64,000 nt of DNA from Antiquaquibacter soli (GTDB taxonomy: Bacteria > Actinomycetota > Actinomycetes > Actinomycetales > Microbacteriaceae): assembly GCF_030580675.1 (NCBI RefSeq), contig NZ_JAUQUB010000001.1, positions 1,798,001-1,862,000 on the forward strand, read 5' to 3'. Under the pieces are notes generated by a model. The model worked only from the letters and a program-made list of their open reading frames with translations, was not told where the DNA came from and searched no databases. Shown here in pieces: positions 1 to 64,000 of the stretch (position 1 is the stretch's first letter; each line of letters opens with the position of its first letter). The translations under genes were made by a program, and so were the position numbers.

Positions 1-719
1 TTGAGGATGTCGCGCGTGCCACTGAACATCGTGATCGGGCCGAGGCCGCGCAGCACGCCGTGGATGGGGCTCACGAGCGGATCGTCCACGGGGAGCTCCG
101 CGCGGTAGAGGGCGCCCGCCGCTCGGGTGCCGGGCACGGCGAGCCATGGGTCGCTTGGCTCGATCTCGGCCAGGCGCGGATCGCTGCCCGAGATGTCGAG
201 CCACGGGGCGATGAGCACGGTCGCGCTGAGGGGCGAGGCGCCGCGATCCCGGAGAACCTGGGCGACGGCGAGAGCCATCCCGCCGCCCGAGGAGTCGCCG
301 AGCACGGCGGTCGCCCCGCTCGACTCGATCAGATCGGCCACGACCGGCACGACCGTCGAGGCGGTACCCAGCGGGGCGAGCGGCATGATCGGCACGACGA
401 ACTCGGCTCCCGACTCCGAGGCGAGCTTCGCGAGGAACGTCCAGTGGACGGGGTCGATCTCGAAGGAGTAGACGCCGCCGTGCAGGTAGACGGCCCGGCG
501 GCCGGCGGGAGAATCCGTCGCTCGCACGGTGAAGACGGGCCACCCCGCGAACTCGGAGCGATCGAAGTCGACGCCCCGACGCGGCCGCGGTTCGAAGGGG
601 TGGGGATGCTCGCGCGCCCGTCGCACGGCAGCGAGGGTCCGCTCCGCCGAGCGGAACTGGCGCTTGGAGCCGCGCAGAGTGATGACAAGAGGGGCGAGAC
701 GGCTCAGCAGACTCGCCAC
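1..719 (-). CDS. alpha/beta hydrolase (HSL-type esterase/lipase), C-terminus cut by window edge
   Basis: Probably hydrolyses carboxylic esters in the cytoplasm. The translation shows the oxyanion-hole motif HGGVY beginning at about His80, the nucleophile elbow GDSSGG with Ser143, and a DPLVSP segment where this family carries its catalytic Asp. These mark the hormone-sensitive-lipase branch. The GTG start at 719 gives a hydrophobic N-terminus without an obvious export signal. The reading frame is open at base 1, so the C-terminal part, including the catalytic His, lies outside the window. It sits 9 nt downstream of a small membrane protein gene and is probably co-transcribed with it. Substrate unknown. 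Confidence 0.9.
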   Translation of the reverse strand, partial: MASLLSRLAPLVITLRGSKRQFRSAERTLAAVRRAREHPHPFEPRPRRGVDFDRSEFAGWPVFTVRATDSPAGRRAVYLHGGVYSFEIDPVHWTFLAKLASESGAEFVVPIMPLAPLGTASTVVPVVADLIESSGATAVLGDSSGGGMALAVAQVLRDRGASPLSATVLIAPWLDISGSDPRLAEIEPSDPWLAVPGTRAAGALYRAELPVDDPLVSPIHGVLRGLGPITMFSGTRDIL

Positions 720-728
720 GGCGCAGGA

Positions 729-902
729 CTAGCCGTCGATGCGCTTGAGCACGTGGACGGGAATCGCCAGCCCGATGCTCGACGCCAGGATGCCGCCGAG
801 GAACACCGCGGCCTCCCAGCCGGGCACGTAGAAGGCGGATCCCATGAGGTACATGCCCGCGATGAAGATGGCGAGGGAGACGAGGAACACGATGATCTTC
901 AC
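729..902 (-). CDS. small membrane protein, 57 aa
   Basis: A 57-residue protein made almost entirely of two hydrophobic stretches (roughly residues 2-20 and 27-48) joined by a short polar turn, ending in a basic VHVLKRIDG tail. It is probably a two-helix inner-membrane protein. I do not recognise the family. The GTG start at 902 lies 6 nt after TAGGAT, the spacing expected for a leaderless transcript, which supports both the gene and the start. The esterase gene follows after 9 nt, so the two likely form one transcript. Confidence 0.65.
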   Translation of the reverse strand: MKIIVFLVSLAIFIAGMYLMGSAFYVPGWEAAVFLGGILASSIGLAIPVHVLKRIDG

Positions 903-908
903 GGGATC

Positions 909-914
909 ATCCTA
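909..914 (-). promoter_or_regulatory. -10 box (TAGGAT), leaderless start of the gene at 902
   Basis: TAGGAT is separated by 6 nt from the GTG at 902 on the minus strand. No ribosome binding site fits between them. Confidence 0.5.
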
Positions 915-1047
915 CCGGGGCCACGCGACCCCCGTTCGGGGGCGTAACGCGTGTACCCCGGGGTCACCTAATATGAGGACCGCGAGCTTGACCCGAAGCG
1001 CGCTCGCTTATCCCGAGTCACTAGTCCTTACCCGAAGGCTTACCCTC

Positions 1048-1209
1048 ATGCTTGACGCGCCTACGCTCGCGCCCTTTGGCTGGTACCCCGACCCCGCAGG
1101 CAGCGGACTGCTGCGCTGGTGGGATGGCTCATCGTGGACGGAGCGCCTCGAGCGCCCCCGCCCCGAGGTGCAGCCCGCTTTCGGGTACTCCTCGCGCCTC
1201 GCGTCCTGA
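1048..1209 (+). CDS. DUF2510 domain mini-protein, 53 aa
   Basis: The whole protein is little more than one DUF2510 repeat. The hallmark FGWYPDPAG is at residues 10-18 and is followed by LRWWDGSSWTE. DUF2510 is an actinobacterial domain usually found at the cytoplasmic N-terminus of small membrane proteins. Here no membrane segment follows, which is unusual. Two longer DUF2510 proteins occur at 16.1-17.3 kb. The start is the first ATG in frame; no convincing ribosome binding site precedes it. Function unknown. Confidence 0.65.
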   Translation: MLDAPTLAPFGWYPDPAGSGLLRWWDGSSWTERLERPRPEVQPAFGYSSRLAS

Positions 1210-1222
1210 CGCTCGCGAGCGA

Positions 1223-1876
1223 TCACTCGCCCGAGCGCTGAAGCCAGGCGAGCACGGCGAGCACCCTCCGGTGGTCGCTGCCCGAGTCATCCAGCGCGAG
1301 CTTCTGGAAGATCGACGTCACGTTCTTCTCCACGGCGCCCGTACCGATCACGAGGGAGTCCGCGATCGCCGCGTTCGTGCGCCCCTCCGCCATGAGGGCG
1401 AGCACCTCCCGCTCGCGCGGAGTGAGGCGCTCGAGCGGGTTCTGCCGGCGCCCGAGCAGCTGAGCGACCACCTCGGGATCGAGGACGGTCCCGCCGCTCG
1501 CAATGCGCTGAACCGCGTCCTTCAGCTCGTCGAGCGAGGCGACCCGGTCCTTCAGCAGGTAACCCACTCCCCCGCGCCCGCCGGACAGGAGCTCCTGCGC
1601 GTAGGCGACCTCGACATACTGCGAGAGCAGCAGGATGCCCGCCTCCGGCAGGAGGGCTCGGACTCGGATGGCCGCCCGCACGCCCTCGTCGCGAAACGTC
1701 GGCGGCATCCGGACGTCGAGGATGACGAGGTCCGGGGCCACGTCGACGAGCTCCTCGAGGAGCCGTTCCGCGTCTCCGTACGACGCCGCCACCTCGACGC
1801 CGGCTTCCTCGAGCACTCGAACGAGTCCCTCGCGGAGTAGTACAGAGTCGTCGGCGACGACCACACGGGTGGGCAT
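1223..1876 (-). CDS. NarL/FixJ-type two-component response regulator
   Basis: A DNA-binding response regulator of 217 residues. The receiver domain (about 1-125) has acidic residues D9/D10, the phospho-acceptor Asp54 in LVILDVRMPP, and the conserved Lys in GYLLKDR. The C-terminal LuxR-type helix-turn-helix begins at LTPREREVLALMAEG. It lies directly downstream of the histidine kinase gene, its presumed partner. I chose ATG 1876 because the family begins a few residues before the VVVADD strand. A GTG at 1939 that overlaps the kinase stop codon (GTGA) would add 21 residues and cannot be excluded. Target genes unknown. Confidence 0.95.
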   Translation of the reverse strand: MPTRVVVADDSVLLREGLVRVLEEAGVEVAASYGDAERLLEELVDVAPDLVILDVRMPPTFRDEGVRAAIRVRALLPEAGILLLSQYVEVAYAQELLSGGRGGVGYLLKDRVASLDELKDAVQRIASGGTVLDPEVVAQLLGRRQNPLERLTPREREVLALMAEGRTNAAIADSLVIGTGAVEKNVTSIFQKLALDDSGSDHRRVLAVLAWLQRSGE

Positions 1877-1935
1877 GGCCACCATCGTAGGGGAGGCGAT
1901 GATCCGCTCTTCTGGGCGGGTCGGCGCGAGCAGGG

Positions 1936-3279
1936 TCACAGGGGAAGCCGGGCGGACACGAGCGTCGGCCCACCGGTCGGGCTCGACACCGCGAGGGTCC
2001 CGCCGACGCCGCGAAGGCGTTCCTCGAGCCCGGCGATCCCATGGCCCGCGATCGCCTGGGCTCCGCCGTCGCCGTTGTCCGCGATGAATACCTCCAGCCA
2101 GCGGGCATCCTCGCTGAGGGAGACGCGCACTTCGATGTCGGTCGCGCGGGAGTGCTTGACCGCGTTGGCGAGCGCCTCGCTCACCACGAAGTAGGCGTTG
2201 CGCTCGATCTCCTGCGGCACCGCCGTGCCCGGCGGCAGCTCGTCGACGAGGCGGGCCGGGATGGCGCTGCGCACGGTCGCCGACTCGATCGCCGCGACGA
2301 GCCCGCGGTCGAGGAGGATCGGCGGCGCGAAGCCGCGCGAGAGCGCCCGCAGTTCATCGAGGGCCTCCTTCGACTGCTGCCGCGCCTCCGAGATAAGCGT
2401 CTTCGCCTTCTCCGGGTCGGCCTGGAGCTGGCGCTCTGCGGCGGCGAGGTCCATCTGGAGCCGCACGAGCCGCTGCTGCGGGCCGTCGTGGATGTCCCGC
2501 TCGAGCCGTCGGAGGGACTGGCCTTCGGCCGAGATCGCCGCGCCGCGGGACTCGGACAGGGAGCGGACCTCGCGCTCGAGCTCGGCCGACCGCCAGGCTC
2601 CGAGCATCCCGCGGGCGATCAGCCAGTGCAGCTGTGTCAGACCACGAGTGACGAAGGGCAGGAGGGCGAGGAACACCGCCCCGAGCAGGAAGAAGACGAT
2701 GGTGTCAATGAGCCACGGGTTCTCCGGCGCGGCCCAGCCGTTGGTCGAGGCGAACCAGTCCGAGAGGAACCAGGTGTCTCCCGTGACGGGTCCCCAGATC
2801 CACCCGGTGAGCCCGCCCAGGGAGATCGAGAGCCAGGTGACGGTGATCGACCAGGTGATCGTCGTGACGATGAAGTCCACGATCATCACGTGCAGCAGGT
2901 ACAGCCAGTAGTGCCCGTTGCCGAGGGTCGCGCGCAACCAGCCGGTGAACCCGGTGCGCGCTCGGTCGTCGAGCCAGTCGGGTCGCGGGATGCGCGGTCG
3001 GCCGGCGAACTCGAGGAGCGCGAGGTCGACGACGCCGAATCCCCGCGCGACGTAGAGCGCAGCGATGATCAGCACGACCCCGATCAAGAACGTGAACAGC
3101 GTGCCGATGCCGGCCGAGAACAAGCCGATCGTGACACCGAACCCCGTCAGCGAGATCGGGAACGCGATGAGCAGGTACAGGAGCTCTCGCGGCACGCTGC
3201 GCCAGAGGGCGCCGTATCCGCGGCGCTCGGGCGCGACTGCTCCCGGTGCGGCGGTCGGGGTGAAGGTGGCGTCGGTCAT
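1936..3279 (-). CDS. sensor histidine kinase (HisKA_3 family)
   Basis: A 447-residue membrane kinase. The N-terminal half contains several transmembrane helices (two near 34-75, more around 120-160 and 195-220), resembling the actinobacterial sensor domain of NarL-family kinases. The dimerisation/phospho-acceptor motif ERDIHDGPQQRL places the phosphorylated residue at His264. The C-terminal HATPase domain shows an N box (EALANAVKHS) and GHGIAGLEERL. ATG 3279 is preceded by a GAGAGG ribosome binding site. It is expected to phosphorylate the regulator encoded immediately downstream. The stimulus is not evident from the sequence. Confidence 0.95.
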   Translation of the reverse strand: MTDATFTPTAAPGAVAPERRGYGALWRSVPRELLYLLIAFPISLTGFGVTIGLFSAGIGTLFTFLIGVVLIIAALYVARGFGVVDLALLEFAGRPRIPRPDWLDDRARTGFTGWLRATLGNGHYWLYLLHVMIVDFIVTTITWSITVTWLSISLGGLTGWIWGPVTGDTWFLSDWFASTNGWAAPENPWLIDTIVFFLLGAVFLALLPFVTRGLTQLHWLIARGMLGAWRSAELEREVRSLSESRGAAISAEGQSLRRLERDIHDGPQQRLVRLQMDLAAAERQLQADPEKAKTLISEARQQSKEALDELRALSRGFAPPILLDRGLVAAIESATVRSAIPARLVDELPPGTAVPQEIERNAYFVVSEALANAVKHSRATDIEVRVSLSEDARWLEVFIADNGDGGAQAIAGHGIAGLEERLRGVGGTLAVSSPTGGPTLVSARLPL

Positions 3280-3475
3280 GGTGGTCCTCTCGATTGTCTC
3301 AGCCAGCCTCCCGCGATGGCGCACGTCGCGGCATCCTGCTGCCTTCCGAGTCCGAGGTGGGGCTATCCCCCGCCTGAGCGCGAGCCGACACGGTTCTTAG
3401 CGTTGCCTCAGCTTCCTTGCGGAATTCATGAGCGTGCGTAGCGTTGACATACGTAGGAAGAGAAGGAGTCACACA

Positions 3476-3961
3476 ATGACCGAGATCACCGCCACCCCGC
3501 AGACCTCCGCCGACCCTGACGTCACGAGCGGCGTCGCCCAATTCCTGGGGCCCGTCGTCGTCGATCTCACCGCCCTCTCCATCGACGGCAAGCAGGCGCA
3601 CTGGCACGTACGCGGTGCGAACTTCCAGGCCGTTCACGAGCTCCTCGACGTGGTCGTCGAGCACGCGCGCGACTACGCCGACACGGCCGCCGAGCGGGTC
3701 GTGGCCCTCGGCCTCCCCATCGACGCGCGCACGCAGACCATCGGTGCGAAGGCGACGACGCCCGCGATGACCGCTGGATTCCAGCAGTCCGATGCGATCA
3801 TCCGCGAGGTGATCGCCGCGATCGACGCCACCCTCGTCACCGTCCGTACCGCCGTCGACGAGCTCGCCGAACTCGACCCGGTCAGCCAGGACGTCGTCAT
3901 CGAGATCGCCCGCGGCCTCGAGAAGGACCGCTGGTTCCTGTTCGCCCACCTTGCGGGCTGA
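3476..3961 (+). CDS. dps: Dps family DNA-binding ferritin-like protein
   Basis: Forms dodecameric shells that oxidise and store iron, and in many relatives coat DNA during starvation or oxidative stress. The 161-residue protein carries the full inter-subunit ferroxidase set in the right spacing: His42 and His54, then Asp69 and Glu73 within DYADTAAER. A strong AGAAGGAG ribosome binding site precedes the ATG at 3476. The upstream region contains TAGCGTTG twice, about 41 nt apart (near 3398 and 3439), which could be a regulator site, but I cannot assign it. It ends 3 nt before the convergent metallo-hydrolase gene. Confidence 0.96.
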   Translation: MTEITATPQTSADPDVTSGVAQFLGPVVVDLTALSIDGKQAHWHVRGANFQAVHELLDVVVEHARDYADTAAERVVALGLPIDARTQTIGAKATTPAMTAGFQQSDAIIREVIAAIDATLVTVRTAVDELAELDPVSQDVVIEIARGLEKDRWFLFAHLAG

Positions 3962-3964
3962 TCG

Positions 3965-4759
3965 TCAGGTCGAGATAGAGACCGACTCTCCGGGCTCGAG
4001 CCAGCGCGTGCGCGGCTCGAGCCCGGCGGCGTTAATGGCGTCGCGCAGCGGTCCCTCCGAGGCGAAGTGGGTCCACCCGCTGCGATGCACGGGGATGAGC
4101 ATCCGCGGGTTGAGGGCGAGGGCGGCGTCGACGACCTCCGCGGGGTCGAAGGTGAAGCGCGCCTTCGACAGGATCGGAGCAGACGGGAAGCGCACCGCCC
4201 CGCAGGCGATGATCGCGACGTCGATGTGGCGCTCGGCGGTGAGCCAGTGCCGCAGCCGCGGTGTCATGACGGTGTCGCCGGAGAACCAGATAGTCGGGAT
4301 GTGGCTGCCTTCGAGGAGGAAGCCCGAGACCTGGCCGACCTGCGGTGTCAGGCGAGGACCGTGACGCGCGGGCGTCGCCGTAATGCGGATGCCCGCGGCT
4401 GTCGTCGACTCCCCCGTGGCGAGTCCGCGCACGTCGCGCTTGAGAGGCGCGAGGCGACGCGCCGACGCGGTGTTCGTGACGATCGTGTCGACCGACCTGC
4501 CGAGTACGAACGCGCGGCCGGCGTAGTCGAGGTTGTCGAAGTGGTGGTCGTGGCTGAGGAGGGCCACGTCGACCGCGCCGAGGGCGGCCGCGGGGATCGG
4601 CGTGGGGTGGCTGCGGGTTGAGCCGAACCAGCCGGCGGGCGCCCAGGCCGGTCCCATGTCGTAGGTGCCGCCGGGCTCGTCGAGCACCGGATCGGTGAGG
4701 ACGCGGACGCTGCCGGTGTCGATGAGCACGCTCGCGGTACCGAGGTAAGTGAGCGTCAT
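3965..4759 (-). CDS. metallo-beta-lactamase-fold hydrolase (UlaG-like)
   Basis: A 264-residue MBL-fold metallohydrolase. After the strand TYLGTASVLI comes the metal-binding SHDHHFDN motif. Later ligands probably include the His in PARHGPR, the Asp in FSGDTV and the His in IPVHRSGWTH. This pattern matches the UlaG/RNase Z-like branch rather than beta-lactamases. The substrate is unknown. It is the last gene of the minus-strand run that starts at rpiB, but it also has its own leaderless-type -10 box. Confidence 0.92.
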   Translation of the reverse strand: MTLTYLGTASVLIDTGSVRVLTDPVLDEPGGTYDMGPAWAPAGWFGSTRSHPTPIPAAALGAVDVALLSHDHHFDNLDYAGRAFVLGRSVDTIVTNTASARRLAPLKRDVRGLATGESTTAAGIRITATPARHGPRLTPQVGQVSGFLLEGSHIPTIWFSGDTVMTPRLRHWLTAERHIDVAIIACGAVRFPSAPILSKARFTFDPAEVVDAALALNPRMLIPVHRSGWTHFASEGPLRDAINAAGLEPRTRWLEPGESVSIST

Positions 4760-4766
4760 TCTCGAA

Positions 4767-4772
4767 ATTCTA
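4767..4772 (-). promoter_or_regulatory. -10 box (TAGAAT) for the MBL-fold gene, sharing the upstream stop codon
   Basis: TAGAAT lies 7 nt before ATG 4759. Its first three bases are the TAG stop codon of the amidohydrolase gene, so the same bases end one protein and may start the next transcript. Confidence 0.45.
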
Positions 4773-6164
4773 GAGGGTGCGGTGAGACACCTGTCCAGCC
4801 ACCAGAGTGAGGGCCACGGGCATGCCGCGCAGTTGCGTCCCGCCCGGATCGCGCTCGACGGCGACGAGGTCGGCGGGCTCGCCCTCCGCCACCGACGACC
4901 GCGTGCTCGCCGCGAGCGCCTCGCCGGAAGAGATGCGCTGCTCCGGATGCCACGGCTCCCGACCATCGCGGGAGCGGGTCACGGCAGCCTCCATCGTCGC
5001 CCACGGGTCGAGCGCGGAAACGGGGGCATCGGACCCGAAGGCGAGCTCGGCTCCCGCGTCGAGGAGGCTGCGGAACGCGTAGAGCCGCCCCGTCCGGTCC
5101 GACCACAGGGCGTCAGCGACGTCGCGATCGTCCATGGCGTGCTCGGGCTGCACGCTCGCGACCACGCCGAGCTCCGCGAACCTCGGATAGTCCGTCTCGC
5201 TGAGAAGCTGCGCGTGCTCGATGCGCCCGCCGACCCCGAGCTCGGCGAACGCGTCGAGGGCGAGCGTGTTGGCGTGGTCGCCGATCGCGTGGACCCAGGG
5301 CTCGAGCCCGGCATCCGTCGCGCGGCGCAGTAGCGGCAGCAGTTCCGCAGGCGGCACCGTGAGCATGCCGTGCCCGCCGTCCGGATAGGGCTCGTGGGTG
5401 TAGGCAGTCCGCGTGTTGAGCGATCCGTCGGTGAGGACCTTGAAACCGCCGACCGACAGGAGCGGGCCGAGCTCGAGCCCCGTGCGAAGGCCCTCGTCGA
5501 TCGCGCGGTCGAGGTGCTGCGTGTACACCGCGAACTGCACCCGGAGCAGGTCGTTGCCCGCGGCGATACGCCGCTCCCACGTGTCCCGGTTCCAGTCCAT
5601 CTCGAGGTCGGCGATCCCGACGACTCCGCGGCTCGCCGCCTCCCGCGCCGCCGCGAGCGCCCAGCCGTCGAGCACGGAGTCCTCGACCTCCCCGAGGCGC
5701 CGCGTCACGTCGAACGCGTCGTCCTCGCGCAGGAGCCCCGTCGGATGACCGGCGACGCCGAATCGCTCGAGGGCGGCCGTGTTGAGCCACGCCGCGTGGA
5801 GGTCGCCGCTGACGAGCACGACCGGCACCCGACCGCCCGCCTCGTCGAGGAGGGCGGCGGTGGGGGCATCCGGCCACAGCCCGTCGCGGAAGCCGGCACC
5901 CGCGAGGATGCCCGGGGCCTCCCCCACCGCGCTGGCGACGAGCAGCGCCGCCTCCCGTGCCGATCGCGCCCCCGACACGTCGAGTCGCTGGGACGTGAGC
6001 GCCCACTGGGTGAAGTGGACGTGGTTGTCCCACAGACCCGGCACCACCCATCGGCCGGCGAGGTCGATGTCCCCCGTGCCGATCGAGCCGATCTCGACGA
6101 TGCGACCGCCCTCGACGCGGATGTCGCGATCCCGATCGCCGAGCCGGGCGTTACTGAGCAGCAT
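4770..6164 (-). CDS. YtcJ-like amidohydrolase family protein
   Basis: A 464-residue metal-dependent amidohydrolase with a TIM-barrel fold. An N-terminal beta-sandwich part leads to the WDNHVHF metal motif. Further candidate ligands are the Lys in GGFKVLTDGS, His residues in WVHAIGDHAN and GRIEHAQLL, and the Asp in FGSDAPV. This arrangement is typical of the YtcJ/AepA group, usually annotated as exoenzyme regulator or N-substituted formamide deformylase. The actual substrate is unknown. Its start overlaps the end of the PaiB-like gene by 14 nt, indicating translational coupling. Confidence 0.93.
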   Translation of the reverse strand: MLLSNARLGDRDRDIRVEGGRIVEIGSIGTGDIDLAGRWVVPGLWDNHVHFTQWALTSQRLDVSGARSAREAALLVASAVGEAPGILAGAGFRDGLWPDAPTAALLDEAGGRVPVVLVSGDLHAAWLNTAALERFGVAGHPTGLLREDDAFDVTRRLGEVEDSVLDGWALAAAREAASRGVVGIADLEMDWNRDTWERRIAAGNDLLRVQFAVYTQHLDRAIDEGLRTGLELGPLLSVGGFKVLTDGSLNTRTAYTHEPYPDGGHGMLTVPPAELLPLLRRATDAGLEPWVHAIGDHANTLALDAFAELGVGGRIEHAQLLSETDYPRFAELGVVASVQPEHAMDDRDVADALWSDRTGRLYAFRSLLDAGAELAFGSDAPVSALDPWATMEAAVTRSRDGREPWHPEQRISSGEALAASTRSSVAEGEPADLVAVERDPGGTQLRGMPVALTLVAGQVSHRTL

Positions 6165-6774
6165 GCCCGTGCACCCGTCGCATCTCGCGGGCGAGCTCCG
6201 GCGAGGAGTAGTTCTCGCCGGACTGCAGCTCGTCGATGATGCGGTCGGCGACCTCGGGGGCCTTGTTCTGGCTGAGCTTGAGCCGCGCGTCGAACCGCGT
6301 GACGCGGAGGCGGATGCCGACAGTGCCCTTCGCGATGCGCCGTGCGGCCGCCTCGTCAGTGTCGAGCCGCACGGGGTGCGGCATGACGTCCTCGAAGTGG
6401 TCGACGAGCTCGCCGAGCACGCGGAAGTTCTCCTCCTCGCTGAGGATCTCCGGGGTGCCGTAGAGGTGCGCGGTGACGTGGTTCCACGTGGGGATGAAGT
6501 CGCCGGGCGAGTACCAGCCGGGAGAGACGTACCCGTGCGGCCCTTGGATGATCACGAGCACCTCGTGCTCGCCGAGCTCGTGGAGCGTCTCATCCGGCCG
6601 CCCCACGTGGGACACGAGGACGATGTCGTCCTCGCCCTCCTCGAGCATGACCGGGTAGTGGCTCGCGACGAGGCCCGAGGCCGTAGAGGACACGATCGTC
6701 GCCCAGGGGTTCTCGCGGACGAGCCGCTTGACCTCGTCGGGGTCGGTGAGCACGTAGCCGGGGGTGTGTCTCAT
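6151..6774 (-). CDS. FMN-binding PaiB-like protein
   Basis: A 207-residue protein of the PaiB family (FMN-binding split-barrel fold). Typical elements are the NPWATIVS segment, SHYPV, the VSPGWY stretch and the PTWNH motif. In Bacillus, PaiB is described as a negative regulator of sporulation and degradative enzyme genes, but many homologues are probably flavin-dependent enzymes. Here it lies 3 nt downstream of nei2 and overlaps the amidohydrolase start, so it is part of one transcription unit. I see no DNA-binding motif. Confidence 0.92.
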   Translation of the reverse strand: MRHTPGYVLTDPDEVKRLVRENPWATIVSSTASGLVASHYPVMLEEGEDDIVLVSHVGRPDETLHELGEHEVLVIIQGPHGYVSPGWYSPGDFIPTWNHVTAHLYGTPEILSEEENFRVLGELVDHFEDVMPHPVRLDTDEAAARRIAKGTVGIRLRVTRFDARLKLSQNKAPEVADRIIDELQSGENYSSPELAREMRRVHGHAAQ

Positions 6775-6777
6775 GCT

Positions 6778-7749
6778 CTAAGCCTGGCAGACGGGACACC
6801 AGTAGAGCTTGCGGCCGCCGATCTCCTCCATGAGGATCGGCGTGCCGCACACGCGACACGGCAGACCGGTGCGGTGGTAGACCCAGTGCCGGTCGGCGCG
6901 GCTGGCGAGCGCGGCCTCGTAGGCCTTGCCCCGAAGGCCGTCCATGGTGAGCATCTGGCCGGTCCGGACGCCGATCTTCAGGAGCTTCGACCAGTCCTTC
7001 CAGAGCGCCCTCACGAGCTCCTCCGGCACATCCCGGCCGGGAGTGTGCGGGTTGAGCCGCGCCCGGAAGAGCAGCTCAGCGCGGTAGACGTTGCCGATGC
7101 CGCTCACGACCGACTGGTCCATGAGCAGGAGGGCGATCGGCGTGGGCTTGCGCAGTACGGTTTCGGTGAAGCGCTCCTCCGCCTTCTTCGGCGAGTCGAC
7201 GAGCGGGTCGGGCCCGAGCTTGTCGATGACCGCCTGGACCTCCTCCGGGCCGAGGACGTCGCACGCGGTGGGACCGCGGAGGTCGGCGCACGTGACGTCG
7301 GTGAGCAGGCGCACTCGGACGGCCCCGACGGGGTCGGGCGGGAAGGACTCCAGCGGAGCCTCGAGCTTCTCCTGCTCGGCCATCCGCAGTCGGGTCCGTC
7401 TCGGCGCGCCGATTGAGGACAGCGAGTCCTCGAAGGCCCCGACGACGGTGCCGCGCTGATTGGTCTGGCCCATCCGGCCGTTCGCCGACGCAATAGTCGC
7501 ATCCGCGGTGATGTCGCCGGCGAAGTCCCATGCCCCGTAGATGCCGAGGTGCACCCGCAGCCACAGGCCGTGCTCGAACTCGAGGAACATCTGCTTGCCC
7601 ACGGCCCGGGCATCCGTCATGACGTGGCCGTCGAGCATCCGGGCGCCCTCCGCGAAGCGGCCCTGCGGCGACGAGACCGCGACGGGCTTGCCGACGAAGT
7701 GCAGCGCGAACTGGCGCGCGATGCGGTGGACGGAATGGCCCTCGGGCAT
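6778..7749 (-). CDS. nei2: Fpg/Nei family DNA glycosylase (Nei2 type)
   Basis: Base-excision repair enzyme of 323 residues that removes oxidised bases and nicks the abasic site. The N-terminus MPEGHSVHR provides the catalytic Pro2 and Glu3 after removal of Met. The later SVVSGIGNVYRAELLF segment is the helix-two-turn-helix. The C-terminus has a four-cysteine zinc finger (CRVC near the start, CPVC near the end). The HSV after PEG separates Nei2/endonuclease VIII-like proteins from Fpg. The ATG overlaps the rpiB stop (TAATG), so translation is coupled. Confidence 0.95.
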   Translation of the reverse strand: MPEGHSVHRIARQFALHFVGKPVAVSSPQGRFAEGARMLDGHVMTDARAVGKQMFLEFEHGLWLRVHLGIYGAWDFAGDITADATIASANGRMGQTNQRGTVVGAFEDSLSSIGAPRRTRLRMAEQEKLEAPLESFPPDPVGAVRVRLLTDVTCADLRGPTACDVLGPEEVQAVIDKLGPDPLVDSPKKAEERFTETVLRKPTPIALLLMDQSVVSGIGNVYRAELLFRARLNPHTPGRDVPEELVRALWKDWSKLLKIGVRTGQMLTMDGLRGKAYEAALASRADRHWVYHRTGLPCRVCGTPILMEEIGGRKLYWCPVCQA

Positions 7750-8237
7750 TACGCGCCGATCGGGTGGCCCGCGATGAGGCCGGTCTGCTCGTACTCGGCG
7801 AGCTGCGCGATCCGACGGGCATGGCGCTCCTCGCCCGAGAACGGCTCGGCGATGAAGACGTCGATGAAGTGCTTGGCCTCGTCCACCGTGTGCTGCCGGG
7901 CACCGATCGAGATGACGTTGGCGTCGTTGTGCTGCCGCGCGAGAAGGGCGGTCGACTCGTTCCAGACGAGGGCGGCGCGGATGCCCGTGACCTTGTTCGC
8001 GGCGATCTGCTCGCCATTGCCCGAGCCTCCGAAGACGACCCCGAGGCACTCGACGCCCGCGGCTTGGTCGCGAGCGACGGCGAGCGCGGCGTTGATGCAG
8101 AACGGCGGGTAGTCGTCGAGCGGATCGTAGCTCGTCGGTCCGTGATCGACGACCTCGTGCCCCCGGGCGCGGAGGTGCTCCTGGAGGTCCTCGCTGAACT
8201 CGAGTCCCGCGTGGTCCGTGGCGATGTGGATGCGCAT
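7749..8237 (-). CDS. rpiB: ribose-5-phosphate isomerase B
   Basis: Interconverts ribose 5-phosphate and ribulose 5-phosphate in the pentose phosphate pathway. The 162-residue protein begins MRIHIATDHAG, a hallmark of the RpiB/LacAB fold. It contains GGSGNGEQ, in which Glu76 corresponds to the catalytic base described for the mycobacterial enzyme, plus the SIGARQH loop. A leaderless-type -10 box lies just upstream, so this is probably the promoter-proximal gene of the five-gene unit running to about 3965. Confidence 0.96.
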   Translation of the reverse strand: MRIHIATDHAGLEFSEDLQEHLRARGHEVVDHGPTSYDPLDDYPPFCINAALAVARDQAAGVECLGVVFGGSGNGEQIAANKVTGIRAALVWNESTALLARQHNDANVISIGARQHTVDEAKHFIDVFIAEPFSGEERHARRIAQLAEYEQTGLIAGHPIGA

Positions 8238-8243
8238 GCAGCA

Positions 8244-8249
8244 AGTTTA
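8244..8249 (-). promoter_or_regulatory. -10 box (TAAACT), leaderless rpiB start
   Basis: TAAACT lies 6 nt from ATG 8237 on the minus strand. It is the likely main promoter of the rpiB-nei2-paiB-amidohydrolase-MBL run. Confidence 0.5.
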
Positions 8250-8331
8250 TGGTCGGCGAACCGCTACCCCTGGTGCGGCTCCCACCAGCAGGAGCACACT
8301 GGATGCGTCACTCTTTCGTGAGGAGGCCGCC

Positions 8332-8979
8332 ATGAGACGGACAACCGCTGCGCCCGACCTGATGCCGATCCTGTCGCCCGGGCGCCACCGATCCGCCGCT
8401 CGCGGAGCGTGCTTCATGGAGTACGCCTCCTACCTCGCCGGGGAGCGCTGGAGCGACCATCCCGCGTGCACCCACGCACTGCTGGCCGCGCTCGCTCGCG
8501 ACGTGAACGACCTGACCACGGCCGAGGGTCGAGGCGCGCTCGTGCCCCTCATCCCCCGCGTCGTCGGGCTCGACCCGGCGGACGCCGAGTACGGGGACGA
8601 GATCGCCGCCCTCGCGGCCGCTGCGGCGCTCCCCGTCGTGAGCCTCGAGCGGCAGCGCGCGCTCGCTGTCGGGCTGCTGTCCCTCGCCCGGCGCAGCGCC
8701 GACCCGCGGATCTCCGACCTCACGCGGTCGGCGTTCGACTCGGCGCCCGACGCCGAGCGCTGGGCGGTCCGGTACCTCGACCGCTCGCGCGCGCCGCACG
8801 GCTCGTGGGCCCGCGCGACGGAGGCGATCGTGCACACCGCCGCGGTGGGCATCGCGCTCGCGTGCATCGACGACCCCGACGCCGTACTCCGCTCGGCCCT
8901 CGTCGCCGCCATCGAAGCCGCCGAGCGACGGATGCCCGCGCCCCGACTCACCCGGGAGGCACAGCTCATCCCCGGCTAG
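8332..8979 (+). CDS. uncharacterised actinobacterial protein, 215 aa
   Basis: I do not recognise a named domain. The protein opens with a conserved-looking block around residues 12-50 (ILSPGRHRS, ACFMEYASYLAGERWSDH, CTHALL). An alanine-rich helical remainder without signal peptide or membrane segments follows. The density of conserved aromatic, Cys and His residues in the first block suggests a functional site. A GAGGAGG ribosome binding site supports ATG 8332. It lies just upstream of pepN on the same strand, and its tail (about 8976) contains a TAGGCT that could start pepN transcription. Confidence 0.8.
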   Translation: MRRTTAAPDLMPILSPGRHRSAARGACFMEYASYLAGERWSDHPACTHALLAALARDVNDLTTAEGRGALVPLIPRVVGLDPADAEYGDEIAALAAAAALPVVSLERQRALAVGLLSLARRSADPRISDLTRSAFDSAPDAERWAVRYLDRSRAPHGSWARATEAIVHTAAVGIALACIDDPDAVLRSALVAAIEAAERRMPAPRLTREAQLIPG

Positions 8980-9016
8980 GCTGGAGGCTCCCACCGACCC
9001 CTAGGGAGAGAGCACA

Positions 9017-11569
9017 GTGCCCGGAGAGAACCTCACGCGGATCGAAGCCCAGAGCCGCAAGGCCACCGTCGACGTCGCCAGCTACGAGATCGACCTCGAC
9101 CTGACCACCGGTCCCGAGACCTTCGCGAGCACGACGACCGTGCGCTTCACCGCGACGCCCGGCGCGTCGACCTTCATCGACGCGATCACGAGGGCCGTGC
9201 ACTCGGTGACGCTCAACGGCGTCGCGCTCGACGCGGCCGCGGTAAGCGACGGCACGCGCATCCAGCTCGACGACCTCTCCGAGTCGAACGAACTCGTCGT
9301 CGTCGGCGACTTCGAGTACTCGAAGACGGGCGAGGGCCTCCACCGCTTCGTCGACCCGGTCGACGACGAGGTGTACCTGTACACGCAGTTCGAGGTGCCG
9401 GACTCCCGCCGCGTCTTCGCGGTGTTCGAGCAGCCCGACCTCAAGGCCACCTTCCAGTTCACCGTCACCGCGCCCTCGAACTGGGCGGTCGTCAGCAACT
9501 CCCCCACCCCGGCGTCCGAGCATGTCTCCGAGGGCGTCGCCCGCTGGAGCTTCGCGCCCACGCCGGTGCTCTCGAGCTATGTGACGGCCCTCATCGCGGG
9601 ACCGTATCAGGCGGTGCACTCCGAGCTCACCTCGAGCGACGGCCGCGTCATCCCGCTCGGCATCTTCGCGCGCAAGTCGCTCGCGCAATACCTCGACGCC
9701 GACTACATCTTCGAGAAGACCCGCGAGGGCTTCGCGTTCTACGAGAAGCACTTCGCCTTCCCGTACCCGTTCGAGAAGTACGACCAGCTGTTCGTGCCCG
9801 AGTTCAACGCCGGCGCGATGGAGAACGCCGGCGCGATCACCTTCACGGAGACCTACGTCTTCCGCTCCAAGGTGACCGACGCGATCAAGGAGCGGCGCGT
9901 CGTCACGATCCTCCACGAGCTCGCCCACATGTGGTTCGGCGATCTCGTGACCATGAAGTGGTGGAACGACCTGTGGCTCAACGAGTCGTTCGCCGAGTGG
10001 GCATCCACGCTCGCGACCGCCGAGGCAACCGAGTGGAACGAGGCCTGGACGACGTTCCAGGCGATGGAGAAGAGCTGGGCCTACCGCCAGGACCAGCTGC
10101 CCTCCACGCACCCCGTCGTCGCGACCATCAACGACCTCGAGGACGTGCAGGTCAACTTCGACGGCATCACTTACGCCAAGGGCGGCTCGGTGCTCAAGCA
10201 GCTCGTCGCGTGGGTCGGCCTCGAGCAGTTCATGGCCGGCGTCGCGGCGTACTTCCAGAAGCACCAGTTCGGCAACACCGAGCTCACCGACCTGCTCTCC
10301 GAGCTCGAGAAGACGTCCGGCCGCGAGCTGACGAGCTGGAGCAAGAAGTGGCTCGAGACGGCGGGCGTCAACACCCTGCGCCCCGCGATCGAGACGGACG
10401 CGGATGGCACGATCACCGCGTTCGCCGTGCTCCAGGAGGCTCCCGCCGACTACCCGACCATCCGTCCGCACCGACTCGCGATCGGCCTCTACAACCTCCG
10501 TGACGGCAAACTGCGCCGCGACCACCGCGTCGAGATCGACGTCGACGGCGAGCGCACCCAGGTGCCCGAGCTCGTCGGCCAGAAGCGCCCCGACCTCGTC
10601 CTCGTCAACGACGAGGACCTCGCCTACGCGAAGATCCGCCTGGATGCCGACTCGCTCGCCGTCGCGATGGACCACCTCGCCGACATCGACGACCCGCTCG
10701 CCCGCGCGATCGTCTGGGGTGCGGCGTGGGATGCCACGCGCGACGCCGAGACCCGCCCGAGCGACTACGTGCACCTTGTGCTCCGCAACATCGCCGCGGA
10801 GACCGAGTCGACGACCATCCGCACGACGCTTACCCAGCTCACCACGGTCGCCCGCGTCTACGTGGACCCGGCCGTGCGCGACGTGACGATCACGGCGGTA
10901 GGCGACGGGCTGTGGACGCTCGCGCGGCAGGCGGATGCGGCGTCCGACGCCCAGTTCCAGTTCGTCAAGTTCTTCGCGAGCATCGCGTCGACTCCCGCCC
11001 ACGTCGAGGCGCTCCGCGGTCTGCTCGACGGCTCGGTCGTGCTCGATGGGCTCGAGATCGACACCGACCTGCGCTGGGAGCTGCTCGAAGGCCTCGTGCT
11101 CAACAACGCCGCGACCGACGCCGAGATCGAGGCCGCACTCCAGGCGGACAACACCTCCAACGGCCAGCAGGCCGCGGCTCGGGCGCGGGCGACCTTCCCG
11201 ACCGCCGAGGCGAAGGCCGCCGCGTTCGACTCGCTCGCCGACAGCGACGCCCTCAGCAACGCGATCGTGCGCGCGGTGACGATGGGCTACCAGCACACGA
11301 ACGACCCGTCGTCGCTCGCCGGGCAGGTCGCGCCCTACTTCGCCGCACTCACGACGATCTGGGACAGCCGCAGCTACAAGATCGCGGAGCACTTCATCCT
11401 CGGCCTGTACCCGACGCCCCTCGCCTCGCAGGAGCTCGCGGATGCCACGACCGCGTGGCTCGACGCGAACGCCGCCGCTCCGGCTGCACTCCGCCGCCTG
11501 GTCGTCGAGAACCTCGCCGGCGTGGAGCGGGCGCTCAAGGCGCAGGCGCGGGATACCGCCGGGGAGTAG
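9017..11569 (+). CDS. pepN: aminopeptidase N (M1 family)
   Basis: A cytosolic zinc aminopeptidase of 850 residues that removes N-terminal residues from peptides. The substrate-recognition motif GAMEN begins at residue 266. The zinc site HELAH begins at His300, and the third ligand Glu lies in WLNESFAEW. The N-terminal beta-sandwich and the C-terminal helical ERAP1-like domain are both present, and the length is normal for actinobacterial PepN. The start is GTG 9017, preceded by GGGAGAGAG. It is followed after 3 nt by the mechanosensitive channel gene. Confidence 0.97.
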   Translation: MPGENLTRIEAQSRKATVDVASYEIDLDLTTGPETFASTTTVRFTATPGASTFIDAITRAVHSVTLNGVALDAAAVSDGTRIQLDDLSESNELVVVGDFEYSKTGEGLHRFVDPVDDEVYLYTQFEVPDSRRVFAVFEQPDLKATFQFTVTAPSNWAVVSNSPTPASEHVSEGVARWSFAPTPVLSSYVTALIAGPYQAVHSELTSSDGRVIPLGIFARKSLAQYLDADYIFEKTREGFAFYEKHFAFPYPFEKYDQLFVPEFNAGAMENAGAITFTETYVFRSKVTDAIKERRVVTILHELAHMWFGDLVTMKWWNDLWLNESFAEWASTLATAEATEWNEAWTTFQAMEKSWAYRQDQLPSTHPVVATINDLEDVQVNFDGITYAKGGSVLKQLVAWVGLEQFMAGVAAYFQKHQFGNTELTDLLSELEKTSGRELTSWSKKWLETAGVNTLRPAIETDADGTITAFAVLQEAPADYPTIRPHRLAIGLYNLRDGKLRRDHRVEIDVDGERTQVPELVGQKRPDLVLVNDEDLAYAKIRLDADSLAVAMDHLADIDDPLARAIVWGAAWDATRDAETRPSDYVHLVLRNIAAETESTTIRTTLTQLTTVARVYVDPAVRDVTITAVGDGLWTLARQADAASDAQFQFVKFFASIASTPAHVEALRGLLDGSVVLDGLEIDTDLRWELLEGLVLNNAATDAEIEAALQADNTSNGQQAAARARATFPTAEAKAAAFDSLADSDALSNAIVRAVTMGYQHTNDPSSLAGQVAPYFAALTTIWDSRSYKIAEHFILGLYPTPLASQELADATTAWLDANAAAPAALRRLVVENLAGVERALKAQARDTAGE

Positions 11570-11572
11570 CGG

Positions 11573-12586
11573 GTGTTCGACCCGATCGCGTTGTTCGAGA
11601 GCCTGCCCCACCTCGTGCAGGTGCTCATCCAGGTCGCGCTGATCATCGTGGGAGCCGTGCTGCTGCGCGTCGTCCTCCAGTTCGTGATCCGGCGCGTCGT
11701 GAACCGGGTGGTGTCCGGCGTGAAGAGGAAGCACAACGTCGACGACACTCGAGAGCTCGAGGCATCCCCGCTCGCGGCTGTCCGCCTGGTCCAGCGGACG
11801 CGCTCGCTCGGGAGCGTGCTCAACAACGCGACGACGGCCCTCATCGTCGTCGTGGCCCTTCTGCTGATCTTCACGGCGGCTGTGCCGAACGCGACCGCCG
11901 CCTTCGCGCTCATCACGGCCGCGCTGGGCGCAGGTCTCGGCTTCGGCGCGCAGAACATCGTCAAGGACGTGCTCAACGGGATCTTCATCGTCTCCGAGGA
12001 CCAGCTGGGCATCGGCGACGTCGTCGACCTCGGGCTCGCGACCGGAGTGGTGGAGGACGTGGGCATCCGGATCACCCAGGTGCGCGACGTGAACGGCACG
12101 CTGTGGTTCGTGCGCAACGGCGAGATACTCCGCCTCGGCAACATGTCGCACGGCTGGGCGCGCGTCATCATCGACCTCGCCGTGCCGTACGACTCCGACG
12201 TCGACGCGATCGAGGACCGCATCCTCGCCGTCGCGACGGAGCTCGCGGCCGCACCCAAGTGGAAGTACCGCATCCTGGAGAAGCCCGCGCTGTGGGGCAT
12301 CGAGTCGATCTCCGCCGAGGCCATCGTCGTGCGACTCGTCGTCAAGACCCGCTCGACGGCGAAGGACGACGTCGCCCGCGAGCTGCGCGCCCGGCTCAAG
12401 AAGGCGCTCGACGAGATGGGGGTGCGACTGCCCGCGCTCAACTCGATCCAGCTGACCGGATTCGAAGGGGCGGCGGGGCTGCGGAGCCAGCGCGCCGCAC
12501 GCCAGAAGCGACTGCCGAGCCTCGACGAGATCGCGCAGGAGAACGCCGAGAAGAACGCTCCGAAGACCGCGAAAGGCGACGGATGA
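11573..12586 (+). CDS. MscS-type mechanosensitive ion channel
   Basis: Inner-membrane channel of 337 residues that releases solutes on hypo-osmotic shock. Three hydrophobic segments are visible: about 13-35, 95-115, and a glycine/alanine-rich pore helix (ALITAALGAGLGFGAQNIV). These are followed by the MscS beta-domain (GDVVDLGLATGVVEDVGIRITQVRD) and an alpha/beta C-terminal domain. A basic tail ends the protein. GTG 11573 directly follows pepN, and its 3' end overlaps the globin start codon (ATGA), so the three genes probably form one unit. Confidence 0.95.
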   Translation: MFDPIALFESLPHLVQVLIQVALIIVGAVLLRVVLQFVIRRVVNRVVSGVKRKHNVDDTRELEASPLAAVRLVQRTRSLGSVLNNATTALIVVVALLLIFTAAVPNATAAFALITAALGAGLGFGAQNIVKDVLNGIFIVSEDQLGIGDVVDLGLATGVVEDVGIRITQVRDVNGTLWFVRNGEILRLGNMSHGWARVIIDLAVPYDSDVDAIEDRILAVATELAAAPKWKYRILEKPALWGIESISAEAIVVRLVVKTRSTAKDDVARELRARLKKALDEMGVRLPALNSIQLTGFEGAAGLRSQRAARQKRLPSLDEIAQENAEKNAPKTAKGDG

Positions 12587-13020
12587 CCGCGCACGAGCCC
12601 AACCCCGTCACTCTGCGCCTCAGCGCCGGAGGCGAGTCGGCCCAAGGCAACTTCTGGGAGCAGGTGGGCGGTCGCCCCACCTTCGAGAGGCTCGTGCGGT
12701 CGTTCTACGAGGGGATCCGACACGACGAGGTGCTCCTGCCGATGTACCCGGAAGAGGATCTCGAGGGTGCGATCCAGCGCCTCACGGGCTTCCTCGAGCA
12801 GTACTGGGGCGGCCCGACGACCTACAGCGAGGAGAGGGGGCACCCGCGATTGCGGATGCGCCACCTCCCCTTCAAGGTGAACCCCGACGCTCGGGATCGC
12901 TGGCTGAAGCACATGCGGGCCGCGCTCGACGAGCTGCAGCTCCCCCCGCTGCAGGACGCGACGCTGTGGGCCTACCTCGACCGGGCCGCGCACGCCATGG
13001 TCAACACGTTCGAGGAGTAG
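12583..13020 (+). CDS. glbO: group II truncated haemoglobin
   Basis: A 145-residue 2/2 globin of the HbO class, which binds O2 at haem. Recognisable residues are Tyr42 (B10), Tyr55 (CD1, in LLPMYPEED), the proximal His94 in RMRHLPF, and a Trp in the G helix (DRWLKHM). The first 20 or so residues are an extra N-terminal extension. The ATG overlaps the stop of the channel gene by 4 nt, so translation is coupled. Its physiological role is usually inferred to be O2 or NO handling; nothing here narrows this. Confidence 0.95.
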   Translation: MTAHEPNPVTLRLSAGGESAQGNFWEQVGGRPTFERLVRSFYEGIRHDEVLLPMYPEEDLEGAIQRLTGFLEQYWGGPTTYSEERGHPRLRMRHLPFKVNPDARDRWLKHMRAALDELQLPPLQDATLWAYLDRAAHAMVNTFEE

Positions 13021-13023
13021 CCC

Positions 13024-13881
13024 CTAGGCGAGCTCCGCCGCGAGGGTCTCGCGCAGCGGCACCGTCGGGCGGCCGAGGAGCCCGCTGAGGTCTCCCGATC
13101 CCCCTTCGAGCAGCCCGTCTCGGATGTTGCTGTCGAGGCCGACGATGAATCCGACGGTTCCCTCGTCGAGGCCGGCCGACGTCAGGGCCGCCGCGTAGTC
13201 CTCGGGGCTGAGGTCGGCGAAGGCCACCTCCGCGCCCGTGACCTCGGCGATCGCCTCGGCGAGCTCGGCGTGGGTCCAGGCGTAGTCGCCTGCCAGCTCG
13301 TACACGCGGCCCTCGTGGCCCGAGCCGACGAGCACGACGGCAGCGGCATCCGCGTAGTCCGATCGCGGAGCGCTCGCGACCCGCCCGGCTCCGGTGCTGG
13401 AGGCGAGGGTCCCGGACTCGACGGCTTGTCGCGCCGACTGGAGGTAGTTCTCGGTGTACCAGCCGTTGCGGAGGATCGTGAACGGGATGCCCGAGGCCTC
13501 GAGGTACTCCTCGGTCGCCTTGTGCTCGGGCGCGAGGATGAGCGCCGAGGTCGTGGCGCCCGGCGCGCTCGTGTAGACGATCCGCCCGACCCCCGCGGCC
13601 TTCGCAGCGTCGATCGCGTTGGCGTGCTGGGCGGCGCGCTGCCCGACCTCGGAGCCGGAGACGAGAAGGAGCACGTCTGCTCCGGCGAAGGCGGCCTCGA
13701 GGCTCGCGCGGTCGGTGTAGTCGATCTGCGCGACGCGAACGCCCTCCGCGGCGAGGTCGTCGAGCTTCTCGACGGAACGGCCGGCGGCGACGATCTCGGA
13801 GGCGGGGGTGCCGTCGCGCAGGAGCGCGTCGACGACGAGGCGGCCGAGGTGGCCCGTGGCGCCGGTGACGACGATGGTCAT
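13024..13881 (-). CDS. NmrA-like/QorB-type NAD(P)-binding reductase
   Basis: A 285-residue atypical short-chain dehydrogenase. The dinucleotide site GATGHLGRLVVDALL lies at the N-terminus and the YTSAPG segment follows the fourth strand. The family includes NAD(P)H:quinone oxidoreductase QorB and NmrA-like redox sensors; the usual SDR Tyr-Lys pair is not obvious. It is divergently transcribed from an HxlR regulator, an arrangement common for quinone or aldehyde stress reductases. An AAAGGACA ribosome binding site precedes ATG 13881. Confidence 0.93.
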   Translation of the reverse strand: MTIVVTGATGHLGRLVVDALLRDGTPASEIVAAGRSVEKLDDLAAEGVRVAQIDYTDRASLEAAFAGADVLLLVSGSEVGQRAAQHANAIDAAKAAGVGRIVYTSAPGATTSALILAPEHKATEEYLEASGIPFTILRNGWYTENYLQSARQAVESGTLASSTGAGRVASAPRSDYADAAAVVLVGSGHEGRVYELAGDYAWTHAELAEAIAEVTGAEVAFADLSPEDYAAALTSAGLDEGTVGFIVGLDSNIRDGLLEGGSGDLSGLLGRPTVPLRETLAAELA

Positions 13882-13950
13882 GGGGGTGTCCTTTCGTAGG
13901 GTTTCGACCGGCTCAACCCCGCGCTGGACGTAATGCTTCCCGGATGAGCG

Positions 13951-13976
13951 TACCCACTTTTTGGTAAGCTACCCAC
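13951..13976 (+). promoter_or_regulatory. HxlR promoter with repeat elements (probable operator)
   Basis: TACCCAC occurs twice (13951-13957 and 13970-13976), two helical turns apart. TACC at 13951 also pairs with GGTA at 13963-13966. The -10 box TAAGCT (13965-13970) is 6 nt before the HxlR ATG, so a protein bound here would cover that promoter. Assigning HxlR as the binder is inference. Confidence 0.5.
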
Positions 13977-14339
13977 ATGCAGGTGAGCACCCTCAATCGT
14001 CACGGCTTCACGGCGGGCATCCTTCCCGCCCAGTGCCCGACGCGCACCGTCCTCGACCACGTCACGAGCAAGTGGGGCGTGCTCGTGATCGTCGCGCTCT
14101 CGCAGCAGGACCTCCGCTGGGGCGAACTCCGCCGCGTCGTCGAGGGCGTCAGCGAGAAGATGCTCGCCCAGACGCTGCGCACGCTCGAGGCTGACGGGTT
14201 CGTGAACCGGGATGCCCAGCCGACCATTCCCCCGCGCGTCGACTACAGCCTGACCGAGCGGGGGCGGGCGCTCGCCGCTCGACTGCTGCCCCTCATGGAC
14301 TGGATCGCCGACAACGCGGACGACATCCTGTCGAGGTAA
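13977..14339 (+). CDS. HxlR-family winged-helix transcriptional regulator
   Basis: A 120-residue regulator. Typical HxlR features are a Cys near the N-terminus (PAQCPTRTVLDHV), the KWGVLVIVAL helix, the recognition region GVSEKMLAQTLRTLEADGFV, and the wing VDYSLTERG. Family members respond to aldehydes, quinones or oxidants, often through that Cys. It is divergent from the NmrA-like reductase gene, its likely target. The transcript appears leaderless. Confidence 0.94.
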   Translation: MQVSTLNRHGFTAGILPAQCPTRTVLDHVTSKWGVLVIVALSQQDLRWGELRRVVEGVSEKMLAQTLRTLEADGFVNRDAQPTIPPRVDYSLTERGRALAARLLPLMDWIADNADDILSR

Positions 14340-14408
14340 CGCGCCGCCGCGGTTCTGCTGAGCACCCCCACCTTGTCGGAACGATGAGCTGATCGTCGCT
14401 CAGCTGCC

Positions 14409-14414
14409 TAAGCT
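14409..14414 (+). promoter_or_regulatory. -10 box (TAAGCT) of the FAD dehydrogenase gene
   Basis: TAAGCT abuts an in-frame ATG at 14415. Transcription would begin about 7 nt further on, so the downstream ATG 14448 with its GAAGGAG site is the better translation start. Confidence 0.4.
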
Positions 14415-14447
14415 ATGAGCATCCACCCTGCGACGAAGGAGTCCGAG

Positions 14448-16112
14448 ATGCCCGCTGCCCCCTCGACCAGCCACGCGATCGTCATCGGGGCCGGGCTCGC
14501 CGGCCTCGTCGCCGCAGCCGAGCTCGTGGCGGCGGGCAAGACGGTGACGATCCTCGAGCAGGAGCCCGAGGCGAGCTTCGGCGGACAAGCGTGGTGGTCG
14601 TTCGGCGGGCTGTTCTTCGTCGACTCCCCCGAGCAGAGGCGGATGGGCATCCGCGACAGCTACGAGCTCGCTCGTCAGGACTGGTTCGGCAGCGCGGGCT
14701 TCGACCGCCCCGAGGACAACTGGCCCCGGCAGTGGGCTGAGGCCTACCTGCAGTTCGCGGCGGGCGAGAAGCGCGCGTGGTTGCGCGAGCGCGGCGTGTC
14801 GTTCTTCCCGGTCGTCGGCTGGGCCGAGCGCGGCGGGTACACCGCGACGGGGCACGGCAACTCCGTGCCGCGGTTCCACATCACGTGGGGCACGGGCCCG
14901 GGCATCCTGGAGCCGTTCATCCGCGCCGTGCGCGAGGGCGTCGATCGCGGGCTCGTGACGCTCAAGTTCCGCCACCGCGTGGATGAGCTCGTCGTCGAGA
15001 ACGGGGCCGTCGTGGGAGCACGCGGAGCCGTGCTCGCGGATGACGCGGCCGAGCGCGGCGCGGCGAGCAACCGTGACGTCGTCGGCGACTTCGAGGCCCG
15101 GGCCGAGGCGACGATTGTCGCGAGCGGCGGGATCGGCGGCAACCACGACCTCGTCCGCCAGCAGTGGCCGACGCGAATGGGCGAGCCGCCGAAGCACATG
15201 ATCAGCGGCGTCCCCGCGCACGTGGATGGCCGGATGCTCGGCATCAGCGAGCGAGCGGGCGCACACCTCATCAACGGCGACCGGATGTGGCACTACGTCG
15301 AGGGGATCACCAACTACGCCCCCGTGTGGCCGAAGCACGGAATCCGCATCCTGCCGGGCCCGTCGAGCATCTGGCTCGACGCGACGGGCTCGCGACTGCC
15401 CGTGCCCCTGTTCCCCGGCTTCGACACGCTCGGCACGCTCGAGCACCTCGTGACCACGGGCTACGACCACTCGTGGTTCGTGCTCACCCAGTCGATCATC
15501 GAGAAGGAGTTCGCGCTCTCCGGTAGCGAGCAGAACCCCGACCTGACCGGCAAGAGCGTTCGAGAGCTGCTGCGGCAGCGCCTCGGGAAGGGGGCGACGG
15601 AGCCGGTCGAGGCCTTCAAGGCGAAGGGCGAGGACTTCGTCGTCGCCAACACGCTCGACGAGCTGCTCGCCGGCATGCAGGCGCTCACTCCCGACGTGCC
15701 GATCGACGCGGAGCGCGTGCGGCTCGAGATCGAGGCTCGCGACCGCGAGCTCACCAACCGCTTCTCGAAGGACTCGCAGATCAACGCGATCCGGCAGGCG
15801 AGGAACTACCGCGGCGACAAGCTCATCCGGGTCGCGGCACCCCACCGGATCCTCGACCCCAAGGCCGGGCCGCTCATCGCGGTCAAGCTCAATATCCTCA
15901 CGCGAAAGAGTCTCGGCGGCATCGAGACCGACCTGTCGGGTCGTGCGCTCTCCGCCGACGGCGCCGTCATCCCCGGGCTCTTCGCCGCCGGTGAGGCGAG
16001 CGGCTTCGGGGGCGGCGGCGTCCACGGCTACCGGGCGCTCGAGGGGACGTTCCTGGGCGGGTGCCTGTTCAGCGGGCGCACCGCGGGGCGCGCTGCCGCC
16101 GGTCGCCCGTAG
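14448..16112 (+). CDS. FAD-binding dehydrogenase (KstD/fumarate reductase flavoprotein-like)
   Basis: A 554-residue flavoprotein. An N-terminal Rossmann motif (VIGAGLAGLVAAAELVAAG) binds FAD. A central capping domain of the succinate dehydrogenase/3-ketosteroid dehydrogenase type follows. The C-terminal LFAAGEASGFGGGGVHGYRA contacts FAD again. It carries an FAD-binding dehydrogenase signature common in actinobacteria; the substrate is unknown. ATG 14448 is chosen because GAAGGAG lies 6 nt upstream; ATG 14415 would add 11 residues. No haem or FMN domain is fused to it. Confidence 0.92.
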   Translation: MPAAPSTSHAIVIGAGLAGLVAAAELVAAGKTVTILEQEPEASFGGQAWWSFGGLFFVDSPEQRRMGIRDSYELARQDWFGSAGFDRPEDNWPRQWAEAYLQFAAGEKRAWLRERGVSFFPVVGWAERGGYTATGHGNSVPRFHITWGTGPGILEPFIRAVREGVDRGLVTLKFRHRVDELVVENGAVVGARGAVLADDAAERGAASNRDVVGDFEARAEATIVASGGIGGNHDLVRQQWPTRMGEPPKHMISGVPAHVDGRMLGISERAGAHLINGDRMWHYVEGITNYAPVWPKHGIRILPGPSSIWLDATGSRLPVPLFPGFDTLGTLEHLVTTGYDHSWFVLTQSIIEKEFALSGSEQNPDLTGKSVRELLRQRLGKGATEPVEAFKAKGEDFVVANTLDELLAGMQALTPDVPIDAERVRLEIEARDRELTNRFSKDSQINAIRQARNYRGDKLIRVAAPHRILDPKAGPLIAVKLNILTRKSLGGIETDLSGRALSADGAVIPGLFAAGEASGFGGGGVHGYRALEGTFLGGCLFSGRTAGRAAAGRP

Positions 16113-16149
16113 ACTTCAGTCGAGCATCCGTCACAGAAAGGCCGTCACC

Positions 16150-16776
16150 ATGACGAACCCCTCGAACGCGCCCATCCCCGCCGGCTGGTACCCGGACCCC
16201 GCTGGCGGCCCCCGGAGCCGGTGGTGGGATGGCACGCAGTGGACGGAGACGTTCCAGGAGCCCTACTCCGCCGCCACTGGCACCGCCCTCAAGGCACCCG
16301 AGGGCACCAAGGCGTACAACGTGTGGATCTGGCTCGTCGTGCTGCTCCCCTACATCTCGCTCCCGTTCCTCTTCGCGATCGACCTCTCCTCCCTCGTCGA
16401 CCCCCGCGTCCTCTCCGACTCGGACGCGGCCCTCGAGGCGCAGTTCGCCTTCTACCTCAACCCCTGGATCTGGGTCTCGACGATCCTCGGCTGGGCCGCA
16501 TCCGCGTTCACGATCTTCTTCGCCTACCGGGACTGGAAGTCGCTTCTCGCGAGCGGAGTCCCCCAGCCCTTCCACTGGGCGTTCGCGTTCCTCAACCTCG
16601 CCGTGGGACCCGTCTACGCGATCGGCCGCGCGGTCGTCGTCAAGCGCCGCACCGGGCACGGCTCGGCCGTGCTGTGGGTGACGATCGGGATGATCGTGCT
16701 GAGCATCGTCGTCGTGATCGGCTGGACGGCGGCGCTGGTCTCCCAGATCGTTCAGGCCGCATCCACCATGCGCTGA
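16150..16776 (+). CDS. DUF2510 membrane protein, 208 aa
   Basis: The N-terminal DUF2510 repeat (PAGWYPDPAG, RWWDGTQWTE) at about residues 9-35 is followed by four hydrophobic segments around 55-77, 100-125, 140-160 and 170-198. DUF2510 is thought to be a small cytoplasmic binding or interaction module, and its ligand is unknown. The stop codon overlaps the start of the next DUF2510 gene (TGATG), and the two proteins share layout and sequence (FHWAF and FHWAW, VYAIGR and VYVIGR). They look like a tandem duplication. Confidence 0.88.
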   Translation: MTNPSNAPIPAGWYPDPAGGPRSRWWDGTQWTETFQEPYSAATGTALKAPEGTKAYNVWIWLVVLLPYISLPFLFAIDLSSLVDPRVLSDSDAALEAQFAFYLNPWIWVSTILGWAASAFTIFFAYRDWKSLLASGVPQPFHWAFAFLNLAVGPVYAIGRAVVVKRRTGHGSAVLWVTIGMIVLSIVVVIGWTAALVSQIVQAASTMR

Positions 16777-17324
16777 TGAGCGGCTCGACGCCACTGCCGC
16801 CCGCCGGCTGGTACCCCGACCCCGCGGGCACCCCACGGGCCCGATGGTGGGATGGCACGGCGTGGACCGACACGTACCAGCAGCCCCTGCCACCGGCAGC
16901 CCCGCGCCCGGTTCTTGTGGCTCCCGCCGGGACGAATCCCACGACGCCCTGGATCTGGGTGATCGTCGTCACTGCGGCGGCGGTCGCGGTCGTGACCTTC
17001 CTGTCGGCAACCGGGACCCCGACCACCGAGCGGAACTATCTCACCGTGGGGGACCTCATGACCGTCGGCGCCGTGCTGGTCGGTTCGGCGGTGCACACGC
17101 TATCGGCCTGGCTCGACTATCGGTCGCTCACGGCACGCGGCGTCCCCAGGCCGTTCCACTGGGCCTGGATGCTCTTCTCCCTCGCCACCCCGCTGGTCTA
17201 CGTGATCGGCCGCTTCGTGGTGCTCGGGAGGCGCGGAATCGGAACCGGGATGCTCCCGCTCTGGATCACCTCCGCGATCGCGGTGGTGTCCTTCATGGCC
17301 AACGGCGTGGCCGCCCGACTCTGA
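16776..17324 (+). CDS. DUF2510 membrane protein, 182 aa
   Basis: Second of two adjacent paralogues. DUF2510 repeat (PAGWYPDPAG, RWWDGTAWTD) at residues 9-35, a proline-rich linker, then about four hydrophobic segments. The ATG overlaps the stop of the upstream paralogue, so translation is coupled. Similarity to its neighbour extends through the membrane part, supporting duplication followed by divergence. Function unknown; perhaps a heteromeric membrane complex (inference). Confidence 0.87.
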   Translation: MSGSTPLPPAGWYPDPAGTPRARWWDGTAWTDTYQQPLPPAAPRPVLVAPAGTNPTTPWIWVIVVTAAAVAVVTFLSATGTPTTERNYLTVGDLMTVGAVLVGSAVHTLSAWLDYRSLTARGVPRPFHWAWMLFSLATPLVYVIGRFVVLGRRGIGTGMLPLWITSAIAVVSFMANGVAARL

Positions 17325-17340
17325 CGCGCTCCGACGCGCC

Positions 17341-18024
17341 TCAGCGCGCGAGGTTCCACGCGCGGCGCTTGACCAGCACGTGTCCTCGCTTGGTCGTGAG
17401 CCGGGTCCACGGGCCCGACTCGAAAATGCAGACCGAGTCGCCGTCGCTGAGGAAGCCGAGGCTCACCGCGGCGAACGCCGCCCCCGCCGGGATGTTGTCA
17501 TGGCCGTCGAGGGTACGACCCCACACCTCGGTGCGCACGCGGTGCACGATCTGCTCCCCCGCGCTGCCCGGAACCGCCTGGGCGACCTCATCGATGCCGG
17601 CCCGGGCGACGGACTCGAGCAGATCGCCGTCGAGCGAGCCGAGCGCCAACCATCCTCCCCGCGGCGGCGAGATCGCCGCCCACGTGACGGTGTTCACCTC
17701 CATGGGGAGCGTCACCGTCACCCCCTCCGAGGGATCGGCGAGCCCAGCCGCCTCTCGCTGGCCCTCCACGCGCACGAGGAGCGAGCGCACCGGCACCACG
17801 GCGTCGAAGTCGTCCTGCGGCGCGATCGCAAAGGTCCTGAGGCCAAGCACGGTGGGGCTCTCGTCGAGCAGTCCCGCGGGATGAAGCACCGAGACGTAGA
17901 CCGCGAGCACCCCCGAACCTCCGATGAGGCGCACCGACCCGTCCTGCACACGCAGGGCACGACCGAGGAATACGTGGAGGTCGTCGAGCGCGAGCGCGTC
18001 GATCAGTCGGAAGGTCCGGGTCAT
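17341..18024 (-). CDS. uncharacterised protein, 227 aa
   Basis: I do not recognise the family. It is a soluble, beta-rich-looking protein with no signal peptide or membrane segment. The N-terminal part (LDDLHVFLGRALRVQDGSVRLI) resembles proteins that handle nucleotides or metabolites only in a very general way. The start at ATG 18024 lies in the intergenic space shared with tesB, so the two genes are divergent. GC content and codon use match the neighbours. Confidence 0.75.
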   Translation of the reverse strand: MTRTFRLIDALALDDLHVFLGRALRVQDGSVRLIGGSGVLAVYVSVLHPAGLLDESPTVLGLRTFAIAPQDDFDAVVPVRSLLVRVEGQREAAGLADPSEGVTVTLPMEVNTVTWAAISPPRGGWLALGSLDGDLLESVARAGIDEVAQAVPGSAGEQIVHRVRTEVWGRTLDGHDNIPAGAAFAAVSLGFLSDGDSVCIFESGPWTRLTTKRGHVLVKRRAWNLAR

Positions 18025-18032
18025 CAGTCTTC

Positions 18033-18038
18033 TAAACT
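18033..18038 (+). promoter_or_regulatory. -10 box (TAAACT), leaderless tesB start
   Basis: TAAACT lies 7 nt before ATG 18046 with no ribosome binding site in between. Confidence 0.5.
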
Positions 18039-18045
18039 ACATGGC

Positions 18046-18924
18046 ATGAGCGACCCTCTCGAAGGCTTCCTCGCCGCTCTCGCCCTCCAGGACACCGGTG
18101 CCCGGACGAGCGAGGACATCTTCACCGGGCCCAGTCAGTGGATGCCCCAGGGCCGGGTGTTCGGTGGGCAAGTGCTCGCCCAGTCGCTCGTCGCCGCGCA
18201 GCGGACCATCCCCGACGACCGTGTCGTGCACTCGATGCACGGCTACTTCCTCCGGCCGGGCGACGTCAACCTGCCCATCACGTTCTCCGTCGACCGCATC
18301 CACGACGGCCGCTCGTTCTCGACGCGGCGGACTCAGGCCTATCAGAACGGCCAGCCGATCCTCTCGATGATCGCCTCGTTCCAGGACGAGGACCCGGGCC
18401 TCGATCACCAGGTCGACATGCCCGACGATCTGCCCGACCCCGAATCCCTCCCGGCCGCCGCCGAATCGCTCGCGGGAGTCGATCACCCGGTCGCGAGCTT
18501 CTGGGCCAACGAGAGGCCGTTCGAGATGCGGCACGTGCCGTCTCCCCTTTACTTCTCGGTCGAAGGCGAGCACGTCGCGCACCAGGCCGTGTGGCTCAAG
18601 GCGATCGGTCCTCTGCCCGACGACCCCAACCTCCATAGAGCCGCTCTCGCCTACGCGAGCGACTACTCGATCCTCGAGCCGATCCTGCGCCGTCATGGCG
18701 TGCCGTGGTCGCGGCCGGGCATCCGCGTCGCGAGCCTCGACCACGCGATGTGGTGGCATCGATTCGGCCGCGTGGACGAGTGGATCCTGTACACCCAGGA
18801 GTCGCCGACAGCCGTGGGAGGTCGGGGTCTCTCCCTCGGTCGCCTCTACAGCCGCGACGGGGTGCTGCTCGCGAGCGTTGCGCAAGAGGGCATGGTTCGA
18901 GTGCCGGACGGGTCGCCTCGGTGA
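18046..18924 (+). CDS. tesB: acyl-CoA thioesterase II
   Basis: A double hot-dog thioesterase of 292 residues that hydrolyses acyl-CoA to free acid and CoA. The N-terminal half has the RVFGGQVLAQSLVAA helix and the HSMHGYFLRPGD strand. The C-terminal half contains LASLDHAMWWHR-type sequence (ASLDHAMWWHRFG) carrying the catalytic Asp. The C-terminus matches the TesB family in position and length. Its TGA overlaps the GTG of the following dehydrogenase gene (GTGA), suggesting a shared role in acyl-CoA metabolism. Confidence 0.95.
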   Translation: MSDPLEGFLAALALQDTGARTSEDIFTGPSQWMPQGRVFGGQVLAQSLVAAQRTIPDDRVVHSMHGYFLRPGDVNLPITFSVDRIHDGRSFSTRRTQAYQNGQPILSMIASFQDEDPGLDHQVDMPDDLPDPESLPAAAESLAGVDHPVASFWANERPFEMRHVPSPLYFSVEGEHVAHQAVWLKAIGPLPDDPNLHRAALAYASDYSILEPILRRHGVPWSRPGIRVASLDHAMWWHRFGRVDEWILYTQESPTAVGGRGLSLGRLYSRDGVLLASVAQEGMVRVPDGSPR

Positions 18925-19673
18925 GGATCGAGCGCTCGGTCGCGATCGTCACGGGCGCCGGGTCCGGACTCGGGCGCGGCACGGCCCTCGAACTCGTCCA
19001 CCGCGGGGCGGTTGTCGTCGGAATCGATCTGCCGGGAACCGAGGACGCCATCAGCAGGACCGGCGCGGTGCCCGCGACGGCGGACGTCGCGGACCCGGAT
19101 GCCGTGGCCACCGCCGTGGCGACGGCGAGCGAACTCGGCCCGCTACGCATCCTCGTGCACTGCGCCGGCCGCGACGGAGCAGTTCGGCTCGTCGACCGTG
19201 ACGGCTCGCCCGGCTCTCTCGACGCCTTCGTGGACGTCATCCGCACCAACCTCACGGGCACATTCAATGTGCTGCGGCTCGCGGCGGCGGCGATGAGCGC
19301 CACCGAGCCGGTCGACGGGGAACGCGGGGTGTGCATCCTCACCGCCTCGATCGCGGCGTGGGAGGGCCAGATCGGGCAGGCGGCCTATGCGTCGTCGAAG
19401 GCGGGAGTGGTGGGGCTGACGCTCACCGCCGCTCGCGACCTCGCCTCGCGGGGCATCCGGGTCGCCGCGATCGCTCCCGGAATCTTCGACACCCCCATGG
19501 TGGAGCGGCTGCCGGACCCCGTGCGTGAATCACTCGCGGCCTCGATCCCGAACCCGAGCCGGTTCGGTCGGCCGTCGGAGTACGCGGCTCTGGCCGCGCA
19601 CATCATCGAGAACCAACTCATCAACGGCGAGACGATTCGCATCGACGGAGCCCTGCGGATGGGACCCCGCTAG
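18921..19673 (+). CDS. short-chain dehydrogenase/reductase (3-hydroxyacyl-CoA dehydrogenase-like)
   Basis: A classical SDR of 250 residues. The NAD(P) motif TGAGSGLGRG lies near the N-terminus, and the catalytic Ser is in TASIAAWEGQIGQ. The YASSK motif supplies Tyr and Lys. The C-terminal IRIDGALRM end is typical of 3-hydroxyacyl-CoA dehydrogenase type 2-like enzymes in actinobacteria. It is coupled to tesB by a 4-nt overlap and may oxidise a hydroxyacyl-CoA (inference). Confidence 0.92.
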   Translation: MRIERSVAIVTGAGSGLGRGTALELVHRGAVVVGIDLPGTEDAISRTGAVPATADVADPDAVATAVATASELGPLRILVHCAGRDGAVRLVDRDGSPGSLDAFVDVIRTNLTGTFNVLRLAAAAMSATEPVDGERGVCILTASIAAWEGQIGQAAYASSKAGVVGLTLTAARDLASRGIRVAAIAPGIFDTPMVERLPDPVRESLAASIPNPSRFGRPSEYAALAAHIIENQLINGETIRIDGALRMGPR

Positions 19674-19678
19674 CCGCG

Positions 19679-20155
19679 CTAGCCGCGCTTGGTGAAGACG
19701 ACGGGCTCCTCGACGTAGGGCGCCCACGTCGCTCGCAACTCGTCGTCGATACGCTGAGGGCGACCTGTCGCGGCTGTCACCATCACGAGCGTCGTCGCGG
19801 CGCGCGTGAACAGCACTCGCGGCTCCACTCCCTGGGGCGAGTACAGCTCGTAGCAGATCTCCAGGCTTGCTCCGCCGATACGGCCGATCCACATCTCGAT
19901 GTCGATCGGGGTGCGCATGTAGGGGATCGGCGCGAGGTACTCGATCTCCTGGCGTGCGATGAGGCTGATGACCTCAGCCCCCGGGCGCGCGTCGAGGATG
20001 GCCGTGTCGTGGCTGGCGGCGCCGCCCTCGTCGGGGCGCCAGAACGCCTGGATGCGCGCCTCTTCCAAGAGCCGCAGCATCTCGGCGTTGTTGACGTGGG
20101 CGTACGCGTCGAAGTCGCTCCAGCGGAGCGGGATGGCGACGTGGATGCGGGTCAT
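19679..20155 (-). CDS. 4-hydroxybenzoyl-CoA thioesterase-like (hot-dog fold) acyl-CoA thioesterase
   Basis: A 158-residue single hot-dog domain. The RWSDFDAYAHVNNAEML motif contains the catalytic Asp and the conserved HVNN of the YbgC/FcbC-type thioesterases. The remainder gives the beta-sheet strands of the fold. It lies downstream of ettA on the same strand, but tandem hairpins and its own -10 box separate them. It ends 5 nt from the convergent SDR gene. Confidence 0.92.
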   Translation of the reverse strand: MTRIHVAIPLRWSDFDAYAHVNNAEMLRLLEEARIQAFWRPDEGGAASHDTAILDARPGAEVISLIARQEIEYLAPIPYMRTPIDIEMWIGRIGGASLEICYELYSPQGVEPRVLFTRAATTLVMVTAATGRPQRIDDELRATWAPYVEEPVVFTKRG

Positions 20156-20161
20156 GGGTCC

Positions 20162-20167
20162 ACCGTA
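20162..20167 (-). promoter_or_regulatory. -10 box (TACGGT), leaderless thioesterase start
   Basis: TACGGT lies 6 nt before ATG 20155 on the minus strand. Confidence 0.45.
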
Positions 20168-20168
20168 G

Positions 20169-20189
20169 CCGGGCGCGAGACGCGCCCGG
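20169..20189 (-). terminator. GC-rich hairpin between ettA and the thioesterase gene
   Basis: A perfect 9-bp stem (20169-20177 with 20181-20189) closes a 3-nt loop. No T tract follows, so it may stabilise an mRNA end or act as a weak terminator. Confidence 0.4.
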
Positions 20190-20241
20190 GGATTAGCCGC
20201 GCGGAGGCCAGAAGTGGCCTCCGCCTCAGCGAGCTAATCCC
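20189..20241 (-). terminator. nested hairpin overlapping the ettA stop codon
   Basis: The outer 9-bp arms (20189-20197 and 20233-20241) enclose an inner 8-bp hairpin (20203-20210 with 20215-20222). The outer arm includes the ettA TAG stop. The position suggests transcription termination or 3'-end protection of ettA mRNA; a T run is lacking. Confidence 0.5.
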
Positions 20242-21916
20242 TCGTGAGCTTGCGGTAGGTGCTCCGGTGCGGCTTCGCGGCGTCCGGACCGAGGCGCTCG
20301 ATCTTGTTCGCCTCATAGGCCTCGAAGTTGCCCTCGAACCAGTGCCAGTTCGCCGGGTTCTCCTCCGTGCCCTCGTAGGCGAGGATGTGCGTCGCGATGC
20401 GGTCGAGGAACCACCGGTCGTGCGTGATGACGACGGCGCAGCCCGGGAACTCGAGCAGCGCGTTCTCGAGGCTCGAGAGGGTCTCGACGTCGAGGTCGTT
20501 CGTCGGCTCGTCGAGAAGCAGGAGGTTGCCGCCCTGCTTGAGGGTGAGCGCGAGGTTGAGGCGGTTGCGCTCACCACCGGACAGCACGCCCGCCTTCTTC
20601 TGCTGGTCGGGCCCCTTGAAGCCGAACTTGCTGACGTAGGCGCGCGACGGGATCTCGGTCTTGCCGACCTCGATGAAGTCCAGCCCGTCGGAGACGACCT
20701 CCCAGAGCGTCTTGTTGGGATCGATCCCCCCTCGGGTTTGGTCGACGTAGGAGATCTTGACCGTCTCGCCGATCTTGAGGTCGCCGCCGTCGAGCGGCTC
20801 GAGGCCGACGATCGTCTTGAACAGAGTGGTCTTGCCCACGCCGTTGGGGCCGATAACGCCGACGATGCCGTTCGGCGGGAGGCTGAAGCTCAGTCTGTCG
20901 ATGAGCTGACGGCCGTCGAAGCCCTTCTGGAGGTTCTTGGCCTCGATCACGACCGACCCGAGACGAGGGCCGGCGGGGATCTGGATCTCCTCGAAATCGA
21001 GCTTGCGGGTCTTCTCGGCCTCGGTCGCCATCTCCTCGTACCGCGCAAGGCGCGCCTTCGACTTGGCCTGGCGTCCCTTGGCGTTGCTGCGGACCCACTC
21101 GAGCTCCTCCGCGAGGCGCTTGGCGAGCTTGGCATCCTTCTTGCCCTGGATCTCCAGCCGCTTGGCCTTCGTGTCGAGGTAGGTCGAGTAGTTGCCCTCG
21201 TAGGGGTAGAGCTTTCCGCGGTCGACCTCGGCGATCCACTGCGCGACGTTGTCGAGGAAGTACCGGTCGTGGGTGACGGCGAGCACGGCGCCGGGGTACT
21301 TGGCGAGGTGCTGCTCGAGCCACAGCACGCTCTCGGCGTCGAGGTGGTTGGTGGGCTCATCGAGGAGCAGGAGATCCGGCTTCTCGAGGAGCAGCTTGGT
21401 GAGCGCAACGCGGCGCTTCTCACCACCGGAGAGGTTCGAGACGACCGCGTCGGACGGCGGCGTGCGCAGAGCATCCATCGCCTGCTCGAGCTGGGAGTCG
21501 AGATCCCACGCGTCGGCCGCGTCGATCTCCTCTTGAAGCTTGCCCATCTCCTCGAGGAGCGCGTCGAAGTCAGCGTCGGGCTCGGCCATCGCGAGGCCGA
21601 TCGCCGCGTGGCGGTCCACCTTCGCCTTGATGTCCTTCACACCCTCTTGGACGTTCTCGAGAACCGTCTTCGACTCGTCGAGCTCGGGCTCCTGCATGAG
21701 GATGCCCACGCTGTAGCCCGGCGACAGGCGCGCCTCTCCATTCGAGGGGGTGTCGAGCCCGGCCATGATCTTGAGGATCGTTGACTTTCCCGCCCCATTC
21801 GGGCCGACGACGCCGATCTTCGCGCCGGGGAGGAACGACATGGTGACGTCATCGAGGATGAGCTTGTCGCCAACGGCCTTGCGGGCGCGGACCATCGAGT
21901 AAATGTATTCGGCCAT
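20234..21916 (-). CDS. ettA: energy-dependent translational throttle protein EttA (ABC-F ATPase)
   Basis: A soluble ribosome-associated ATPase of 560 residues that gates entry into the elongation cycle according to ATP/ADP. Two ABC cassettes are visible. The first has Walker A GPNGAGKST and signature LSGGEKRRVAL. The second has GPNGVGKTT and SGGERNRLNL. DEPTNHLD and DEPTNDLD follow as Walker B regions. The inter-cassette linker and the arm region in the first cassette match EttA length. The start at ATG 21916 is 6 nt after a TAGAAT box. Confidence 0.97.
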   Translation of the reverse strand: MAEYIYSMVRARKAVGDKLILDDVTMSFLPGAKIGVVGPNGAGKSTILKIMAGLDTPSNGEARLSPGYSVGILMQEPELDESKTVLENVQEGVKDIKAKVDRHAAIGLAMAEPDADFDALLEEMGKLQEEIDAADAWDLDSQLEQAMDALRTPPSDAVVSNLSGGEKRRVALTKLLLEKPDLLLLDEPTNHLDAESVLWLEQHLAKYPGAVLAVTHDRYFLDNVAQWIAEVDRGKLYPYEGNYSTYLDTKAKRLEIQGKKDAKLAKRLAEELEWVRSNAKGRQAKSKARLARYEEMATEAEKTRKLDFEEIQIPAGPRLGSVVIEAKNLQKGFDGRQLIDRLSFSLPPNGIVGVIGPNGVGKTTLFKTIVGLEPLDGGDLKIGETVKISYVDQTRGGIDPNKTLWEVVSDGLDFIEVGKTEIPSRAYVSKFGFKGPDQQKKAGVLSGGERNRLNLALTLKQGGNLLLLDEPTNDLDVETLSSLENALLEFPGCAVVITHDRWFLDRIATHILAYEGTEENPANWHWFEGNFEAYEANKIERLGPDAAKPHRSTYRKLTRD

Positions 21917-21922
21917 TGGTCC

Positions 21923-21928
21923 ATTCTA
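21923..21928 (-). promoter_or_regulatory. -10 box (TAGAAT), leaderless ettA start
   Basis: TAGAAT lies 6 nt before ATG 21916 on the minus strand. Confidence 0.5.
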
Positions 21929-21983
21929 GGCAGGGCGGAGACAGCCTCTCGGCAAAGGCGAGGACCGCCTCGATGGGGGCGCT

Positions 21984-22457
21984 CTACCAGTCGATGGGTC
22001 GCGTGACGCCGACGAGGCACCGGCCCGTGCCCAGCACCGGTGCGATGGTGCTCGTGTAGCGGATGGGTCCGAACTGACCGAGAAGGCACTCCCCCTTGAT
22101 GCGCACGGAGACGACGATGGAGTCGGCAGGAATACCGATCGCCGTGTCGTCGAAGGTGACCTCCATGTCGGCCTTGTTGAAGCCGTTGTTGGCCAGGTTC
22201 TGCACGATCTCGGAGCCCGAACCCCGACCGACACCGTTGTAGTACGTCGAGTTCACGTAGTCGAAGAACTGGTGATTGGCGGCGGCGCCGCCCTCGGGGT
22301 GGAGTTCGGGAATGCGCGTGGGCTCCGGTGTCGGCGTTGCCGAGGGGCTGCCGGACACGGTGGGTACCGGCATCGGCTCGGGTTCTTGAACGCATCCGGC
22401 GAGCAGCACGGCGATCGCGGCACCAGCCGCGAGAGTGCCCCCCAGGGTGCGGCGCAT
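21984..22457 (-). CDS. predicted lipoprotein, 157 aa
   Basis: A lipoprotein signal peptide ends in the lipobox LLAGC with Cys22 as the lipidated residue. A Pro/Thr/Ser-rich linker (about 25-50) precedes a globular domain of about 105 residues on the outer face of the membrane. The domain contains two Cys (GECLLGQF and GRCLVG) that may form a disulfide. Family not recognised beyond similarity to other actinobacterial lipoproteins. A strong GAGGAAGAGG site precedes ATG 22457. It follows ssb on the same strand after 71 nt. Confidence 0.85.
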   Translation of the reverse strand: MRRTLGGTLAAGAAIAVLLAGCVQEPEPMPVPTVSGSPSATPTPEPTRIPELHPEGGAAANHQFFDYVNSTYYNGVGRGSGSEIVQNLANNGFNKADMEVTFDDTAIGIPADSIVVSVRIKGECLLGQFGPIRYTSTIAPVLGTGRCLVGVTRPIDW

Positions 22458-22528
22458 GTCGTGACCTCTTCCTCTTCGCGAGCGTGCCTCGCATCGCACA
22501 TCATAGGGCGGCGCGGCTGGGAGCCCGG

Positions 22529-23026
22529 CTAGAAAGGCACCGGTGTCGCACCCGCGTCGACGAGTGGCTGCGCCTCGTCCGAGACCGGGGCGTGTGCCAT
22601 CCCCTCCGCCGGCGAGCCGGTCGCGAGAGGCGCCGACTCGACGGGATCGCCGCCGGCCGACGACGACGACACCATCGTGCGGTTGAAGGCCGTCGTGCCC
22701 CACGCGAGGTCGTGGCCCAACGCGTCGGCCTCGACGTCGACGTTCATCCCGGTCTTCTCTCCGTTGTCCCACGATCGGATGCGCAGCCGGCCGCTCACGA
22801 CGACCCGCTCCCCCTTGTGCACCGACGCCGCCGCGTTGAGGGCGAGCTGCCGGAACGTCGTGATCGTGTACCAGTTGGTCTCGGCATCCACCCACTTGCT
22901 CTGCGTCTTGTCGTAGCGCCGCTGGGTCGAAGCCAACCGGAAGGACGTAATAGCGAGCCCCTCGCTCGTGACGATGTTGCGAGGGTCCGTGGCCACGAGG
23001 CCCGTGAGGCTGATCGAGTCGGTCAT
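22529..23026 (-). CDS. ssb: accessory single-stranded DNA-binding protein
   Basis: A 165-residue SSB with an N-terminal OB fold (about 1-105). LTGLVATDPR, FRLASTQRRYD, NWYTITTFRQLA and KGERVVVSGRL are typical SSB strands. The C-terminal tail is short and ends in TPVPF, without the acidic DDDIPF-like tip that recruits partner proteins. This suggests a secondary SSB of the SsbB kind rather than the replicative one, which normally sits between rpsF and rpsR. The start at ATG 23026 follows a GGAG site. Confidence 0.92.
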   Translation of the reverse strand: MTDSISLTGLVATDPRNIVTSEGLAITSFRLASTQRRYDKTQSKWVDAETNWYTITTFRQLALNAAASVHKGERVVVSGRLRIRSWDNGEKTGMNVDVEADALGHDLAWGTTAFNRTMVSSSSAGGDPVESAPLATGSPAEGMAHAPVSDEAQPLVDAGATPVPF

Positions 23027-23205
23027 AGTCTTCTCCGTTTCGAGGTGGACGGGCCGGGAGGAGGCACTCGTGCCGGGAAGCCGCCTCTCCGGCCCGTGGC
23101 AGCAAGTCTCCGCGCAGCGAGCAGCCCGGCCTCTTGCCGACGACCGGACTGGGGACAGCCGGATGCCCGGCGCTCGCCTTGGGGAGCAGTGCCCTCGATG
23201 CGCCC

Positions 23206-23211
23206 TAGGCT
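23206..23211 (+). promoter_or_regulatory. -10 box (TAGGCT), leaderless aldo/keto reductase start
   Basis: TAGGCT lies 6 nt before ATG 23218. Confidence 0.5.
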
Positions 23212-23217
23212 GGTCGC

Positions 23218-24225
23218 ATGCCGTACACCGCCGCCGCCGACCGCTACGAGACCACGGACTACGCGAGGGTGGGACGGAGCGGACTCAGGCTCCCCCGCGT
23301 CTCCCTCGGCCTCTGGAACAACTTCGGCTACGACCGCCCGCTCGAGACCCAGCGGGCCATCATCCGTCGGGCGTTCGACCTCGGTGTGACCCACATCGAC
23401 ATCGCCAACAACTACGGACCGCCAGCGGGGTCGGCGGAGAGCAACTTCGGCACGATCCTGAGGCAGGACCTGCTGCCCTACCGGGACGAGCTCATCATCT
23501 CCTCGAAGGCCGGCTACTTCATGTGGGACGGCCCCTACGGGGAGTGGGGGTCCCGAAAGAACCTGCTCTCCTCTCTCGACCAGAGCCTTGCCCGGACCGG
23601 TCTCGAATACTTTGACATCTTCTATTCGCACCGCCCGGACCCGGACACCCCCATCGAGGAGACCATGGGTGCGCTCGCCCACGCGGTCCACTCGGGGAAG
23701 GCGCTCTACGTCGGCGTCTCGAACTACTCGCCGGAGCAGACGCGCGCGGCGGCCGCCGCCCTCGCCGAGCACAAGGTGCCGCTGCTCATCCACCAGCCCC
23801 GCTACAACATGTTCGACCGACACATCGAGGACGGGCTCTTCCCCGTGCTCGACGAACTCGGCATGGGCAGCATTGTCTTCTCCCCGCTCGCTCAAGGCCT
23901 TCTCACGGACCGCTACATGGCGGGCATCCCCGCCGACTCCCGTGCCGCCGAGGGCCGCTGGATCACCGGCGACAACATCGATGACACGTACCTCGAACGC
24001 GCCCGCGGGCTCCAGGAGATCGCGGATGCCCGGGGCCAGTCCCTCGCCCAGCTCGCGCTCTCCTGGGTGCTGCGCGTGCCGCAGGTGACCTCGGCCCTCA
24101 TCGGCGCCTCGAGCGTCGTGCAGCTGGAGAACAACGTGGCGGCGCTGGACTTCCCGGCGCTCACCGCCGACGAGATCGCGGCCATCGAGCCGCTCGCGGT
24201 GCACGGCACCGGCTCACGCCACTAG
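23218..24225 (+). CDS. aldo/keto reductase (YghZ-like)
   Basis: NADPH-dependent carbonyl reductase of 335 residues with a TIM barrel. Catalytic residues are visible in order: Asp in HIDIANNYGP, Tyr in the same motif, Lys in IISSKAGYFMW, and His in FYSHRPDPD. The SNFGTILRQDL and PYGEWGSRKNL segments mark the YghZ/L-glyceraldehyde-3-phosphate reductase subgroup, which also detoxifies methylglyoxal in E. coli. An EamA transporter gene starts 2 nt downstream, so the pair is probably one operon. Confidence 0.95.
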   Translation: MPYTAAADRYETTDYARVGRSGLRLPRVSLGLWNNFGYDRPLETQRAIIRRAFDLGVTHIDIANNYGPPAGSAESNFGTILRQDLLPYRDELIISSKAGYFMWDGPYGEWGSRKNLLSSLDQSLARTGLEYFDIFYSHRPDPDTPIEETMGALAHAVHSGKALYVGVSNYSPEQTRAAAAALAEHKVPLLIHQPRYNMFDRHIEDGLFPVLDELGMGSIVFSPLAQGLLTDRYMAGIPADSRAAEGRWITGDNIDDTYLERARGLQEIADARGQSLAQLALSWVLRVPQVTSALIGASSVVQLENNVAALDFPALTADEIAAIEPLAVHGTGSRH

Positions 24226-24227
24226 TC

Positions 24228-25169
24228 GTGGGCTACATCTACGGATTCCTCGCCGCGCTGCTCTTCGGCGCGAACGGGAGCGTGACGAAGGTCGTCCTCG
24301 CCAACGGGCTCGACCCGCTTCAAGTCACGCAGTTCCGCACGCTCGGCACATGCCTGATCTCCGGTCTGCTGCTCCTGCTGCTCGACCGATCGGCGTTCCG
24401 CATCGGCTGGCGGCAAGTCGGCGTCATGGCCGTCCTCGGGGTCGTCGGCGTGGCTCTGCTGCAGGCGACCTACGCGTTCGCCATCCAGGTGCTTCCCGTC
24501 GGCATCGCGCTGCTCCTCGAGTACCTGGCCGTGCTGATCGTCGCGCTCGTGGCGTTCTTCTTCCTCAAGGAGCGAGTGCGAGCGAGGATCTGGATCGCCA
24601 TCGGCCTCGTGCTGCTGGGGCTCGCGGTCGTCGCGCAGATCTGGGCGACGACCCTCGACGGGCTGGGTGTGCTCATGGCGCTCGCGGCCGCAGTGACGCT
24701 CGCGATCTACTTCCTGGTCGGCGAGCGCCAGGTCACCGCGACGTCCCCGCTCGCCGTGGCGTTCTGGACGAGCGGATTCGCCACCCTGTTCTGGGCCCCG
24801 CTGAGCGGCTGGTGGCGCGTCGACCCCGCAGCGTTCGGGGCGCCGGTGTCCCTCGGAGGTCAACTGGAGGCCGTCGTCGTTCCGCTGTGGGTGCCTTTCG
24901 GCTGGCTCATCGTCATGGGCTCATTCCTGCCGTTCCTGCTCTCCTTCGCCGCGCTCGGACGGCTCAAGGCCACCGCGGGAGGCATCGTGGCCTCGTCGGA
25001 GATCGTGTTCGCATTCGCGGTGGCCTGGCTCTGGCTGGGCGAGGCGCTCTCGCCGTTCCAAGTGATCGGGGCGGCCATCGTGCTCGCCGGTATCGTGCTC
25101 GCGCAGACCGCTCGACCGGATCGAGCGCTCGACGCCGACCTCGCGTTTTCGTCGGACCGTATCACCTGA
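24228..25169 (+). CDS. EamA (DMT superfamily) transporter
   Basis: A membrane transporter of 313 residues with about ten hydrophobic helices arranged as two EamA repeats. The first starts at YIYGFLAALLFGANG; the second ends with ALSPFQVIGAAIVLAGIVLAQ. Family members export amino acids, metabolites or toxic compounds. GTG 24228 lies 2 nt after the aldo/keto reductase stop codon. The substrate is unknown; export of the reductase product or substrate is a guess. Confidence 0.92.
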   Translation: MGYIYGFLAALLFGANGSVTKVVLANGLDPLQVTQFRTLGTCLISGLLLLLLDRSAFRIGWRQVGVMAVLGVVGVALLQATYAFAIQVLPVGIALLLEYLAVLIVALVAFFFLKERVRARIWIAIGLVLLGLAVVAQIWATTLDGLGVLMALAAAVTLAIYFLVGERQVTATSPLAVAFWTSGFATLFWAPLSGWWRVDPAAFGAPVSLGGQLEAVVVPLWVPFGWLIVMGSFLPFLLSFAALGRLKATAGGIVASSEIVFAFAVAWLWLGEALSPFQVIGAAIVLAGIVLAQTARPDRALDADLAFSSDRIT

Positions 25170-25232
25170 CCGGCGTGTCAGTGGTCGAAGCTATGTTCTA
25201 ATCAAACCGAACGACCGCTTCGAGGAGCTGAC

Positions 25233-25475
25233 ATGACCACGCTTGACTTCCTGGGCACAGCGCCCATTCGCCATGGCATCGCGTCCGTGCGCCTGCACGA
25301 AGACCTGTGGCGAGTGACTCGCGCCGATGGCGAGGTGCTGGGCTATGTCGAGCGGCACACAACGGCCGCGGGCAGCCGATTCACGGCGAAGCGAATGCTC
25401 CAGCGTCAGCGGCGCTTCCTGCCGATCGGCGACTTCTGGTCGGTGGATGACGCGCTCGACTGCTTCCGGTTCTAG
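25233..25475 (+). CDS. small uncharacterised protein, 80 aa
   Basis: An 80-residue basic protein. No domain is recognised. The composition (RLHEDLWRVTRADGEVLGYVER, a central basic block KRMLQRQRRF, and a Phe-rich end) fits a compact beta-rich protein with possible nucleic-acid contact. A GAGGAG ribosome binding site precedes the ATG. Codon use matches the surroundings, so it is probably a real gene. Confidence 0.75.
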   Translation: MTTLDFLGTAPIRHGIASVRLHEDLWRVTRADGEVLGYVERHTTAAGSRFTAKRMLQRQRRFLPIGDFWSVDDALDCFRF

Positions 25476-25482
25476 CGCGTGT

Positions 25483-25516
25483 CGCTAGTTACGCGTGTGA
25501 CTAGCGGGGTTACAGT
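25483..25516 (+). promoter_or_regulatory. inverted repeat plus leaderless promoter of the gene at 25523
   Basis: CGCTAGT (25483-25489) and ACTAGCG (25500-25506) form a perfect 7-bp inverted repeat with a 10-nt spacer. It lies just upstream of the -10 box TACAGT (25511-25516), which is 6 nt before ATG 25523. The repeat overlies the expected -35 area, so an operator is plausible. Confidence 0.45.
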
Positions 25517-25522
25517 GCCAGC

Positions 25523-26110
25523 ATGGTGCTGGAGTGGTGGAACGATATTGTCCAGTGGTTCGCGTCGGCTCAGGGACGGACGATCACGACGACCGTGATC
25601 CTGCCGTTCGTCGCGATTCTCGCTGCGGGCCTGTTCGCGGGGCTCATCACGCGCGGGGCGATCAAGCGCTTCGTCGCCCATCAGGATCGCGAGGCGAAGG
25701 CGTCAGCGGTCGCGGCCCTCATCGCCTCGGGCCGCAAGGCTGCCGTGTGGAACTCGCTCTCGGCGCAGGAGAAGTCCCACATCGAGCACCAGACGAGCGA
25801 GGCGGAGGTCCGCGTGCGACTCCTTCCCGTCTCCGGGTCGACGCTCGCCGCCGACTGGGCCGCGCACCACATCGCGTCGATGAAGCGCAACTCCGCCGCC
25901 TACAGCTTCCAGGCCGAGCAGTCGCTCGCCGAGATGCAGGACGGCCTCATCGAGTGGCAGTTCAAGCCATCGCGCGCTAAGAAGCTCTTCTCTCAGGACC
26001 TCGCCGCGTGGAAGTACGAGACGGCGAAGCCCGAGGACGAGCTCATCGATAAGCAGAACGCGTGGGCCGCCCAGCAGGAGACCGCGGTCTTCGAGACCTC
26101 GAAGGCCTAA
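25523..26110 (+). CDS. uncharacterised single-pass membrane protein, 195 aa
   Basis: One transmembrane segment (about residues 20-45, TTTVILPFVAILAAGLFAG) precedes a 150-residue, charged, largely helical cytoplasmic part. It contains Trp-rich elements (AAVWNSL, DWAAHHIASM, EWQFKPSRAKKLF, DLAAWKYE). I do not recognise the family. The gene has a leaderless promoter with a possible operator. It ends 3 nt before, and slightly overlaps, the convergent lipoprotein gene. Confidence 0.82.
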   Translation: MVLEWWNDIVQWFASAQGRTITTTVILPFVAILAAGLFAGLITRGAIKRFVAHQDREAKASAVAALIASGRKAAVWNSLSAQEKSHIEHQTSEAEVRVRLLPVSGSTLAADWAAHHIASMKRNSAAYSFQAEQSLAEMQDGLIEWQFKPSRAKKLFSQDLAAWKYETAKPEDELIDKQNAWAAQQETAVFETSKA

Positions 26111-26511
26111 TCCGCTCCGGGACCCTCGATCGCGATGACCTCCGCGATCCACGGGCAGTAGTAGTCCGAGGTGAGCGTGCCATCCTCGACGTATTCGGGG
26201 AGCCCGTCGCATACCTCCGTCGTGGCGTCAGCGAACTCGAGCGTCGCCGGGTCGATGTGCCATGACCACGGGGCGTTGACGCTCGGGTCGTCGCGCACGA
26301 TGCGCCCGACCGGGATGCGCCCCTCCTCGGTCGACCCGTCGAGCAGCTCTCTCGCGTGCTCGATGAGCTCGGGCGTGGCCAGCTCGATCTTGTAGGTCTG
26401 CTCGCCGGCCACCTCGAAGGTAGCGACTGTCGGACCGCTCGGCGCGCAGCCGACGAGAGTCAGGGCTCCCGACACGAGCATCCCGACGAACACGAACCGG
26501 TGTGCGGACAT
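26107..26511 (-). CDS. predicted lipoprotein, 134 aa
   Basis: The signal peptide ends in lipobox TLVGC with Cys22. The mature part is about 110 residues and acidic, with two Cys (EVCDGLPEY and YYCPWIAEV) that could pair. Family not recognised. ATG 26511 is preceded by a very good GGAGGAGG site; longer in-frame starts exist but would bury the signal peptide. Its 3' end overlaps the neighbouring plus-strand gene by 4 nt. Confidence 0.85.
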   Translation of the reverse strand: MSAHRFVFVGMLVSGALTLVGCAPSGPTVATFEVAGEQTYKIELATPELIEHARELLDGSTEEGRIPVGRIVRDDPSVNAPWSWHIDPATLEFADATTEVCDGLPEYVEDGTLTSDYYCPWIAEVIAIEGPGAD

Positions 26512-26590
26512 GACCCCTCCTCCACTCTCCTGAGGGCAATCTATCGGTCCCCAGGGTGCGCGCGACAGCTGCGACTGGTCCACACGGACC

Positions 26591-26596
26591 TAACCT
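26591..26596 (+). promoter_or_regulatory. -10 box (TAACCT) of the HNH gene
   Basis: TAACCT lies 6 nt before ATG 26603, the same spacing as for intact genes in this window. The broken gene therefore still has its promoter. Confidence 0.45.
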
Positions 26597-26602
26597 CGGC
26601 GC

Positions 26603-27044
26603 ATGAAGCTGTGTAGGCGCTGCGGGGAAGCCAAAGAATCAACGGACTTCAACGGGTCCCCGAAGAACCGTGACGGGCTGCACTCTGTCGCGAGTGCCAG
26701 AAGGCCTACTATCGCGAAAACTACGATCGCCACCTAGCGAACGTCCGCCGCTCTGCGGCGCTTCGAACTCAGCAGCTGCGCTCGATCGTCTTCGCTGCGA
26801 TGTCCGGCGGTTGCGTGGACTGCGGGGAACGCGACATCCGCGTTCTCGAGTTCGATCACGTGGTGGGCACGAAGATCAGATCTATGGTGATCTGGTACGT
26901 CGAGGCGCGCCAGAGAGGGTTCTCCGCGAGGAAATCAAGAAGTGTGAACTGAGGTGCAGGAATTGTCACGCTCGCGCGACTATTCGTCGACGCGGCGGTT
27001 CCTGGCATGACCAATTCGATACAGGCCCCCCCGGAGGGATTTGA
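26603..27044 (+). pseudogene. HNH endonuclease-like gene broken by two frameshifts
   Basis: Three successive reading frames together make one plausible protein. Frame 1 (from ATG 26603) gives KLCRRCGEAKESTDF. Frame 3 (from about 26686) continues with CRECQKAYY, then CVDCGERDIRVLEFDHVVG. Frame 2 (from about 26883) gives YGDLVRRGAPERVLREEIKK and CELRCRNCHARAT. Together these are two CXXC pairs followed by an HNH-type DH...C..C-H nuclease site. Each junction is explained by loss of one base, near 26685 and near 26882. The region is visibly more AT-rich than its neighbours, which suggests acquisition. The last frame runs 19 nt into the convergent tRNA-Arg. Sequencing error is an alternative to true decay. 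Confidence 0.75.
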
Positions 27045-27098
27045 ACCCCCGACCAAGCGGGTAGAAACCGCGTGCTCTGTCCACTGAGCTACGGGGGG
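27026..27098 (-). tRNA. tRNA-Arg (anticodon UCU)
   Basis: A 73-nt cloverleaf. The 7-bp acceptor stem (CCCCCCG with CGGGGGG) is complete. D arm, anticodon loop TTTCTAC (anticodon TCT), 5-nt variable loop, and T arm with TTCAAAT follow. The 27-43 anticodon-stem pair is a C-U mismatch. CCA is not encoded. The tRNA is convergent with the broken HNH gene. Confidence 0.95.
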
Positions 27099-27126
27099 AA
27101 GGCGCCCCCACACTACCGCAGCGACC

Positions 27127-27387
27127 TCACACGGCCTTGGCAAGCGCCACGAGGACCTGCTGGAGTGTCGGAGCGCCCTCGGCGCGGAACACCTCCCGCT
27201 GCGAGTCATCCAGCACCACCACGGTGGGAGTCGAGCGGATGCCCGCCGCCTCCGCCTGGGCGGAATGGCGAGCGACGTCGAGCTCCTCGACGTGCGCTGC
27301 CGGCACGAGCCGCACCGCCTCGGCGAGCACCGCGCGCGTGCTCATGCAGGGCTCGCAGAAAGCGGAGGAGAAGAATCGGACGTCCAC
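27127..27387 (-). CDS. thioredoxin-fold protein with CEPC active site
   Basis: An 86-residue thioredoxin-like protein. The active site is CEPC (FFSSAFCEPC) directly after the first strand, and the cis-Pro is in RSTPTVVVLD. The short length places it near glutaredoxin-like or ResA-fragment proteins rather than classical thioredoxin. It lacks a signal peptide, so a cytosolic thiol-disulfide role is likely. GTG 27387 is the start. The partner is unknown. Confidence 0.88.
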   Translation of the reverse strand: MDVRFFSSAFCEPCMSTRAVLAEAVRLVPAAHVEELDVARHSAQAEAAGIRSTPTVVVLDDSQREVFRAEGAPTLQQVLVALAKAV

Positions 27388-27424
27388 GCGGGGTGCAACC
27401 CGGCTGAGAGCGCTCGGATTCCCG

Positions 27425-27697
27425 CTAGTCGTCGTTCCGCTCGTCGAGAGCCTCGAGGGGCTCGCTGTCGGGCTGGTCCCACGAGTAGGTCACCTGCACC
27501 TGGGAGCCCACGAGGTGGGCCACGGGATTCGAGTAGACGAGCTGGGTCTCCTTGCCGTCGACGGCGGCGATCACCGTCACCTCGTCGTCCCACGACCCGT
27601 CCGTGGAGATGCGGGTGTCCGACTGGCCGCTGTACGGTCCGCCGCTGTAGAAGACGACGTACTCGTCGCCCCGGGTGAGTTCAGGAGTTCCAGACAT
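27425..27697 (-). CDS. small uncharacterised protein, 90 aa
   Basis: A 90-residue acidic protein predicted to be mostly beta strands (DEYVVFYSGGPYSG, EVTVIAAVDGKETQLVY, QVQVTYSWDQ) with a disordered acidic end. No known domain. It lies next to the thioredoxin-fold gene on the same strand, separated by 37 nt, and divergent from the SGNH hydrolase gene. Codon use is native. Confidence 0.8.
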   Translation of the reverse strand: MSGTPELTRGDEYVVFYSGGPYSGQSDTRISTDGSWDDEVTVIAAVDGKETQLVYSNPVAHLVGSQVQVTYSWDQPDSEPLEALDERNDD

Positions 27698-27825
27698 GCT
27701 CCAGTCCTACCAGACAACCGGGCCGAGCGCTCGGCGGTATACGCCCAGCGAACTCTCGGTTGACACTCGGTGCTGGTGCGCTCGTCGCCCTGGCGACTGC
27801 GGGCGGCACTGCGGACACTGGACTC

Positions 27826-28614
27826 GTGGCTCTGCACTGGACGCGGTTCGTGGCCCTCGGCGACTCCATCACCGAGGGGTTCTGCGACCCGATCGTCGGA
27901 TCGGGAGAGCCGTGGTTGGGCTGGGCTGACCGGTTGGCGGGCATCCTGGACGGCAATGCGAAACTGCGCGGGGCACCCTTCGCGTTCGCCAACCTCGGGG
28001 TGCGCGGTCGACGGGTGCGCCACGTCGTGGACGACCAGGTTCCCGCGGCGATCGGATTGGGCGCCGATCTGGTCTCGATCCTCATCGGCGGCAACGACCT
28101 CATGACGCCGAAGGCCGATCCGGACTCCCTCGCGGCCGAGGTCGAGTCCGGTGTCGCGGCGCTGCGTCGATCGGGCGCGGATGTCCTGCTCGCGACGTGC
28201 TTTGACCCGAGGTTTGCGTTCTTCCTCAAACCTCTGCGGGGCCGCGCCGCCGTCTACAACGCGAATCTCTGGAGCATCGCGCGAACGCACGGAACGTTCA
28301 CTCTCGATCTGTGGGGCGTCCGCGAGCTCCAGGCCCGGTCGATGTGGGCCGAGGATCGCGTGCACCTCGCGCCAGCGGGGCACCGGTTGCTGGCCCTGCG
28401 TGCCGCTCACTCGCTCGGCGTGCCCTACTTCGAGCTCGCGCCTCGGACTCCGGATGCTCCGACCGCACCGACGCCCTCGACGCCGAGCACCCTGCTCTCG
28501 TGGACGCAGCACTACGCCCTCCCATGGATCGGCAGGCGATTGCGCGGCGTCTCGACCGGCGATGGGATGCCCCCGAAGCTCCCCCATCTCATCCCGGTCA
28601 GTCCCCGCCGGTAG
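27826..28614 (+). CDS. SGNH/GDSL-family hydrolase
   Basis: An esterase-like protein of 262 residues. Block I FVALGDSITEG carries the catalytic Ser, block II has a conserved Gly (NLGVRGR), block III is GGND, and block V DRVHLAPAGH carries the Asp and His. No signal peptide is present with the GTG 27826 start. A TTG at 27760 would add 22 residues without a clear signal peptide, so the shorter form is preferred. The substrate is unknown. The C-terminal 50 residues are proline-rich and probably flexible. Confidence 0.92.
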   Translation: MALHWTRFVALGDSITEGFCDPIVGSGEPWLGWADRLAGILDGNAKLRGAPFAFANLGVRGRRVRHVVDDQVPAAIGLGADLVSILIGGNDLMTPKADPDSLAAEVESGVAALRRSGADVLLATCFDPRFAFFLKPLRGRAAVYNANLWSIARTHGTFTLDLWGVRELQARSMWAEDRVHLAPAGHRLLALRAAHSLGVPYFELAPRTPDAPTAPTPSTPSTLLSWTQHYALPWIGRRLRGVSTGDGMPPKLPHLIPVSPRR

Positions 28615-28617
28615 ACT
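28612..28617 (+). promoter_or_regulatory. -10 box (TAGACT), leaderless orn start
   Basis: TAGACT lies 6 nt before ATG 28624 and overlaps the end of the SGNH hydrolase gene. Confidence 0.5.
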
Positions 28618-28623
28618 GCGAGA

Positions 28624-29244
28624 ATGCCATCGAACACCGACCTGCTTGTCTGGATCGACTGCGAGATGACCGGTCTCGATGTCTCGATCGACGAGCTCGT
28701 CGAGGTCGCGGTCGTCATCACGGACTACGACTTGAAGCCTGTCGATCCGGGCCTGAGCGTCGTCATCAAGCCCGACCAGTCGGCGTTCGACAACATGAGC
28801 GACTTCGTGATCGACATGCATCGCGAGAGCGGGCTGCTTGAGGAGATCCCGAACGGGATGACTCTGGCCGACGCCGAGTTCGCGGTCAACGAGTACATCC
28901 TCCGCTTCGTTCCCACACCGAAGTCGGCGCCGCTGGCCGGCAACACGATCGGCACGGATCGGACTTTCCTCGCGAAGTACATGCCGAGGGTCGACAGCCA
29001 CCTCCACTACCGCAGCATCGACGTCTCCTCGATCAAGGAGCTGTCGCGCCACTGGTTCCCCCGCGTCTACTTCAACGCGCCGACGAAGGACGGGGGGCAC
29101 CGGGCGCTCGCGGACATCCTGGAGTCGATCCGCGAGCTCGAGTACTACCGGCGCGCCGTCTTCGTCCAGGACCCGGGTCCGACCTCCGAGCAGGTGCAGA
29201 CGATCTCCGCCGAGGTCGTGGAGTCTTTCGCCTCGCGCCTGTAA
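28624..29244 (+). CDS. orn: oligoribonuclease
   Basis: A 3'-5' exoribonuclease of 206 residues that clears 2-5 nt RNA fragments, including pGpG from cyclic-di-GMP turnover. The DEDDh residues are visible: Asp12 and Glu14 in WIDCEMTGLD, the later Asp in NTIGTDRTFLAKYMP, and the final His and Asp in GGHRALADI. Length and ends are normal. The transcript appears leaderless. tRNA-His follows 38 nt downstream. Confidence 0.97.
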   Translation: MPSNTDLLVWIDCEMTGLDVSIDELVEVAVVITDYDLKPVDPGLSVVIKPDQSAFDNMSDFVIDMHRESGLLEEIPNGMTLADAEFAVNEYILRFVPTPKSAPLAGNTIGTDRTFLAKYMPRVDSHLHYRSIDVSSIKELSRHWFPRVYFNAPTKDGGHRALADILESIRELEYYRRAVFVQDPGPTSEQVQTISAEVVESFASRL

Positions 29245-29282
29245 TACACTTGTCCGGTTGCCCGATTCGGGTGACGAGCTTG

Positions 29283-29358
29283 GTGGGCGTAGCTCAGTTG
29301 GTAGAGCGCTGGCTTGTGGTGCCGGAAGTCGCGGGTTCGAGTCCCGTCGTCCACCCCA
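29283..29358 (+). tRNA. tRNA-His (anticodon GUG)
   Basis: A complete cloverleaf: acceptor GTGGGCG with CGTCCAC, anticodon loop TTGTGGT, and T loop TTCGAGT. The discriminator C73 pairs with a G at 29282 (the -1 G typical of tRNA-His), and CCA is encoded at 29356-29358. Confidence 0.97.
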
Positions 29359-29365
29359 AGAGAAC

Positions 29366-29397
29366 ACGGCCCGGCTTCAACGCCGGGCCGTTTCTGT
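29366..29397 (+). terminator. intrinsic terminator after tRNA-His
   Basis: A perfect 10-bp GC-rich stem (29366-29375 with 29382-29391) has a 6-nt loop and is followed directly by a T-rich tail (TTTCTGTT). This is the clearest Rho-independent terminator in the window. Confidence 0.85.
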
Positions 29398-29419
29398 TCC
29401 CGATCGAATCGAGAGCGGT

Positions 29420-29704
29420 GTGAGCCAGACGACCGTGAGCCCCCGGCTCGAGGAGATCGCTGCCGTCGACACCCCGTGGGTGACGATCGTCTGGAACGAC
29501 CCGGTGAATCTGCAGCAGTACGTCTCCTGGGTCTTCCGCAGCTACTTCGGCTACCCGCCCGCGGAGGCGGAGCGCCTCATGCTGCTCGTCCACAACGAGG
29601 GCAAGGCTGTCGTCGCGACCGGCGGCCGCGAGCTCATGGAGCGCCACGTGGATGCGATGCACGACTTCGGACTGTGGGCGACCGTGGCCCGGGCGGACTC
29701 GTGA
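29420..29704 (+). CDS. clpS: ATP-dependent Clp protease adaptor ClpS
   Basis: A 94-residue N-recognin that delivers N-degron substrates to ClpAP/ClpCP. The conserved core begins at WVTIVWNDPVNLQQYV and continues through the helix with LMLLVHNEGKAVV and the ERHVDAMHDFGLWATV end. The start is GTG 29420, downstream of the tRNA terminator. The stop overlaps the next start (GTGA), and the clpS-DUF2017-zincin order is conserved in actinobacteria. Confidence 0.96.
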   Translation: MSQTTVSPRLEEIAAVDTPWVTIVWNDPVNLQQYVSWVFRSYFGYPPAEAERLMLLVHNEGKAVVATGGRELMERHVDAMHDFGLWATVARADS

Positions 29705-30153
29705 TTCCGTTCTCGAGAGAAGGCGACGACCTCGTCGCCTCGTTCACGACCGTCGAGGTCGGACTCCTGTCGGAGCTGCTCGACCAGCTCGGCGAGCTGC
29801 TGGCATTCCGGGATGACTCGGACCCGGCGCTTGCGCGCCTGGTGCCCGACGCCTACCGCGACGACCCGGAGGCCGCATCCGAGTTCCGACGGCTCATGGC
29901 CGACGAGCTCGTGGGCCGCAAGGAGGCGAACGCGCGCGCCCTTCGGGACTCGCTCGCCGAGGGCCGGGTGCGCCTCTCCCCTGCCCAAGTGCAGTCGTGG
30001 CTGCGATCCCTCACCGACCTCAGGCTTGTCATCGCGTCGAGGCTCGGCATCGAGAACGACGACGACCGGGGCGCCGACGACCCGTTCCTGCAGGACGTGT
30101 ACGGCTGGCTCGGCTATGTTCAGTCGAGCATCCTGGACGCTCTGGAGGATTGA
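29701..30153 (+). CDS. DUF2017 family protein
   Basis: A 150-residue soluble helical protein of the actinobacterial DUF2017 family. The mycobacterial member, known as AosR, is described as a redox-responsive regulator. The conserved TTVEVGLLSELLDQLGELL helix and DAYRDDPEAASEFRRLM segment are clear. No cysteine pair like that needed for redox sensing is present, so the mycobacterial mechanism may not apply here. Coupled to clpS upstream (GTGA) and to the zincin downstream (TGATG). Confidence 0.92.
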   Translation: MIPFSREGDDLVASFTTVEVGLLSELLDQLGELLAFRDDSDPALARLVPDAYRDDPEAASEFRRLMADELVGRKEANARALRDSLAEGRVRLSPAQVQSWLRSLTDLRLVIASRLGIENDDDRGADDPFLQDVYGWLGYVQSSILDALED

Positions 30154-30503
30154 TGCGAGACATCCCCGCCGACGAGTTCGAGCGGCTCGTGGTCGACGAG
30201 CTCGATCTGCTCCCCGACGACATGATCGACGGCCTCGACAACGTGGTGTTCGTGACGGAGGACCGCCCCGAGGACGGCTCGCTCGACCTCCTGGGCCTCT
30301 ACGACGGCACCGCCCTGACCGAGCGCGGCAACTACGGCTTCGGAGAGCTGCCCGACCGTATCGTGCTCTACCGCGAGCCGCTGCTGGCAATCGCAGAGGA
30401 CCTCGACGACCTCAAGGACCAGATCCACGTCACGCTCGTCCACGAGATCGCGCACTTCTACGGCATCGACGACGATCAGCTGCACGAACTCGGGTGGGAC
30501 TAG
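30153..30503 (+). CDS. small metallopeptidase (zincin-like family)
   Basis: A 116-residue cytosolic protein with the zinc-binding motif HEIAHFYGI near the C-terminus, preceded by IHVTLV and followed by the acidic DDDQLHELGWD. This is the compact minimal zincin family common next to clpS in actinobacteria. Substrate unknown. Its ATG overlaps the DUF2017 stop codon. The shared operon with the Clp adaptor suggests a link to proteolysis (inference). Confidence 0.93.
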   Translation: MRDIPADEFERLVVDELDLLPDDMIDGLDNVVFVTEDRPEDGSLDLLGLYDGTALTERGNYGFGELPDRIVLYREPLLAIAEDLDDLKDQIHVTLVHEIAHFYGIDDDQLHELGWD

Positions 30504-30531
30504 CCGGTTCGTCCTGGAGGATGATGCCGCG

Positions 30532-30572
30532 ACCGCCCCGGCACCGTAGACTTCGGACAGCCCTGGGGCGGT
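30532..30572 (+). terminator. possible hairpin after the clpS operon
   Basis: ACCGCCCC (30532-30539) and GGGGCGGT (30565-30572) can pair across a 25-nt loop between the zincin and lipoprotein genes. There is no T tract; it may equally be part of the lipoprotein promoter region. Confidence 0.3.
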
Positions 30573-30594
30573 TAGGGTGTTCGGAGGAGGTCTC

Positions 30595-31176
30595 ATGTTC
30601 CACAGGCGTCTCGCCATCCTCGCCGGATCGTCGGCTCTCGTACTCGCCCTGAGCGGATGCTCGCTCCTCGAGTCGGGGAGCAAGGAGCCCCTCACAGGCA
30701 TCGCCGCATGCGCACTCGGTCACACGTGGCAGCTGGATTTCGAGGACCTGTCTGCAAAGGTGCTCGCCGAGCTGCAGAAGGAGGGCGTACCGGCGACCGC
30801 GGTGACCGCAGCTGGCACGCAGACGCTCGAGTGGGATGAGCAGGGCCGTGTCGTGCTGACGAGCGACTTCGACGTCACCGTCACCGCGGCCCCCGCCGCC
30901 GACCAGACCATCACGATCGTCGAGCACCACGACGGCACGGCTACCGGCGCGGCGTACATCAACGGCGAGGTAGCGATCCCTCGCAAGTGGGATGGCACCG
31001 GCCAGAACATCGAGACGACCGGGGACAACAACGGCACGCCCCTGGAGACCATCCCCTGGGAGCTTCCGTGGGTGGGTATCGACGACTCCGTGGGCCTCGA
31101 GCTCACGTGCGACGGCGAGTCCCTGACGATCCACCCGCGGGGCGAGCGCATCACCCAGCTCTGGACCCGCTCCTAG
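30595..31176 (+). CDS. predicted lipoprotein, 193 aa
   Basis: The lipoprotein signal peptide has lipobox ALSGC, Cys22 lipidated. The mature domain of about 170 residues is beta-rich and threonine-rich, with two further Cys (IAACALGHTW and ELTCDGESL). No named domain is recognised. The ATG at 30595 has a GGAGGAGG site. Codon use is native. Confidence 0.87.
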   Translation: MFHRRLAILAGSSALVLALSGCSLLESGSKEPLTGIAACALGHTWQLDFEDLSAKVLAELQKEGVPATAVTAAGTQTLEWDEQGRVVLTSDFDVTVTAAPAADQTITIVEHHDGTATGAAYINGEVAIPRKWDGTGQNIETTGDNNGTPLETIPWELPWVGIDDSVGLELTCDGESLTIHPRGERITQLWTRS

Positions 31177-31195
31177 CTCGACAGGTCAGACGGGA

Positions 31196-32080
31196 TCAGG
31201 CGGGCTCGCCGATCTCCAGCGGCAGCGATGGGTCGGCCGACCACTCCTCGAGCGAGCCGTCGTAGATGCGCACCGCCGTGGTCCCGATCGCCGCGAGGGT
31301 GAGCGCGTTGGCCGCGGCGGAGATGCCGCCCCCGCAGTAGAGGAGCACCTCGGGGGCGTCGGGGCCCGAGACATCCACCCCGGCCTTGTCATAGGCGAGA
31401 ATGAGCTCCACGCGGCTCTTCACGTGGCCGTCGGCGGTGAACAGGTCGCGACTCGAGACGTTGACGCTGGCCGGGATGCGGCCGCGACGCGAATACCTCG
31501 TCGGGTCGGCTCCGGTGAAGGCGCCGGCGGGGAGCCCGCAGACGAGGGCGCGGTCGTCGTCCACCCCCCGCTCGACGAGCTCCTGCTGAGACACCCAGGC
31601 CCGCCGCACCGCCTCAGCGCGCCACGGGGCTACCGGCTTCGGCGCTGCGCTCTCGCCGGACTCGACGCGCTCGCCCGCGCGCTGCCACGCGGCGAGACCG
31701 CCGTCGAGAACCCGAGCGGGTACGCCGATCCAGCGCAAGAGGTACCACAGTCGCGCGGCCCAGAGCGTGCCCGTCGAGTCGTATACGACGACCTCGCGAC
31801 CCTTCGCGATCCCCAGTCGTGCCAGCTCGTCGGCGATCGCCTGAGGCTCGGGATGCGTGTAGTGCAGCGGCGAGTCGGTGTCGCTGAACTGCGACGCGAC
31901 GTCGACGTGCTGCGAGCCGGGGATGTGCGCCTCCAGCCAGCGCGGGCGGCCCGACTCCTTGCGGTAGTCGCCGTCGAAGGCGGCGGAGTGCAGGACGAGG
32001 CTCGCATCCAGCACGGCGGGCGGGTTGGAACCGCCGAGGGCGTCGGCGAGCTCGGAGACGGAGAGGAACGGACCGGTCAT
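31196..32080 (-). CDS. thiosulfate/3-mercaptopyruvate sulfurtransferase (two rhodanese domains)
   Basis: A 294-residue tandem rhodanese. The N-terminal domain (to about 150) is inactive, as usual. The C-terminal domain carries the persulfide Cys in LLYCGGGISAAANA. The CGGGIS loop resembles mercaptopyruvate sulfurtransferases more than thiosulfate sulfurtransferases. Its ATG overlaps the stop of the NMT1-like gene by 4 nt, putting it at the end of the TPP-riboswitch-headed unit. A role in supplying sulfur for thiamine thiazole synthesis is possible but unproven. Confidence 0.94.
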   Translation of the reverse strand: MTGPFLSVSELADALGGSNPPAVLDASLVLHSAAFDGDYRKESGRPRWLEAHIPGSQHVDVASQFSDTDSPLHYTHPEPQAIADELARLGIAKGREVVVYDSTGTLWAARLWYLLRWIGVPARVLDGGLAAWQRAGERVESGESAAPKPVAPWRAEAVRRAWVSQQELVERGVDDDRALVCGLPAGAFTGADPTRYSRRGRIPASVNVSSRDLFTADGHVKSRVELILAYDKAGVDVSGPDAPEVLLYCGGGISAAANALTLAAIGTTAVRIYDGSLEEWSADPSLPLEIGEPA

Positions 32081-32982
32081 GCGCTCAACGCTACGCCGAG
32101 CGGCTCGAGAGCACCCGCCCATTCCTCCGGGCGCTGGAGGATCCGGTGCCCGGCGAGCCATCGGGCGTACGGCCCCAGCAGCTCCGGTCGGACCGTACCC
32201 CAGATACCGTCGGCGAACCACGTGGGCGTGATCTCCTCCAGGGATCGAGCGATGACGCGCTCCGGGAAGTACGGGATGACGGAGTCGAGAAGCTCCGCGG
32301 CCGCGGAGGGGTCGTCCGCCGCGGCACGATAGCCGCGGGCCGCTACCGAGGTCACCGCCGAGGCGAGAGACGGGTCCACCGACCCCATCGCACCGAGGAG
32401 GTAGCTGTGGTAGCCGACCCCGAGGTGCTCGTCGACCCGCCAGACGCGCTCGTGGTGGGGTGGGTAGTCGGTGAGCAGGTTGTCCCAGGCCCAGTAGGAG
32501 CCGAACGTGGCATCCGCGCGTCCCCCGAAACCGTCGGCGGGGTCCAGCTCGCGCACCCCGGCATCGACGATGATCACGCGGTCGGGGTCGCCGCCGTCGC
32601 GGACTACGAGGTCGCGGACGACCGCGAGTCCTCGCGGCGTCGGGTTGAGCGCGATACGCCGGCCCTCGAGGTCTCGCAACCGCTCGATACCACTGTCGAC
32701 TCGAGTGCGCACCGTCTCCAGTCCGCGCTGGTTCACGGCGGCGAGGGCTCGGATGTCCTCCCCGCGTTCGCGACGCACGAGCATCCGGTTGCTAGGGAAG
32801 ACGGCGAAGTCGACGTCGCCGCGCACGAGCGCCGCGAGCGAGTCGCCGCGGCCCGGATCGGGGGTGCGGATATCGAGGTCGATGCCCGCCTCCTCGAACC
32901 ACCCGTTGGCGCGAGCCACATAGAACCCCGCGGAGTTGGGCCAGGGATGGAAGTACTCGAGCACGAGTCGGGCGCGGCGCAT
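32077..32982 (-). CDS. NMT1/THI5-like binding protein without export signal
   Basis: A 301-residue periplasmic-binding-protein fold of the NMT1/THI5 family (compare ThiY, which binds the thiamine precursor N-formyl-aminopyrimidine). The N-terminus reads LEYFHPWPNSAGFYVA and GWFEEAGIDLDI, as in ThiY-type proteins. It has no signal peptide or lipobox, and an in-frame TAG 10-12 nt upstream of ATG 32982 rules out a longer N-terminus. It also contains no cysteine, so it lacks the CCCFC motif of yeast THI5 synthase. A cytosolic binder of a thiamine-related pyrimidine is my inference. It lies within the TPP-riboswitch unit. Confidence 0.88.
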   Translation of the reverse strand: MRRARLVLEYFHPWPNSAGFYVARANGWFEEAGIDLDIRTPDPGRGDSLAALVRGDVDFAVFPSNRMLVRRERGEDIRALAAVNQRGLETVRTRVDSGIERLRDLEGRRIALNPTPRGLAVVRDLVVRDGGDPDRVIIVDAGVRELDPADGFGGRADATFGSYWAWDNLLTDYPPHHERVWRVDEHLGVGYHSYLLGAMGSVDPSLASAVTSVAARGYRAAADDPSAAAELLDSVIPYFPERVIARSLEEITPTWFADGIWGTVRPELLGPYARWLAGHRILQRPEEWAGALEPLGVALSA

Positions 32983-33035
32983 GCCGCCACGCTACAAAGC
33001 CGCGCCCGGGCCAGTGGCTAGATGTCGCTCTATGA

Positions 33036-33554
33036 CTACTCGGCGATGACCACATCGGCGAGCTTGCGGGGGTGCTCCCGCTCGAGGAAAGCGGCTTCTT
33101 GGGCGGCCCAGCGCTCCCAGTGCGGCTCGTAGGCCGCCCCGTCCCGGTCGAGGGCACGCCGGCGACGGACGTCGTCGTCGGTGTCGACCCAGATGGCGAG
33201 GGATGCACGCGCTCGGCTCGCGCGACTGATTGCTCCGACGCCCTCGACGAGGAGCGGGGCATCCGCGGAGAGCTCGTGCCAACGGGTCGGCGCCCCCGCA
33301 GCCCAGTCCCATTCCAACCAGCGCGGCCGCACCGGATCGAGGACGTAGTCGACGACGTGGCGACTGCCTGCAGCGAGTCCGTCCCACCCGGGATACAGGT
33401 CGTCGAGGCGCACGAGCTGCAGCGACGGATGCTCGTCGACGAGCCGACGCGCGAGCGTCGACTTGCCCGACCCCGAGCGACCGTCGACGAGGATCACGGC
33501 GCGGGGCTCGCCGAGGACGGCGGAGACCCGCCGCCCCAGCTCAGCGCCCGGCAA
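33036..33554 (-). CDS. P-loop kinase, uridine-kinase-like
   Basis: A small P-loop NTPase of about 172 residues. Walker A GRSGSGKST follows the VILVDG strand, and LVRLDDLYPGWDG is the phosphate-acceptor binding region of uridine/pantothenate-kinase-like enzymes. LLVEGVGAISR precedes the lid, and RRRALDRDG is the arginine-rich lid. The substrate is unknown. The start is uncertain: TTG 33554 overlaps the ykoC stop by 14 nt, while GTG 33497 would begin immediately before the Walker A strand. Its place between ykoC and the NMT1-like gene hints at a kinase for a thiamine precursor (inference). Confidence 0.85.
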   Translation of the reverse strand: MPGAELGRRVSAVLGEPRAVILVDGRSGSGKSTLARRLVDEHPSLQLVRLDDLYPGWDGLAAGSRHVVDYVLDPVRPRWLEWDWAAGAPTRWHELSADAPLLVEGVGAISRASRARASLAIWVDTDDDVRRRRALDRDGAAYEPHWERWAAQEAAFLEREHPRKLADVVIAE

Positions 33555-34323
33555 TGAAGTTCCACTGGCCGGTGGCGACGGAGACGGACACGGCGGCGGA
33601 CGCGACCAGCAGCCCGAGAACGATGAGTACGGCATCCCGACCGTGCAGGCGCGACTCACGAGCCCACGTGCGCGGTGCCGAGCCGAAGCCGCGGGCCTCC
33701 ATCGCCGTCGCGAGCTTGCTGCCGCGCCGGATCGAGAGCACGAGGAGGGCGAACGCCTGCCCCCAGAAGCGCCGGATGCGGCCGTGGTCGGCGACCCCGC
33801 GGGCTCGCCGGGCGAGCTCGAGCGCGCGCCAATCGCCGATGAACAGCCCCACGAGCCGCAGTCCGGCGAGCGCGCCGACCACGAATCGGGCAGGCAGTCG
33901 GACGATCTGGGCGAGTCCGTCGGCGAGCTCGGTCGGGTCGATCGTCGCGAACAGGACGATCGCGGGCAGGCCGATGGCGAGCATCCTCAGCACCGTCGCG
34001 ATGGACAGCTCGATCGACCCGTCCGTCACGTGGACGAGCAGGAACCGGAGATAGGTGTCGCCCGAGGGCTGCCCGTACAGCAGGATCGTGAGACCGCCCA
34101 GCGCCGCGGCGATCCACACGGGCCAGGTGCGGCGAACGAACTGCCGTGCCGACAGACCCGCCCACGGGAACAGGGCGAACTCGAGCGCGAGGGCGACGGA
34201 GGCCGACACCCAGTCGATCGACAGCACGAGCGCGACGGCGATGACCGCCGACGCCGCGAGCTTCGCGACCGGGTTGATGCGGTGGATGACCCGCTCCCCC
34301 GCGATCGGTTCGAGGACGGTCAT
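33541..34323 (-). CDS. ykoC: ECF transporter transmembrane component (YkoC/EcfT type)
   Basis: Transmembrane T component of an energy-coupling-factor transporter, 260 residues. It shows five to six hydrophobic segments and the cytoplasmic coupling helix with ARG motifs (ARRARGV and AMEARGFG), which contact the ATPases. ATG 34323 overlaps the ykoD stop codon (ATGA). With ykoD and ykoE it forms a complete thiamine-type ECF transporter matching Bacillus YkoEDC. Confidence 0.94.
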   Translation of the reverse strand: MTVLEPIAGERVIHRINPVAKLAASAVIAVALVLSIDWVSASVALALEFALFPWAGLSARQFVRRTWPVWIAAALGGLTILLYGQPSGDTYLRFLLVHVTDGSIELSIATVLRMLAIGLPAIVLFATIDPTELADGLAQIVRLPARFVVGALAGLRLVGLFIGDWRALELARRARGVADHGRIRRFWGQAFALLVLSIRRGSKLATAMEARGFGSAPRTWARESRLHGRDAVLIVLGLLVASAAVSVSVATGQWNFIAGR

Positions 34324-35816
34324 CGCACGACCTCGACGAGGCCGGGGCGGTGCGACCACGGAGCCAGGCGGACCTCGGTGTCGGCCAGAGCGGCGATGAA
34401 CTCCGCGTCATGGGTGACGGCGACGATGGCACTGCCCCGATCGAGCAGCTCGGCGAGGAGGGCGACGAGCTCCGCCCACGTGCGCGCGTCCTGGCCGAAC
34501 GTGGGCTCATCGAGCACGAGTACCGCGGGTCGCGTCACGAGCACCGTCGCCACAGAGAGGCGGCGCTTCTCCCCGCCGGAGAGGGTGAAAGGGTTCGCGT
34601 CGAGGAGCCGGCTGAGGCGCAGACGACTCGCGACCCCCTCGATGCGCTCGTCGATCTCCGCCGGAGGCAGCCCCAGGGCGCGCGGCCCCACAGCGAGCTC
34701 CTCGCGCACCGTGGGGGCGAGGAACTGGTGCTCGGGGTCCTGGAACACCGTGCCGATGCGGGTGAGCAGGTCGCGCGACTTCCAGCGGATCGGGTCGGGG
34801 GGCAGATCGCCCGCGATGGCCTCGGCGAGCACCCGCCCGTGCTCCGGGTGAAGCAAGCCGGCGAGGGTGAGGCCGAGGGTGGACTTGCCCGCACCGTTCG
34901 GTCCGCTCACCGCGAGGGCGGTTCCCGCGCGCAGCTCGAGGTCGATCCCCGTGCCGAGCGGGGTGTCCTTCACTCGCGCGATCGCGAGGTCCTCGGTGCG
35001 GAGTACGACGGCTCCCGCATCCCGAGTCCGCTCCGGCGCGCCGGGATGGTGTCCGGGCACCCAGACCCCTTCTCTCGCGAGCGCCTCTCCCTCGCGAGCG
35101 AGCACCTCCTCGAGGGGTCCGTCGGCGCGGATGCCCCCGTCCGGATCGAGAACGACGACGCGATTGACGACGTCCCGCCACACTTCGACTCGGTGCTCGA
35201 TGACCACGAACGTCGCCCCGGTCCGGTCGAGGACTCCAGCGACAGCATCCCGCACCTCGGCGACGCCCTCGGGGTCGAGGTTCGCGGTCGGCTCGTCGAG
35301 CAGCAGGAGGCCCGGTCGCATCGCCAGGACCCCGGCGAGCGCGAGGCGCTGCTTCTGCCCGCCGGAGAGCGCACTCGTGGGATGGTCGAGAGGCAGATCG
35401 AGTCCGACCGCATCGAGCGACTCCGCGACGCGCGACCAGATCTCGGCGCGCGGCACCGCGAGGTTCTCGCAGCCGAACGCGACGTCGTCGCCCACTCGGG
35501 CGAGGATGACCTGGGAGTCCGGGTCCTGCAGCACCAGGCCGACGCGACCTCGGGATGCCTCGGGCGGAAGCCCGTCGAGCTCGAGGGTGCCCTCCCGCTC
35601 GCCCTCGTCGTCTCCCCCGAGGACCCCTGCGAGGGCGTGCACGACCGTCGACTTGCCGGCACCGGACGCCCCCAGCAGCAGCACCCGCTCCCCCGGCCGG
35701 ATGTCGAGGTCGAGGTTGCGCACGGCCCACTCGGTGCGACCTGCGTGGCGCCAGCCCCAGCCCCGAGCGCTGATGCCCGCAGGCTGCGCACTCGGGAGCC
35801 GGGGCGAGGCCACCAC
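34320..35816 (-). CDS. ykoD: ECF transporter ATPase with two fused ABC cassettes (YkoD type)
   Basis: A 498-residue fusion of the two EcfA ATPases. Cassette 1: Walker A GASGAGKST, signature LSGGQKQRLA, Walker B LLLLDEPTANLD. Cassette 2: Walker A GPNGAGKST, signature LSGGEKRRLS, Walker B VLVLDEPTFGQD. Q loops (LQDPDSQ and FQDPEHQ) are intact in both. The start is GTG 35816, 2 nt from the ykoE stop; an alternative GTG lies one codon later. The fused arrangement is typical of YkoD. Confidence 0.95.
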   Translation of the reverse strand: MVASPRLPSAQPAGISARGWGWRHAGRTEWAVRNLDLDIRPGERVLLLGASGAGKSTVVHALAGVLGGDDEGEREGTLELDGLPPEASRGRVGLVLQDPDSQVILARVGDDVAFGCENLAVPRAEIWSRVAESLDAVGLDLPLDHPTSALSGGQKQRLALAGVLAMRPGLLLLDEPTANLDPEGVAEVRDAVAGVLDRTGATFVVIEHRVEVWRDVVNRVVVLDPDGGIRADGPLEEVLAREGEALAREGVWVPGHHPGAPERTRDAGAVVLRTEDLAIARVKDTPLGTGIDLELRAGTALAVSGPNGAGKSTLGLTLAGLLHPEHGRVLAEAIAGDLPPDPIRWKSRDLLTRIGTVFQDPEHQFLAPTVREELAVGPRALGLPPAEIDERIEGVASRLRLSRLLDANPFTLSGGEKRRLSVATVLVTRPAVLVLDEPTFGQDARTWAELVALLAELLDRGSAIVAVTHDAEFIAALADTEVRLAPWSHRPGLVEVVR

Positions 35817-35818
35817 GA

Positions 35819-36421
35819 CTACGCCGCCTTGGCGGCTTCGCGCCCTGACGCGAAGCGACTGAGCGCTCCCGTGCGCGCGAGGCCCTTGGTGAGCGCCCAC
35901 GAGCCGACCCCGGCGATGACGGCACCGGAGATGATCGCGGAGATCGAGTACACGACCGCGAACGTCGGTGCGGCGCCGACGTACCAGAGGATGAGGTCGT
36001 TGATCGCCAGGGCGAGACCGGACAGAGCCCCCGCGAGCACGGCGACCGGGAGCCGCCAGTTGCGGTACAGGAAGATCGCGAACGCGAGTTCGGCGCCGAG
36101 GCCCTGGACGAGACCGGACTCGAGCGTGAGCAGCGCCCACTGCGCCCCGAGGAGTGCCGAGACGCTCGCGGCGACGATCGAGACGAAGACGGCCGCACCC
36201 ACCTTGCGGATCACGAGACCCCCGAGAACACCGCCGATGAGCCACACGCCGTAGAGGAGCGCCTGGAGTCCCGGCAGTGCGGCTTCGAGCGGTGCGGTGA
36301 CCGGGCTGTAGACCAGGTTCCACGCGAAGTAGATCAGGCCCACGGCGACGCCGAGGGCTGCGGCGACGACGATATCGACGACGCGCCAGTGGGTGAAGCG
36401 GTTTCCGTATGCAGTGCTCAT
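35819..36421 (-). CDS. ykoE: thiamine-type ECF transporter substrate-binding S component (YkoE)
   Basis: A 200-residue membrane protein with five to six helices. The N-terminal FTHWRVVDIVVAAALGVAVG and the FAWNLVYSP and GVWLIGGVLGG segments match the YkoE family, which binds thiamine or its pyrimidine precursor. It is the first gene behind a TPP riboswitch, which strongly supports that assignment. An AGGAAAGACACC site precedes ATG 36421. Confidence 0.94.
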   Translation of the reverse strand: MSTAYGNRFTHWRVVDIVVAAALGVAVGLIYFAWNLVYSPVTAPLEAALPGLQALLYGVWLIGGVLGGLVIRKVGAAVFVSIVAASVSALLGAQWALLTLESGLVQGLGAELAFAIFLYRNWRLPVAVLAGALSGLALAINDLILWYVGAAPTFAVVYSISAIISGAVIAGVGSWALTKGLARTGALSRFASGREAAKAA

Positions 36422-36546
36422 GGGTGTCTTTCCTGCCGTGCGGCGGTCTGGTGATCGGGAGTCGCCAGCGTGCCGGAGGACAGGCGCGAAGCACAACGTG
36501 TGTGTCGACCTGTGTCGATGTGTGACGTAATGATCGCCATCCGATA

Positions 36547-36639
<93 letters not shown>

Positions 36640-36650
36640 CCCACCCAGCA

Positions 36651-36656
36651 TAGGCT
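36651..36656 (+). promoter_or_regulatory. -10 box (TAGGCT), leaderless start of the LLM oxidoreductase
   Basis: TAGGCT lies 6 nt before ATG 36663. Confidence 0.5.
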
Positions 36657-36662
36657 CGATCC

Positions 36663-37586
36663 ATGGACTTCCGCATCTTCACCGAGCCGCAGAACGGCGC
36701 CACCTACTTCGAGCAGCTGGGGCTCGCCAAGGCTGCGGAGGAGCTCGGCTTCGACGCCTACTTCCGCTCCGACCACTACCTGACGATGGATGACCGCCGC
36801 GGGGGCCTCCCCGGACCAACGGACTCGTGGACCACGCTCGCGGGTCTCGCCCGCGAGACCACGAGCATCCGGCTGGGCACTCTCGTATCGTCGGCGACGT
36901 TCCGCCACCCGGGCATCCTCGCGATCCAGGTGGCCCAGGTCGACGAGATGTCCGGTGGGCGGGTCGAGCTGGGACTCGGGACGGGATGGTTCGCGGCCGA
37001 GCACGAGGCGTACGGCATCCCGTTCCCCGACAAGCGGTTCGGGCTGTTCGAGGAGCAGCTCGAGATCATCACGGGGCTGTGGTCGACTCCGGTCGGCGGG
37101 AGCTTCAGCTATTCGGGCGAGCACTACACGCTCGTCGACTCCCCCGCTCTGCCCAAGCCGGCACAAGACGCTGTGCCCATCATCGTCGGCGGGGCCGGCC
37201 CGTCGAAGACACCCGCGCTCGCGGCCCGCTTCGCCTCCGAGTACAACCAGTGGCGCGCCCCGCTCGCGACCGTGCGCGAGCGGATCGCCCGGGTGCGCGC
37301 GGCGTGCGAGGAGATCGGCCGCGAGCAGGAGCTCGTCTGGTCGGTCGCCGGGACGACCGCGGTCGGGCTCACCGAAGCGGACATCTCCCGTCGCGCGGAT
37401 GCCGCGAACACCACGTCCGACGTGCTGCGGGGCAACGGCTTCGCGGGCACCCCGGCAGAGGTCGTCGACGTGCTCGGTGAACTCGCGGAGGCGGGGGCAT
37501 CCCGGTTCTATCTGCAGATCCGCGACTTCCACGACCTCGACCAGCTCGAGCTCATCGCCCGCGAGGTGCTGCCGCAGCTGCGGTGA
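36663..37586 (+). CDS. LLM-class (luciferase-like) flavin oxidoreductase, probably F420-dependent
   Basis: A 307-residue TIM-barrel enzyme of the bacterial luciferase-like superfamily. Typical segments are FRSDHYLTM, RLGTLVSSATFRHPGILA, RVELGLGTGWFAAEHEAYGIPFP, and VPIIVGGAGPSKTPALAA. The family in actinobacteria mostly uses coenzyme F420, though FMN use is possible. Divergent from the thiamine unit; the function is not obviously related. The substrate is unknown. Confidence 0.94.
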   Translation: MDFRIFTEPQNGATYFEQLGLAKAAEELGFDAYFRSDHYLTMDDRRGGLPGPTDSWTTLAGLARETTSIRLGTLVSSATFRHPGILAIQVAQVDEMSGGRVELGLGTGWFAAEHEAYGIPFPDKRFGLFEEQLEIITGLWSTPVGGSFSYSGEHYTLVDSPALPKPAQDAVPIIVGGAGPSKTPALAARFASEYNQWRAPLATVRERIARVRAACEEIGREQELVWSVAGTTAVGLTEADISRRADAANTTSDVLRGNGFAGTPAEVVDVLGELAEAGASRFYLQIRDFHDLDQLELIAREVLPQLR

Positions 37587-37593
37587 GCCTCGC

Positions 37594-37599
37594 TAGGGT
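37594..37599 (+). promoter_or_regulatory. -10 box (TAGGGT), leaderless start of the gene at 37606
   Basis: TAGGGT lies 6 nt before GTG 37606. Confidence 0.5.
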
Positions 37600-37605
37600 G
37601 AGGAC

Positions 37606-38118
37606 GTGACCGCGACCACTGCCCCCGTCAACCTGCCGCTCAGGCGGCGCCCGATCGACATCGTCTTCGCGGTGTTCTTCACGCTCTTCATCGTGACGTC
37701 GTGCATCGCGGACATGCTGCCGACCCTCGGCATCGACTTCACGCAGCCGAACGGCAGCTTCCTCGTCGACTCGAACTACTGGTACGCGCACGACGCCGAC
37801 CCACTGTTCATGAACCCGCCGGTGTGGATGCGGATCGTCACGGGGCTGTCGGCGTTCGTCTACATGCTGTTCTACGTCGTGCTCGTGCCGGCGCTGCTGC
37901 GCGGCTGGAACTGGATCCAGCTGCCCGCGGTCATCTACGCGACCATGATCGCGTCCATCACCGGCATCATCGTGTTCGGCGTCGAGTTCTTCGGCGAGCC
38001 GGAGTTCCAGACCCAGAACCCCGCCAAGTTCCTCGCTTTCAACCTGCCCTACGTGCTCGTGCCGCTGCTGCTCCTCATCCGGATGCGCAAGCCGCTGCCG
38101 TTCACGCGGGCGTTCTAG
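37606..38118 (+). CDS. EXPERA-like four-helix membrane protein
   Basis: A 170-residue integral membrane protein with four helices (about 18-36, 72-95, 102-125, 138-158). The layout and motifs, such as DIVFAVFFTLFIVTSCIAD and LSAFVYMLFYVVLVPAL, resemble the EXPERA/TMEM97 group of proteins linked to sterol or lipid handling in eukaryotes. The role in bacteria is unknown, so the family call is moderate. The next gene starts immediately after its stop codon. Confidence 0.82.
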   Translation: MTATTAPVNLPLRRRPIDIVFAVFFTLFIVTSCIADMLPTLGIDFTQPNGSFLVDSNYWYAHDADPLFMNPPVWMRIVTGLSAFVYMLFYVVLVPALLRGWNWIQLPAVIYATMIASITGIIVFGVEFFGEPEFQTQNPAKFLAFNLPYVLVPLLLLIRMRKPLPFTRAF

Positions 38119-38358
38119 ATGGCCCAGCTGGAAGGTCCGAACCGACAGTTCCTGGCGTACGCCGCGATCGCCCCACTTCGGTTGTGGCCGATCGTGCTCG
38201 TTGTCACGCCCTTCGCCCTTGCCGTCGCGGTCTACTTCGGTGTGGCCATTGGCTTCGAGGTGCATCGCGGCAACCTCGTCCGGGAGTGCTCGGTGACGTT
38301 CCCGCCTGGGTCACCGGAGCTCACGGCGTGCGAGAAGTCGGCTCGCTCGTGGCCGTGA
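38119..38358 (+). CDS. small single-pass membrane protein, 79 aa
   Basis: A 79-residue protein with one strong transmembrane helix (about 24-46). A short extracytoplasmic tail follows with two Cys (VRECSVTF and LTACEKSAR) that may pair. Its ATG directly follows the stop of the EXPERA-like gene, so the two are probably translated together and may interact. Family not recognised. Confidence 0.75.
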   Translation: MAQLEGPNRQFLAYAAIAPLRLWPIVLVVTPFALAVAVYFGVAIGFEVHRGNLVRECSVTFPPGSPELTACEKSARSWP

Positions 38359-38422
38359 CCGCGAGTGTTCCGAAAGTGCCGCTCAGCGGGCGTCCATAGC
38401 GGCACAATCGGAACACTCGCGG
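38359..38422. repeat. 64-bp near-perfect palindrome between convergent genes
   Basis: Two 25-bp arms (38359-38383 and 38398-38422) are inverted copies differing at only two adjacent positions, separated by a 14-nt loop. The first arm begins right after the TGA of the 79-aa gene; the second ends 20 bp before the potC stop. No T tract flanks it, so a simple intrinsic terminator is unlikely. It resembles a REP/BIME-like or miniature element. Whether copies exist elsewhere in the genome cannot be judged from this window. Confidence 0.85.
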
Positions 38423-38442
38423 CAGAGATGGCGCGCAGCGCG

Positions 38443-39243
38443 CTACTTCTGCACCTGCTCCGCGCCCGCGATGCGCTGCGCGACGTAGATCGGGATGATC
38501 GACACGAGCACGAGCACCACCGCGATGACGTTCACGATGGGCGCCTGGTTGGGTCGGAACAGGTTGTTGAGGATCCAGATCGGCAGCGTCGTGACCCCGC
38601 TGCCCGTCGTGAACGTCGTCACGATGATCTCGTCGAAGGACAGCGCGAACGCGAGCAGCGCCCCCGCGAGGAGGGCCGAGTGCAGCTGCGGGAACGTCAC
38701 GAAGCGGAACGTCGTCCACACTCCCGCTCCGAGATCGGCGGATGCCTCCTCCAACGAGGTGCCCATGCGCCGTAGCCGCGCGAGCACGTTGTTGAACACC
38801 GTCACGATGCAGAACGTGGCGTGCGCGACGATGATCGTGAAGAGGCCGAGCCGCACGTCGAGGATCGTGCGGAAGAAGTTGTTGAGCGCGATACCCGTGA
38901 CGATGCCGGGCAAGGCGATCGGGAGGATGACGAGCAGGCTCACCGCATCCCGACCGAAGAACCGGTAGCGCTGCAGCGCCAGAGAGATGAGGGTGCCGAG
39001 CGCGAGCGAGATCGCCGTCGCGGCGAGCGCGACTTGCGCGCTCGTGCCGATCGCCTCGAGCGCCCCCGGGTTCTGGAACGCCTTGCCCCACCACTCGAGG
39101 GTGAAGCCGGGCGGCGGCCACGTGAGGTTGACGCTCGTCGAGAACGAGTTGACGAACACGATGAGCAGGGGCAGGTAGACGACCGCCAGAACGATCGCGA
39201 CGACGACGCCGAGCGTGACCCGGGCGGTGCGGCTGAGCCTCAT
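38443..39243 (-). CDS. potC: polyamine-type ABC transporter permease (PotC-like)
   Basis: Inner-membrane permease of 266 residues with six helices and the EAA coupling loop (SLEEASADLGAGVWTTF). The C-terminal portion keeps the FDEIIVTTF motif seen in PotC and related permeases. It follows potB by 8 nt and completes the potA-D-B-C set. A GGGAGAGGC site precedes ATG 39243. Confidence 0.93.
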   Translation of the reverse strand: MRLSRTARVTLGVVVAIVLAVVYLPLLIVFVNSFSTSVNLTWPPPGFTLEWWGKAFQNPGALEAIGTSAQVALAATAISLALGTLISLALQRYRFFGRDAVSLLVILPIALPGIVTGIALNNFFRTILDVRLGLFTIIVAHATFCIVTVFNNVLARLRRMGTSLEEASADLGAGVWTTFRFVTFPQLHSALLAGALLAFALSFDEIIVTTFTTGSGVTTLPIWILNNLFRPNQAPIVNVIAVVLVLVSIIPIYVAQRIAGAEQVQK

Positions 39244-39251
39244 GCCTCTCC

Positions 39252-40172
39252 CTACAGGTTCTCGAGCGCGCCGGAGCGGCGGGCTGCGGTCAGGTAGACG
39301 ATCATGATCGCGACCGGGATCAGGGCGATCGCCGACGCGAGCGGCAGGTTGTTCGCCGCACCGACGTTCGTGTACACGAGGTTGCCGAGCAGCTGGTTGG
39401 CGCCGCCGACGATGTTGACGGTGATGTAGTCGCCGAGCGACAGCGAGAAGCTGAAGATAGAGGCCGCGATGATCGACGGCCACAGCATCGGCATGACCAC
39501 GGAGCCCATCGTGCGCCACGTCTTCGCCCCCAGATCGCTGGATGCCTCGAGAAGCGAGTCCGGCACCCGCTCGAGTCCCGCGTAGATCGGCAGGATCACG
39601 TAGGGCAGCCACAGGTACGAGAGCGTGATGACGACCGCCGGAAGCCCGTAGCCCGGGGACGAGCCGCCGAAGGGCGCGGTCATCCAGTCGACGACGCCGC
39701 CCTCCGCGAGCACCGAGCGCCACGCGTACGCCTTGACGAGGTAGCTCGCCCAGAGCGGCATGAGCACGGCGATGACGAGGATGCGCTGCAACCTCGGCCC
39801 CGCGACCTTAGCCATGAAGAACGCGACAGGGAGGGCGATCGCGATGTCGATGACCGTGACGAGGAGTGCGACGCCGACCGTGCGCAGTGTCACCGTCTGG
39901 TACAGCGAGCCGGTCACGACGGTGATGATGTTGTCGAGAGTGAACTCGGTGCGGACCTGACCGGTGAAGCTGTCGACGGTCCAGAAGGCGGTGATGAGCA
40001 GCGCGGCGAGCGCCACGACGTAGACCAGCCCCAACCAGAACAGGGGTGCTGTCAGCAGCAGCCCCAGTCGAACCCGGGCGTGCTGGCTGAGGAAGACCGA
40101 GATCCTCCTCGCCGGAGTGTCCCGCGGCTGCGGAACCCCGGCGGTCACGTGTGGCGTCGCCGCGCTGCTCAT
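39252..40172 (-). CDS. potB: polyamine-type ABC transporter permease (PotB-like)
   Basis: Inner-membrane permease of 306 residues. After a 35-residue cytoplasmic N-terminus it has about six helices and the EAA loop (LLEASSDLGAKTWRTMG), then SLGDYITVNIVGG. Sequence matches the PotB/HisMQ-like branch of spermidine/putrescine transporters. Downstream of potD by 10 nt. Confidence 0.93.
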   Translation of the reverse strand: MSSAATPHVTAGVPQPRDTPARRISVFLSQHARVRLGLLLTAPLFWLGLVYVVALAALLITAFWTVDSFTGQVRTEFTLDNIITVVTGSLYQTVTLRTVGVALLVTVIDIAIALPVAFFMAKVAGPRLQRILVIAVLMPLWASYLVKAYAWRSVLAEGGVVDWMTAPFGGSSPGYGLPAVVITLSYLWLPYVILPIYAGLERVPDSLLEASSDLGAKTWRTMGSVVMPMLWPSIIAASIFSFSLSLGDYITVNIVGGANQLLGNLVYTNVGAANNLPLASAIALIPVAIMIVYLTAARRSGALENL

Positions 40173-40182
40173 CTGCTCTCAG

Positions 40183-41352
40183 TTATCCCTTGATCTCCTG
40201 CCAGGCGGTCGTCCACGCGGCGTAGTCGGTGCACTCCACGTCGGTCCGGCCGTCGAGGCAGTCGGCGATCGGGGTCGACCAGTACCAGATCTGCGACGCG
40301 TAGTCGGCGTCGCCGGCGTGGTACGCCTCGCAGTCGTCGCGGAACTCGCACGCGGCCTGGCTCGACGGGGCCTCGCCGAAGTACGCGGTCGCCTGGGCGT
40401 TGGCCTCGGGGCTCGCGATGTAGTCGAGCCACGCGTAGGCGCAGTTCGGGCTCTTCGCCTGCGAGGAGATCATCCAGGTGTCCGACCAGCCGGTCGTGCC
40501 CTCGTCGGGCAGGACGACCTCGGTGTTGCCGGTGGTGATGGAGTTCTGGATGACCTGCCACGTCGTACCGACGACCGAGTCACCGGTCTCGAACGCCTGG
40601 ATCTCCTTGAGGTAGTCGCTCCAGTACTCGCCGATGTGCTGGCGCTGGGCCTTGAGCAGCTCGACGGCGGCAGCGAGCTGCGTCTCATCGAGCGCGTACG
40701 GGTTCTCGATGCCGAGCTCAGGCTGGGTCGCCATGAGGTACACGGCCGCGTCGGCGATGTAGATCGGCGAGTCGTACGCCGTCACCTTGCCGCTGTTGGC
40801 GGCTGCGTCATCGAAGACGGCGCTCCACGAGGTGAGGCCGTCGGGGAAGACGTCCGTGTTGTACATGAGCAGGTTCGCACCGTAGCCGTGCGGGATGCCG
40901 TAGGAGACGCCGTCGACGCTGTTCCACGACTGCATCTTGAGGAAGTCGAAGATGCCGTCGTAGTTCTTGAGCAGGTCGGTGTTGACGGGGGCGACCTCGC
41001 CGGCCGCGACGAGCCGCAGACTCGCGTCGCCAGATGCCGCGACCACGTCGTAGTCGCCCGTCTTCATGAGGCTGAAGGCCTCGTCGGACGTGCCGTAGGT
41101 CTTCGACTCGACCATGCAGCCGGTCTCCTCCTCGAACGCGCTCACCCAGTCGACCGAGGGGTCGTTGCTGCCGTCCTCGACGTAGCCGGGCCAGGCGAGG
41201 ATCGAGACGCTGCCCTCGTAGTCGCCGAGTTCGGTGGCCTCCTCGCCGGAGTCGCCGCCGCCCGACGCCGTTCCACAGGCCGTGAGGACGGCCACGGACG
41301 CGATCGCCAGTCCGGCGAAGAGCGTCGACCGTCGTGCTGTTGTCAATCGCAT
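40183..41352 (-). CDS. potD: extracellular polyamine-type solute-binding lipoprotein (PotD-like)
   Basis: A solute-binding protein of 389 residues with a lipoprotein signal peptide (lipobox VLTAC, Cys26). The mature domain fits the PotD/PotF group (WPGYVED, TYGTSDEAFSLMKTG, YGIPHGYGANLLMYN, YIASPEANAQATAYFGEAP). It probably binds putrescine, spermidine or a related amine. Four Cys cluster near the C-terminus (ACEFRDDCEAY, ADCLDGRTDVEC), which is unusual and suggests disulfides. An AGGAG site precedes ATG 41352. Confidence 0.93.
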   Translation of the reverse strand: MRLTTARRSTLFAGLAIASVAVLTACGTASGGGDSGEEATELGDYEGSVSILAWPGYVEDGSNDPSVDWVSAFEEETGCMVESKTYGTSDEAFSLMKTGDYDVVAASGDASLRLVAAGEVAPVNTDLLKNYDGIFDFLKMQSWNSVDGVSYGIPHGYGANLLMYNTDVFPDGLTSWSAVFDDAAANSGKVTAYDSPIYIADAAVYLMATQPELGIENPYALDETQLAAAVELLKAQRQHIGEYWSDYLKEIQAFETGDSVVGTTWQVIQNSITTGNTEVVLPDEGTTGWSDTWMISSQAKSPNCAYAWLDYIASPEANAQATAYFGEAPSSQAACEFRDDCEAYHAGDADYASQIWYWSTPIADCLDGRTDVECTDYAAWTTAWQEIKG

Positions 41353-41362
41353 TGCTGTGCTC

Positions 41363-42415
41363 CTAACTTGTCGCGGTGTTTGCGGGAACCGGGTCGAGCG
41401 ACACGAGGTCGGACGCAGCGAGCTGCACCCTCACCGCGTCGCCGCGCCGGTCGTCTTCGGAGCGGGATGACACGTTCTGCTCCAGCACGGAGATGCGCTT
41501 GCCCGAGGCGAGCTCGACGAGCAGTCTCGTGGCCGTGCCCACGTAGACCGCCTCCACGACGGTCCCCTCGAGGGAGATCGAGCCCTTCGCCGCGGCGGAG
41601 CCGGGCGGGTGGAGCGTGATCTTCTCGGGCCGGATCGAACGGGAGCCGGGCATCCCCAGCAACTGCTGCGACTGCTCGGCGTCGAAGATGTTCGACGTGC
41701 CGACGAAGGAGGCGACGAACGGAGACTGCGGGTGCTCGTAGATCTCGCGGGGGGTGCCGAGCTGTTCGATGCGCCCCTGGTTGAACACCGCGATGCGGTC
41801 GCTGAGCGTGAGCGCCTCCTCCTGGTCGTGCGTCACGAAGATGAAGGTGATGCCGAGCGAGCGCTGCAGCTCTTTGAGCTCGACCTGCATCTGCTCGCGG
41901 AGCTTGAGGTCGAGGGCCCCGAGGGGCTCGTCGAGGAGGAGCACCTTCGGCTGTACGACCGTCGCGCGCGCGAGCGCGACGCGCTGCCGCTGACCCCCGG
42001 AGAGCTGAGTCGGCTTGCGACCGCCGTAGCCGGCGAGGGCGACGGATGCGAGTGCCGCCTCGGCCCTCTCCCGGCGCTCCTTCTTGCCCACTCCCCGCAC
42101 GCGCAGACCGTAGGCGACGTTGTCGAGCACCGTCATGTGCGGGAAGAGCGCATAGTCCTGGAAGACCGTGTTGACGTCTCGGTCGAAGGGAGCGCGGCGG
42201 GTGACATCCTGACCCTGAAGCTCGACGGTGCCCGACGTCGGCAGCTCGAAGCCGGCGATGAGCCGCAGCACGGTGGTCTTGCCGCTGCCCGACGGCCCGA
42301 GCATGGAGAAGAACTCCCCCTCGGCGATGTCGAGATCGAGGTTGTCGACCGCGTGGACCTCCCCGAAAGTCTTGGTCAGAGCTGTGAGCCTGATCGCAGG
42401 CGTAACCGATGTCAC
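41363..42415 (-). CDS. potA: polyamine-type ABC transporter ATPase (PotA-like)
   Basis: A 350-residue ATPase: Walker [11 protein letters not shown] loop [13 protein letters not shown], signature [14 protein letters not shown], Walker [13 protein letters not shown], switch His in [11 protein letters not shown]-terminal TOBE-like regulatory domain (about 250-350) follows. GTG 42415 has an AAGGAGG site. It is the first gene of the potA-D-B-C operon, divergent from the GntR regulator. Confidence 0.95.
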
Positions 42416-42444
42416 CCAGGGCCTCCTTGCCTGTCCTGTAGTAA

Positions 42445-42471
42445 ATCATATGGAAGCAGATGTCTTGCAAG
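42445..42471 (-). promoter_or_regulatory. potA promoter -10 and nearby palindrome
   Basis: TATGAT (minus strand, 42445-42450) is a near-consensus -10 upstream of potA. The 8-bp palindrome CTTGCAAG (42464-42471) lies in the -35 area and could bind the divergently encoded GntR regulator. On the plus strand a TACGGT (42485-42490) may serve the gntR gene. Confidence 0.4.
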
Positions 42472-42521
42472 TCTCGGGGATGTTACGGTCGTGTCACGGC
42501 CCCGACGACGAGGAACGCCCC

Positions 42522-43271
42522 ATGCCGCAGTCCATCCGCTCGACCACTGCCGCCCGCGCGGCCGTGTTCGCGCCGCTCGGCGGGGCGGGCAGGGCGGAAC
42601 TCGTCGCCCAACGACTGACCGATGCGATCGAGCTCGGACTGCTCTCCTCCGGCGAGCGACTGCCCAGTGAGGCGGAGATGGCGCGGCAGTTCGGGGTCGC
42701 GATCGTGACCGCCCGCGAGGCGCTCGAGGCGCTGCGCGAGGCCGGTCTCGTGGAGACCAAGCGCGGTCGCGACGGGGGCAGCTACGTGCTCGCGGGCAGC
42801 CCCGAGTCGAGGATCACACGGCGCGTGGCATCCCTCTCCCGCGTCGAGCTGCGCGACATGGGCGTCTATTACACGGCCATCGCCGCGATGTCGGCAGAGC
42901 TCGCGGCCGACCGCGCGACCGACGACGACATCGCCCACCTGCGGGCGACCGTCGATGCAGCGGATGTCGACTCGCAGCAGTCGATGCGCCGAGGAGAGGG
43001 CACCTTCCGGCTCGAGGTCGCCGCGCTCGCGCAGTCCGCGCGACTCGTGCGCGAGGAGCTACGACTGCAAGCGGAGTTCGCCCCGCTGCTGTGGTTGTGC
43101 CTGCGCGATGGCGAGTACCGCGTGGCGAGCCGCGCCGCTCACCTCGACGTCGTCGCGGCGATCGAGGCCGTGGACGGCGAGGCGGCGCGCCGCGCCACTA
43201 CTGCGCACATCGGTCAGGCCATAGAGTGGCTGCTCGACACCAAGGCGGACCTCGAGAGGACAGCGACATGA
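42522..43271 (+). CDS. GntR/FadR-family transcriptional regulator
   Basis: A 249-residue regulator. The N-terminal winged helix (about 20-90) contains LPSEAEMARQFGVAIVTAREALEALREAGLV split over the recognition helix and GGSYV wing. The C-terminal all-helical part (about 105-245) resembles an FCD ligand-binding domain, but the metal-binding His set is not obvious. It is divergent from potA and coupled by ATGA to the cache-domain gene, so it most likely controls the polyamine-type transporter. Confidence 0.92.
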   Translation: MPQSIRSTTAARAAVFAPLGGAGRAELVAQRLTDAIELGLLSSGERLPSEAEMARQFGVAIVTAREALEALREAGLVETKRGRDGGSYVLAGSPESRITRRVASLSRVELRDMGVYYTAIAAMSAELAADRATDDDIAHLRATVDAADVDSQQSMRRGEGTFRLEVAALAQSARLVREELRLQAEFAPLLWLCLRDGEYRVASRAAHLDVVAAIEAVDGEAARRATTAHIGQAIEWLLDTKADLERTAT

Positions 43272-43990
43272 CGACGACTGCTGACCTCGCCCTGCAGAAG
43301 TGCCTCGACGCGATCGCCACGACGTTCGACTCCGTCTTCGCGGAGATCGAGGGCTGGCGCGCCGTGATCGAGCAGCGGATCGCCGACGCGGCCGGGATGC
43401 TGCGCGCCGCCGAGCTCGATGCGCTTGTCGAGAACCTCGTCGTCGCCGAGCTCGCCGCCCCTGGTGCCCTCATCATCGGAGCGGGTGCCGTCGCGGCCCC
43501 CGGCTTCCTCGACGACGCCCCCTGGCACCTGGCGTGGTGGCTCGGCCATGCGAACACCTTCGGGCTGGGCTCGGCCGACCCGTCCGTTCGGCGGCTCGAG
43601 GCCGAGGAGGATCCTGCCTCGGACAGCTTCCGCGACTACACCGCGCTGGAGTGGTGGCGCGTTCCGGCCGAGACCGGCACCCGACACATCACGGGGCCCT
43701 ACGTCGACTACCTGTGCACCGACGACTACACGCTCACCCTCACCATGCCCGTGCGGTTCGAGCATCGGCTCGTCGGGGTGGTGGGCGCCGACCTCTACGT
43801 CAACGACGTCGAGCGCGCGCTCCTGCCGCCGGTGCGCTCGATCGGGGGCAGCGCGACGCTCATGAACGCCTCGCGCCGCGTACTCGTCTCGACCGACCCG
43901 CACCGGCCGACCGGCTCGCTGCTGCGCGACGCGGGAGACTCGCACGTGCTTCCCGTCGGCGCCTCCAGCCTGCTGCTCGTCGTCGGATGA
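43268..43990 (+). CDS. soluble cache (PDC)-like sensor domain protein
   Basis: A 240-residue protein. The N-terminal 90 residues are helical. They are followed by a PDC/cache-like beta sheet domain: DDAPWHLAWWLGH, SFRDYTALEWWRVP, TGPYVDYLCTDDYTLTLTMPV, and RLVGVVGADLYVNDVERAL, which closely resembles the strand pair that forms the ligand pocket in dCache/sCache sensors. There is no signal peptide or membrane helix, whereas cache domains are normally extracytoplasmic. The ATG overlaps the gntR stop by 4 nt, implying the two proteins work together. Confidence 0.85.
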   Translation: MTTTADLALQKCLDAIATTFDSVFAEIEGWRAVIEQRIADAAGMLRAAELDALVENLVVAELAAPGALIIGAGAVAAPGFLDDAPWHLAWWLGHANTFGLGSADPSVRRLEAEEDPASDSFRDYTALEWWRVPAETGTRHITGPYVDYLCTDDYTLTLTMPVRFEHRLVGVVGADLYVNDVERALLPPVRSIGGSATLMNASRRVLVSTDPHRPTGSLLRDAGDSHVLPVGASSLLLVVG

Positions 43991-44002
43991 CTCGGGCGCG
44001 CG

Positions 44003-44806
44003 CTACCTCTGCAGCTGCGTGATCTCCCGCACGGTCTTGAGCGCGGGGTACACGGACAGGAAGATCGCCATCGGCGCCCGCACGGACAGCCGCCGGATCT
44101 TGTGCTTCTGGTACGTGCGCTCGAAGCGCATGACGTAGTTGTAGAACTTGAGGGGCGAGTCATCGAGCCTCCTCGCCGACATGCCGGTGACCATCTCCGA
44201 CGAGTAGGCGATCTTCAACTCGTTCGCGTGCAGGTGCAGGGAGAGGTCGATGTCCTCGTGGAGCTCGTCCTCGGGGTCGAGACACGCCTCGTCGCGGATC
44301 GCCCGCCACGCGCTCGCTCGAAGGGCCATGTTGCTGCCGAAGAGCAGGTGGTACTCCCGCGTGACCTTGATGAGGGCTCGGCGCAGTGCATCGTCGGCCT
44401 TGAGGCCGAACCGCCGCAGCGGCATGTCGTAGTAGAGCACCGGTCCGGTGCAGGCCGCCACCTCCGGGTCCTCGAAGGCGCGCTGGACGGCCTCCACCCA
44501 CGTCGGTTCGAGCACGGAGTCCGCATCGATGCGCCCGATGACGTCGCCGGTCGCGTGGTCGAGGCCGAAGTTGCGGGTGGGGATGAGGCCCTGCACCTCG
44601 AACTGCTGGAGGTACACGATGGGGGCGTCGGGGTAGGTGGCCTGCAAGGCGTGGACGATGGCGGCCGTGCCATCCGTCGACTTGTTGTCGACCACGATGA
44701 TCTCGTCAGCGGGGACGGTCTGCTGGAGCGCGGCGATGAGGCACGCCCGGATCGTGTCCTCCTCGTTGTAGGCGGGAATGACGATCGACACGCTCGCGGG
44801 CGACAT
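44003..44806 (-). CDS. glycosyltransferase family 2
   Basis: A GT-A fold enzyme of 267 residues. VSIVIPAYNEEDTIRACL binds the nucleotide-sugar, IIVVDNKSTDGT follows, and GRIDADS contains the DXD-type metal site. LDPEDELHEDIDLSLHLHANE carries the catalytic ED/EDxD region. There is a weakly hydrophobic stretch near the C-terminus but no clear transmembrane helices. Acceptor unknown; a cell-wall glycan role is likely given the adjacent deacetylase. ATG 44806 is taken; an upstream in-frame ATG would add 8 residues. Confidence 0.93.
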   Translation of the reverse strand: MSPASVSIVIPAYNEEDTIRACLIAALQQTVPADEIIVVDNKSTDGTAAIVHALQATYPDAPIVYLQQFEVQGLIPTRNFGLDHATGDVIGRIDADSVLEPTWVEAVQRAFEDPEVAACTGPVLYYDMPLRRFGLKADDALRRALIKVTREYHLLFGSNMALRASAWRAIRDEACLDPEDELHEDIDLSLHLHANELKIAYSSEMVTGMSARRLDDSPLKFYNYVMRFERTYQKHKIRRLSVRAPMAIFLSVYPALKTVREITQLQR

Positions 44807-44865
44807 GCAAGCCAACCTACCGCGCGGCACCCGAACGGGAACTATACGAAACGGATTCGTGTCTG

Positions 44866-44871
44866 TAGGGT
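44866..44871 (+). promoter_or_regulatory. -10 box (TAGGGT), leaderless deacetylase start
   Basis: TAGGGT lies 6 nt before GTG 44878. Confidence 0.5.
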
Positions 44872-44877
44872 GAGCGC

Positions 44878-45714
44878 GTGCGACGACGCTCTGTGCTCGC
44901 GGCCCTCGGCCTCACGGGCCTCAGCGCGCTCGCGGCTTTCGGCGGTGGAGCACTCTTCGGAGCCGCGACCCCCGCCCCGGCCGCCGCGCCGCCGCTGCTG
45001 CGCGCCGGTCGCACGCCCCGGCTCCCGCTGCGGCCGCAACCGGCCGCGGCCGCGCTCCCGCCGCACTTCTTCGCCCCGACGCTCGAGAAGCGCGAGTCGC
45101 CCTACGGGACGATCAGCGACCTGCCCGGGGAGGGGAACCTCCTCGCGCTCACCGTGGACGACGGTGGTGACGGAGACGTCATCGCCGCCTACGCGCGGTG
45201 GATGGCGGAGTGCGGGATGCGCGTGACCTTCTTCGTCACCGGATCCCTCGCGGGCTGGGCGCAGCACGCCGACCTGCTCCTGCCCCTCGTCCAGAACGGA
45301 CAGGTGCAGCTCGCCAACCACACGTGGACGCACTCGAGCCTGCCGACGCTCACCGACGACCAGATCCGCGACGACCTCGGCATCAACGACGCCTTCATCC
45401 GCGACACGTTCGGCGTGGACGCCAAGCCCTACTTCCGACCGCCGTTCGGGCACCTCGACGACCGGGTGCAGGCGGCAGCGGCATCCATCGGCTACACCGT
45501 CCCGGTGCTGTGGTATGGGTCGCTCGCCGACGCGACACCCATCAGCGACGCCGACCTGCTCGCGATGGCGAACGAGTGGCTGCTGCCCCAGCACATCGTC
45601 ATCGGGCACGCGAACTACCCGACCGTCACGTACCACTTCCGCGAGATCGCGGACATCCTGCGAGCCCGCGGGCTGCAACCGGTGACGCTCGACGACGTGT
45701 GGGAGCGGCCGTAG
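44878..45714 (+). CDS. secreted polysaccharide deacetylase
   Basis: A NodB-homology deacetylase of 278 residues with an N-terminal signal or anchor segment (RRRSVLAALGLTGLSALAAF). The catalytic region shows LTVDDGGDGD (metal and general-base Asp), the HTWTHSSL metal His pair, and FRPPFGHLDD. Likely removes acetyl groups from cell-wall or other polysaccharides outside the membrane. It is divergent from the glycosyltransferase gene. Confidence 0.93.
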   Translation: MRRRSVLAALGLTGLSALAAFGGGALFGAATPAPAAAPPLLRAGRTPRLPLRPQPAAAALPPHFFAPTLEKRESPYGTISDLPGEGNLLALTVDDGGDGDVIAAYARWMAECGMRVTFFVTGSLAGWAQHADLLLPLVQNGQVQLANHTWTHSSLPTLTDDQIRDDLGINDAFIRDTFGVDAKPYFRPPFGHLDDRVQAAAASIGYTVPVLWYGSLADATPISDADLLAMANEWLLPQHIVIGHANYPTVTYHFREIADILRARGLQPVTLDDVWERP

Positions 45715-45723
45715 CCGCGGGCT

Positions 45724-46839
45724 CTAGGCGCAGAACTCGGCGATGGTGCGGCGCAGCACCTCGGTGAGCTGAGTTATGGACTCGGTGCTCGCCCACTCGT
45801 CGTCCGCGTGAGCGCCGCCGCCCACGACACCGAGCAGGACGGTCGGGATGCCCGCCTCGGCGAACAGCCCGGCGTCCGTCCAGAACGGCTCACCGCGCTC
45901 CACCGCGGGCGATCCCGTCACCGCGGACAGCTGCTCTCGCACCACGGCGCGAATAGAGGAGTCCGCGGTCGCCTCGAACGCCCCGCGTGCGACGAGTCGG
46001 GTGAGGGTGGCCCGCTCCCCCAGCAGCTCGCCGAGGCTGCTCCTCAGCTCAGCCTCGACGGCGTCGGGCGACTCGCCGGGCAGGAAGCGCCGCTCGATGG
46101 TCAGCGTGCAGGACGGGGCGACGGTCGCGGCATCCACCCCGCCGGCGATCGTCGAGACCCGCACCGTGCCGGGGTCCAGCAGCGGGTGCGCACCCCTCGC
46201 GGCGAGCCGGGACTGCAACTCGTCGAGCCGCCGCATGATCCGCCCGGCGTGGGCGATCGCGTCGATGCCGAGCTCGGGCATGGAGCCGTGCGCGGCGAGT
46301 CCGTCGATGTCGACGCGGAACCACGCGAACCCGCGGTGCGCGACGGTGACCTCGAGCTGCGACGGCTCGGCGACGATGGCGGCATCGGCCGAGTAGCGCT
46401 CGAGCACGTCCTCCGTGCCGCGGCTGCCGAACTCCTCGTCGGCGACCAGGGCGACGAGCACATCTCCGCGCCGCTCGGGCGCCGACGCGGCGGCGACGAG
46501 GAGACCGGCGAGCCCGCCCTTCATGTCGAAGGCGCCGCGACCCACGAGCCGACCGTTGACGACTGTGCCGGAGAACGGATCGCCCGGCCAGGTCGTGATA
46601 CCGACGGTATCGAGATGGCCGCTCAGCATCAGGGAGGCGCCCCCGCCGGTTCCGCGTGAGATACCCACGAGCGACGGGCGCCCCGGCTCGCGCTCGAGGC
46701 GCTCGACCTCGAAGCCGTGGCGCTCGAGCCACTGCGCGCAGAAGTCCGCGATCGCCGATTCGCCGGCGGATCCCGGCACGAGGGTGGGGTTCACGGAGTC
46801 GATCGCAATGAGCTGCTGGGCGAGGGCGACCGGATCCAT
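45724..46839 (-). CDS. M20-family metallopeptidase/deacylase (ArgE/DapE-like)
   Basis: A di-zinc hydrolase of 371 residues. The SGHLDTVG motif gives the first His-Asp, GRGAFDMKGG the bridging Asp, VADEEFGSRGTEDV the catalytic Glu pair, and GGAHADDEW the late His. Family members include acetylornithine deacetylase and succinyl-diaminopimelate desuccinylase; the exact substrate cannot be fixed. A TAACCT box lies 6 nt from its start. Confidence 0.93.
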   Translation of the reverse strand: MDPVALAQQLIAIDSVNPTLVPGSAGESAIADFCAQWLERHGFEVERLEREPGRPSLVGISRGTGGGASLMLSGHLDTVGITTWPGDPFSGTVVNGRLVGRGAFDMKGGLAGLLVAAASAPERRGDVLVALVADEEFGSRGTEDVLERYSADAAIVAEPSQLEVTVAHRGFAWFRVDIDGLAAHGSMPELGIDAIAHAGRIMRRLDELQSRLAARGAHPLLDPGTVRVSTIAGGVDAATVAPSCTLTIERRFLPGESPDAVEAELRSSLGELLGERATLTRLVARGAFEATADSSIRAVVREQLSAVTGSPAVERGEPFWTDAGLFAEAGIPTVLLGVVGGGAHADDEWASTESITQLTEVLRRTIAEFCA

Positions 46840-46845
46840 CCCCTC

Positions 46846-46851
46846 AGGTTA
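46846..46851 (-). promoter_or_regulatory. -10 box (TAACCT), leaderless M20 gene start
   Basis: TAACCT lies 6 nt before ATG 46839 on the minus strand. It overlaps the end of the pspC-like gene. Confidence 0.45.
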
Positions 46852-47079
46852 GGCGCTGCGAGTGTCCTGCGGCGCGGGGGCGACGATGCGCTCGGGCTCG
46901 TTCGGGATCACGATCCACGCGACGACATAGAAGATCGCCTGCGGACCGGGGATGAGCAACGAGAGCACGAACAGGAGTCGGACGACGTTCGCGTTCCAGC
47001 CGAAACGCCGCGCGAGTCCCGCGCACACCCCCGCGATCACTCGGCCGGTGCGGGGACGCTGAAGAGTCGAAGTGGTCAT
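46849..47079 (-). CDS. PspC domain protein, 76 aa
   Basis: A 76-residue PspC-family membrane protein. The N-terminal GRVIAGVCAGLARRFGWN motif is diagnostic, followed by one transmembrane segment (VVRLLFVLSLLIPGPQAIFYVVAWIV, shown here as VVRLLFVLSLLI and FYVVAWIV). The domain occurs in envelope-stress proteins. In actinobacteria short PspC proteins are common and their targets unknown. Confidence 0.93.
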   Translation of the reverse strand: MTTSTLQRPRTGRVIAGVCAGLARRFGWNANVVRLLFVLSLLIPGPQAIFYVVAWIVIPNEPERIVAPAPQDTRSA

Positions 47080-47138
47080 GCTTAAATCGTGGCCGGATGC
47101 TCCCCGCCGCGGTATCGGGGAAACCCCCGAATCGCCCC

Positions 47139-47633
47139 TCAACCCTGCACGGGGAACACGAGGAGGGTGCTGCTCGCCGTCGCGACGAGAGCGCCCGAGG
47201 CATCCCGAACGTCCGCCTCGGCGAACGCGGCGCGCTTGCCGGGCTTGACGACGCGACCGGTGCACGCGAGCTCGCCGCTCTCCGAGCTGAGCGCTTTGAG
47301 GTAGCTCACCTTGATCTCGAGCGACGTGTAGCCGAACCCCTGCGGCAGGGTCGACTGGACGGCGCAGCCGAGAGCCGAATCGAGAAGGGTGCACGCGAAC
47401 CCGCCGTGCACCATCCCGATCGGGTTGTAGTGGGATTCGTCGGGCGTCGCGGTGAACACGACCTGCCCCTCCTCGACGGACGCGATCGTCATGCCCATGA
47501 GCACGGCGATCGGCGGGGGCGGCAGTTCGCCGGAGGCCATCGCTCGGAGGTAGTCGAGGCCGGTCATGGTCGCCATCGCCGCGGCGCCGATCGTGGGATC
47601 CTGCCAGGCGACGGTACGGGTGCGGTCGGTCAT
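47139..47633 (-). CDS. PaaI-family thioesterase
   Basis: A 164-residue hot-dog fold thioesterase. The signature NPIGMVHGGFACTLLDSALG carries the HGG motif and the catalytic Asp. SLEIKVSYLKAL and CTGRVVKPGKRAAFAEADV complete the fold. It may clear aromatic or other acyl-CoA esters. Its ATG is 14 nt downstream of the DUF3097 stop, suggesting co-transcription. Confidence 0.93.
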   Translation of the reverse strand: MTDRTRTVAWQDPTIGAAAMATMTGLDYLRAMASGELPPPPIAVLMGMTIASVEEGQVVFTATPDESHYNPIGMVHGGFACTLLDSALGCAVQSTLPQGFGYTSLEIKVSYLKALSSESGELACTGRVVKPGKRAAFAEADVRDASGALVATASSTLLVFPVQG

Positions 47634-47647
47634 GCACCCAGTCTGCG

Positions 47648-48487
47648 TCAGGGTGCGGTGACGAAGTCGATGAGTTGTTCGACCCGGCCAAGGAGGGCGG
47701 GTTCGAGGTCGGCGAAGCTGTCGACTCGCGACAGGATGCGCTGCCAAGCTCGAGCGATGTCCGCCTGATCGGCGTGCGGCCAGCCGAGCGCCTCGCACAC
47801 CCCGTGCTTCCACTCGGTGCCCCGGTCGATGGCGGGCCAGGCCGTCATACCGAGTCGGGCGGGCTTGACCGCCTGCCAGATGTCGACGAAGGGATGCCCG
47901 ACCACGAGGACGTGGGCGCCGAACTGGCCGCGCGCCACCGACTCCGCGATCCTGCTCTCCTTCGAGCCCGGAACGAGGTGGTCGACGAGCACTCCGGCGC
48001 GCCGGTCGGTCGCCGGGCGGAACTCGCGCAGCACCTCCTCGAGGTGATCGACGCCGGCGAGGTACTCCACGACGACGCCCTCGACGCGCAAGTCGTCGCC
48101 CCACACCCGCTCGACGAGCTCTGCGTCGTGTCGCCCCTCGACGAAGATGCGGCTCGGCAGAGCGACGCGGGCCCGCGCATCCTCGACAGCGAAGGAGCCG
48201 GATGCCGTGCGCCTCGGTGACGACGGGGCACCGGCGACGGGCTTCACGAGCTCGACGCGGGCTCCATCGATGAGGAATCCCGTGCCGAGGGGGAAGGCGC
48301 GGACGGCGCCGTGCCTGTCCTCGAGGTGGACCAGTCCGCCGCCGACGGACACGACGGCTCCCGTGAACCCGCTCGCGGCGTCTTCCACAACGAGGTCGGG
48401 CTCGACGGGCACCCGAGCGGGCTTACTCACGCCCCGCTGCATCCTGAAGTCGGCGAGAACGTCGCTGCCGTACCGGTCGTCGCTCAC
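47648..48487 (-). CDS. DUF3097 family protein
   Basis: A 279-residue soluble protein of the actinobacterial DUF3097 family. Conserved features are the beta-rich first 95 residues and the segment IFVEGRHDAELVERVWGDDLRVEGVVVE. The latter looks like a Toprim fold: Glu in VEGRHD, then the Asp pair region HPFVDIWQAV. A link to nucleic-acid metabolism follows from that resemblance only. GTG 48487 is 6 nt after TAGCAT. Confidence 0.92.
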   Translation of the reverse strand: MSDDRYGSDVLADFRMQRGVSKPARVPVEPDLVVEDAASGFTGAVVSVGGGLVHLEDRHGAVRAFPLGTGFLIDGARVELVKPVAGAPSSPRRTASGSFAVEDARARVALPSRIFVEGRHDAELVERVWGDDLRVEGVVVEYLAGVDHLEEVLREFRPATDRRAGVLVDHLVPGSKESRIAESVARGQFGAHVLVVGHPFVDIWQAVKPARLGMTAWPAIDRGTEWKHGVCEALGWPHADQADIARAWQRILSRVDSFADLEPALLGRVEQLIDFVTAP

Positions 48488-48493
48488 CGGTCG

Positions 48494-48499
48494 ATGCTA
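48494..48499 (-). promoter_or_regulatory. -10 box (TAGCAT), leaderless DUF3097 start
   Basis: TAGCAT lies 6 nt before GTG 48487 on the minus strand. Confidence 0.5.
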
Positions 48500-48504
48500 A
48501 CCGC

Positions 48505-48520
48505 GGGGCCGCGCGGCCCC
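48505..48520 (-). terminator. GC-only palindrome after the 194-aa gene
   Basis: A 16-bp perfect palindrome in the gap downstream of the gene at 48534-49118. It could form a very stable short hairpin but lacks a T tract. Confidence 0.35.
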
Positions 48521-48533
48521 CGGGCGGACACGG

Positions 48534-49118
48534 CTAGAAGCCGAAGTCGCCCCCGAAGTCGCCGCCCCCGAAGTCGCCGAAGCCGCCGTCGCCGAAGCCG
48601 CCGTCTCCAATGCCGCCGGCATCCGCTGAGGCATCCGCCCCCGCGTCCGCGCCCGTGTCCGCGGAGTCCGCGCCGCCGTCGGCACCCGCATCCGCCCCGC
48701 CGTCCATCGGCAGGAAGGCGCTCACGATCGCCGAACCGATCACGTAGCCGGCAACCGTGCCGAGCAGCGAACTGCCGACCATCGCCCCGAAGCTCGGGCC
48801 CTGGAACGAGCGCTCCATCGTGCCGGGCTGGCGCAGCTCCGACCGTGTGGCGGCCTGGGCGAGGGACTGAGCGTCCTGTCCGCGGGGGGCCTCCCCAGCG
48901 GGAGCGTTGCGGCTGAGCTCGGCGAAGACCATCGCGCGCTGCTCGTCGGTGAGCTTGGAGAATGCCTCGGCATGCACCTGCTCGATGGTCTCGGGCGGGG
49001 CGGTGCGCAGCAGGTAGCGGTAGCGCTCGACGGCGATCTCGTCATCGGTGCGCGGGCGCCTCGGCGGCTGTGCAGCTGCCTGGTCTTCCGTGCCGAACAG
49101 TCGATCGAAGAGTCCCAT
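48534..49118 (-). CDS. uncharacterised protein with Gly/Asp-rich tail, 194 aa
   Basis: The N-terminus MGLFDRLFG is typical of membrane-peripheral proteins. A helical region (about 25-80) contains ERYRYLLRTAPPETIEQVH and LTDEQRAMVFAEL. A hydrophobic segment (about 105-135) follows, then an alanine/aspartate/glycine-rich tail that ends in repeated GDGGFGD/GGDFGGD units. The low-complexity tail resembles other actinobacterial proteins of unknown function. An AGGGAG site precedes ATG 49118. Confidence 0.85.
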   Translation of the reverse strand: MGLFDRLFGTEDQAAAQPPRRPRTDDEIAVERYRYLLRTAPPETIEQVHAEAFSKLTDEQRAMVFAELSRNAPAGEAPRGQDAQSLAQAATRSELRQPGTMERSFQGPSFGAMVGSSLLGTVAGYVIGSAIVSAFLPMDGGADAGADGGADSADTGADAGADASADAGGIGDGGFGDGGFGDFGGGDFGGDFGF

Positions 49119-49179
49119 GTCGCGCTCCCTCCGCGGGCGCTCGCCCGCTTCCCTCCACTGTAGGAACGCTGCCTGGGAG

Positions 49180-49917
49180 CTAGCTATTCGCGTGCTCGAG
49201 CAGCCAGTCGAGCGGGTTGATCTGGATCTCGTCGACGATGATCTCGAAGTGCAGGTGCGGACCGGTGCTCGCACCCGTGTTGCCCACGGCGCCGAGCTGC
49301 TGTCCGATCGCGACCGAGTCGCCTTCGGCGACCTGGAGCGAGCCGAACTGCATGTGCGCGTAGACGCTGCGCACCGTCTGCCCGTCGATGACGTGCTCGA
49401 CGACGACGTGCACCCCGAGTCCGGTGTCGCTCTCCTCGGCGAGCACGACCACGCCGTCCGCGATCGATTGCACCGGGTAGCCCTCGCCGGGAGTGAGATC
49501 GATGCCCTTGTGGTCGCTCGAGCAGCCCGCGCAGTCCCGATAGCCGAAGCCGCTCGTCATCGTGGTGATCGCGGGGACCGGCCACTGCACGAGCGAGTAC
49601 TCGGTGACGCCGAACGCGTCGCGCACCACGACGGGCGCGGGCGCGAAGGCCGGTGCGGCGTAGCTCTGCAGGTTCGGCACCTCGACCTCGGCGACGATCG
49701 CGTCGGCCGAGGCGGGAAGGGCGGGGATGCACATCAGAAGGCCGCTCGAGGCGAGCGAACCGACCGCGAGCAACCGGCGGTTGACGGCGAGGAAGCCACG
49801 ATGGCGGCTCGACTCGGGGAGGGCAGCGGCGGGGGCAGGGCGGTAATAGCGTGGGGGCACGGCGGAGATTCCTCGGGGGCGGGCGCGCGACGGCGCATCG
49901 GGTGTGCGTCGCGGCAC
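49180..49917 (-). CDS. secreted M23-family (LytM-like) endopeptidase
   Basis: A 245-residue cell-wall hydrolase. A 45-residue Arg/Pro-rich leader precedes a hydrophobic export segment (LLAVGSLASSGLLMC...ALPASADA). The M23 domain shows GFGYRDC, the zinc ligands in HKGIDLTPG, and GPHLHFE, so both HxH elements are intact. Probably cuts peptidoglycan cross-bridges. GTG 49917 is chosen; no better start with a ribosome site is visible before the signal segment. Confidence 0.92.
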   Translation of the reverse strand: MPRRTPDAPSRARPRGISAVPPRYYRPAPAAALPESSRHRGFLAVNRRLLAVGSLASSGLLMCIPALPASADAIVAEVEVPNLQSYAAPAFAPAPVVVRDAFGVTEYSLVQWPVPAITTMTSGFGYRDCAGCSSDHKGIDLTPGEGYPVQSIADGVVVLAEESDTGLGVHVVVEHVIDGQTVRSVYAHMQFGSLQVAEGDSVAIGQQLGAVGNTGASTGPHLHFEIIVDEIQINPLDWLLEHANS

Positions 49918-50017
49918 GGACAGGTCTGCAGCATCGAAGGATGCTCTCGACGGACCCGAGAGGGAGGTCCTCCGGCGGTACGGTCACACCGGCTCGGTCT
50001 CGGTCCTGGGAAGTTCC

Positions 50018-50407
50018 CTACTTACCAGGGTGAGTGACGATTCTGGGAAGCTCATGAGAATGCATGGACTTCTGGCGAACCGTCAGGAGCACGACGCCGA
50101 GCAGGACACCGAATACGGCACCCGCGCTCGAGCACAGGATGTCCAGCGCCGACGCGTATCCGGGCGGCATCCAGATCGTCTGCGCCGCCTCCACCCACGC
50201 CGCTCCGAGCATCCCGAACCCGACGGCGACCCACCAGCGGCGGCGTCCCATCAGGAGGGTCAGCAGCAGGCCGACGGGGATGAAGAGGACGAGCGGGAGT
50301 GCCCAGGATTCGCGCGCCGCGGCGGAGCCAGGAGTGAAGGTCAAGGCGACGAGCATCCCGAAGTACAGGGCGGCCACAACGCTGAGGAAGTGTCGCCGCC
50401 GGAACAT
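50018..50407 (-). CDS. VanZ-like membrane protein
   Basis: A 129-residue membrane protein of the VanZ family with four helices (about 7-25, 38-53, 58-78, 85-110). The RRRWWVAVGFGMLGAAWVEAAQ and SALDILCSSAGAVFGVLLG stretches are typical (the latter contains the conserved D in a small-residue-rich helix). VanZ gives low teicoplanin resistance in enterococci; most homologues are uncharacterised. It lies about 100 bp upstream of the M23 gene on the same strand. Confidence 0.92.
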   Translation of the reverse strand: MFRRRHFLSVVAALYFGMLVALTFTPGSAAARESWALPLVLFIPVGLLLTLLMGRRRWWVAVGFGMLGAAWVEAAQTIWMPPGYASALDILCSSAGAVFGVLLGVVLLTVRQKSMHSHELPRIVTHPGK

Positions 50408-50502
50408 GGCTCCAGTGTGGCAATCCCTCCTTCGCGTTCGATGGGAGTGGCGTGGATGCTGCCTGACTGCGAGCCGAACGATCGCCCGGCCCGCCGCTCG
50501 AC

Positions 50503-52233
50503 CTAGTCGCGGTCGCCGAACAGTCCCTTGCCGTGCTTGACGAGCACGTCGTAGGCGTCACCGTAGGTCTCCGGCACGGGCAGGTCGGGCTCGTACTTCG
50601 CGAGCAGCAGTCCGAGCAGCCCCTTCGCCGGTGCGGAGAGGGGCCGGTGCTTGTGCTTTTCGTTCGGCTTCGGAACGTCCTCCGGGTTCTTCGGGGTGTA
50701 AGCGGGGTGCGTCACAGGCCACTCCCACGTCTGCCGCGGGGTCTGGAGGTTCACCGCGTTGAACACGTTGTTGGCGGTCGCGTCGCGCCTCGTGAGCGGG
50801 CTCAGGCCGTGCAGGCGGTTGAGCGTGGCGATGAGCGAGCCGTGGTGCATCTCGTCATGGATGATCGTGCCGGGAGCCGTGTACGCGCTGACGAGCAGCG
50901 CGGGCACGCGGCATCCCAGCCGGTCGAACGTGAAGCCCATCTCCCCCGCCGGGGCCTCTGGGGTGGGCGGGACGGCGGACGGCGGCGGGACGTGGTCGAA
51001 GGTGCCGCCGTGCTCGTCGAAGGTCACGAGGAACGCGGTGTTGATGGCGTTGGAGCCGGTCTCGGACTTCGCCGACCGCAGCGCCGAGTAGACGTCGTGC
51101 AGGAGCGTCTCACCGGCGCGCACGTCGGAGAGCGCGCTGTCGTAGAACTCCTGGCCCTCGTACTCGTTCTCCTTGAGCGTGCCGAACGGCGGGTGCATGT
51201 CGTTGTGGTTGAACACCATGCGGGGCTCGACGAACGAGTAGGCCGGCAGCGCGCCGTTCTTCACGTCCTCGTAGAACTGGTCCATGCTGCGGAAGTTCGT
51301 CTTCCAGTACGGCTCGAGCACCGCGGCATGCAGCATTCCGGTGAAGGACACCATCTGGCTGATGTCGTAGTAGACGCGCCAGGAGAGGCCGGCTTCCTCG
51401 AGTCGGTTGAAGATCGTGGGCGCGGGCGGGGCGTCGATCCACTTGGAGTAGCCGCCGCCGTCCTTGTTCGTCACGAAGCCGTGCGACGTCGAGGCGTGGA
51501 AGAAGGAGCGGTTGCAGAAGGTCTGCGACGGCACCCCGGCGTGCCACGCGTCATAGACCGCGAAGCCCTTCGCGATCGCGGAAAAGACGGGGAGCATGTC
51601 GGGCGAGAAGCTGCCCATGGCCACCCGGTATTCCTCCGCCGTCGGAGCGGTGCCCTTCTTGAGCTCCTTGTAGTTGATGACGTAGTCGGTGACGAAGCCG
51701 GACATCTCCGGCTTCGATGTCGACGACGGAGCGTTGAACGGCGACTGCAGCCCGTTGGCGTAGAGGTCGGCGTTGGTCGCGGGGTCGACGACGTTGAATA
51801 TCTGCGTGTTGACGTGCGGGTAGGTCTCGCCGGGGTCCGGCTGAGGGTGACGCATGACCTCGTCGGTGGAGCCCTCGTAGACGTGCGCCTCGATCGAGTC
51901 GCCCGCCGGGCCCGGGTTCGAGTAGCTGCCCTGGGCGAGTCCGTCGAAGGTCGCGCCCGAAGGCAGCTCGTCGTTCGAATAGAGCCAGCCGAGGATGTTG
52001 TCGAACGAGCGGTTCTCGAACATAAGGGTGACGACGTGGTCGAATCCCGGCTCGCTCCGCGGCGCAAGGGGGTCGAATCCCGGAATCGACTGCTGCGAGG
52101 CGATGACCGCCGCCGTGCCGCCCGCCACCGCTGCCCCCGCCGCGAATCCGCCCACGCCGACGGCGGCGGTTTTGAGGAACGCCCTCCGCGAGGCCTTCGT
52201 CGGGTCGGTCGTCGAGGGGTCGTTGTCAGTCAC
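50503..52233 (-). CDS. Tat-exported phosphoesterase (phospholipase C/acid phosphatase family)
   Basis: A 576-residue enzyme of the PF04185 phosphoesterase family. A twin-arginine signal (SRRAFLKTAAVGVGGFAAG) near residue 16 directs folded export. The catalytic nucleophile region is HVVTLMFENRSFDNILGW. Further metal or phosphate ligands occur around VFNHNDMHPPFG and VTFDEHGGTFDHVPPP. It may hydrolyse phospholipids or other phosphate esters outside the cell. The C-terminal part (about 500-576) lacks the extra domains of some phospholipases C. Confidence 0.94.
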   Translation of the reverse strand: MTDNDPSTTDPTKASRRAFLKTAAVGVGGFAAGAAVAGGTAAVIASQQSIPGFDPLAPRSEPGFDHVVTLMFENRSFDNILGWLYSNDELPSGATFDGLAQGSYSNPGPAGDSIEAHVYEGSTDEVMRHPQPDPGETYPHVNTQIFNVVDPATNADLYANGLQSPFNAPSSTSKPEMSGFVTDYVINYKELKKGTAPTAEEYRVAMGSFSPDMLPVFSAIAKGFAVYDAWHAGVPSQTFCNRSFFHASTSHGFVTNKDGGGYSKWIDAPPAPTIFNRLEEAGLSWRVYYDISQMVSFTGMLHAAVLEPYWKTNFRSMDQFYEDVKNGALPAYSFVEPRMVFNHNDMHPPFGTLKENEYEGQEFYDSALSDVRAGETLLHDVYSALRSAKSETGSNAINTAFLVTFDEHGGTFDHVPPPSAVPPTPEAPAGEMGFTFDRLGCRVPALLVSAYTAPGTIIHDEMHHGSLIATLNRLHGLSPLTRRDATANNVFNAVNLQTPRQTWEWPVTHPAYTPKNPEDVPKPNEKHKHRPLSAPAKGLLGLLLAKYEPDLPVPETYGDAYDVLVKHGKGLFGDRD

Positions 52234-52265
52234 GAGAGCACTCTAACCCGCACGGGTCGGGCTCA

Positions 52266-53681
52266 TTACGGGGTCGAGCGCTCGAGGAGCGTGTCGGCGT
52301 CCTCGAGCGACATGCCCTTTGTCTCCGGCACGACTCGAAGCACGAAGACGAACGACAGCGCGGCGAAGACGGCGTAGGCCGCGTAGGTGAGCGGCAGCGA
52401 CCAGGCGGAGAGCGAGGGGAAAGTCATGGTGATCGCGAAGTTCGCGAGCCATTGCGCCGCGGCCGCGACACCGAGCGCCTTCGCGCGAATCGAGTTCGGG
52501 AAGATCTCGCCCAGCAGCACCCACACGAGAGGGCCCCACGAGGCGCCGAAGAACACGACGAAGAGATTGGCTGCGACGAGCGCGACCGGGCCCCACGCCC
52601 CCGAGAGCTGGGGGCCGGATGCTCCCGCCGTCGCCTGGCTGAACGCGAGGGCCATCGTGCCGAGCGATGCGGCCATACCGATCGACCCGGTGAGAAGGAT
52701 GGGGCGGCGACCGATGCGGTCGACGAGAGCGATGGCGACCAGGGTCACGAGGATGTTCACGATTCCCGTGACGACGGAGATCGCGAGCGAGTCGTTCTCG
52801 GTGAAGCCCACGGCGTCCCAGAGCTCGGTCGAGTAGTAGAAGATCACGTTGATGCCGACGAACTGCTGGAACACCGAGAGGATGATACCGATCCAGACGA
52901 TCGGCTTGAGGCCGAAGCGGGACCCGCGGAGAGTGCCCGACCGGGCGGCGTCCGCGTCGGCGGTGATCGAGTCGCGGATCTCGGCGATCGCGGCATCCGC
53001 GTCCTCGCCCGGCCAGTACTTCTCGAAGACGGACCGGGCACGCGCCTCGTTGCCCGTGAGCACGAGATAGCGCGGCGACTCCGGCAGTCGGAGGGCGATG
53101 AAGCCGTAGACGAGGCCCGGCACGACCGCGACGAGAAACATCCAGCGCCAGGCGTGCAGTCCCCACCACAGCGGAGCGTCCGGGCCGCCGGCGGCGTCGG
53201 CGAGGACGGCACCGGAAAGGAGGGCGACGAAGATGCCGACGGTGATCGCGAGCTGCTGGAGGGAGCCGAGCCGGCCGCGCAGAGTCGCGGGAGAGACCTC
53301 CGCGATATAGGCGGGCGCGACGACCGACGCGATGCCGATGCCGAGTCCCCCGACGACGCGCCACGCCATGAGGTCGATCACTCCGACGGCGAGGCCCGCG
53401 CCGATCCCGCTCGCGACGAAGAGCACCGACCCGATGAGCATGACCGGGATTCGACCGAGCCGGTCGGCGAGTCGGCCGGCCAGGAACGCGCCGATCGCGC
53501 ACCCGAGGAGGGCGATCGCCACCGTGAAGCCGATCGCGGTCGTGTCGAGCGCGAAGTCCTTCTGGATGGCGTTCACCGCGGCATTGATGACGGACGAGTC
53601 GAAGCCGAACAGGAAGCCGCCGACGGCGCCGGCGACGGCGAGGCCCACGGCCTGAGAGCGGACGGCGGTCGGTGCGTTCAC
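52266..53681 (-). CDS. sugar porter (MFS) transporter
   Basis: A 12-helix sugar:H+ symporter of 471 residues. Sugar-porter signatures are GRLADRLGRIPVM, VVGGLGIGIASVVAPAYIAE (with PATLRGRLGSLQQLAITVGI), PESPRYLV, QQFVGINVIFYYS, and the C-terminal VPETKGMS. GTG 53681 is chosen because GAAGGAG lies 5 nt upstream; an upstream in-frame start would add 8 residues. The sugar cannot be named. The next plus-strand gene is separated by about 200 bp. Confidence 0.95.
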   Translation of the reverse strand: MNAPTAVRSQAVGLAVAGAVGGFLFGFDSSVINAAVNAIQKDFALDTTAIGFTVAIALLGCAIGAFLAGRLADRLGRIPVMLIGSVLFVASGIGAGLAVGVIDLMAWRVVGGLGIGIASVVAPAYIAEVSPATLRGRLGSLQQLAITVGIFVALLSGAVLADAAGGPDAPLWWGLHAWRWMFLVAVVPGLVYGFIALRLPESPRYLVLTGNEARARSVFEKYWPGEDADAAIAEIRDSITADADAARSGTLRGSRFGLKPIVWIGIILSVFQQFVGINVIFYYSTELWDAVGFTENDSLAISVVTGIVNILVTLVAIALVDRIGRRPILLTGSIGMAASLGTMALAFSQATAGASGPQLSGAWGPVALVAANLFVVFFGASWGPLVWVLLGEIFPNSIRAKALGVAAAAQWLANFAITMTFPSLSAWSLPLTYAAYAVFAALSFVFVLRVVPETKGMSLEDADTLLERSTP

Positions 53682-53727
53682 GGGTCTCCTTCGAGCGGGT
53701 GGCACCAGTGTGGCAGGGTGAACGCGC

Positions 53728-53841
53728 TAGCCTGGAACGACATGCTCCGCTTCTCAGCCTGATTTCCCTGACCCGATCGCGATGTGTCGCGCCCTCTCGG
53801 GCGGTGTCGGCCTGCGCCGGCGAAGGGACGCCCTGCGTCCC
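53728..53841 (+). promoter_or_regulatory. leader of the NmrA-like gene: -10 box, mini-ORF and hairpins
   Basis: TAGCCT (53728-53733) is followed after 8 nt by a six-codon ORF (53742-53762, MLRFSA). Two perfect hairpins come next: 5 bp at 53790-53803, and 7 bp at 53825-53841 with a 3-nt loop. The coding start at 53880 is then about 140 nt from the -10. The layout would suit attenuation, but no ligand is evident. Confidence 0.35.
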
Positions 53842-53879
53842 CGCCTCCGCACCCCCATCACCGAACCAGGAGAAAACTC

Positions 53880-54647
53880 ATGACCACCTACCTCATCACC
53901 GGATCCACTGGCCGCCTCGGGTCCGCAGCGCTCGGAGCTCTCGTCCAGCGCGTCGGTCGGGATGCCGTCACCGCGCTAGTGCGAGGCGCGGGGCATCCCG
54001 CGGCCGACGTCCGCCGCGTCACGGGCGACTACGACGACCCGCGCTCGCTCCGGCAGGCCCTCGACGGGATCGACCGCGTGCTGTTCGTCTCGAGCCCGCA
54101 GCTCGACCCGGCGATCCGGTCGCGACAGCACCTCGCGGTCGTGGGCGCGGCCCGGGATGCCGGCGTCGAGCACCTCGTCTACACGAGTGCTCGCGGCGCC
54201 CAGCACGATCCCGCGCACCGAGCGACCGAGTCCGCCCTCGACGGCATGAGCGCGACCGTGCTCCGCAACACCCTGTACACCGAGCCGTGGATCGAGGCGG
54301 CGCTCGACGCCGGCGTCGTGCGCTCGGCCGCCGCGGGCGCGCTGATCTCGACCGCGTCGATCGCCGACCTCGGCGAGGCGGCCGCCCGCGCACTCGTCGC
54401 CCCGCCGCAGGCTCGGGTGCTCGAACTCCGGGGACCGGCGTGGGGCTTCGCGCAGCTCGCCGCCGTGCTCGGCTCGCCGCTCGAGGAGGTCTCCGACGAG
54501 CAGACCGGGCCGTTCGCGGTGCTCTTCCCTCTCGTGCGAGCGGAAGTGCTGGCCGAGTCCGGCGCCGACCTCGCCGCGCTGCTCGACCGGCAACCCGAGG
54601 ACATCGCCGCCGTCGCGGCGCGGCTCACGGACGCACGAAGCCGGTGA
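53880..54647 (+). CDS. NmrA-like/QorB-type NAD(P)-binding reductase
   Basis: A 255-residue atypical SDR related to the protein at 13.0-13.9 kb. The nucleotide site TYLITGSTGRLGSAAL is followed by VLFVSSPQLDPA and HLVYTSARGAQ. The usual catalytic Tyr-Lys pair is not evident, as in NAD(P)H:quinone oxidoreductase QorB and NmrA-like proteins. An AGGAGA site precedes ATG 53880. Its end overlaps the convergent methyltransferase gene by 23 bp. Confidence 0.92.
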   Translation: MTTYLITGSTGRLGSAALGALVQRVGRDAVTALVRGAGHPAADVRRVTGDYDDPRSLRQALDGIDRVLFVSSPQLDPAIRSRQHLAVVGAARDAGVEHLVYTSARGAQHDPAHRATESALDGMSATVLRNTLYTEPWIEAALDAGVVRSAAAGALISTASIADLGEAAARALVAPPQARVLELRGPAWGFAQLAAVLGSPLEEVSDEQTGPFAVLFPLVRAEVLAESGADLAALLDRQPEDIAAVAARLTDARSR

Positions 54648-56100
54648 GAACGAGCTCCGCGAGCTCGGGCAGCACCTCGTCCCGGAGCGCGGAGCCGTCG
54701 ACGCCGAGCAGATCCGCCACAGCGAAGCAGATCGCCTCGACACTCAGGTCGCCGTCGCTGGCCCCCACCACGGCGGCGACCGCGGTGTCGACGGGGATGC
54801 TCCGGGCGAAACCCGAGCCCTGCCGAAGGATGAGCATGGTGGGGTCGTCGGCGCCCGGCCAGTAGTGCCGCTCCTCGGTCACGTCCGGGGCGACGGTGAG
54901 GCGGGCATCCCGCAGCGACGCGGATCGCAGCCAGTCGTGGGCAGCGAGCACGCTCTCGATGTGGCCGCCGAGGGAGCCGCCGAGCGGCGCCCCGTACTCC
55001 TCGAACCTCCGGAGCGTCGGGGGGCCGCTCAGCGGCCGGCGCAGGGTGAGATAGCCGAAGCCGACCTCGCGGACCCCGCGCTCCTCGAAGTCGTCGAGCC
55101 ACGCGGCGTACAGCCGGTCGAACTCCGCGCCCGAGCGCGTGCCGCCGTCGCGGATCCAGGTCTCGGCGTACTGCTCGACGCGCTGGCGCTCGCGCTCGAC
55201 GACCCACGCGTCGAGTCCCGTGGACTCCACCCAGGCGCGGACGCGGTCGAGCCCGGAGTCGCCGCGGTACTCCCAGTTGCCGAGGAGCTGTGCGACGCCG
55301 CCCGGTTCGAGGTGCTCCTCGAGGCCGGCGACGACCGTCGCGACGAGGGCGTCCCCGACCATGCCGCCATCGCGGTACTCGTACTCCGGCACCCCGGTCG
55401 CGCGCGGGGTGATCACGAACGGAGGATTGGAGACGATGTGGCCGAATCTCTCCCCCGCGACGGGCTCGAAGAGGCTGCCGAGCCGGAACTCGATGTTGTC
55501 GAATCCGTTGAGCGCCGCGTTGAGTGCGGCGAGCTCCAGGGCGCGCTCCGAGATGTCCGTCGCGACGACGCGCTTCGCGTGACGCGCGACGTGCATCGCC
55601 TGGATGCCGCAGCCGGTGCCGAGGTCGAGCGCCACGTCCACGTCCCGGTCGACGAGCAGCCCGCTGAGCGTCATGGATGCCCCGCCCACACCGAGCACGT
55701 GGTGCTCGGGGATCGCGTGCCCGAGTGCGAGCTCCCCCAGGTCCGACGCGATCCACCAGCTCACGACCCCGTGGGCGTCGACGACGCTGTACGGTCGCAG
55801 GTCGAGCAGCGGCGCACCGGCGGCGTCCACGAGGCCGAGCGATCGGGCGCCCGCGGCGGTGAGGGACGGGAGGGCCGAGTCAAGTGCGGCGGGGTCCACG
55901 GGCATCCCGAGCACGAAGGCGCGGGCGAGTACGGCCGCGGGCGCGCCACCGGACCGCTCGAGGGCGCGGAGGGCGGGAACCCGGTGGCCGCGGTGGAGGG
56001 CGGCGGAGGCATCCTCGCCCCACAGCTCGGTGAGACCGTCGACGGTGAACCCCGCCGCGTCGAGGTCGCGGGCGAGGGCGGCGATGAGGGCGAGGTCCAC
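54625..56100 (-). CDS. SAM-dependent methyltransferase (class I, NPPF motif)
   Basis: A 491-residue protein. Residues about 150-300 form a class I methyltransferase domain: DLGTGCGIQAMHVA binds SAM, and IVSNPPFVI is the catalytic NPPF motif of HemK/RsmC/TrmN6-type enzymes that methylate N atoms in rRNA, tRNA or protein glutamine. The first 140 residues form a separate N-terminal domain and the last 190 contain a C-terminal domain. This three-part layout is typical of an actinobacterial family whose target is unknown. GTG 56100 is the start. Confidence 0.92.
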   Translation of the reverse strand: MDLALIAALARDLDAAGFTVDGLTELWGEDASAALHRGHRVPALRALERSGGAPAAVLARAFVLGMPVDPAALDSALPSLTAAGARSLGLVDAAGAPLLDLRPYSVVDAHGVVSWWIASDLGELALGHAIPEHHVLGVGGASMTLSGLLVDRDVDVALDLGTGCGIQAMHVARHAKRVVATDISERALELAALNAALNGFDNIEFRLGSLFEPVAGERFGHIVSNPPFVITPRATGVPEYEYRDGGMVGDALVATVVAGLEEHLEPGGVAQLLGNWEYRGDSGLDRVRAWVESTGLDAWVVERERQRVEQYAETWIRDGGTRSGAEFDRLYAAWLDDFEERGVREVGFGYLTLRRPLSGPPTLRRFEEYGAPLGGSLGGHIESVLAAHDWLRSASLRDARLTVAPDVTEERHYWPGADDPTMLILRQGSGFARSIPVDTAVAAVVGASDGDLSVEAICFAVADLLGVDGSALRDEVLPELAELVLTGFVRP

Positions 56101-56112
56101 GCCCCTAGTGTC

Positions 56113-56499
56113 TCAGGAGCTGAGCACGCTCAGGATGTTGCCCGACGGGTCGGTGAACCACGCGATGTCGGGGCCCTGGCCGGCGGCTCGTCCGCGCGAG
56201 ATGCCCTTCTCGTCCTGATGCATCCCCTCGTAGCGCTCGAAGACGACACCGCGGGCCGAGAGCTCGTCGACGACGGCGTCGATGTCGTCGACGGGGAAGT
56301 TGAGGACGGTGAAGGTCGCCGGCTGGTGCGCCTCCCCCTTCGGATAGGCGATGACGTGTCCGCCGCCGGGGAACTCGAGCTCGAGCATCCCCATCGGGTT
56401 GTCGACGAGCGCGAGCCCGAGCACGTCGCGGTAGAACGCGCGCGCGGCGTCGAGATCGTTCACGGAGAAGCCGCTGAAGGCGGCGGAATCGGCGAGCAT
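56113..56499 (-). CDS. VOC (glyoxalase/bleomycin resistance) superfamily protein
   Basis: A 128-residue protein with two beta-alpha-beta-beta-beta repeats ([21 protein letters not shown] and the C-terminal [15 protein letters not shown]). It may be a small-molecule binding protein or enzyme; no substrate is suggested. A GAGGAGG site precedes ATG 56499. It is divergent from the TetR gene, which probably regulates it. Confidence 0.93.
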
Positions 56500-56522
56500 G
56501 GCAACCTCCTCATGTGTACGGT

Positions 56523-56557
56523 GTCCACACTGTCATAGGATGGGGTAACCGTCCACA
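56523..56557 (+). promoter_or_regulatory. TetR promoter with direct repeats (possible operator)
   Basis: GTCCACA occurs at 56523-56529 and 56551-56557, flanking the -10-like TAGGAT (56536-56541) ahead of the TetR start. The first copy is part of GTGTCCACAC, which has 4-bp inverted arms. Confidence 0.35.
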
Positions 56558-56567
56558 GGGGAGACGA

Positions 56568-57218
56568 ATGGCCACTCCACAAGCGCACCCGACCGCTCGA
56601 GCGAGCTACCACCACGGCGACCTGCGCCACGCGCTCCTCGCCGCGGGAGTCGGCCTCGCCCGCGACGGCGGTCCCGACGCGGTCGTGCTCCGCGAGGCGA
56701 CCCGGCGGGTGGGCGTCTCCCCGAACGCCGCATACCGCCACTTCGCCGACCGCGAAGCGCTGCTCGCCGCCGTGTGCGATGCGGCCCAAGCGCTCCTCGC
56801 CGAGGCCATCGACGCCCAGTTCGCGGCCGTCGTGACCGACGACCCCGGCGAGCGCGCCCGCGGCCACCTGCGGGCGGTCGGAACCGCCTACGTCGCGTTC
56901 GCCCTCGATGAGCCGGGGTTGTTCCGCACGGCGTTCTTCGTCCCGACCGACCTGGAGCTCGCGGCCGTCCCCACGAAGGCCGGTCCGAGCGGCAGGACGC
57001 CGTTCGAGCTCGTCGGCGACGCGATCGACGAGCTCGTCGCATCCGGGCTCATGCCGCACGAGCGACGACCGCAGGCCGAGTTCCTCGCGTGGTCCTCGGT
57101 GCACGGACTCGCGATGCTGCTCATCGACGGCCCGCTCCGGGGGCTGCCGAGAGCGCAGGCGGACGCCGTGACCCAGCGGGTCGTCGACATGGTGGAAGCC
57201 GGATTCACCGCGCCGTAG
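56568..57218 (+). CDS. TetR/AcrR-family transcriptional regulator
   Basis: A 216-residue repressor. The N-terminal helix-turn-helix (about 10-55) reads YHHGDLRHALLAAGVGLARD, then AVVLREATRRVGVSPNAAYRHFADREALL. The C-terminal ligand domain is of the TetR_C_33 or WHG kind (FLAWSSVHGLAMLLIDG). It is divergent from the VOC gene and likely represses it and itself. ATG 56568 has an AGGGGAG site. Confidence 0.94.
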   Translation: MATPQAHPTARASYHHGDLRHALLAAGVGLARDGGPDAVVLREATRRVGVSPNAAYRHFADREALLAAVCDAAQALLAEAIDAQFAAVVTDDPGERARGHLRAVGTAYVAFALDEPGLFRTAFFVPTDLELAAVPTKAGPSGRTPFELVGDAIDELVASGLMPHERRPQAEFLAWSSVHGLAMLLIDGPLRGLPRAQADAVTQRVVDMVEAGFTAP

Positions 57219-57219
57219 T

Positions 57220-57225
57220 TAGGCT
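57220..57225 (+). promoter_or_regulatory. -10 box (TAGGCT), leaderless FBP-domain gene start
   Basis: TAGGCT lies 6 nt before ATG 57232 and just after the TetR stop codon. Confidence 0.5.
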
Positions 57226-57231
57226 GGACGG

Positions 57232-57726
57232 ATGAAGCCGCTGTCGCCGACCGAAATCCGCGAGAGCTTCGTCAACGCCAGTCAGGGCGAGTCCGAGCGC
57301 ATCCCGCTGCCGGGCCTGCACGAAGTGCTCTGGGACGACCGCGAATACCTCGGCTGGCGCGATCCCCAGGCGCGGCAGCGCGGCTACCTCGTGTACTGGC
57401 GCGGTGACACGCCCGTCGGCATCGTGCTGAGAGCATCCGAGTCGGCGCTGCGGCCGGGCATCTCCGCGATGTGCTCGCTGTGCCGCATCACCCAGCCGTC
57501 GGACCAGGTGACGCTGTTCTCGGCCCCGCGGGCCGGTCAGGCGGGGCGCGACGGCAGTACGGTCGGCACCTACATCTGCGACGACCTGGCCTGCTCGCAC
57601 CTCATCCGGATCCTGCCGCCCGCGTCGGACATGCAGCCCTCGCCCGAGGAGATCCTGGCCGGCCGATCGGAGAGCCTCGTCGCGCGCGTCGAGGCGTTCA
57701 CGTCCGACGTCATGCGGACGGCGTAG
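57232..57726 (+). CDS. FBP-domain (EF-G-binding, FusB-like) zinc-finger protein
   Basis: A 164-residue protein of the FBP family related to FusB/FusC, which free EF-G from fusidic acid-stalled ribosomes in staphylococci. The C-terminal treble-clef zinc finger is visible as CSLC (about 82-85) and CDDLAC (about 114-119). The N-terminal part lacks most of the FusB helical domain, so whether it binds EF-G is unclear. Its end overlaps the convergent WYL regulator gene by 17 bp. Confidence 0.9.
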   Translation: MKPLSPTEIRESFVNASQGESERIPLPGLHEVLWDDREYLGWRDPQARQRGYLVYWRGDTPVGIVLRASESALRPGISAMCSLCRITQPSDQVTLFSAPRAGQAGRDGSTVGTYICDDLACSHLIRILPPASDMQPSPEEILAGRSESLVARVEAFTSDVMRTA

Positions 57727-58690
57727 CCCGCGTCGACACCGCCATCCGCTCCGCCGCCTCCGCGACGAAGGCCGCGAGGTCGTCGTTGCCGCGGATGCGG
57801 TAGCCGACTCCGGCGGGGATCCACACGAGCGCGGCGGCGAGCTCTTCCAGGCTCGCGCCGGAGATCGGCCAGCGGACCGTGCCGTCGTCGACCCGCTCGA
57901 CCCCCGCGGAGTACTGCCCGAACCGGGCCACCATCGCGTCGAGGGGCATGTCGATCTCGATCCACGCCGAGTGCGAAGCGGGAAGACCGCGCAGAGCAGA
58001 GCGGACGAACTCGGCTGCGTCGTCGGCGGGCAGATCGCGCGGCTCGGAGCGCAACCGGGTACCGAGGAAGGAGCTCACCCTGTCGATGCGGAAGGTGCGC
58101 CAGTCGTCCCGCTGCAGGTCCCACGCGACGAGGAACCAGTGCCTCCCGGCGGGCACGAGGGAGTGCGGCTCGACCGAGCGGCGGCTCTCCACTCCGGCGC
58201 CGTCGACATAGTGGAACCGAATGCGCTCGCGGTCACGGCACGCGAGAGCGAGCTGACCGAGGATCTCCGGGCTCACCACCGGCCGATCGAGGCGCGTGGT
58301 CGAGACGGCCGCCGAGAGCGCGTTCACCCGCTCGCGAAGCGCTGACGGAAGAACCTGTTCGAGCTTGGCGAGCGCGGTGAGCGTCGTGAGCTCCCCGTCG
58401 ACGAGTCCCTGGGTCGCGGCCACCCGGAGCCCGACCGCCATCGTGACCGCCTCGACGTCCGTCAGCAGCAGGGGCGGCATCGCGGCGCCCGCCTCCAGCC
58501 GGTAGCCGCCGCCGGCCCCGGGCACGGACTCGATGCGGTACCCCAGGTCGCGGAGGCGCTCGATGTCGCGCCGCAGCGTGCGGTCCGTCACCCCGAGTCG
58601 CTCGGCGAGCTCAGCGCCCGCCCAGTGGCGGTGGGTCTGGAGCAGGCTGAGCAGTGACAGGATGCGCGATGCCGTCGTGGTCTCGGACAT
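57710..58690 (-). CDS. WYL-domain transcriptional regulator
   Basis: A 326-residue regulator. An N-terminal winged helix-turn-helix (about 1-60) shows RILSLLSLLQTHRHWAGAEL and LGVTDRTLRRDIERLRDLGY. The WYL domain (about 140-205) includes RERIRFHYVDG and GRHWFLVAWDLQRDDWRTFRIDR. A C-terminal WCX extension completes the protein. Ligand and targets are not known; some family members respond to single-stranded DNA or nucleotides. No operator is obvious. Confidence 0.94.
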   Translation of the reverse strand: MSETTTASRILSLLSLLQTHRHWAGAELAERLGVTDRTLRRDIERLRDLGYRIESVPGAGGGYRLEAGAAMPPLLLTDVEAVTMAVGLRVAATQGLVDGELTTLTALAKLEQVLPSALRERVNALSAAVSTTRLDRPVVSPEILGQLALACRDRERIRFHYVDGAGVESRRSVEPHSLVPAGRHWFLVAWDLQRDDWRTFRIDRVSSFLGTRLRSEPRDLPADDAAEFVRSALRGLPASHSAWIEIDMPLDAMVARFGQYSAGVERVDDGTVRWPISGASLEELAAALVWIPAGVGYRIRGNDDLAAFVAEAAERMAVSTRATPSA

Positions 58691-58747
58691 GCATCCATTG
58701 TCCGGGCCGCGAGCAGATATCCCCCCAGCACAGCGGAATAGCCGACG

Positions 58748-59233
58748 CTACCGCCCGGCGTCGGCGGCGATGCGCGGCAGCACGCGCCGCATGTAGCGCG
58801 ACCACCACAACTGCACGATGACCGCGACGACGAGTCCCGCGCCCCGCCTCGGGTGGAACGCGTAAGCCCACCGGATGCGGGTGCCGTCGCCCTCGCGCTC
58901 GAGCCGCCACTCGGCTCTCGCGCCGGACACGAGGCGGCCGAACAACCGGCGGAAGTCGCTCAGGTCGTAGGCGAAGTAGGTGGGCGATGCGGCGTCGGTG
59001 ATCGTCTCGACCACGGATCCGCCGTCGCTGAGGTGGAGCATCCGGCTCTGGCCGACGACGGTCCATGGGCCGGTCTGGTCGCTCACCGCGGTGACGGCCG
59101 GAAGCGGGCCGAAGGCCGGGTAGTAGCGGGCCGGGTCGTGCCCCGTGATGAACGACCAGGTGGCGTCGGGCATGGCTGCCGCGAGGGCCGTCGCGGTGGC
59201 GCTGGTGCGGGTCATGACGGCTATTCGTAGCAT
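58748..59233 (-). CDS. SRPBCC-fold (START/Bet v1-like) protein
   Basis: A protein of 161 residues with the SRPBCC helix-grip fold. DATWSFITGHDPARYYPAFG is the first helix region, and RLEREGDGTRIRWAYAF the later strands. The C-terminus contains a hydrophobic helix (GLVVAVIVQLWWSRYMRRVL). Such proteins bind lipophilic ligands. The start is uncertain: ATG 59233 or ATG 59215 (6 residues fewer); neither has a good ribosome site. It is divergent from the ArsR cassette. Confidence 0.85.
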   Translation of the reverse strand: MLRIAVMTRTSATATALAAAMPDATWSFITGHDPARYYPAFGPLPAVTAVSDQTGPWTVVGQSRMLHLSDGGSVVETITDAASPTYFAYDLSDFRRLFGRLVSGARAEWRLEREGDGTRIRWAYAFHPRRGAGLVVAVIVQLWWSRYMRRVLPRIAADAGR

Positions 59234-59250
59234 CCCCTCGCATCGTTTGC

Positions 59251-59311
59251 TTGACACCGCAGCGAGGAGCACTATTGTATAACCGATCGCTTTCAGAACC
59301 GAAAGGTTATA
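59251..59311 (+). promoter_or_regulatory. arsR promoter with inverted-repeat operator
   Basis: TTGACA (59251-59256) is the best -35 box in the window. It is followed after 16-18 nt by TATTGTAT. TATAACC (59278-59284) and GGTTATA (59305-59311) form a perfect 7-bp inverted repeat spanning from the -10 to just before the ATG at 59313. An ArsR dimer bound there would block transcription. Confidence 0.65.
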
Positions 59312-59312
59312 G

Positions 59313-59696
59313 ATGGACCCGTTGTCCGCGGTGTTCGGCGCGCTCGCCGACCCGACTCGTCGAGCGCTCCTGCAGCGCCTCGCCGAGTCCGACGCCACGG
59401 TCACCGAGCTCGCCGAGCCGTTCGCCATGAGCCAGCCCGCAATCTCCAAGCACCTCAAGGTGCTCGAGCACGCGGGTCTGATCTCGCGCTCGAAGGTCGC
59501 CACAGCGCGCTACAGCCACTTGGAGGCGGAGCGATTGAGGGAGGCGATCGAGTACATGGAGCGGTACAAGCGCTTCTGGTCGCGAAGCTTCGACCGGCTC
59601 GACCAGGCGATCGCCGCCTTCACGGCGATGCAGCAGACCACCACTGCGGATGAACCCGCGACCGAGAACAACGGCAAGGAGACCACCGATGACTGA
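59313..59696 (+). CDS. ArsR-family winged-helix repressor
   Basis: A 127-residue ArsR/SmtB-type repressor. The recognition helix lies in FAMSQPAISKHLKVLEHAGLI, with LADPTRRALLQRLAESD before and a wing after. The usual metal-binding Cys motif is absent, as is common for ArsR proteins that control SRPBCC genes. An AAAGG site precedes the ATG. The last 8 nt overlap the SRPBCC gene, and the three genes to 60941 form one operon. Confidence 0.95.
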   Translation: MDPLSAVFGALADPTRRALLQRLAESDATVTELAEPFAMSQPAISKHLKVLEHAGLISRSKVATARYSHLEAERLREAIEYMERYKRFWSRSFDRLDQAIAAFTAMQQTTTADEPATENNGKETTDD

Positions 59697-60156
59697 GCAC
59701 GTGCTGCCCGAGGCGACCGACCGCGACGTCTACATCACTCGGAGCTTCAACGCTCCCGTCGCCGTCGTCTGGCGGTTCTGGACCGACCCCGCCCTCCTCG
59801 CCCAGTGGTTCGGGCCGCACGCGGTATCGGTCGACCCGGCGACGGTCACTGTCGAGCCGCAGCCGGGGGGCGCCTGGAACCTCGAGATGCACGACGAGAA
59901 CGGCGTCTACCCCGTGCAGTCCACGATCGTGGAGATCGTCGAGCACGAATACCTCGAGGGCGTGCTCGCCGCGCAGACCTCCGCGGGCGACATCGAGCAC
60001 GTCTACTTGCGCGTGCAGTTCCACGACCACGGCGACACGACCCGGGTGACCCTGCACCAGGGACCGTTCGACCCGGAGTTCCGCGACATGACGACGGCCG
60101 GCTGGCTCGAGTCGTTCGAGAAGATCGACGCCCTCATCGAAGGAGGAATCCGATGA
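59689..60156 (+). CDS. SRPBCC/AHSA1-domain protein
   Basis: A 155-residue AHSA1-type helix-grip protein: YITRSFNAPVAVVWRFWTDP and LLAQWFGPHAV near the N-terminus and GWLESFEKIDALIEGG at the end are typical. Such proteins probably bind hydrophobic ligands. ATG 59689 has an AAGGAG site and overlaps the arsR stop. The next gene starts within its last codons (ATGA). Confidence 0.94.
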   Translation: MTEHVLPEATDRDVYITRSFNAPVAVVWRFWTDPALLAQWFGPHAVSVDPATVTVEPQPGGAWNLEMHDENGVYPVQSTIVEIVEHEYLEGVLAAQTSAGDIEHVYLRVQFHDHGDTTRVTLHQGPFDPEFRDMTTAGWLESFEKIDALIEGGIR

Positions 60157-60941
60157 CCGAATTCACCACCTCTGCCGACGGTACGCGCATCGCGTACTCG
60201 GTGACCGGCTCAGGGCCGGCGCTCGTCCTCGTCGATGGCGCGATGTGCTACCGCGAGTTCGGGCCGTGCAAGAGTCTCGCCGAGACCCTCGCCGACAGGT
60301 ACACCGTGTACTACTACGACCGGCGCGGTCGGGGCGAGAGCGGCAACACGCTCCCCTACTCGCCCGAGCGCGAGTTCGAGGATCTCGCCGCAGTGATCGA
60401 CGCCGCGGGCGGGGATGCCTTCGTCCTCGGGTTCTCCTCGGGCGGCGGCCTCGTGCTGAGGGCGGCCGCGCACGGCGTGCCGATGCGCAAGCTCGCGAGC
60501 TACGAAGCGCCGTTCATCGGCGAGGTGCGGGTGAAGGGCCAGCCGGTCGACGCGATCGCCGAGCTGAACAAGCGGCTGGATGCCGGTCGTCCCGACAAGG
60601 CGGTCGACTTCTTCATGGTCGACATGGTCGGCGGACCCGCGTTCATGCCCCTCATGATGCGGCTGATGCGTCCGGTGTTCGCGCAGCTCAAGGCCGTCGC
60701 CTTCACCCTCCCCTACGACACCGAGATCATGACGGGCTTCCGAGTGCCGGTCGACGAGCTGTCGCGCATCCGGGTCCCCGCCCTCGTGATGGTGGGCGGC
60801 AAGGCGAAGCCCAACATGGTCGCCGCCGCGCAGGGTGTCGCCGATGCCGTTCCCGGCGCGACTCACAGACTCCTGCCCGGGCAGACGCACCAGGTCAAGG
60901 ACGAGGCGATCGCCCCCGAACTCGTCGAATTCTTCCGCTGA
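60153..60941 (+). CDS. alpha/beta-fold hydrolase
   Basis: A 262-residue alpha/beta hydrolase. The nucleophile elbow is GFSSGGG (Ser in FSSGG), the oxyanion region is YYDRRGRGES, and the late His is in GQTHQVKDEAI. The acid Asp is not certain. It is the third gene of the ArsR-controlled cassette with AHSA1, coupled by ATGA and an AGGAGG site. The substrate is not known. Confidence 0.93.
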   Translation: MTEFTTSADGTRIAYSVTGSGPALVLVDGAMCYREFGPCKSLAETLADRYTVYYYDRRGRGESGNTLPYSPEREFEDLAAVIDAAGGDAFVLGFSSGGGLVLRAAAHGVPMRKLASYEAPFIGEVRVKGQPVDAIAELNKRLDAGRPDKAVDFFMVDMVGGPAFMPLMMRLMRPVFAQLKAVAFTLPYDTEIMTGFRVPVDELSRIRVPALVMVGGKAKPNMVAAAQGVADAVPGATHRLLPGQTHQVKDEAIAPELVEFFR

Positions 60942-60980
60942 TCGTCAGAATTCCGGACGCTATCTGTCCGCGTCGCCTCG

Positions 60981-60986
60981 TACCGT
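60981..60986 (+). promoter_or_regulatory. -10 box (TACCGT), leaderless VOC gene start
   Basis: TACCGT lies 6 nt before ATG 60993. Confidence 0.45.
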
Positions 60987-60992
60987 GAGGTC

Positions 60993-61382
60993 ATGACGAA
61001 AGGACAGATCATGGACTGGAAGATCGAACTGCTCGCCGTGCCCGTGAGCGACATGGACCGCGCGAAGGATTTCTACGTGTCGATCGGCTTCTCCGCCGAC
61101 CACGACCACCGGGTGAGCGACGACATCCGCTTCGTGCAGCTCACTCCCCCGGGGTCCGCGTGCTCGATCGTGCTCGACAGCAACTTCACCGAGATGACGG
61201 CGGGCTCGGTCAAAGGCATCCAGTGCGTCATCGCCGACGCGGACGCCGCGCTCGCGTTCCTGCGCGAGCGCGGCGTCGAGGCGGGACCCGTCGACGAGAC
61301 GCCATGGGGCCGGTTCGTGTACTTCTCCGACCCCGACGGCAACGGCTGGGCCCTCCAGCAGCTCGTGCCCTACGAGGGCTGA
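60993..61382 (+). CDS. VOC superfamily (glyoxalase-like) protein
   Basis: A 129-residue protein of the vicinal-oxygen-chelate fold. WKIELLAVPVSDMDRAKDFYV opens the first repeat (shown: LLAVPVSDMDRAKDFY) and FVYFSDPDGNGWALQQL closes the second. The function is probably binding or small-molecule modification. ATG 60993 fits a leaderless transcript; ATG 61011, with an AAAGGA site, would be 6 residues shorter. Its end overlaps yidC by 13 bp. Confidence 0.92.
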   Translation: MTKGQIMDWKIELLAVPVSDMDRAKDFYVSIGFSADHDHRVSDDIRFVQLTPPGSACSIVLDSNFTEMTAGSVKGIQCVIADADAALAFLRERGVEAGPVDETPWGRFVYFSDPDGNGWALQQLVPYEG

Positions 61383-62143
61383 GCGACGGGTGCTGCGCCG
61401 GGGCCGGGGTCGAGCACCCGGCGCAGCACCTGCCGCTCGACGAGAGTCCACGTCGTCGAGACGGCGAGGTAAAGCGTCGCCGCGAGCGGGACGAGCGCAG
61501 CGAAGACGATCGTGAGGAAGGGCATCCAGCTGAGGATGCCCGCCATCGAGCGCACCGCGGCGGGGACCTCGTCGGCGCTCGACTGCGTGTAGCGCTGGGT
61601 CACCCGTCGGGAGAACCACGCGACCAGGCCGATACCCGACAGCAGCACCACGAACACGAGGAGCTCGAGCGGGGGCGAGCCGGCGCCGATCGCGTGCAGG
61701 AACGACGTCCCCAGCGGCAGCCCCAGGAACTGCTGCTCGAGCAGAGCGTTGGGATGACCGCCGATCACGGTCACCGCGAAGAGCGCGTAGAGCACCGAGA
61801 GGATCGGAGCCTGGATGAGCGCCGGCACGCACCCCGCGAACGGGCTCACCCGCTCGCTCGAGTAGAGCTCCATGGTCTTGCGCTGGAGCAGCTCCGGATT
61901 GCTGGAGTAGCGCTTGCGGAGCGCCGCGAGCCGCGGCGCGAGGCGACGGCGCTCGATCTCGCCCCGCACCGTCGCAATGCTCGCGGGGAGCAGGGCGAGC
62001 CGGACGACGACGGTCACGAGCACCACGGCGAGGGCGGCGGCGAGGCCGCCCGCGACGGGGTCGAGCAGCCCGATGAGGGCGGTGATGACGGAGTGCGCCG
62101 CATCCAGTACGGCGGCGATCGGAGCGAACGAGTAGAGGTCCAC
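61370..62143 (-). CDS. short YidC/Oxa1-family membrane insertase paralogue
   Basis: A 257-residue YidC/Oxa1-type insertase with five predicted helices (about 15-60 in two, 110-130, 150-175, 205-235). The RLALLPASIATVRGEIERRRLAPRLAALRKRY region (positions about 48-80) gives the conserved positively charged groove and cytoplasmic hairpin. It lacks the large periplasmic P1 domain, and its C-tail is short and neutral, unlike the lysine-rich tail of the housekeeping protein. GTG 62143 is preceded by AAGGA. Confidence 0.93.
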   Translation of the reverse strand: MDLYSFAPIAAVLDAAHSVITALIGLLDPVAGGLAAALAVVLVTVVVRLALLPASIATVRGEIERRRLAPRLAALRKRYSSNPELLQRKTMELYSSERVSPFAGCVPALIQAPILSVLYALFAVTVIGGHPNALLEQQFLGLPLGTSFLHAIGAGSPPLELLVFVVLLSGIGLVAWFSRRVTQRYTQSSADEVPAAVRSMAGILSWMPFLTIVFAALVPLAATLYLAVSTTWTLVERQVLRRVLDPGPGAAPVAQPS

Positions 62144-62200
62144 AGCAGTCCTTCGGTAGTCGGGTCAGGGGTCATCTGACCGCCCGACCGACTCGTCGGA

Positions 62201-62494
62201 CTAGGCGGCCGGGAGAACCTCTCCCGGCGCACGACTGCGGGTGCGGCCCGGGGTCGCCGGATGCTGCGGCGCGGGCATCCCGATGAGCAGCTGTCGATGC
62301 TGTCGAGCACGCCCGCCCACGGCTCCGGTGAGCGGCCGCTGTGCGAGCACCACGACGACCGCGACCGCGAGCGCGGCCACCGCCGCGAGGGACAGCACCG
62401 CGGCGATCGACGCGGGCTCGCCCGACCCTCCGAGGGCGGCGACGAGCAGCGCGAGCCCGAGGAGGGTCGTCAGCCGCGCCGCGAGGGTTCGCAT
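62201..62494 (-). CDS. DUF6412 family membrane protein, 97 aa
   Basis: A 97-residue actinobacterial membrane protein with two hydrophobic segments (about 8-25 and 30-52) followed by a basic/proline-rich cytoplasmic tail. It matches the DUF6412 family, which is often found next to a short YidC as here. A structural partnership with the insertase paralogue is inferred from that association. The -10 box TAGCCT is 6 nt from ATG 62494. Confidence 0.88.
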   Translation of the reverse strand: MRTLAARLTTLLGLALLVAALGGSGEPASIAAVLSLAAVAALAVAVVVVLAQRPLTGAVGGRARQHRQLLIGMPAPQHPATPGRTRSRAPGEVLPAA

Positions 62495-62500
62495 GGGCTC

Positions 62501-62506
62501 AGGCTA
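62501..62506 (-). promoter_or_regulatory. -10 box (TAGCCT), leaderless DUF6412 start
   Basis: TAGCCT lies 6 nt before ATG 62494 on the minus strand. Confidence 0.5.
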
Positions 62507-62513
62507 CACCGGG

Positions 62514-63869
62514 CTACCAGGACGACGGTCCGAGACTGCCGGCCGGATAGGTCTCGAGCGGCACTGCATCCTTGCGCCAGGCCGCGAGCACGGGGGCGAC
62601 AATCCTCCAGCACTGCTCCGCGACGTCGCCGCGGACTGCGATCGTCGGGTCGCACTCGAGCAGCTCGGAGAGCACCTCGCCGTAGGCACTGAGCTCGGGA
62701 TCCCCCAGGTCGGCGTGAAGCATCGACCGGTCGAGGGTGAACGGATCGCCCTCCCCGTTGATGACGAGGTCGAGGTCGAGGGTCGCCGGCTTGAGAGAGA
62801 TCCGCAGCGAACTCGGGCCGGGGATCCCGGTCAGCCCGGTCGGCAGGTGCGGCACGTCCTTGAAGGTGACCACGATGTCCTGCCGGTTCTCGCCGAGGGC
62901 CTTGCCCGAGCGGAGCACGAACGGCACCCCCGCCCAGCGCCAGTTGTCGATCGCGAGGGTGACCTCGGCGAGCGTCTCCGTCTTGAGCGACGGGTCGACG
63001 CCGTCCTCGTCGATGTAGGCCGGCAGTCGCCGACCGGCGATCGACCCCGCGCCGTAGCGCGCCCGTCTCGACGACGTGCCGTTCTTGCGCCACGGGCGCG
63101 TCGCGCGCAGCACCTGGGCCATAGCGCCCCGGAGATCGTCGGCGTCGAGGCTCGCGGGCGGCTCCATGGCGGCGAGGGCGAGCACGAGCAGGAGATGGCT
63201 CTGGATCATGTCGACGAGCGCACCCGCACGGTCGTAGTAGCCCGCGCGGTTCTCGAGCGCGAGCGACTCGTCGACGACGATCTCCACCCTCGAGATGTTC
63301 TCGGACGAGAACAGGGGTTCGAAGATGCGGTTCGCGAAGCGCAAGCCGATGAGGTTGAGCACGCTCGTCTTGCCGAGGAAGTGGTCGACGCGGAACACCT
63401 GGTGCTCGGGGACCATGGTCTCCAGGAGCCGGTTGAGCGCCTGCGCCGACTTCAGGTCGGTACCGAAGGGCTTCTCGAGCGCGAAGACGATGCCCTTCGG
63501 CAGATCTATCGTGGACAGGGCGCGGACGGCGAGCGCGGCGACGGCGGGCGGGAGAGCGAAGTAGACCGCGATCCGGCCGGTCGCGGCATCCAGCACAGCC
63601 TTCAGATCCTCGGGGCTCGTCGCGTCGCCGCGGAGGTAGCGACTGGACTTCGCGACCTTCCTGCCGAGGGCGGAGGGCGAGTCGGCGAAGGCGGTCGCCA
63701 CTGTCGAGCGCCAGTCGGCATCGGTGGTGTCATCCCGGTCGACGCCGATGATGCTGATCGGCTGAGCGCGCGAGGAGGCGAGGAACGAGGCCACCCCCGG
63801 CAGGAGCAGTCGAGCGGTGAGGTCTCCCCCCGCGCCGAGGATGACGAGGGTCTCGATGCGATCGGTCAC
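62514..63869 (-). CDS. glucose-6-phosphate dehydrogenase family protein
   Basis: A 451-residue G6PDH-type enzyme that would oxidise glucose 6-phosphate with NAD(P)+. The N-terminal GAGGDLTARLLLPGV is the nucleotide fingerprint, FRVDHFLGK contains the catalytic His and Lys, and FVLRSGKAL is the later phosphate site. It is shorter than housekeeping Zwf (about 500 residues), and no opcA, pgl, tal or gnd gene is nearby. It may therefore be a secondary paralogue. GTG 63869 is 6 nt after TAGCCT. Confidence 0.9.
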   Translation of the reverse strand: MTDRIETLVILGAGGDLTARLLLPGVASFLASSRAQPISIIGVDRDDTTDADWRSTVATAFADSPSALGRKVAKSSRYLRGDATSPEDLKAVLDAATGRIAVYFALPPAVAALAVRALSTIDLPKGIVFALEKPFGTDLKSAQALNRLLETMVPEHQVFRVDHFLGKTSVLNLIGLRFANRIFEPLFSSENISRVEIVVDESLALENRAGYYDRAGALVDMIQSHLLLVLALAAMEPPASLDADDLRGAMAQVLRATRPWRKNGTSSRRARYGAGSIAGRRLPAYIDEDGVDPSLKTETLAEVTLAIDNWRWAGVPFVLRSGKALGENRQDIVVTFKDVPHLPTGLTGIPGPSSLRISLKPATLDLDLVINGEGDPFTLDRSMLHADLGDPELSAYGEVLSELLECDPTIAVRGDVAEQCWRIVAPVLAAWRKDAVPLETYPAGSLGPSSW

Positions 63870-63875
63870 GCGCCG

Positions 63876-63881
63876 AGGCTA
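63876..63881 (-). promoter_or_regulatory. -10 box (TAGCCT), leaderless G6PDH gene start
   Basis: TAGCCT lies 6 nt before GTG 63869 on the minus strand. Confidence 0.5.
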
Positions 63882-63917
63882 TCCCACCGCGCGACCCCAG
63901 TGCCGGAGAATGGATGC

Positions 63918-64000
63918 ATGACCAGAGGACGATCGATCGCGCGCCGAGTGGTCCGGGTACTCGTCGCTCTGATCGCCGTGCTCGTACTCGCGGTCGTCGG
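63918..64000 (+). CDS. N-terminus of a membrane or exported protein, cut by window edge
   Basis: The first 27 codons are visible: a basic stretch (MTRGRSIARRVVR) followed by a hydrophobic run (VLVALIAVLVLAVV). This is a signal anchor or signal peptide. The remainder lies outside the window, so no function can be given. It is divergent from the G6PDH-family gene. Confidence 0.6.
   Translation, partial: MTRGRSIARRVVRVLVALIAVLVLAVV

Follow-up and report, generated by a model that had tools for sequence, protein, structure and literature searches.

No extracellular sensor is commoner in bacteria than the cache domain. In the genome of Antiquaquibacter soli, a gene for a cache-like protein follows a gntR-type regulatory gene beside a transporter operon of the polyamine class, within the 64,000-nucleotide stretch of DNA that we analysed (the window). 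Can a domain of this kind act inside the cell as the sensory part of a transcription factor, and if so, which signal would it report? A preliminary description of the window proposed that the two genes encode a two-protein regulator, in which a cytosolic cache sensor works with a DNA-binding partner that faces potABCD. Our comparison supports this proposal through the pairing of the two genes, their natural fusion, a conserved repeat, a predicted amine-type pocket and neighbouring genes of amine catabolism. We therefore favour, at a probability of roughly 0.68, the reading that GntR and the cache protein are the two polypeptides of a single regulator, in which the cache protein would sense a cytosolic amine and the complex would control potADBC. 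The features of the locus are collected in Table 1.

Table 1. Features of the pot-gntR-cache locus, in positions of the window
Feature	Coordinates	Strand	Basis
potC-like permease	38443..39243	-	ORF; conserved in 56/60 loci
potB-like permease	39252..40172	-	ORF; conserved in 56/60 loci
potD/ydcS-like substrate-binding lipoprotein	40183..41352	-	327 bits with the YdcS model, short of its cut-off (725); solved relatives of PotD/PotF type
potA-like ABC ATPase, divergent from gntR	41363..42415	-	PotA models 363-390 bits; 59/60 loci
Possible potA -10 element TATGAT, overlapped by the repeat	42445..42450	-	Inferred from sequence
Candidate operator, inverted repeat CATATG-GAAG-CAGATG	42447..42462		Conservation in 60 intergenic regions
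GlnR-box-like element GTTAC-GGTCGT-GTCAC	42482..42497		Conserved in related intergenic regions
gntR, FadR/FCD-type GntR regulator, 249 aa	42522..43271	+	Pfam/NCBIfam, AlphaFold model, column counts
Predicted stand-alone cytosolic dCache (PDC) sensor, 240 aa	43268..43990	+	PF22673 match, model, structural matches, conservation

As the preliminary description had stated, the ATG of the cache gene overlaps the gntR stop codon, and a polyamine transporter adjoins the pair. The two codons share the bases ATGA, and the transporter genes run potA-potD-potB-potC divergently from gntR. A survey of gntR-cache-pot neighbourhoods had been suggested as a check and bore the arrangement out. It comprised 60 loci from one scan of named genomes (Pseudolysinimonas, Salinibacterium, Leifsonia, Cryobacterium, Agromyces, Microbacterium, Homoserinibacter and Demequina); as the query was the pot-linked pair, this set is biased towards pot-linked relatives. 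The gntR gene lies directly upstream of the cache gene on the same strand in 60/60 of these loci, at a spacing within 60 nt in 59/60 and with the identical -4 overlap in 44/60. The divergent potA-D-B-C operon is complete in 56/60, and three more loci are cut by contig ends with potA still visible. The only named relative without pot genes is L033, in which the gene upstream of gntR, co-oriented with it, encodes an F420-dependent luciferase-like monooxygenase (L033:5179-7738).

Every cache locus that we examined had an adjacent and co-oriented gntR gene. A cache homologue was present in 33 of 120 Microbacteriaceae genomes, and when the same genomes were searched for relatives of GntR at E ≤ 1e-20, 42 of the 44 assessable genes adjoined a cache gene, a 45th being cut by a contig end. 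A phylum-wide, alignment-based search, in which six candidates per genome were scored, found cache homologues in at least 8 of 396 genomes. We could rule out that the cache gene is a chemoreceptor fragment or a pseudogene, as its frame, its pairing and its pocket residues are kept in Microbacteriaceae, Demequina, Georgenia and Nonomuraea. One genome (G078) carries three separate GntR-cache pairs (L011, L104 and L123), and therefore specificity between partners must exist.

In one genus, GntR and the cache protein are fused in frame into a single chain of 488-514 aa in 8/8 genomes (L013 and L179-L185). A sequencing error was ruled out as the source of this fusion, since all eight genomes of the genus are fused and their linkers vary in length. 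This fusion is our strongest indication of joint action by the two proteins and of a cache domain that operates in the cytosol.

The cache protein was then examined for its fold and location. It matches PF22673 (MCP-like_PDC_1) at 33.7 bits (cut-off 27), and its AlphaFold model (pLDDT 92.8, pTM 0.89) shows a dCache domain that is complete, if somewhat short, and lacks a membrane helix. The model has the long N-terminal helix followed by PAS-like modules that defines dCache domains, and matches solved members significantly. PctD (choline), McpU, McpX, CqsR, TlpQ and PacA, all amine receptors, are the top structural matches (Z 18.6-19.2), led by PctD and McpU-putrescine (Z 19.2 over 219 residues each) and followed by McpX, CqsR-ethanolamine and TlpQ-histamine (Z 18.9 each); PctA scored lower (16.3). 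By sequence, the closest relatives are PctA-like, PctA being an amino-acid receptor. The proposal had been said to fall if structure prediction gave no cache/PDC fold, and the fold is present. The cache protein had further been described as free of a signal peptide and a membrane helix, and with respect to the helix this was confirmed: no N-terminal membrane helix was found in the first 45 residues, where the best 19-residue window reached a hydrophobicity of 0.99, compared with 1.94 for the N-terminus of McpX as control. The most hydrophobic segment, residues 57-75 (1.97), falls in a helix and a core strand of the predicted fold. The hydrophobicity scan and the predicted fold together rule out a membrane-anchored protein.

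GntR is a member of the FadR/FCD subfamily, with matches to PF00392 (51.4 bits) and the FCD domain PF07729 (45.6 bits) that both exceed their cut-offs, and its AlphaFold model (pLDDT 89.3) found the FCD-type structures VanR, NanR and TM0439. The three His of NanR align with R163, H207 and H229, so that the FCD His triad, which is not a requirement for membership of the subfamily, is incomplete. Among 80 relatives, columns 163, 207 and 229 hold His in only 4, 15 and 32, respectively. By comparison, FCD regulators elsewhere in the Antiquaquibacter soli genome mostly retain the triad, among the correctly read frames. This erosion is in keeping with a transfer of sensing from the regulator to a partner protein. 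GntR could also sense a small effector of its own through the FCD domain, with the cache protein adding a second, accessory signal: it could be an anti-repressor or co-repressor that depends on amines and acts on an otherwise ordinary regulator. The FCD domain is indeed folded and intact, two of the three His (H207 and H229) remain, and a few relatives of GntR have no cache gene beside them. We nevertheless regard this explanation as unlikely, given how rarely the His columns are kept in this family when most FCD regulators of the genome keep them, and given that the fusion and the near-complete pairing suggest that the cache protein is the essential sensor.

The predicted amine pocket of the cache protein consists of W90/W91, W129/W130, Y145, D147, T157 and D175. 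Tyr208, Asp210 and Asp239 (TlpQ numbering), or their equivalents, hold the primary amino group of the ligand in TlpQ and McpU (PMC6234866). Y145, D147 and D175 align with these three residues, giving a predicted site of the McpU/TlpQ type; for this and the following comparisons, the residue numbers of PctA, TlpQ and McpX were placed on printed alignments by matching the numbers in the papers. Among 82 cache relatives, D147 and D175 are invariant (82/82 each) and Y145 is Tyr in 77/82, and the three positions are also kept in nearly all distant members. PctA shares them, for an alpha-amino group, and they consequently mark a primary amino group and not polyamines alone. PctA also has Arg126, which binds the ligand carboxylate. 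This Arg, characteristic of dCache_1AA domains, aligns with L127 of the cache protein, which is Leu in 80/82 relatives.

We also compared the pocket with the published amine motif. According to the available text of PMC10104139, the dCache_1AM motif comprises ligand-binding W155, F188 and D235, a hydrophobic M215 and an R103/D133 pair above the pocket (PctD numbering). The three ligand-binding positions correspond to W90, W129 and D175, each invariant in the 82 sequences, with another aromatic residue in place of F188. In the sequence alignment, the R103/D133 pair was not found as a conserved feature, the corresponding R46 and D82 being unconserved in the family, nor was the hydrophobic M215, which is replaced by T155 (Thr in 74/82) and is hydrophobic only in some distant relatives. 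The pocket thus appears to match the dCache_1AM motif in part and to resemble the primary-amine site of McpU and TlpQ more closely. In the clade of the cache protein, position 150 is almost always Cys (C150) and position 155 mostly Thr (T155), while in several distant pairs Gly and a hydrophobic residue take their places; this difference between clades may reflect two ligand classes.

With Y145, D147, D175 and the aromatic cage kept and Leu at the Arg126 position, the pocket best fits a primary amine that lacks a carboxylate, and we consider putrescine or a related polyamine the most likely ligand. It is improbable that the pair senses an amino acid or another carboxylate ligand (e.g. GABA or ornithine) in place of a polyamine: PctA is the closest receptor by sequence, genes of the GABA pathway adjoin paralogous pairs, and Arg occupies the 127 position in a few distant members, yet the carboxylate Arg of PctA is Leu throughout nearly all of the clade, and the adjoining transporter belongs to the polyamine class. 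Given that PctA is the best sequence relative and that Arg occurs at 127 in some distant relatives, the ligand class may vary across the wider family.

The gene neighbourhoods are consistent with an amine signal. The substrate-binding protein of the transporter belongs to the YdcS/PotD/PotF class. Away from pot, paralogous pairs adjoin an amino-acid permease or succinate-semialdehyde-type aldehyde dehydrogenases, and other neighbours are a gamma-glutamylputrescine-synthetase-like homologue of glutamine synthetase and a gamma-glutamyl-GABA-hydrolase-like protein; as several of these matches are below equivalog cut-offs, the names are class-level. Beside the fused gene (L013/L100, 489 aa), we found a copper amine oxidase, a GABA transaminase, an aminobutyraldehyde dehydrogenase and a permease, the first three each exceeding the cut-off of at least one model. 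Taken together, these genes link the regulator family to the uptake and degradation of amines. It is very improbable that the cache protein shares no more than its expression with GntR, makes no contact with it and binds amines in the cytosol independently (as an amine buffer or chaperone, or to modulate the transporter): co-transcription and translational coupling by themselves mean shared expression and not contact, and the potADBC neighbourhood would suit a transport modulator too, but the genus-wide fusion joins the cache domain to the regulator and to no transporter subunit, and pairs without pot genes retain their gntR neighbour.

The candidate operator lies within AAATCATATGGAAGCAGATGT (42443-42463), 31 nt before the potA start codon. 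The 16-bp repeat CATATG-N4-CAGATG was found within two mismatches in 60/60 potA-gntR intergenic regions (no mismatch in 32, one in 27 and two in 1). At most one mismatch to the repeat occurred in 0.23% of shuffled sequences, a comparison that overstates significance because the 60 regions are related by descent. Across these regions the flanks of the repeat have drifted and the repeat itself has not, and their alignment gave AAAT-CATATG-GAWC-CAGATG-T, with the degenerate form CATMTG-N4-CAKATG. A pattern search found this single site in the 3.22-Mb genome and none with the reversed control, and no second copy elsewhere in the genome with up to two mismatches. We infer that GntR binds this repeat. 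FadR-subfamily operators are usually palindromes with a GTM-N0-1-KAC core, though some members, NanR and BioR among them, are known exceptions (PMC4494728); as a putative GntR site, CATMTG-N4-CAKATG departs from this core. Two successive copies of the repeat are present in L038, L044, L048, L050 and L051 (mostly Agromyces), which suggests cooperative binding or separate control of the two operons. In L101-L108, pairs that adjoin CoA-transferase, acyl-CoA dehydrogenase and aldehyde dehydrogenase genes, a different common repeat stands upstream of gntR, roughly TTCATYCTA-N4-5-GAATGA.

Two further elements were identified in the same region. At the possible -10 element of potA, AATCATATG is conserved in most loci. 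A promoter scan found no full sigma-70 site for potA, and therefore occlusion as the mode of repression is a guess. The second element fits the GlnR box consensus of S. venezuelae, GTnAC-n6-GTnAC (PMC10704036). A box of this type occurs in 37/60 potA-gntR intergenic regions, compared with 1.9% in shuffles, and nitrogen control of the same promoters is possible.

The anatomy of the locus, the obligate pairing, the genus-wide fusion and the conservation of the repeat are read directly from the genomes, and we infer the ligand, the contact between the proteins, and repression with its polarity. GntR, with its winged helix and degenerate FCD domain, would dimerise on the repeat, covering the likely -10 region of potA, and would control both potADBC and its own operon. 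The cache protein would be a dCache ligand-binding domain relocated to the cytosol, where it would bind the amine imported by PotADBC through Y145, D147 and D175 and the aromatic cage of W90/W91 and W129/W130. The bound state would be relayed to GntR by direct contact and, in the presence of the amine, repression of uptake would most likely be released. More broadly, we think it somewhat more probable than the opposite that a one-component regulator was split here: the DNA-binding protein would have lost its effector site, and a chemoreceptor domain, now an McpU-like polyamine sensor of the cytosol, would have become a detachable sensory subunit, a general actinobacterial solution for many amine pathways that was re-fused in one genus. 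If true, a stand-alone cytosolic cache protein as the sensory subunit of a transcription factor would show how Cache domains can be reused. It would also add to the few regulators known in Actinobacteria for the uptake and catabolism of polyamines. The fusion, the repeat and the candidate ligand residues make the mechanism directly testable, and the GntR-cache pair could serve as an amine biosensor.

Each half of the proposed regulator has known counterparts. The cache protein shares with McpU and TlpQ the dCache fold (Z 19.2 and 18.9) and the Tyr-x-Asp and distal Asp for the primary amino group. The domains of McpU and TlpQ are periplasmic parts of membrane chemoreceptors, whereas the cache protein is predicted to be cytosolic, anchor-free and paired with a transcription factor. 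GntR has the winged helix and FCD fold in common with VanR, NanR, PdhR and LldR; it differs in its eroded His triad, in sensing that is apparently delegated to a second protein, and in the unusual candidate operator. Control of mono- and polyamine use in Actinobacteria is also known from EpuRI and EpuRII of Streptomyces coelicolor, which regulate gamma-glutamylpolyamine synthetase genes, with epuRI divergent from its target glnA4 (PMC6529630, PMC8998196). Neither paper mentions GntR membership or a cache partner for EpuRI and EpuRII, and homology to the pair is unconfirmed there.

The closest precedent is that of Cerna-Vargas et al. 2023 (PMC10104139), the available text of which describes dCache_1AM proteins of Actinobacteria that stand alone inside the cell and share a two-gene operon with a GntR-type factor. 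In that text, no protein of this type is among those tested, and no function, target, operator or test of the partner is given. Their operons share with ours the architecture, the phylum and the idea that an extracellular domain is reused for intracellular amine sensing, and it is by architecture, phylum and description that we equate them with the Antiquaquibacter pair family. Of the dCache_1AM features set out there, the Antiquaquibacter clade retains the final Asp and the aromatic cage, is without the R103/D133 pair, and has Thr in place of the hydrophobic residue. On the basis of that description, the pair type has been known since 2023 and its mechanism is unusual; new here are the conserved repeat, the association with pot and amine-catabolism genes, the fusion throughout one genus, the erosion of the FCD site and the predicted McpU/TlpQ-like pocket.
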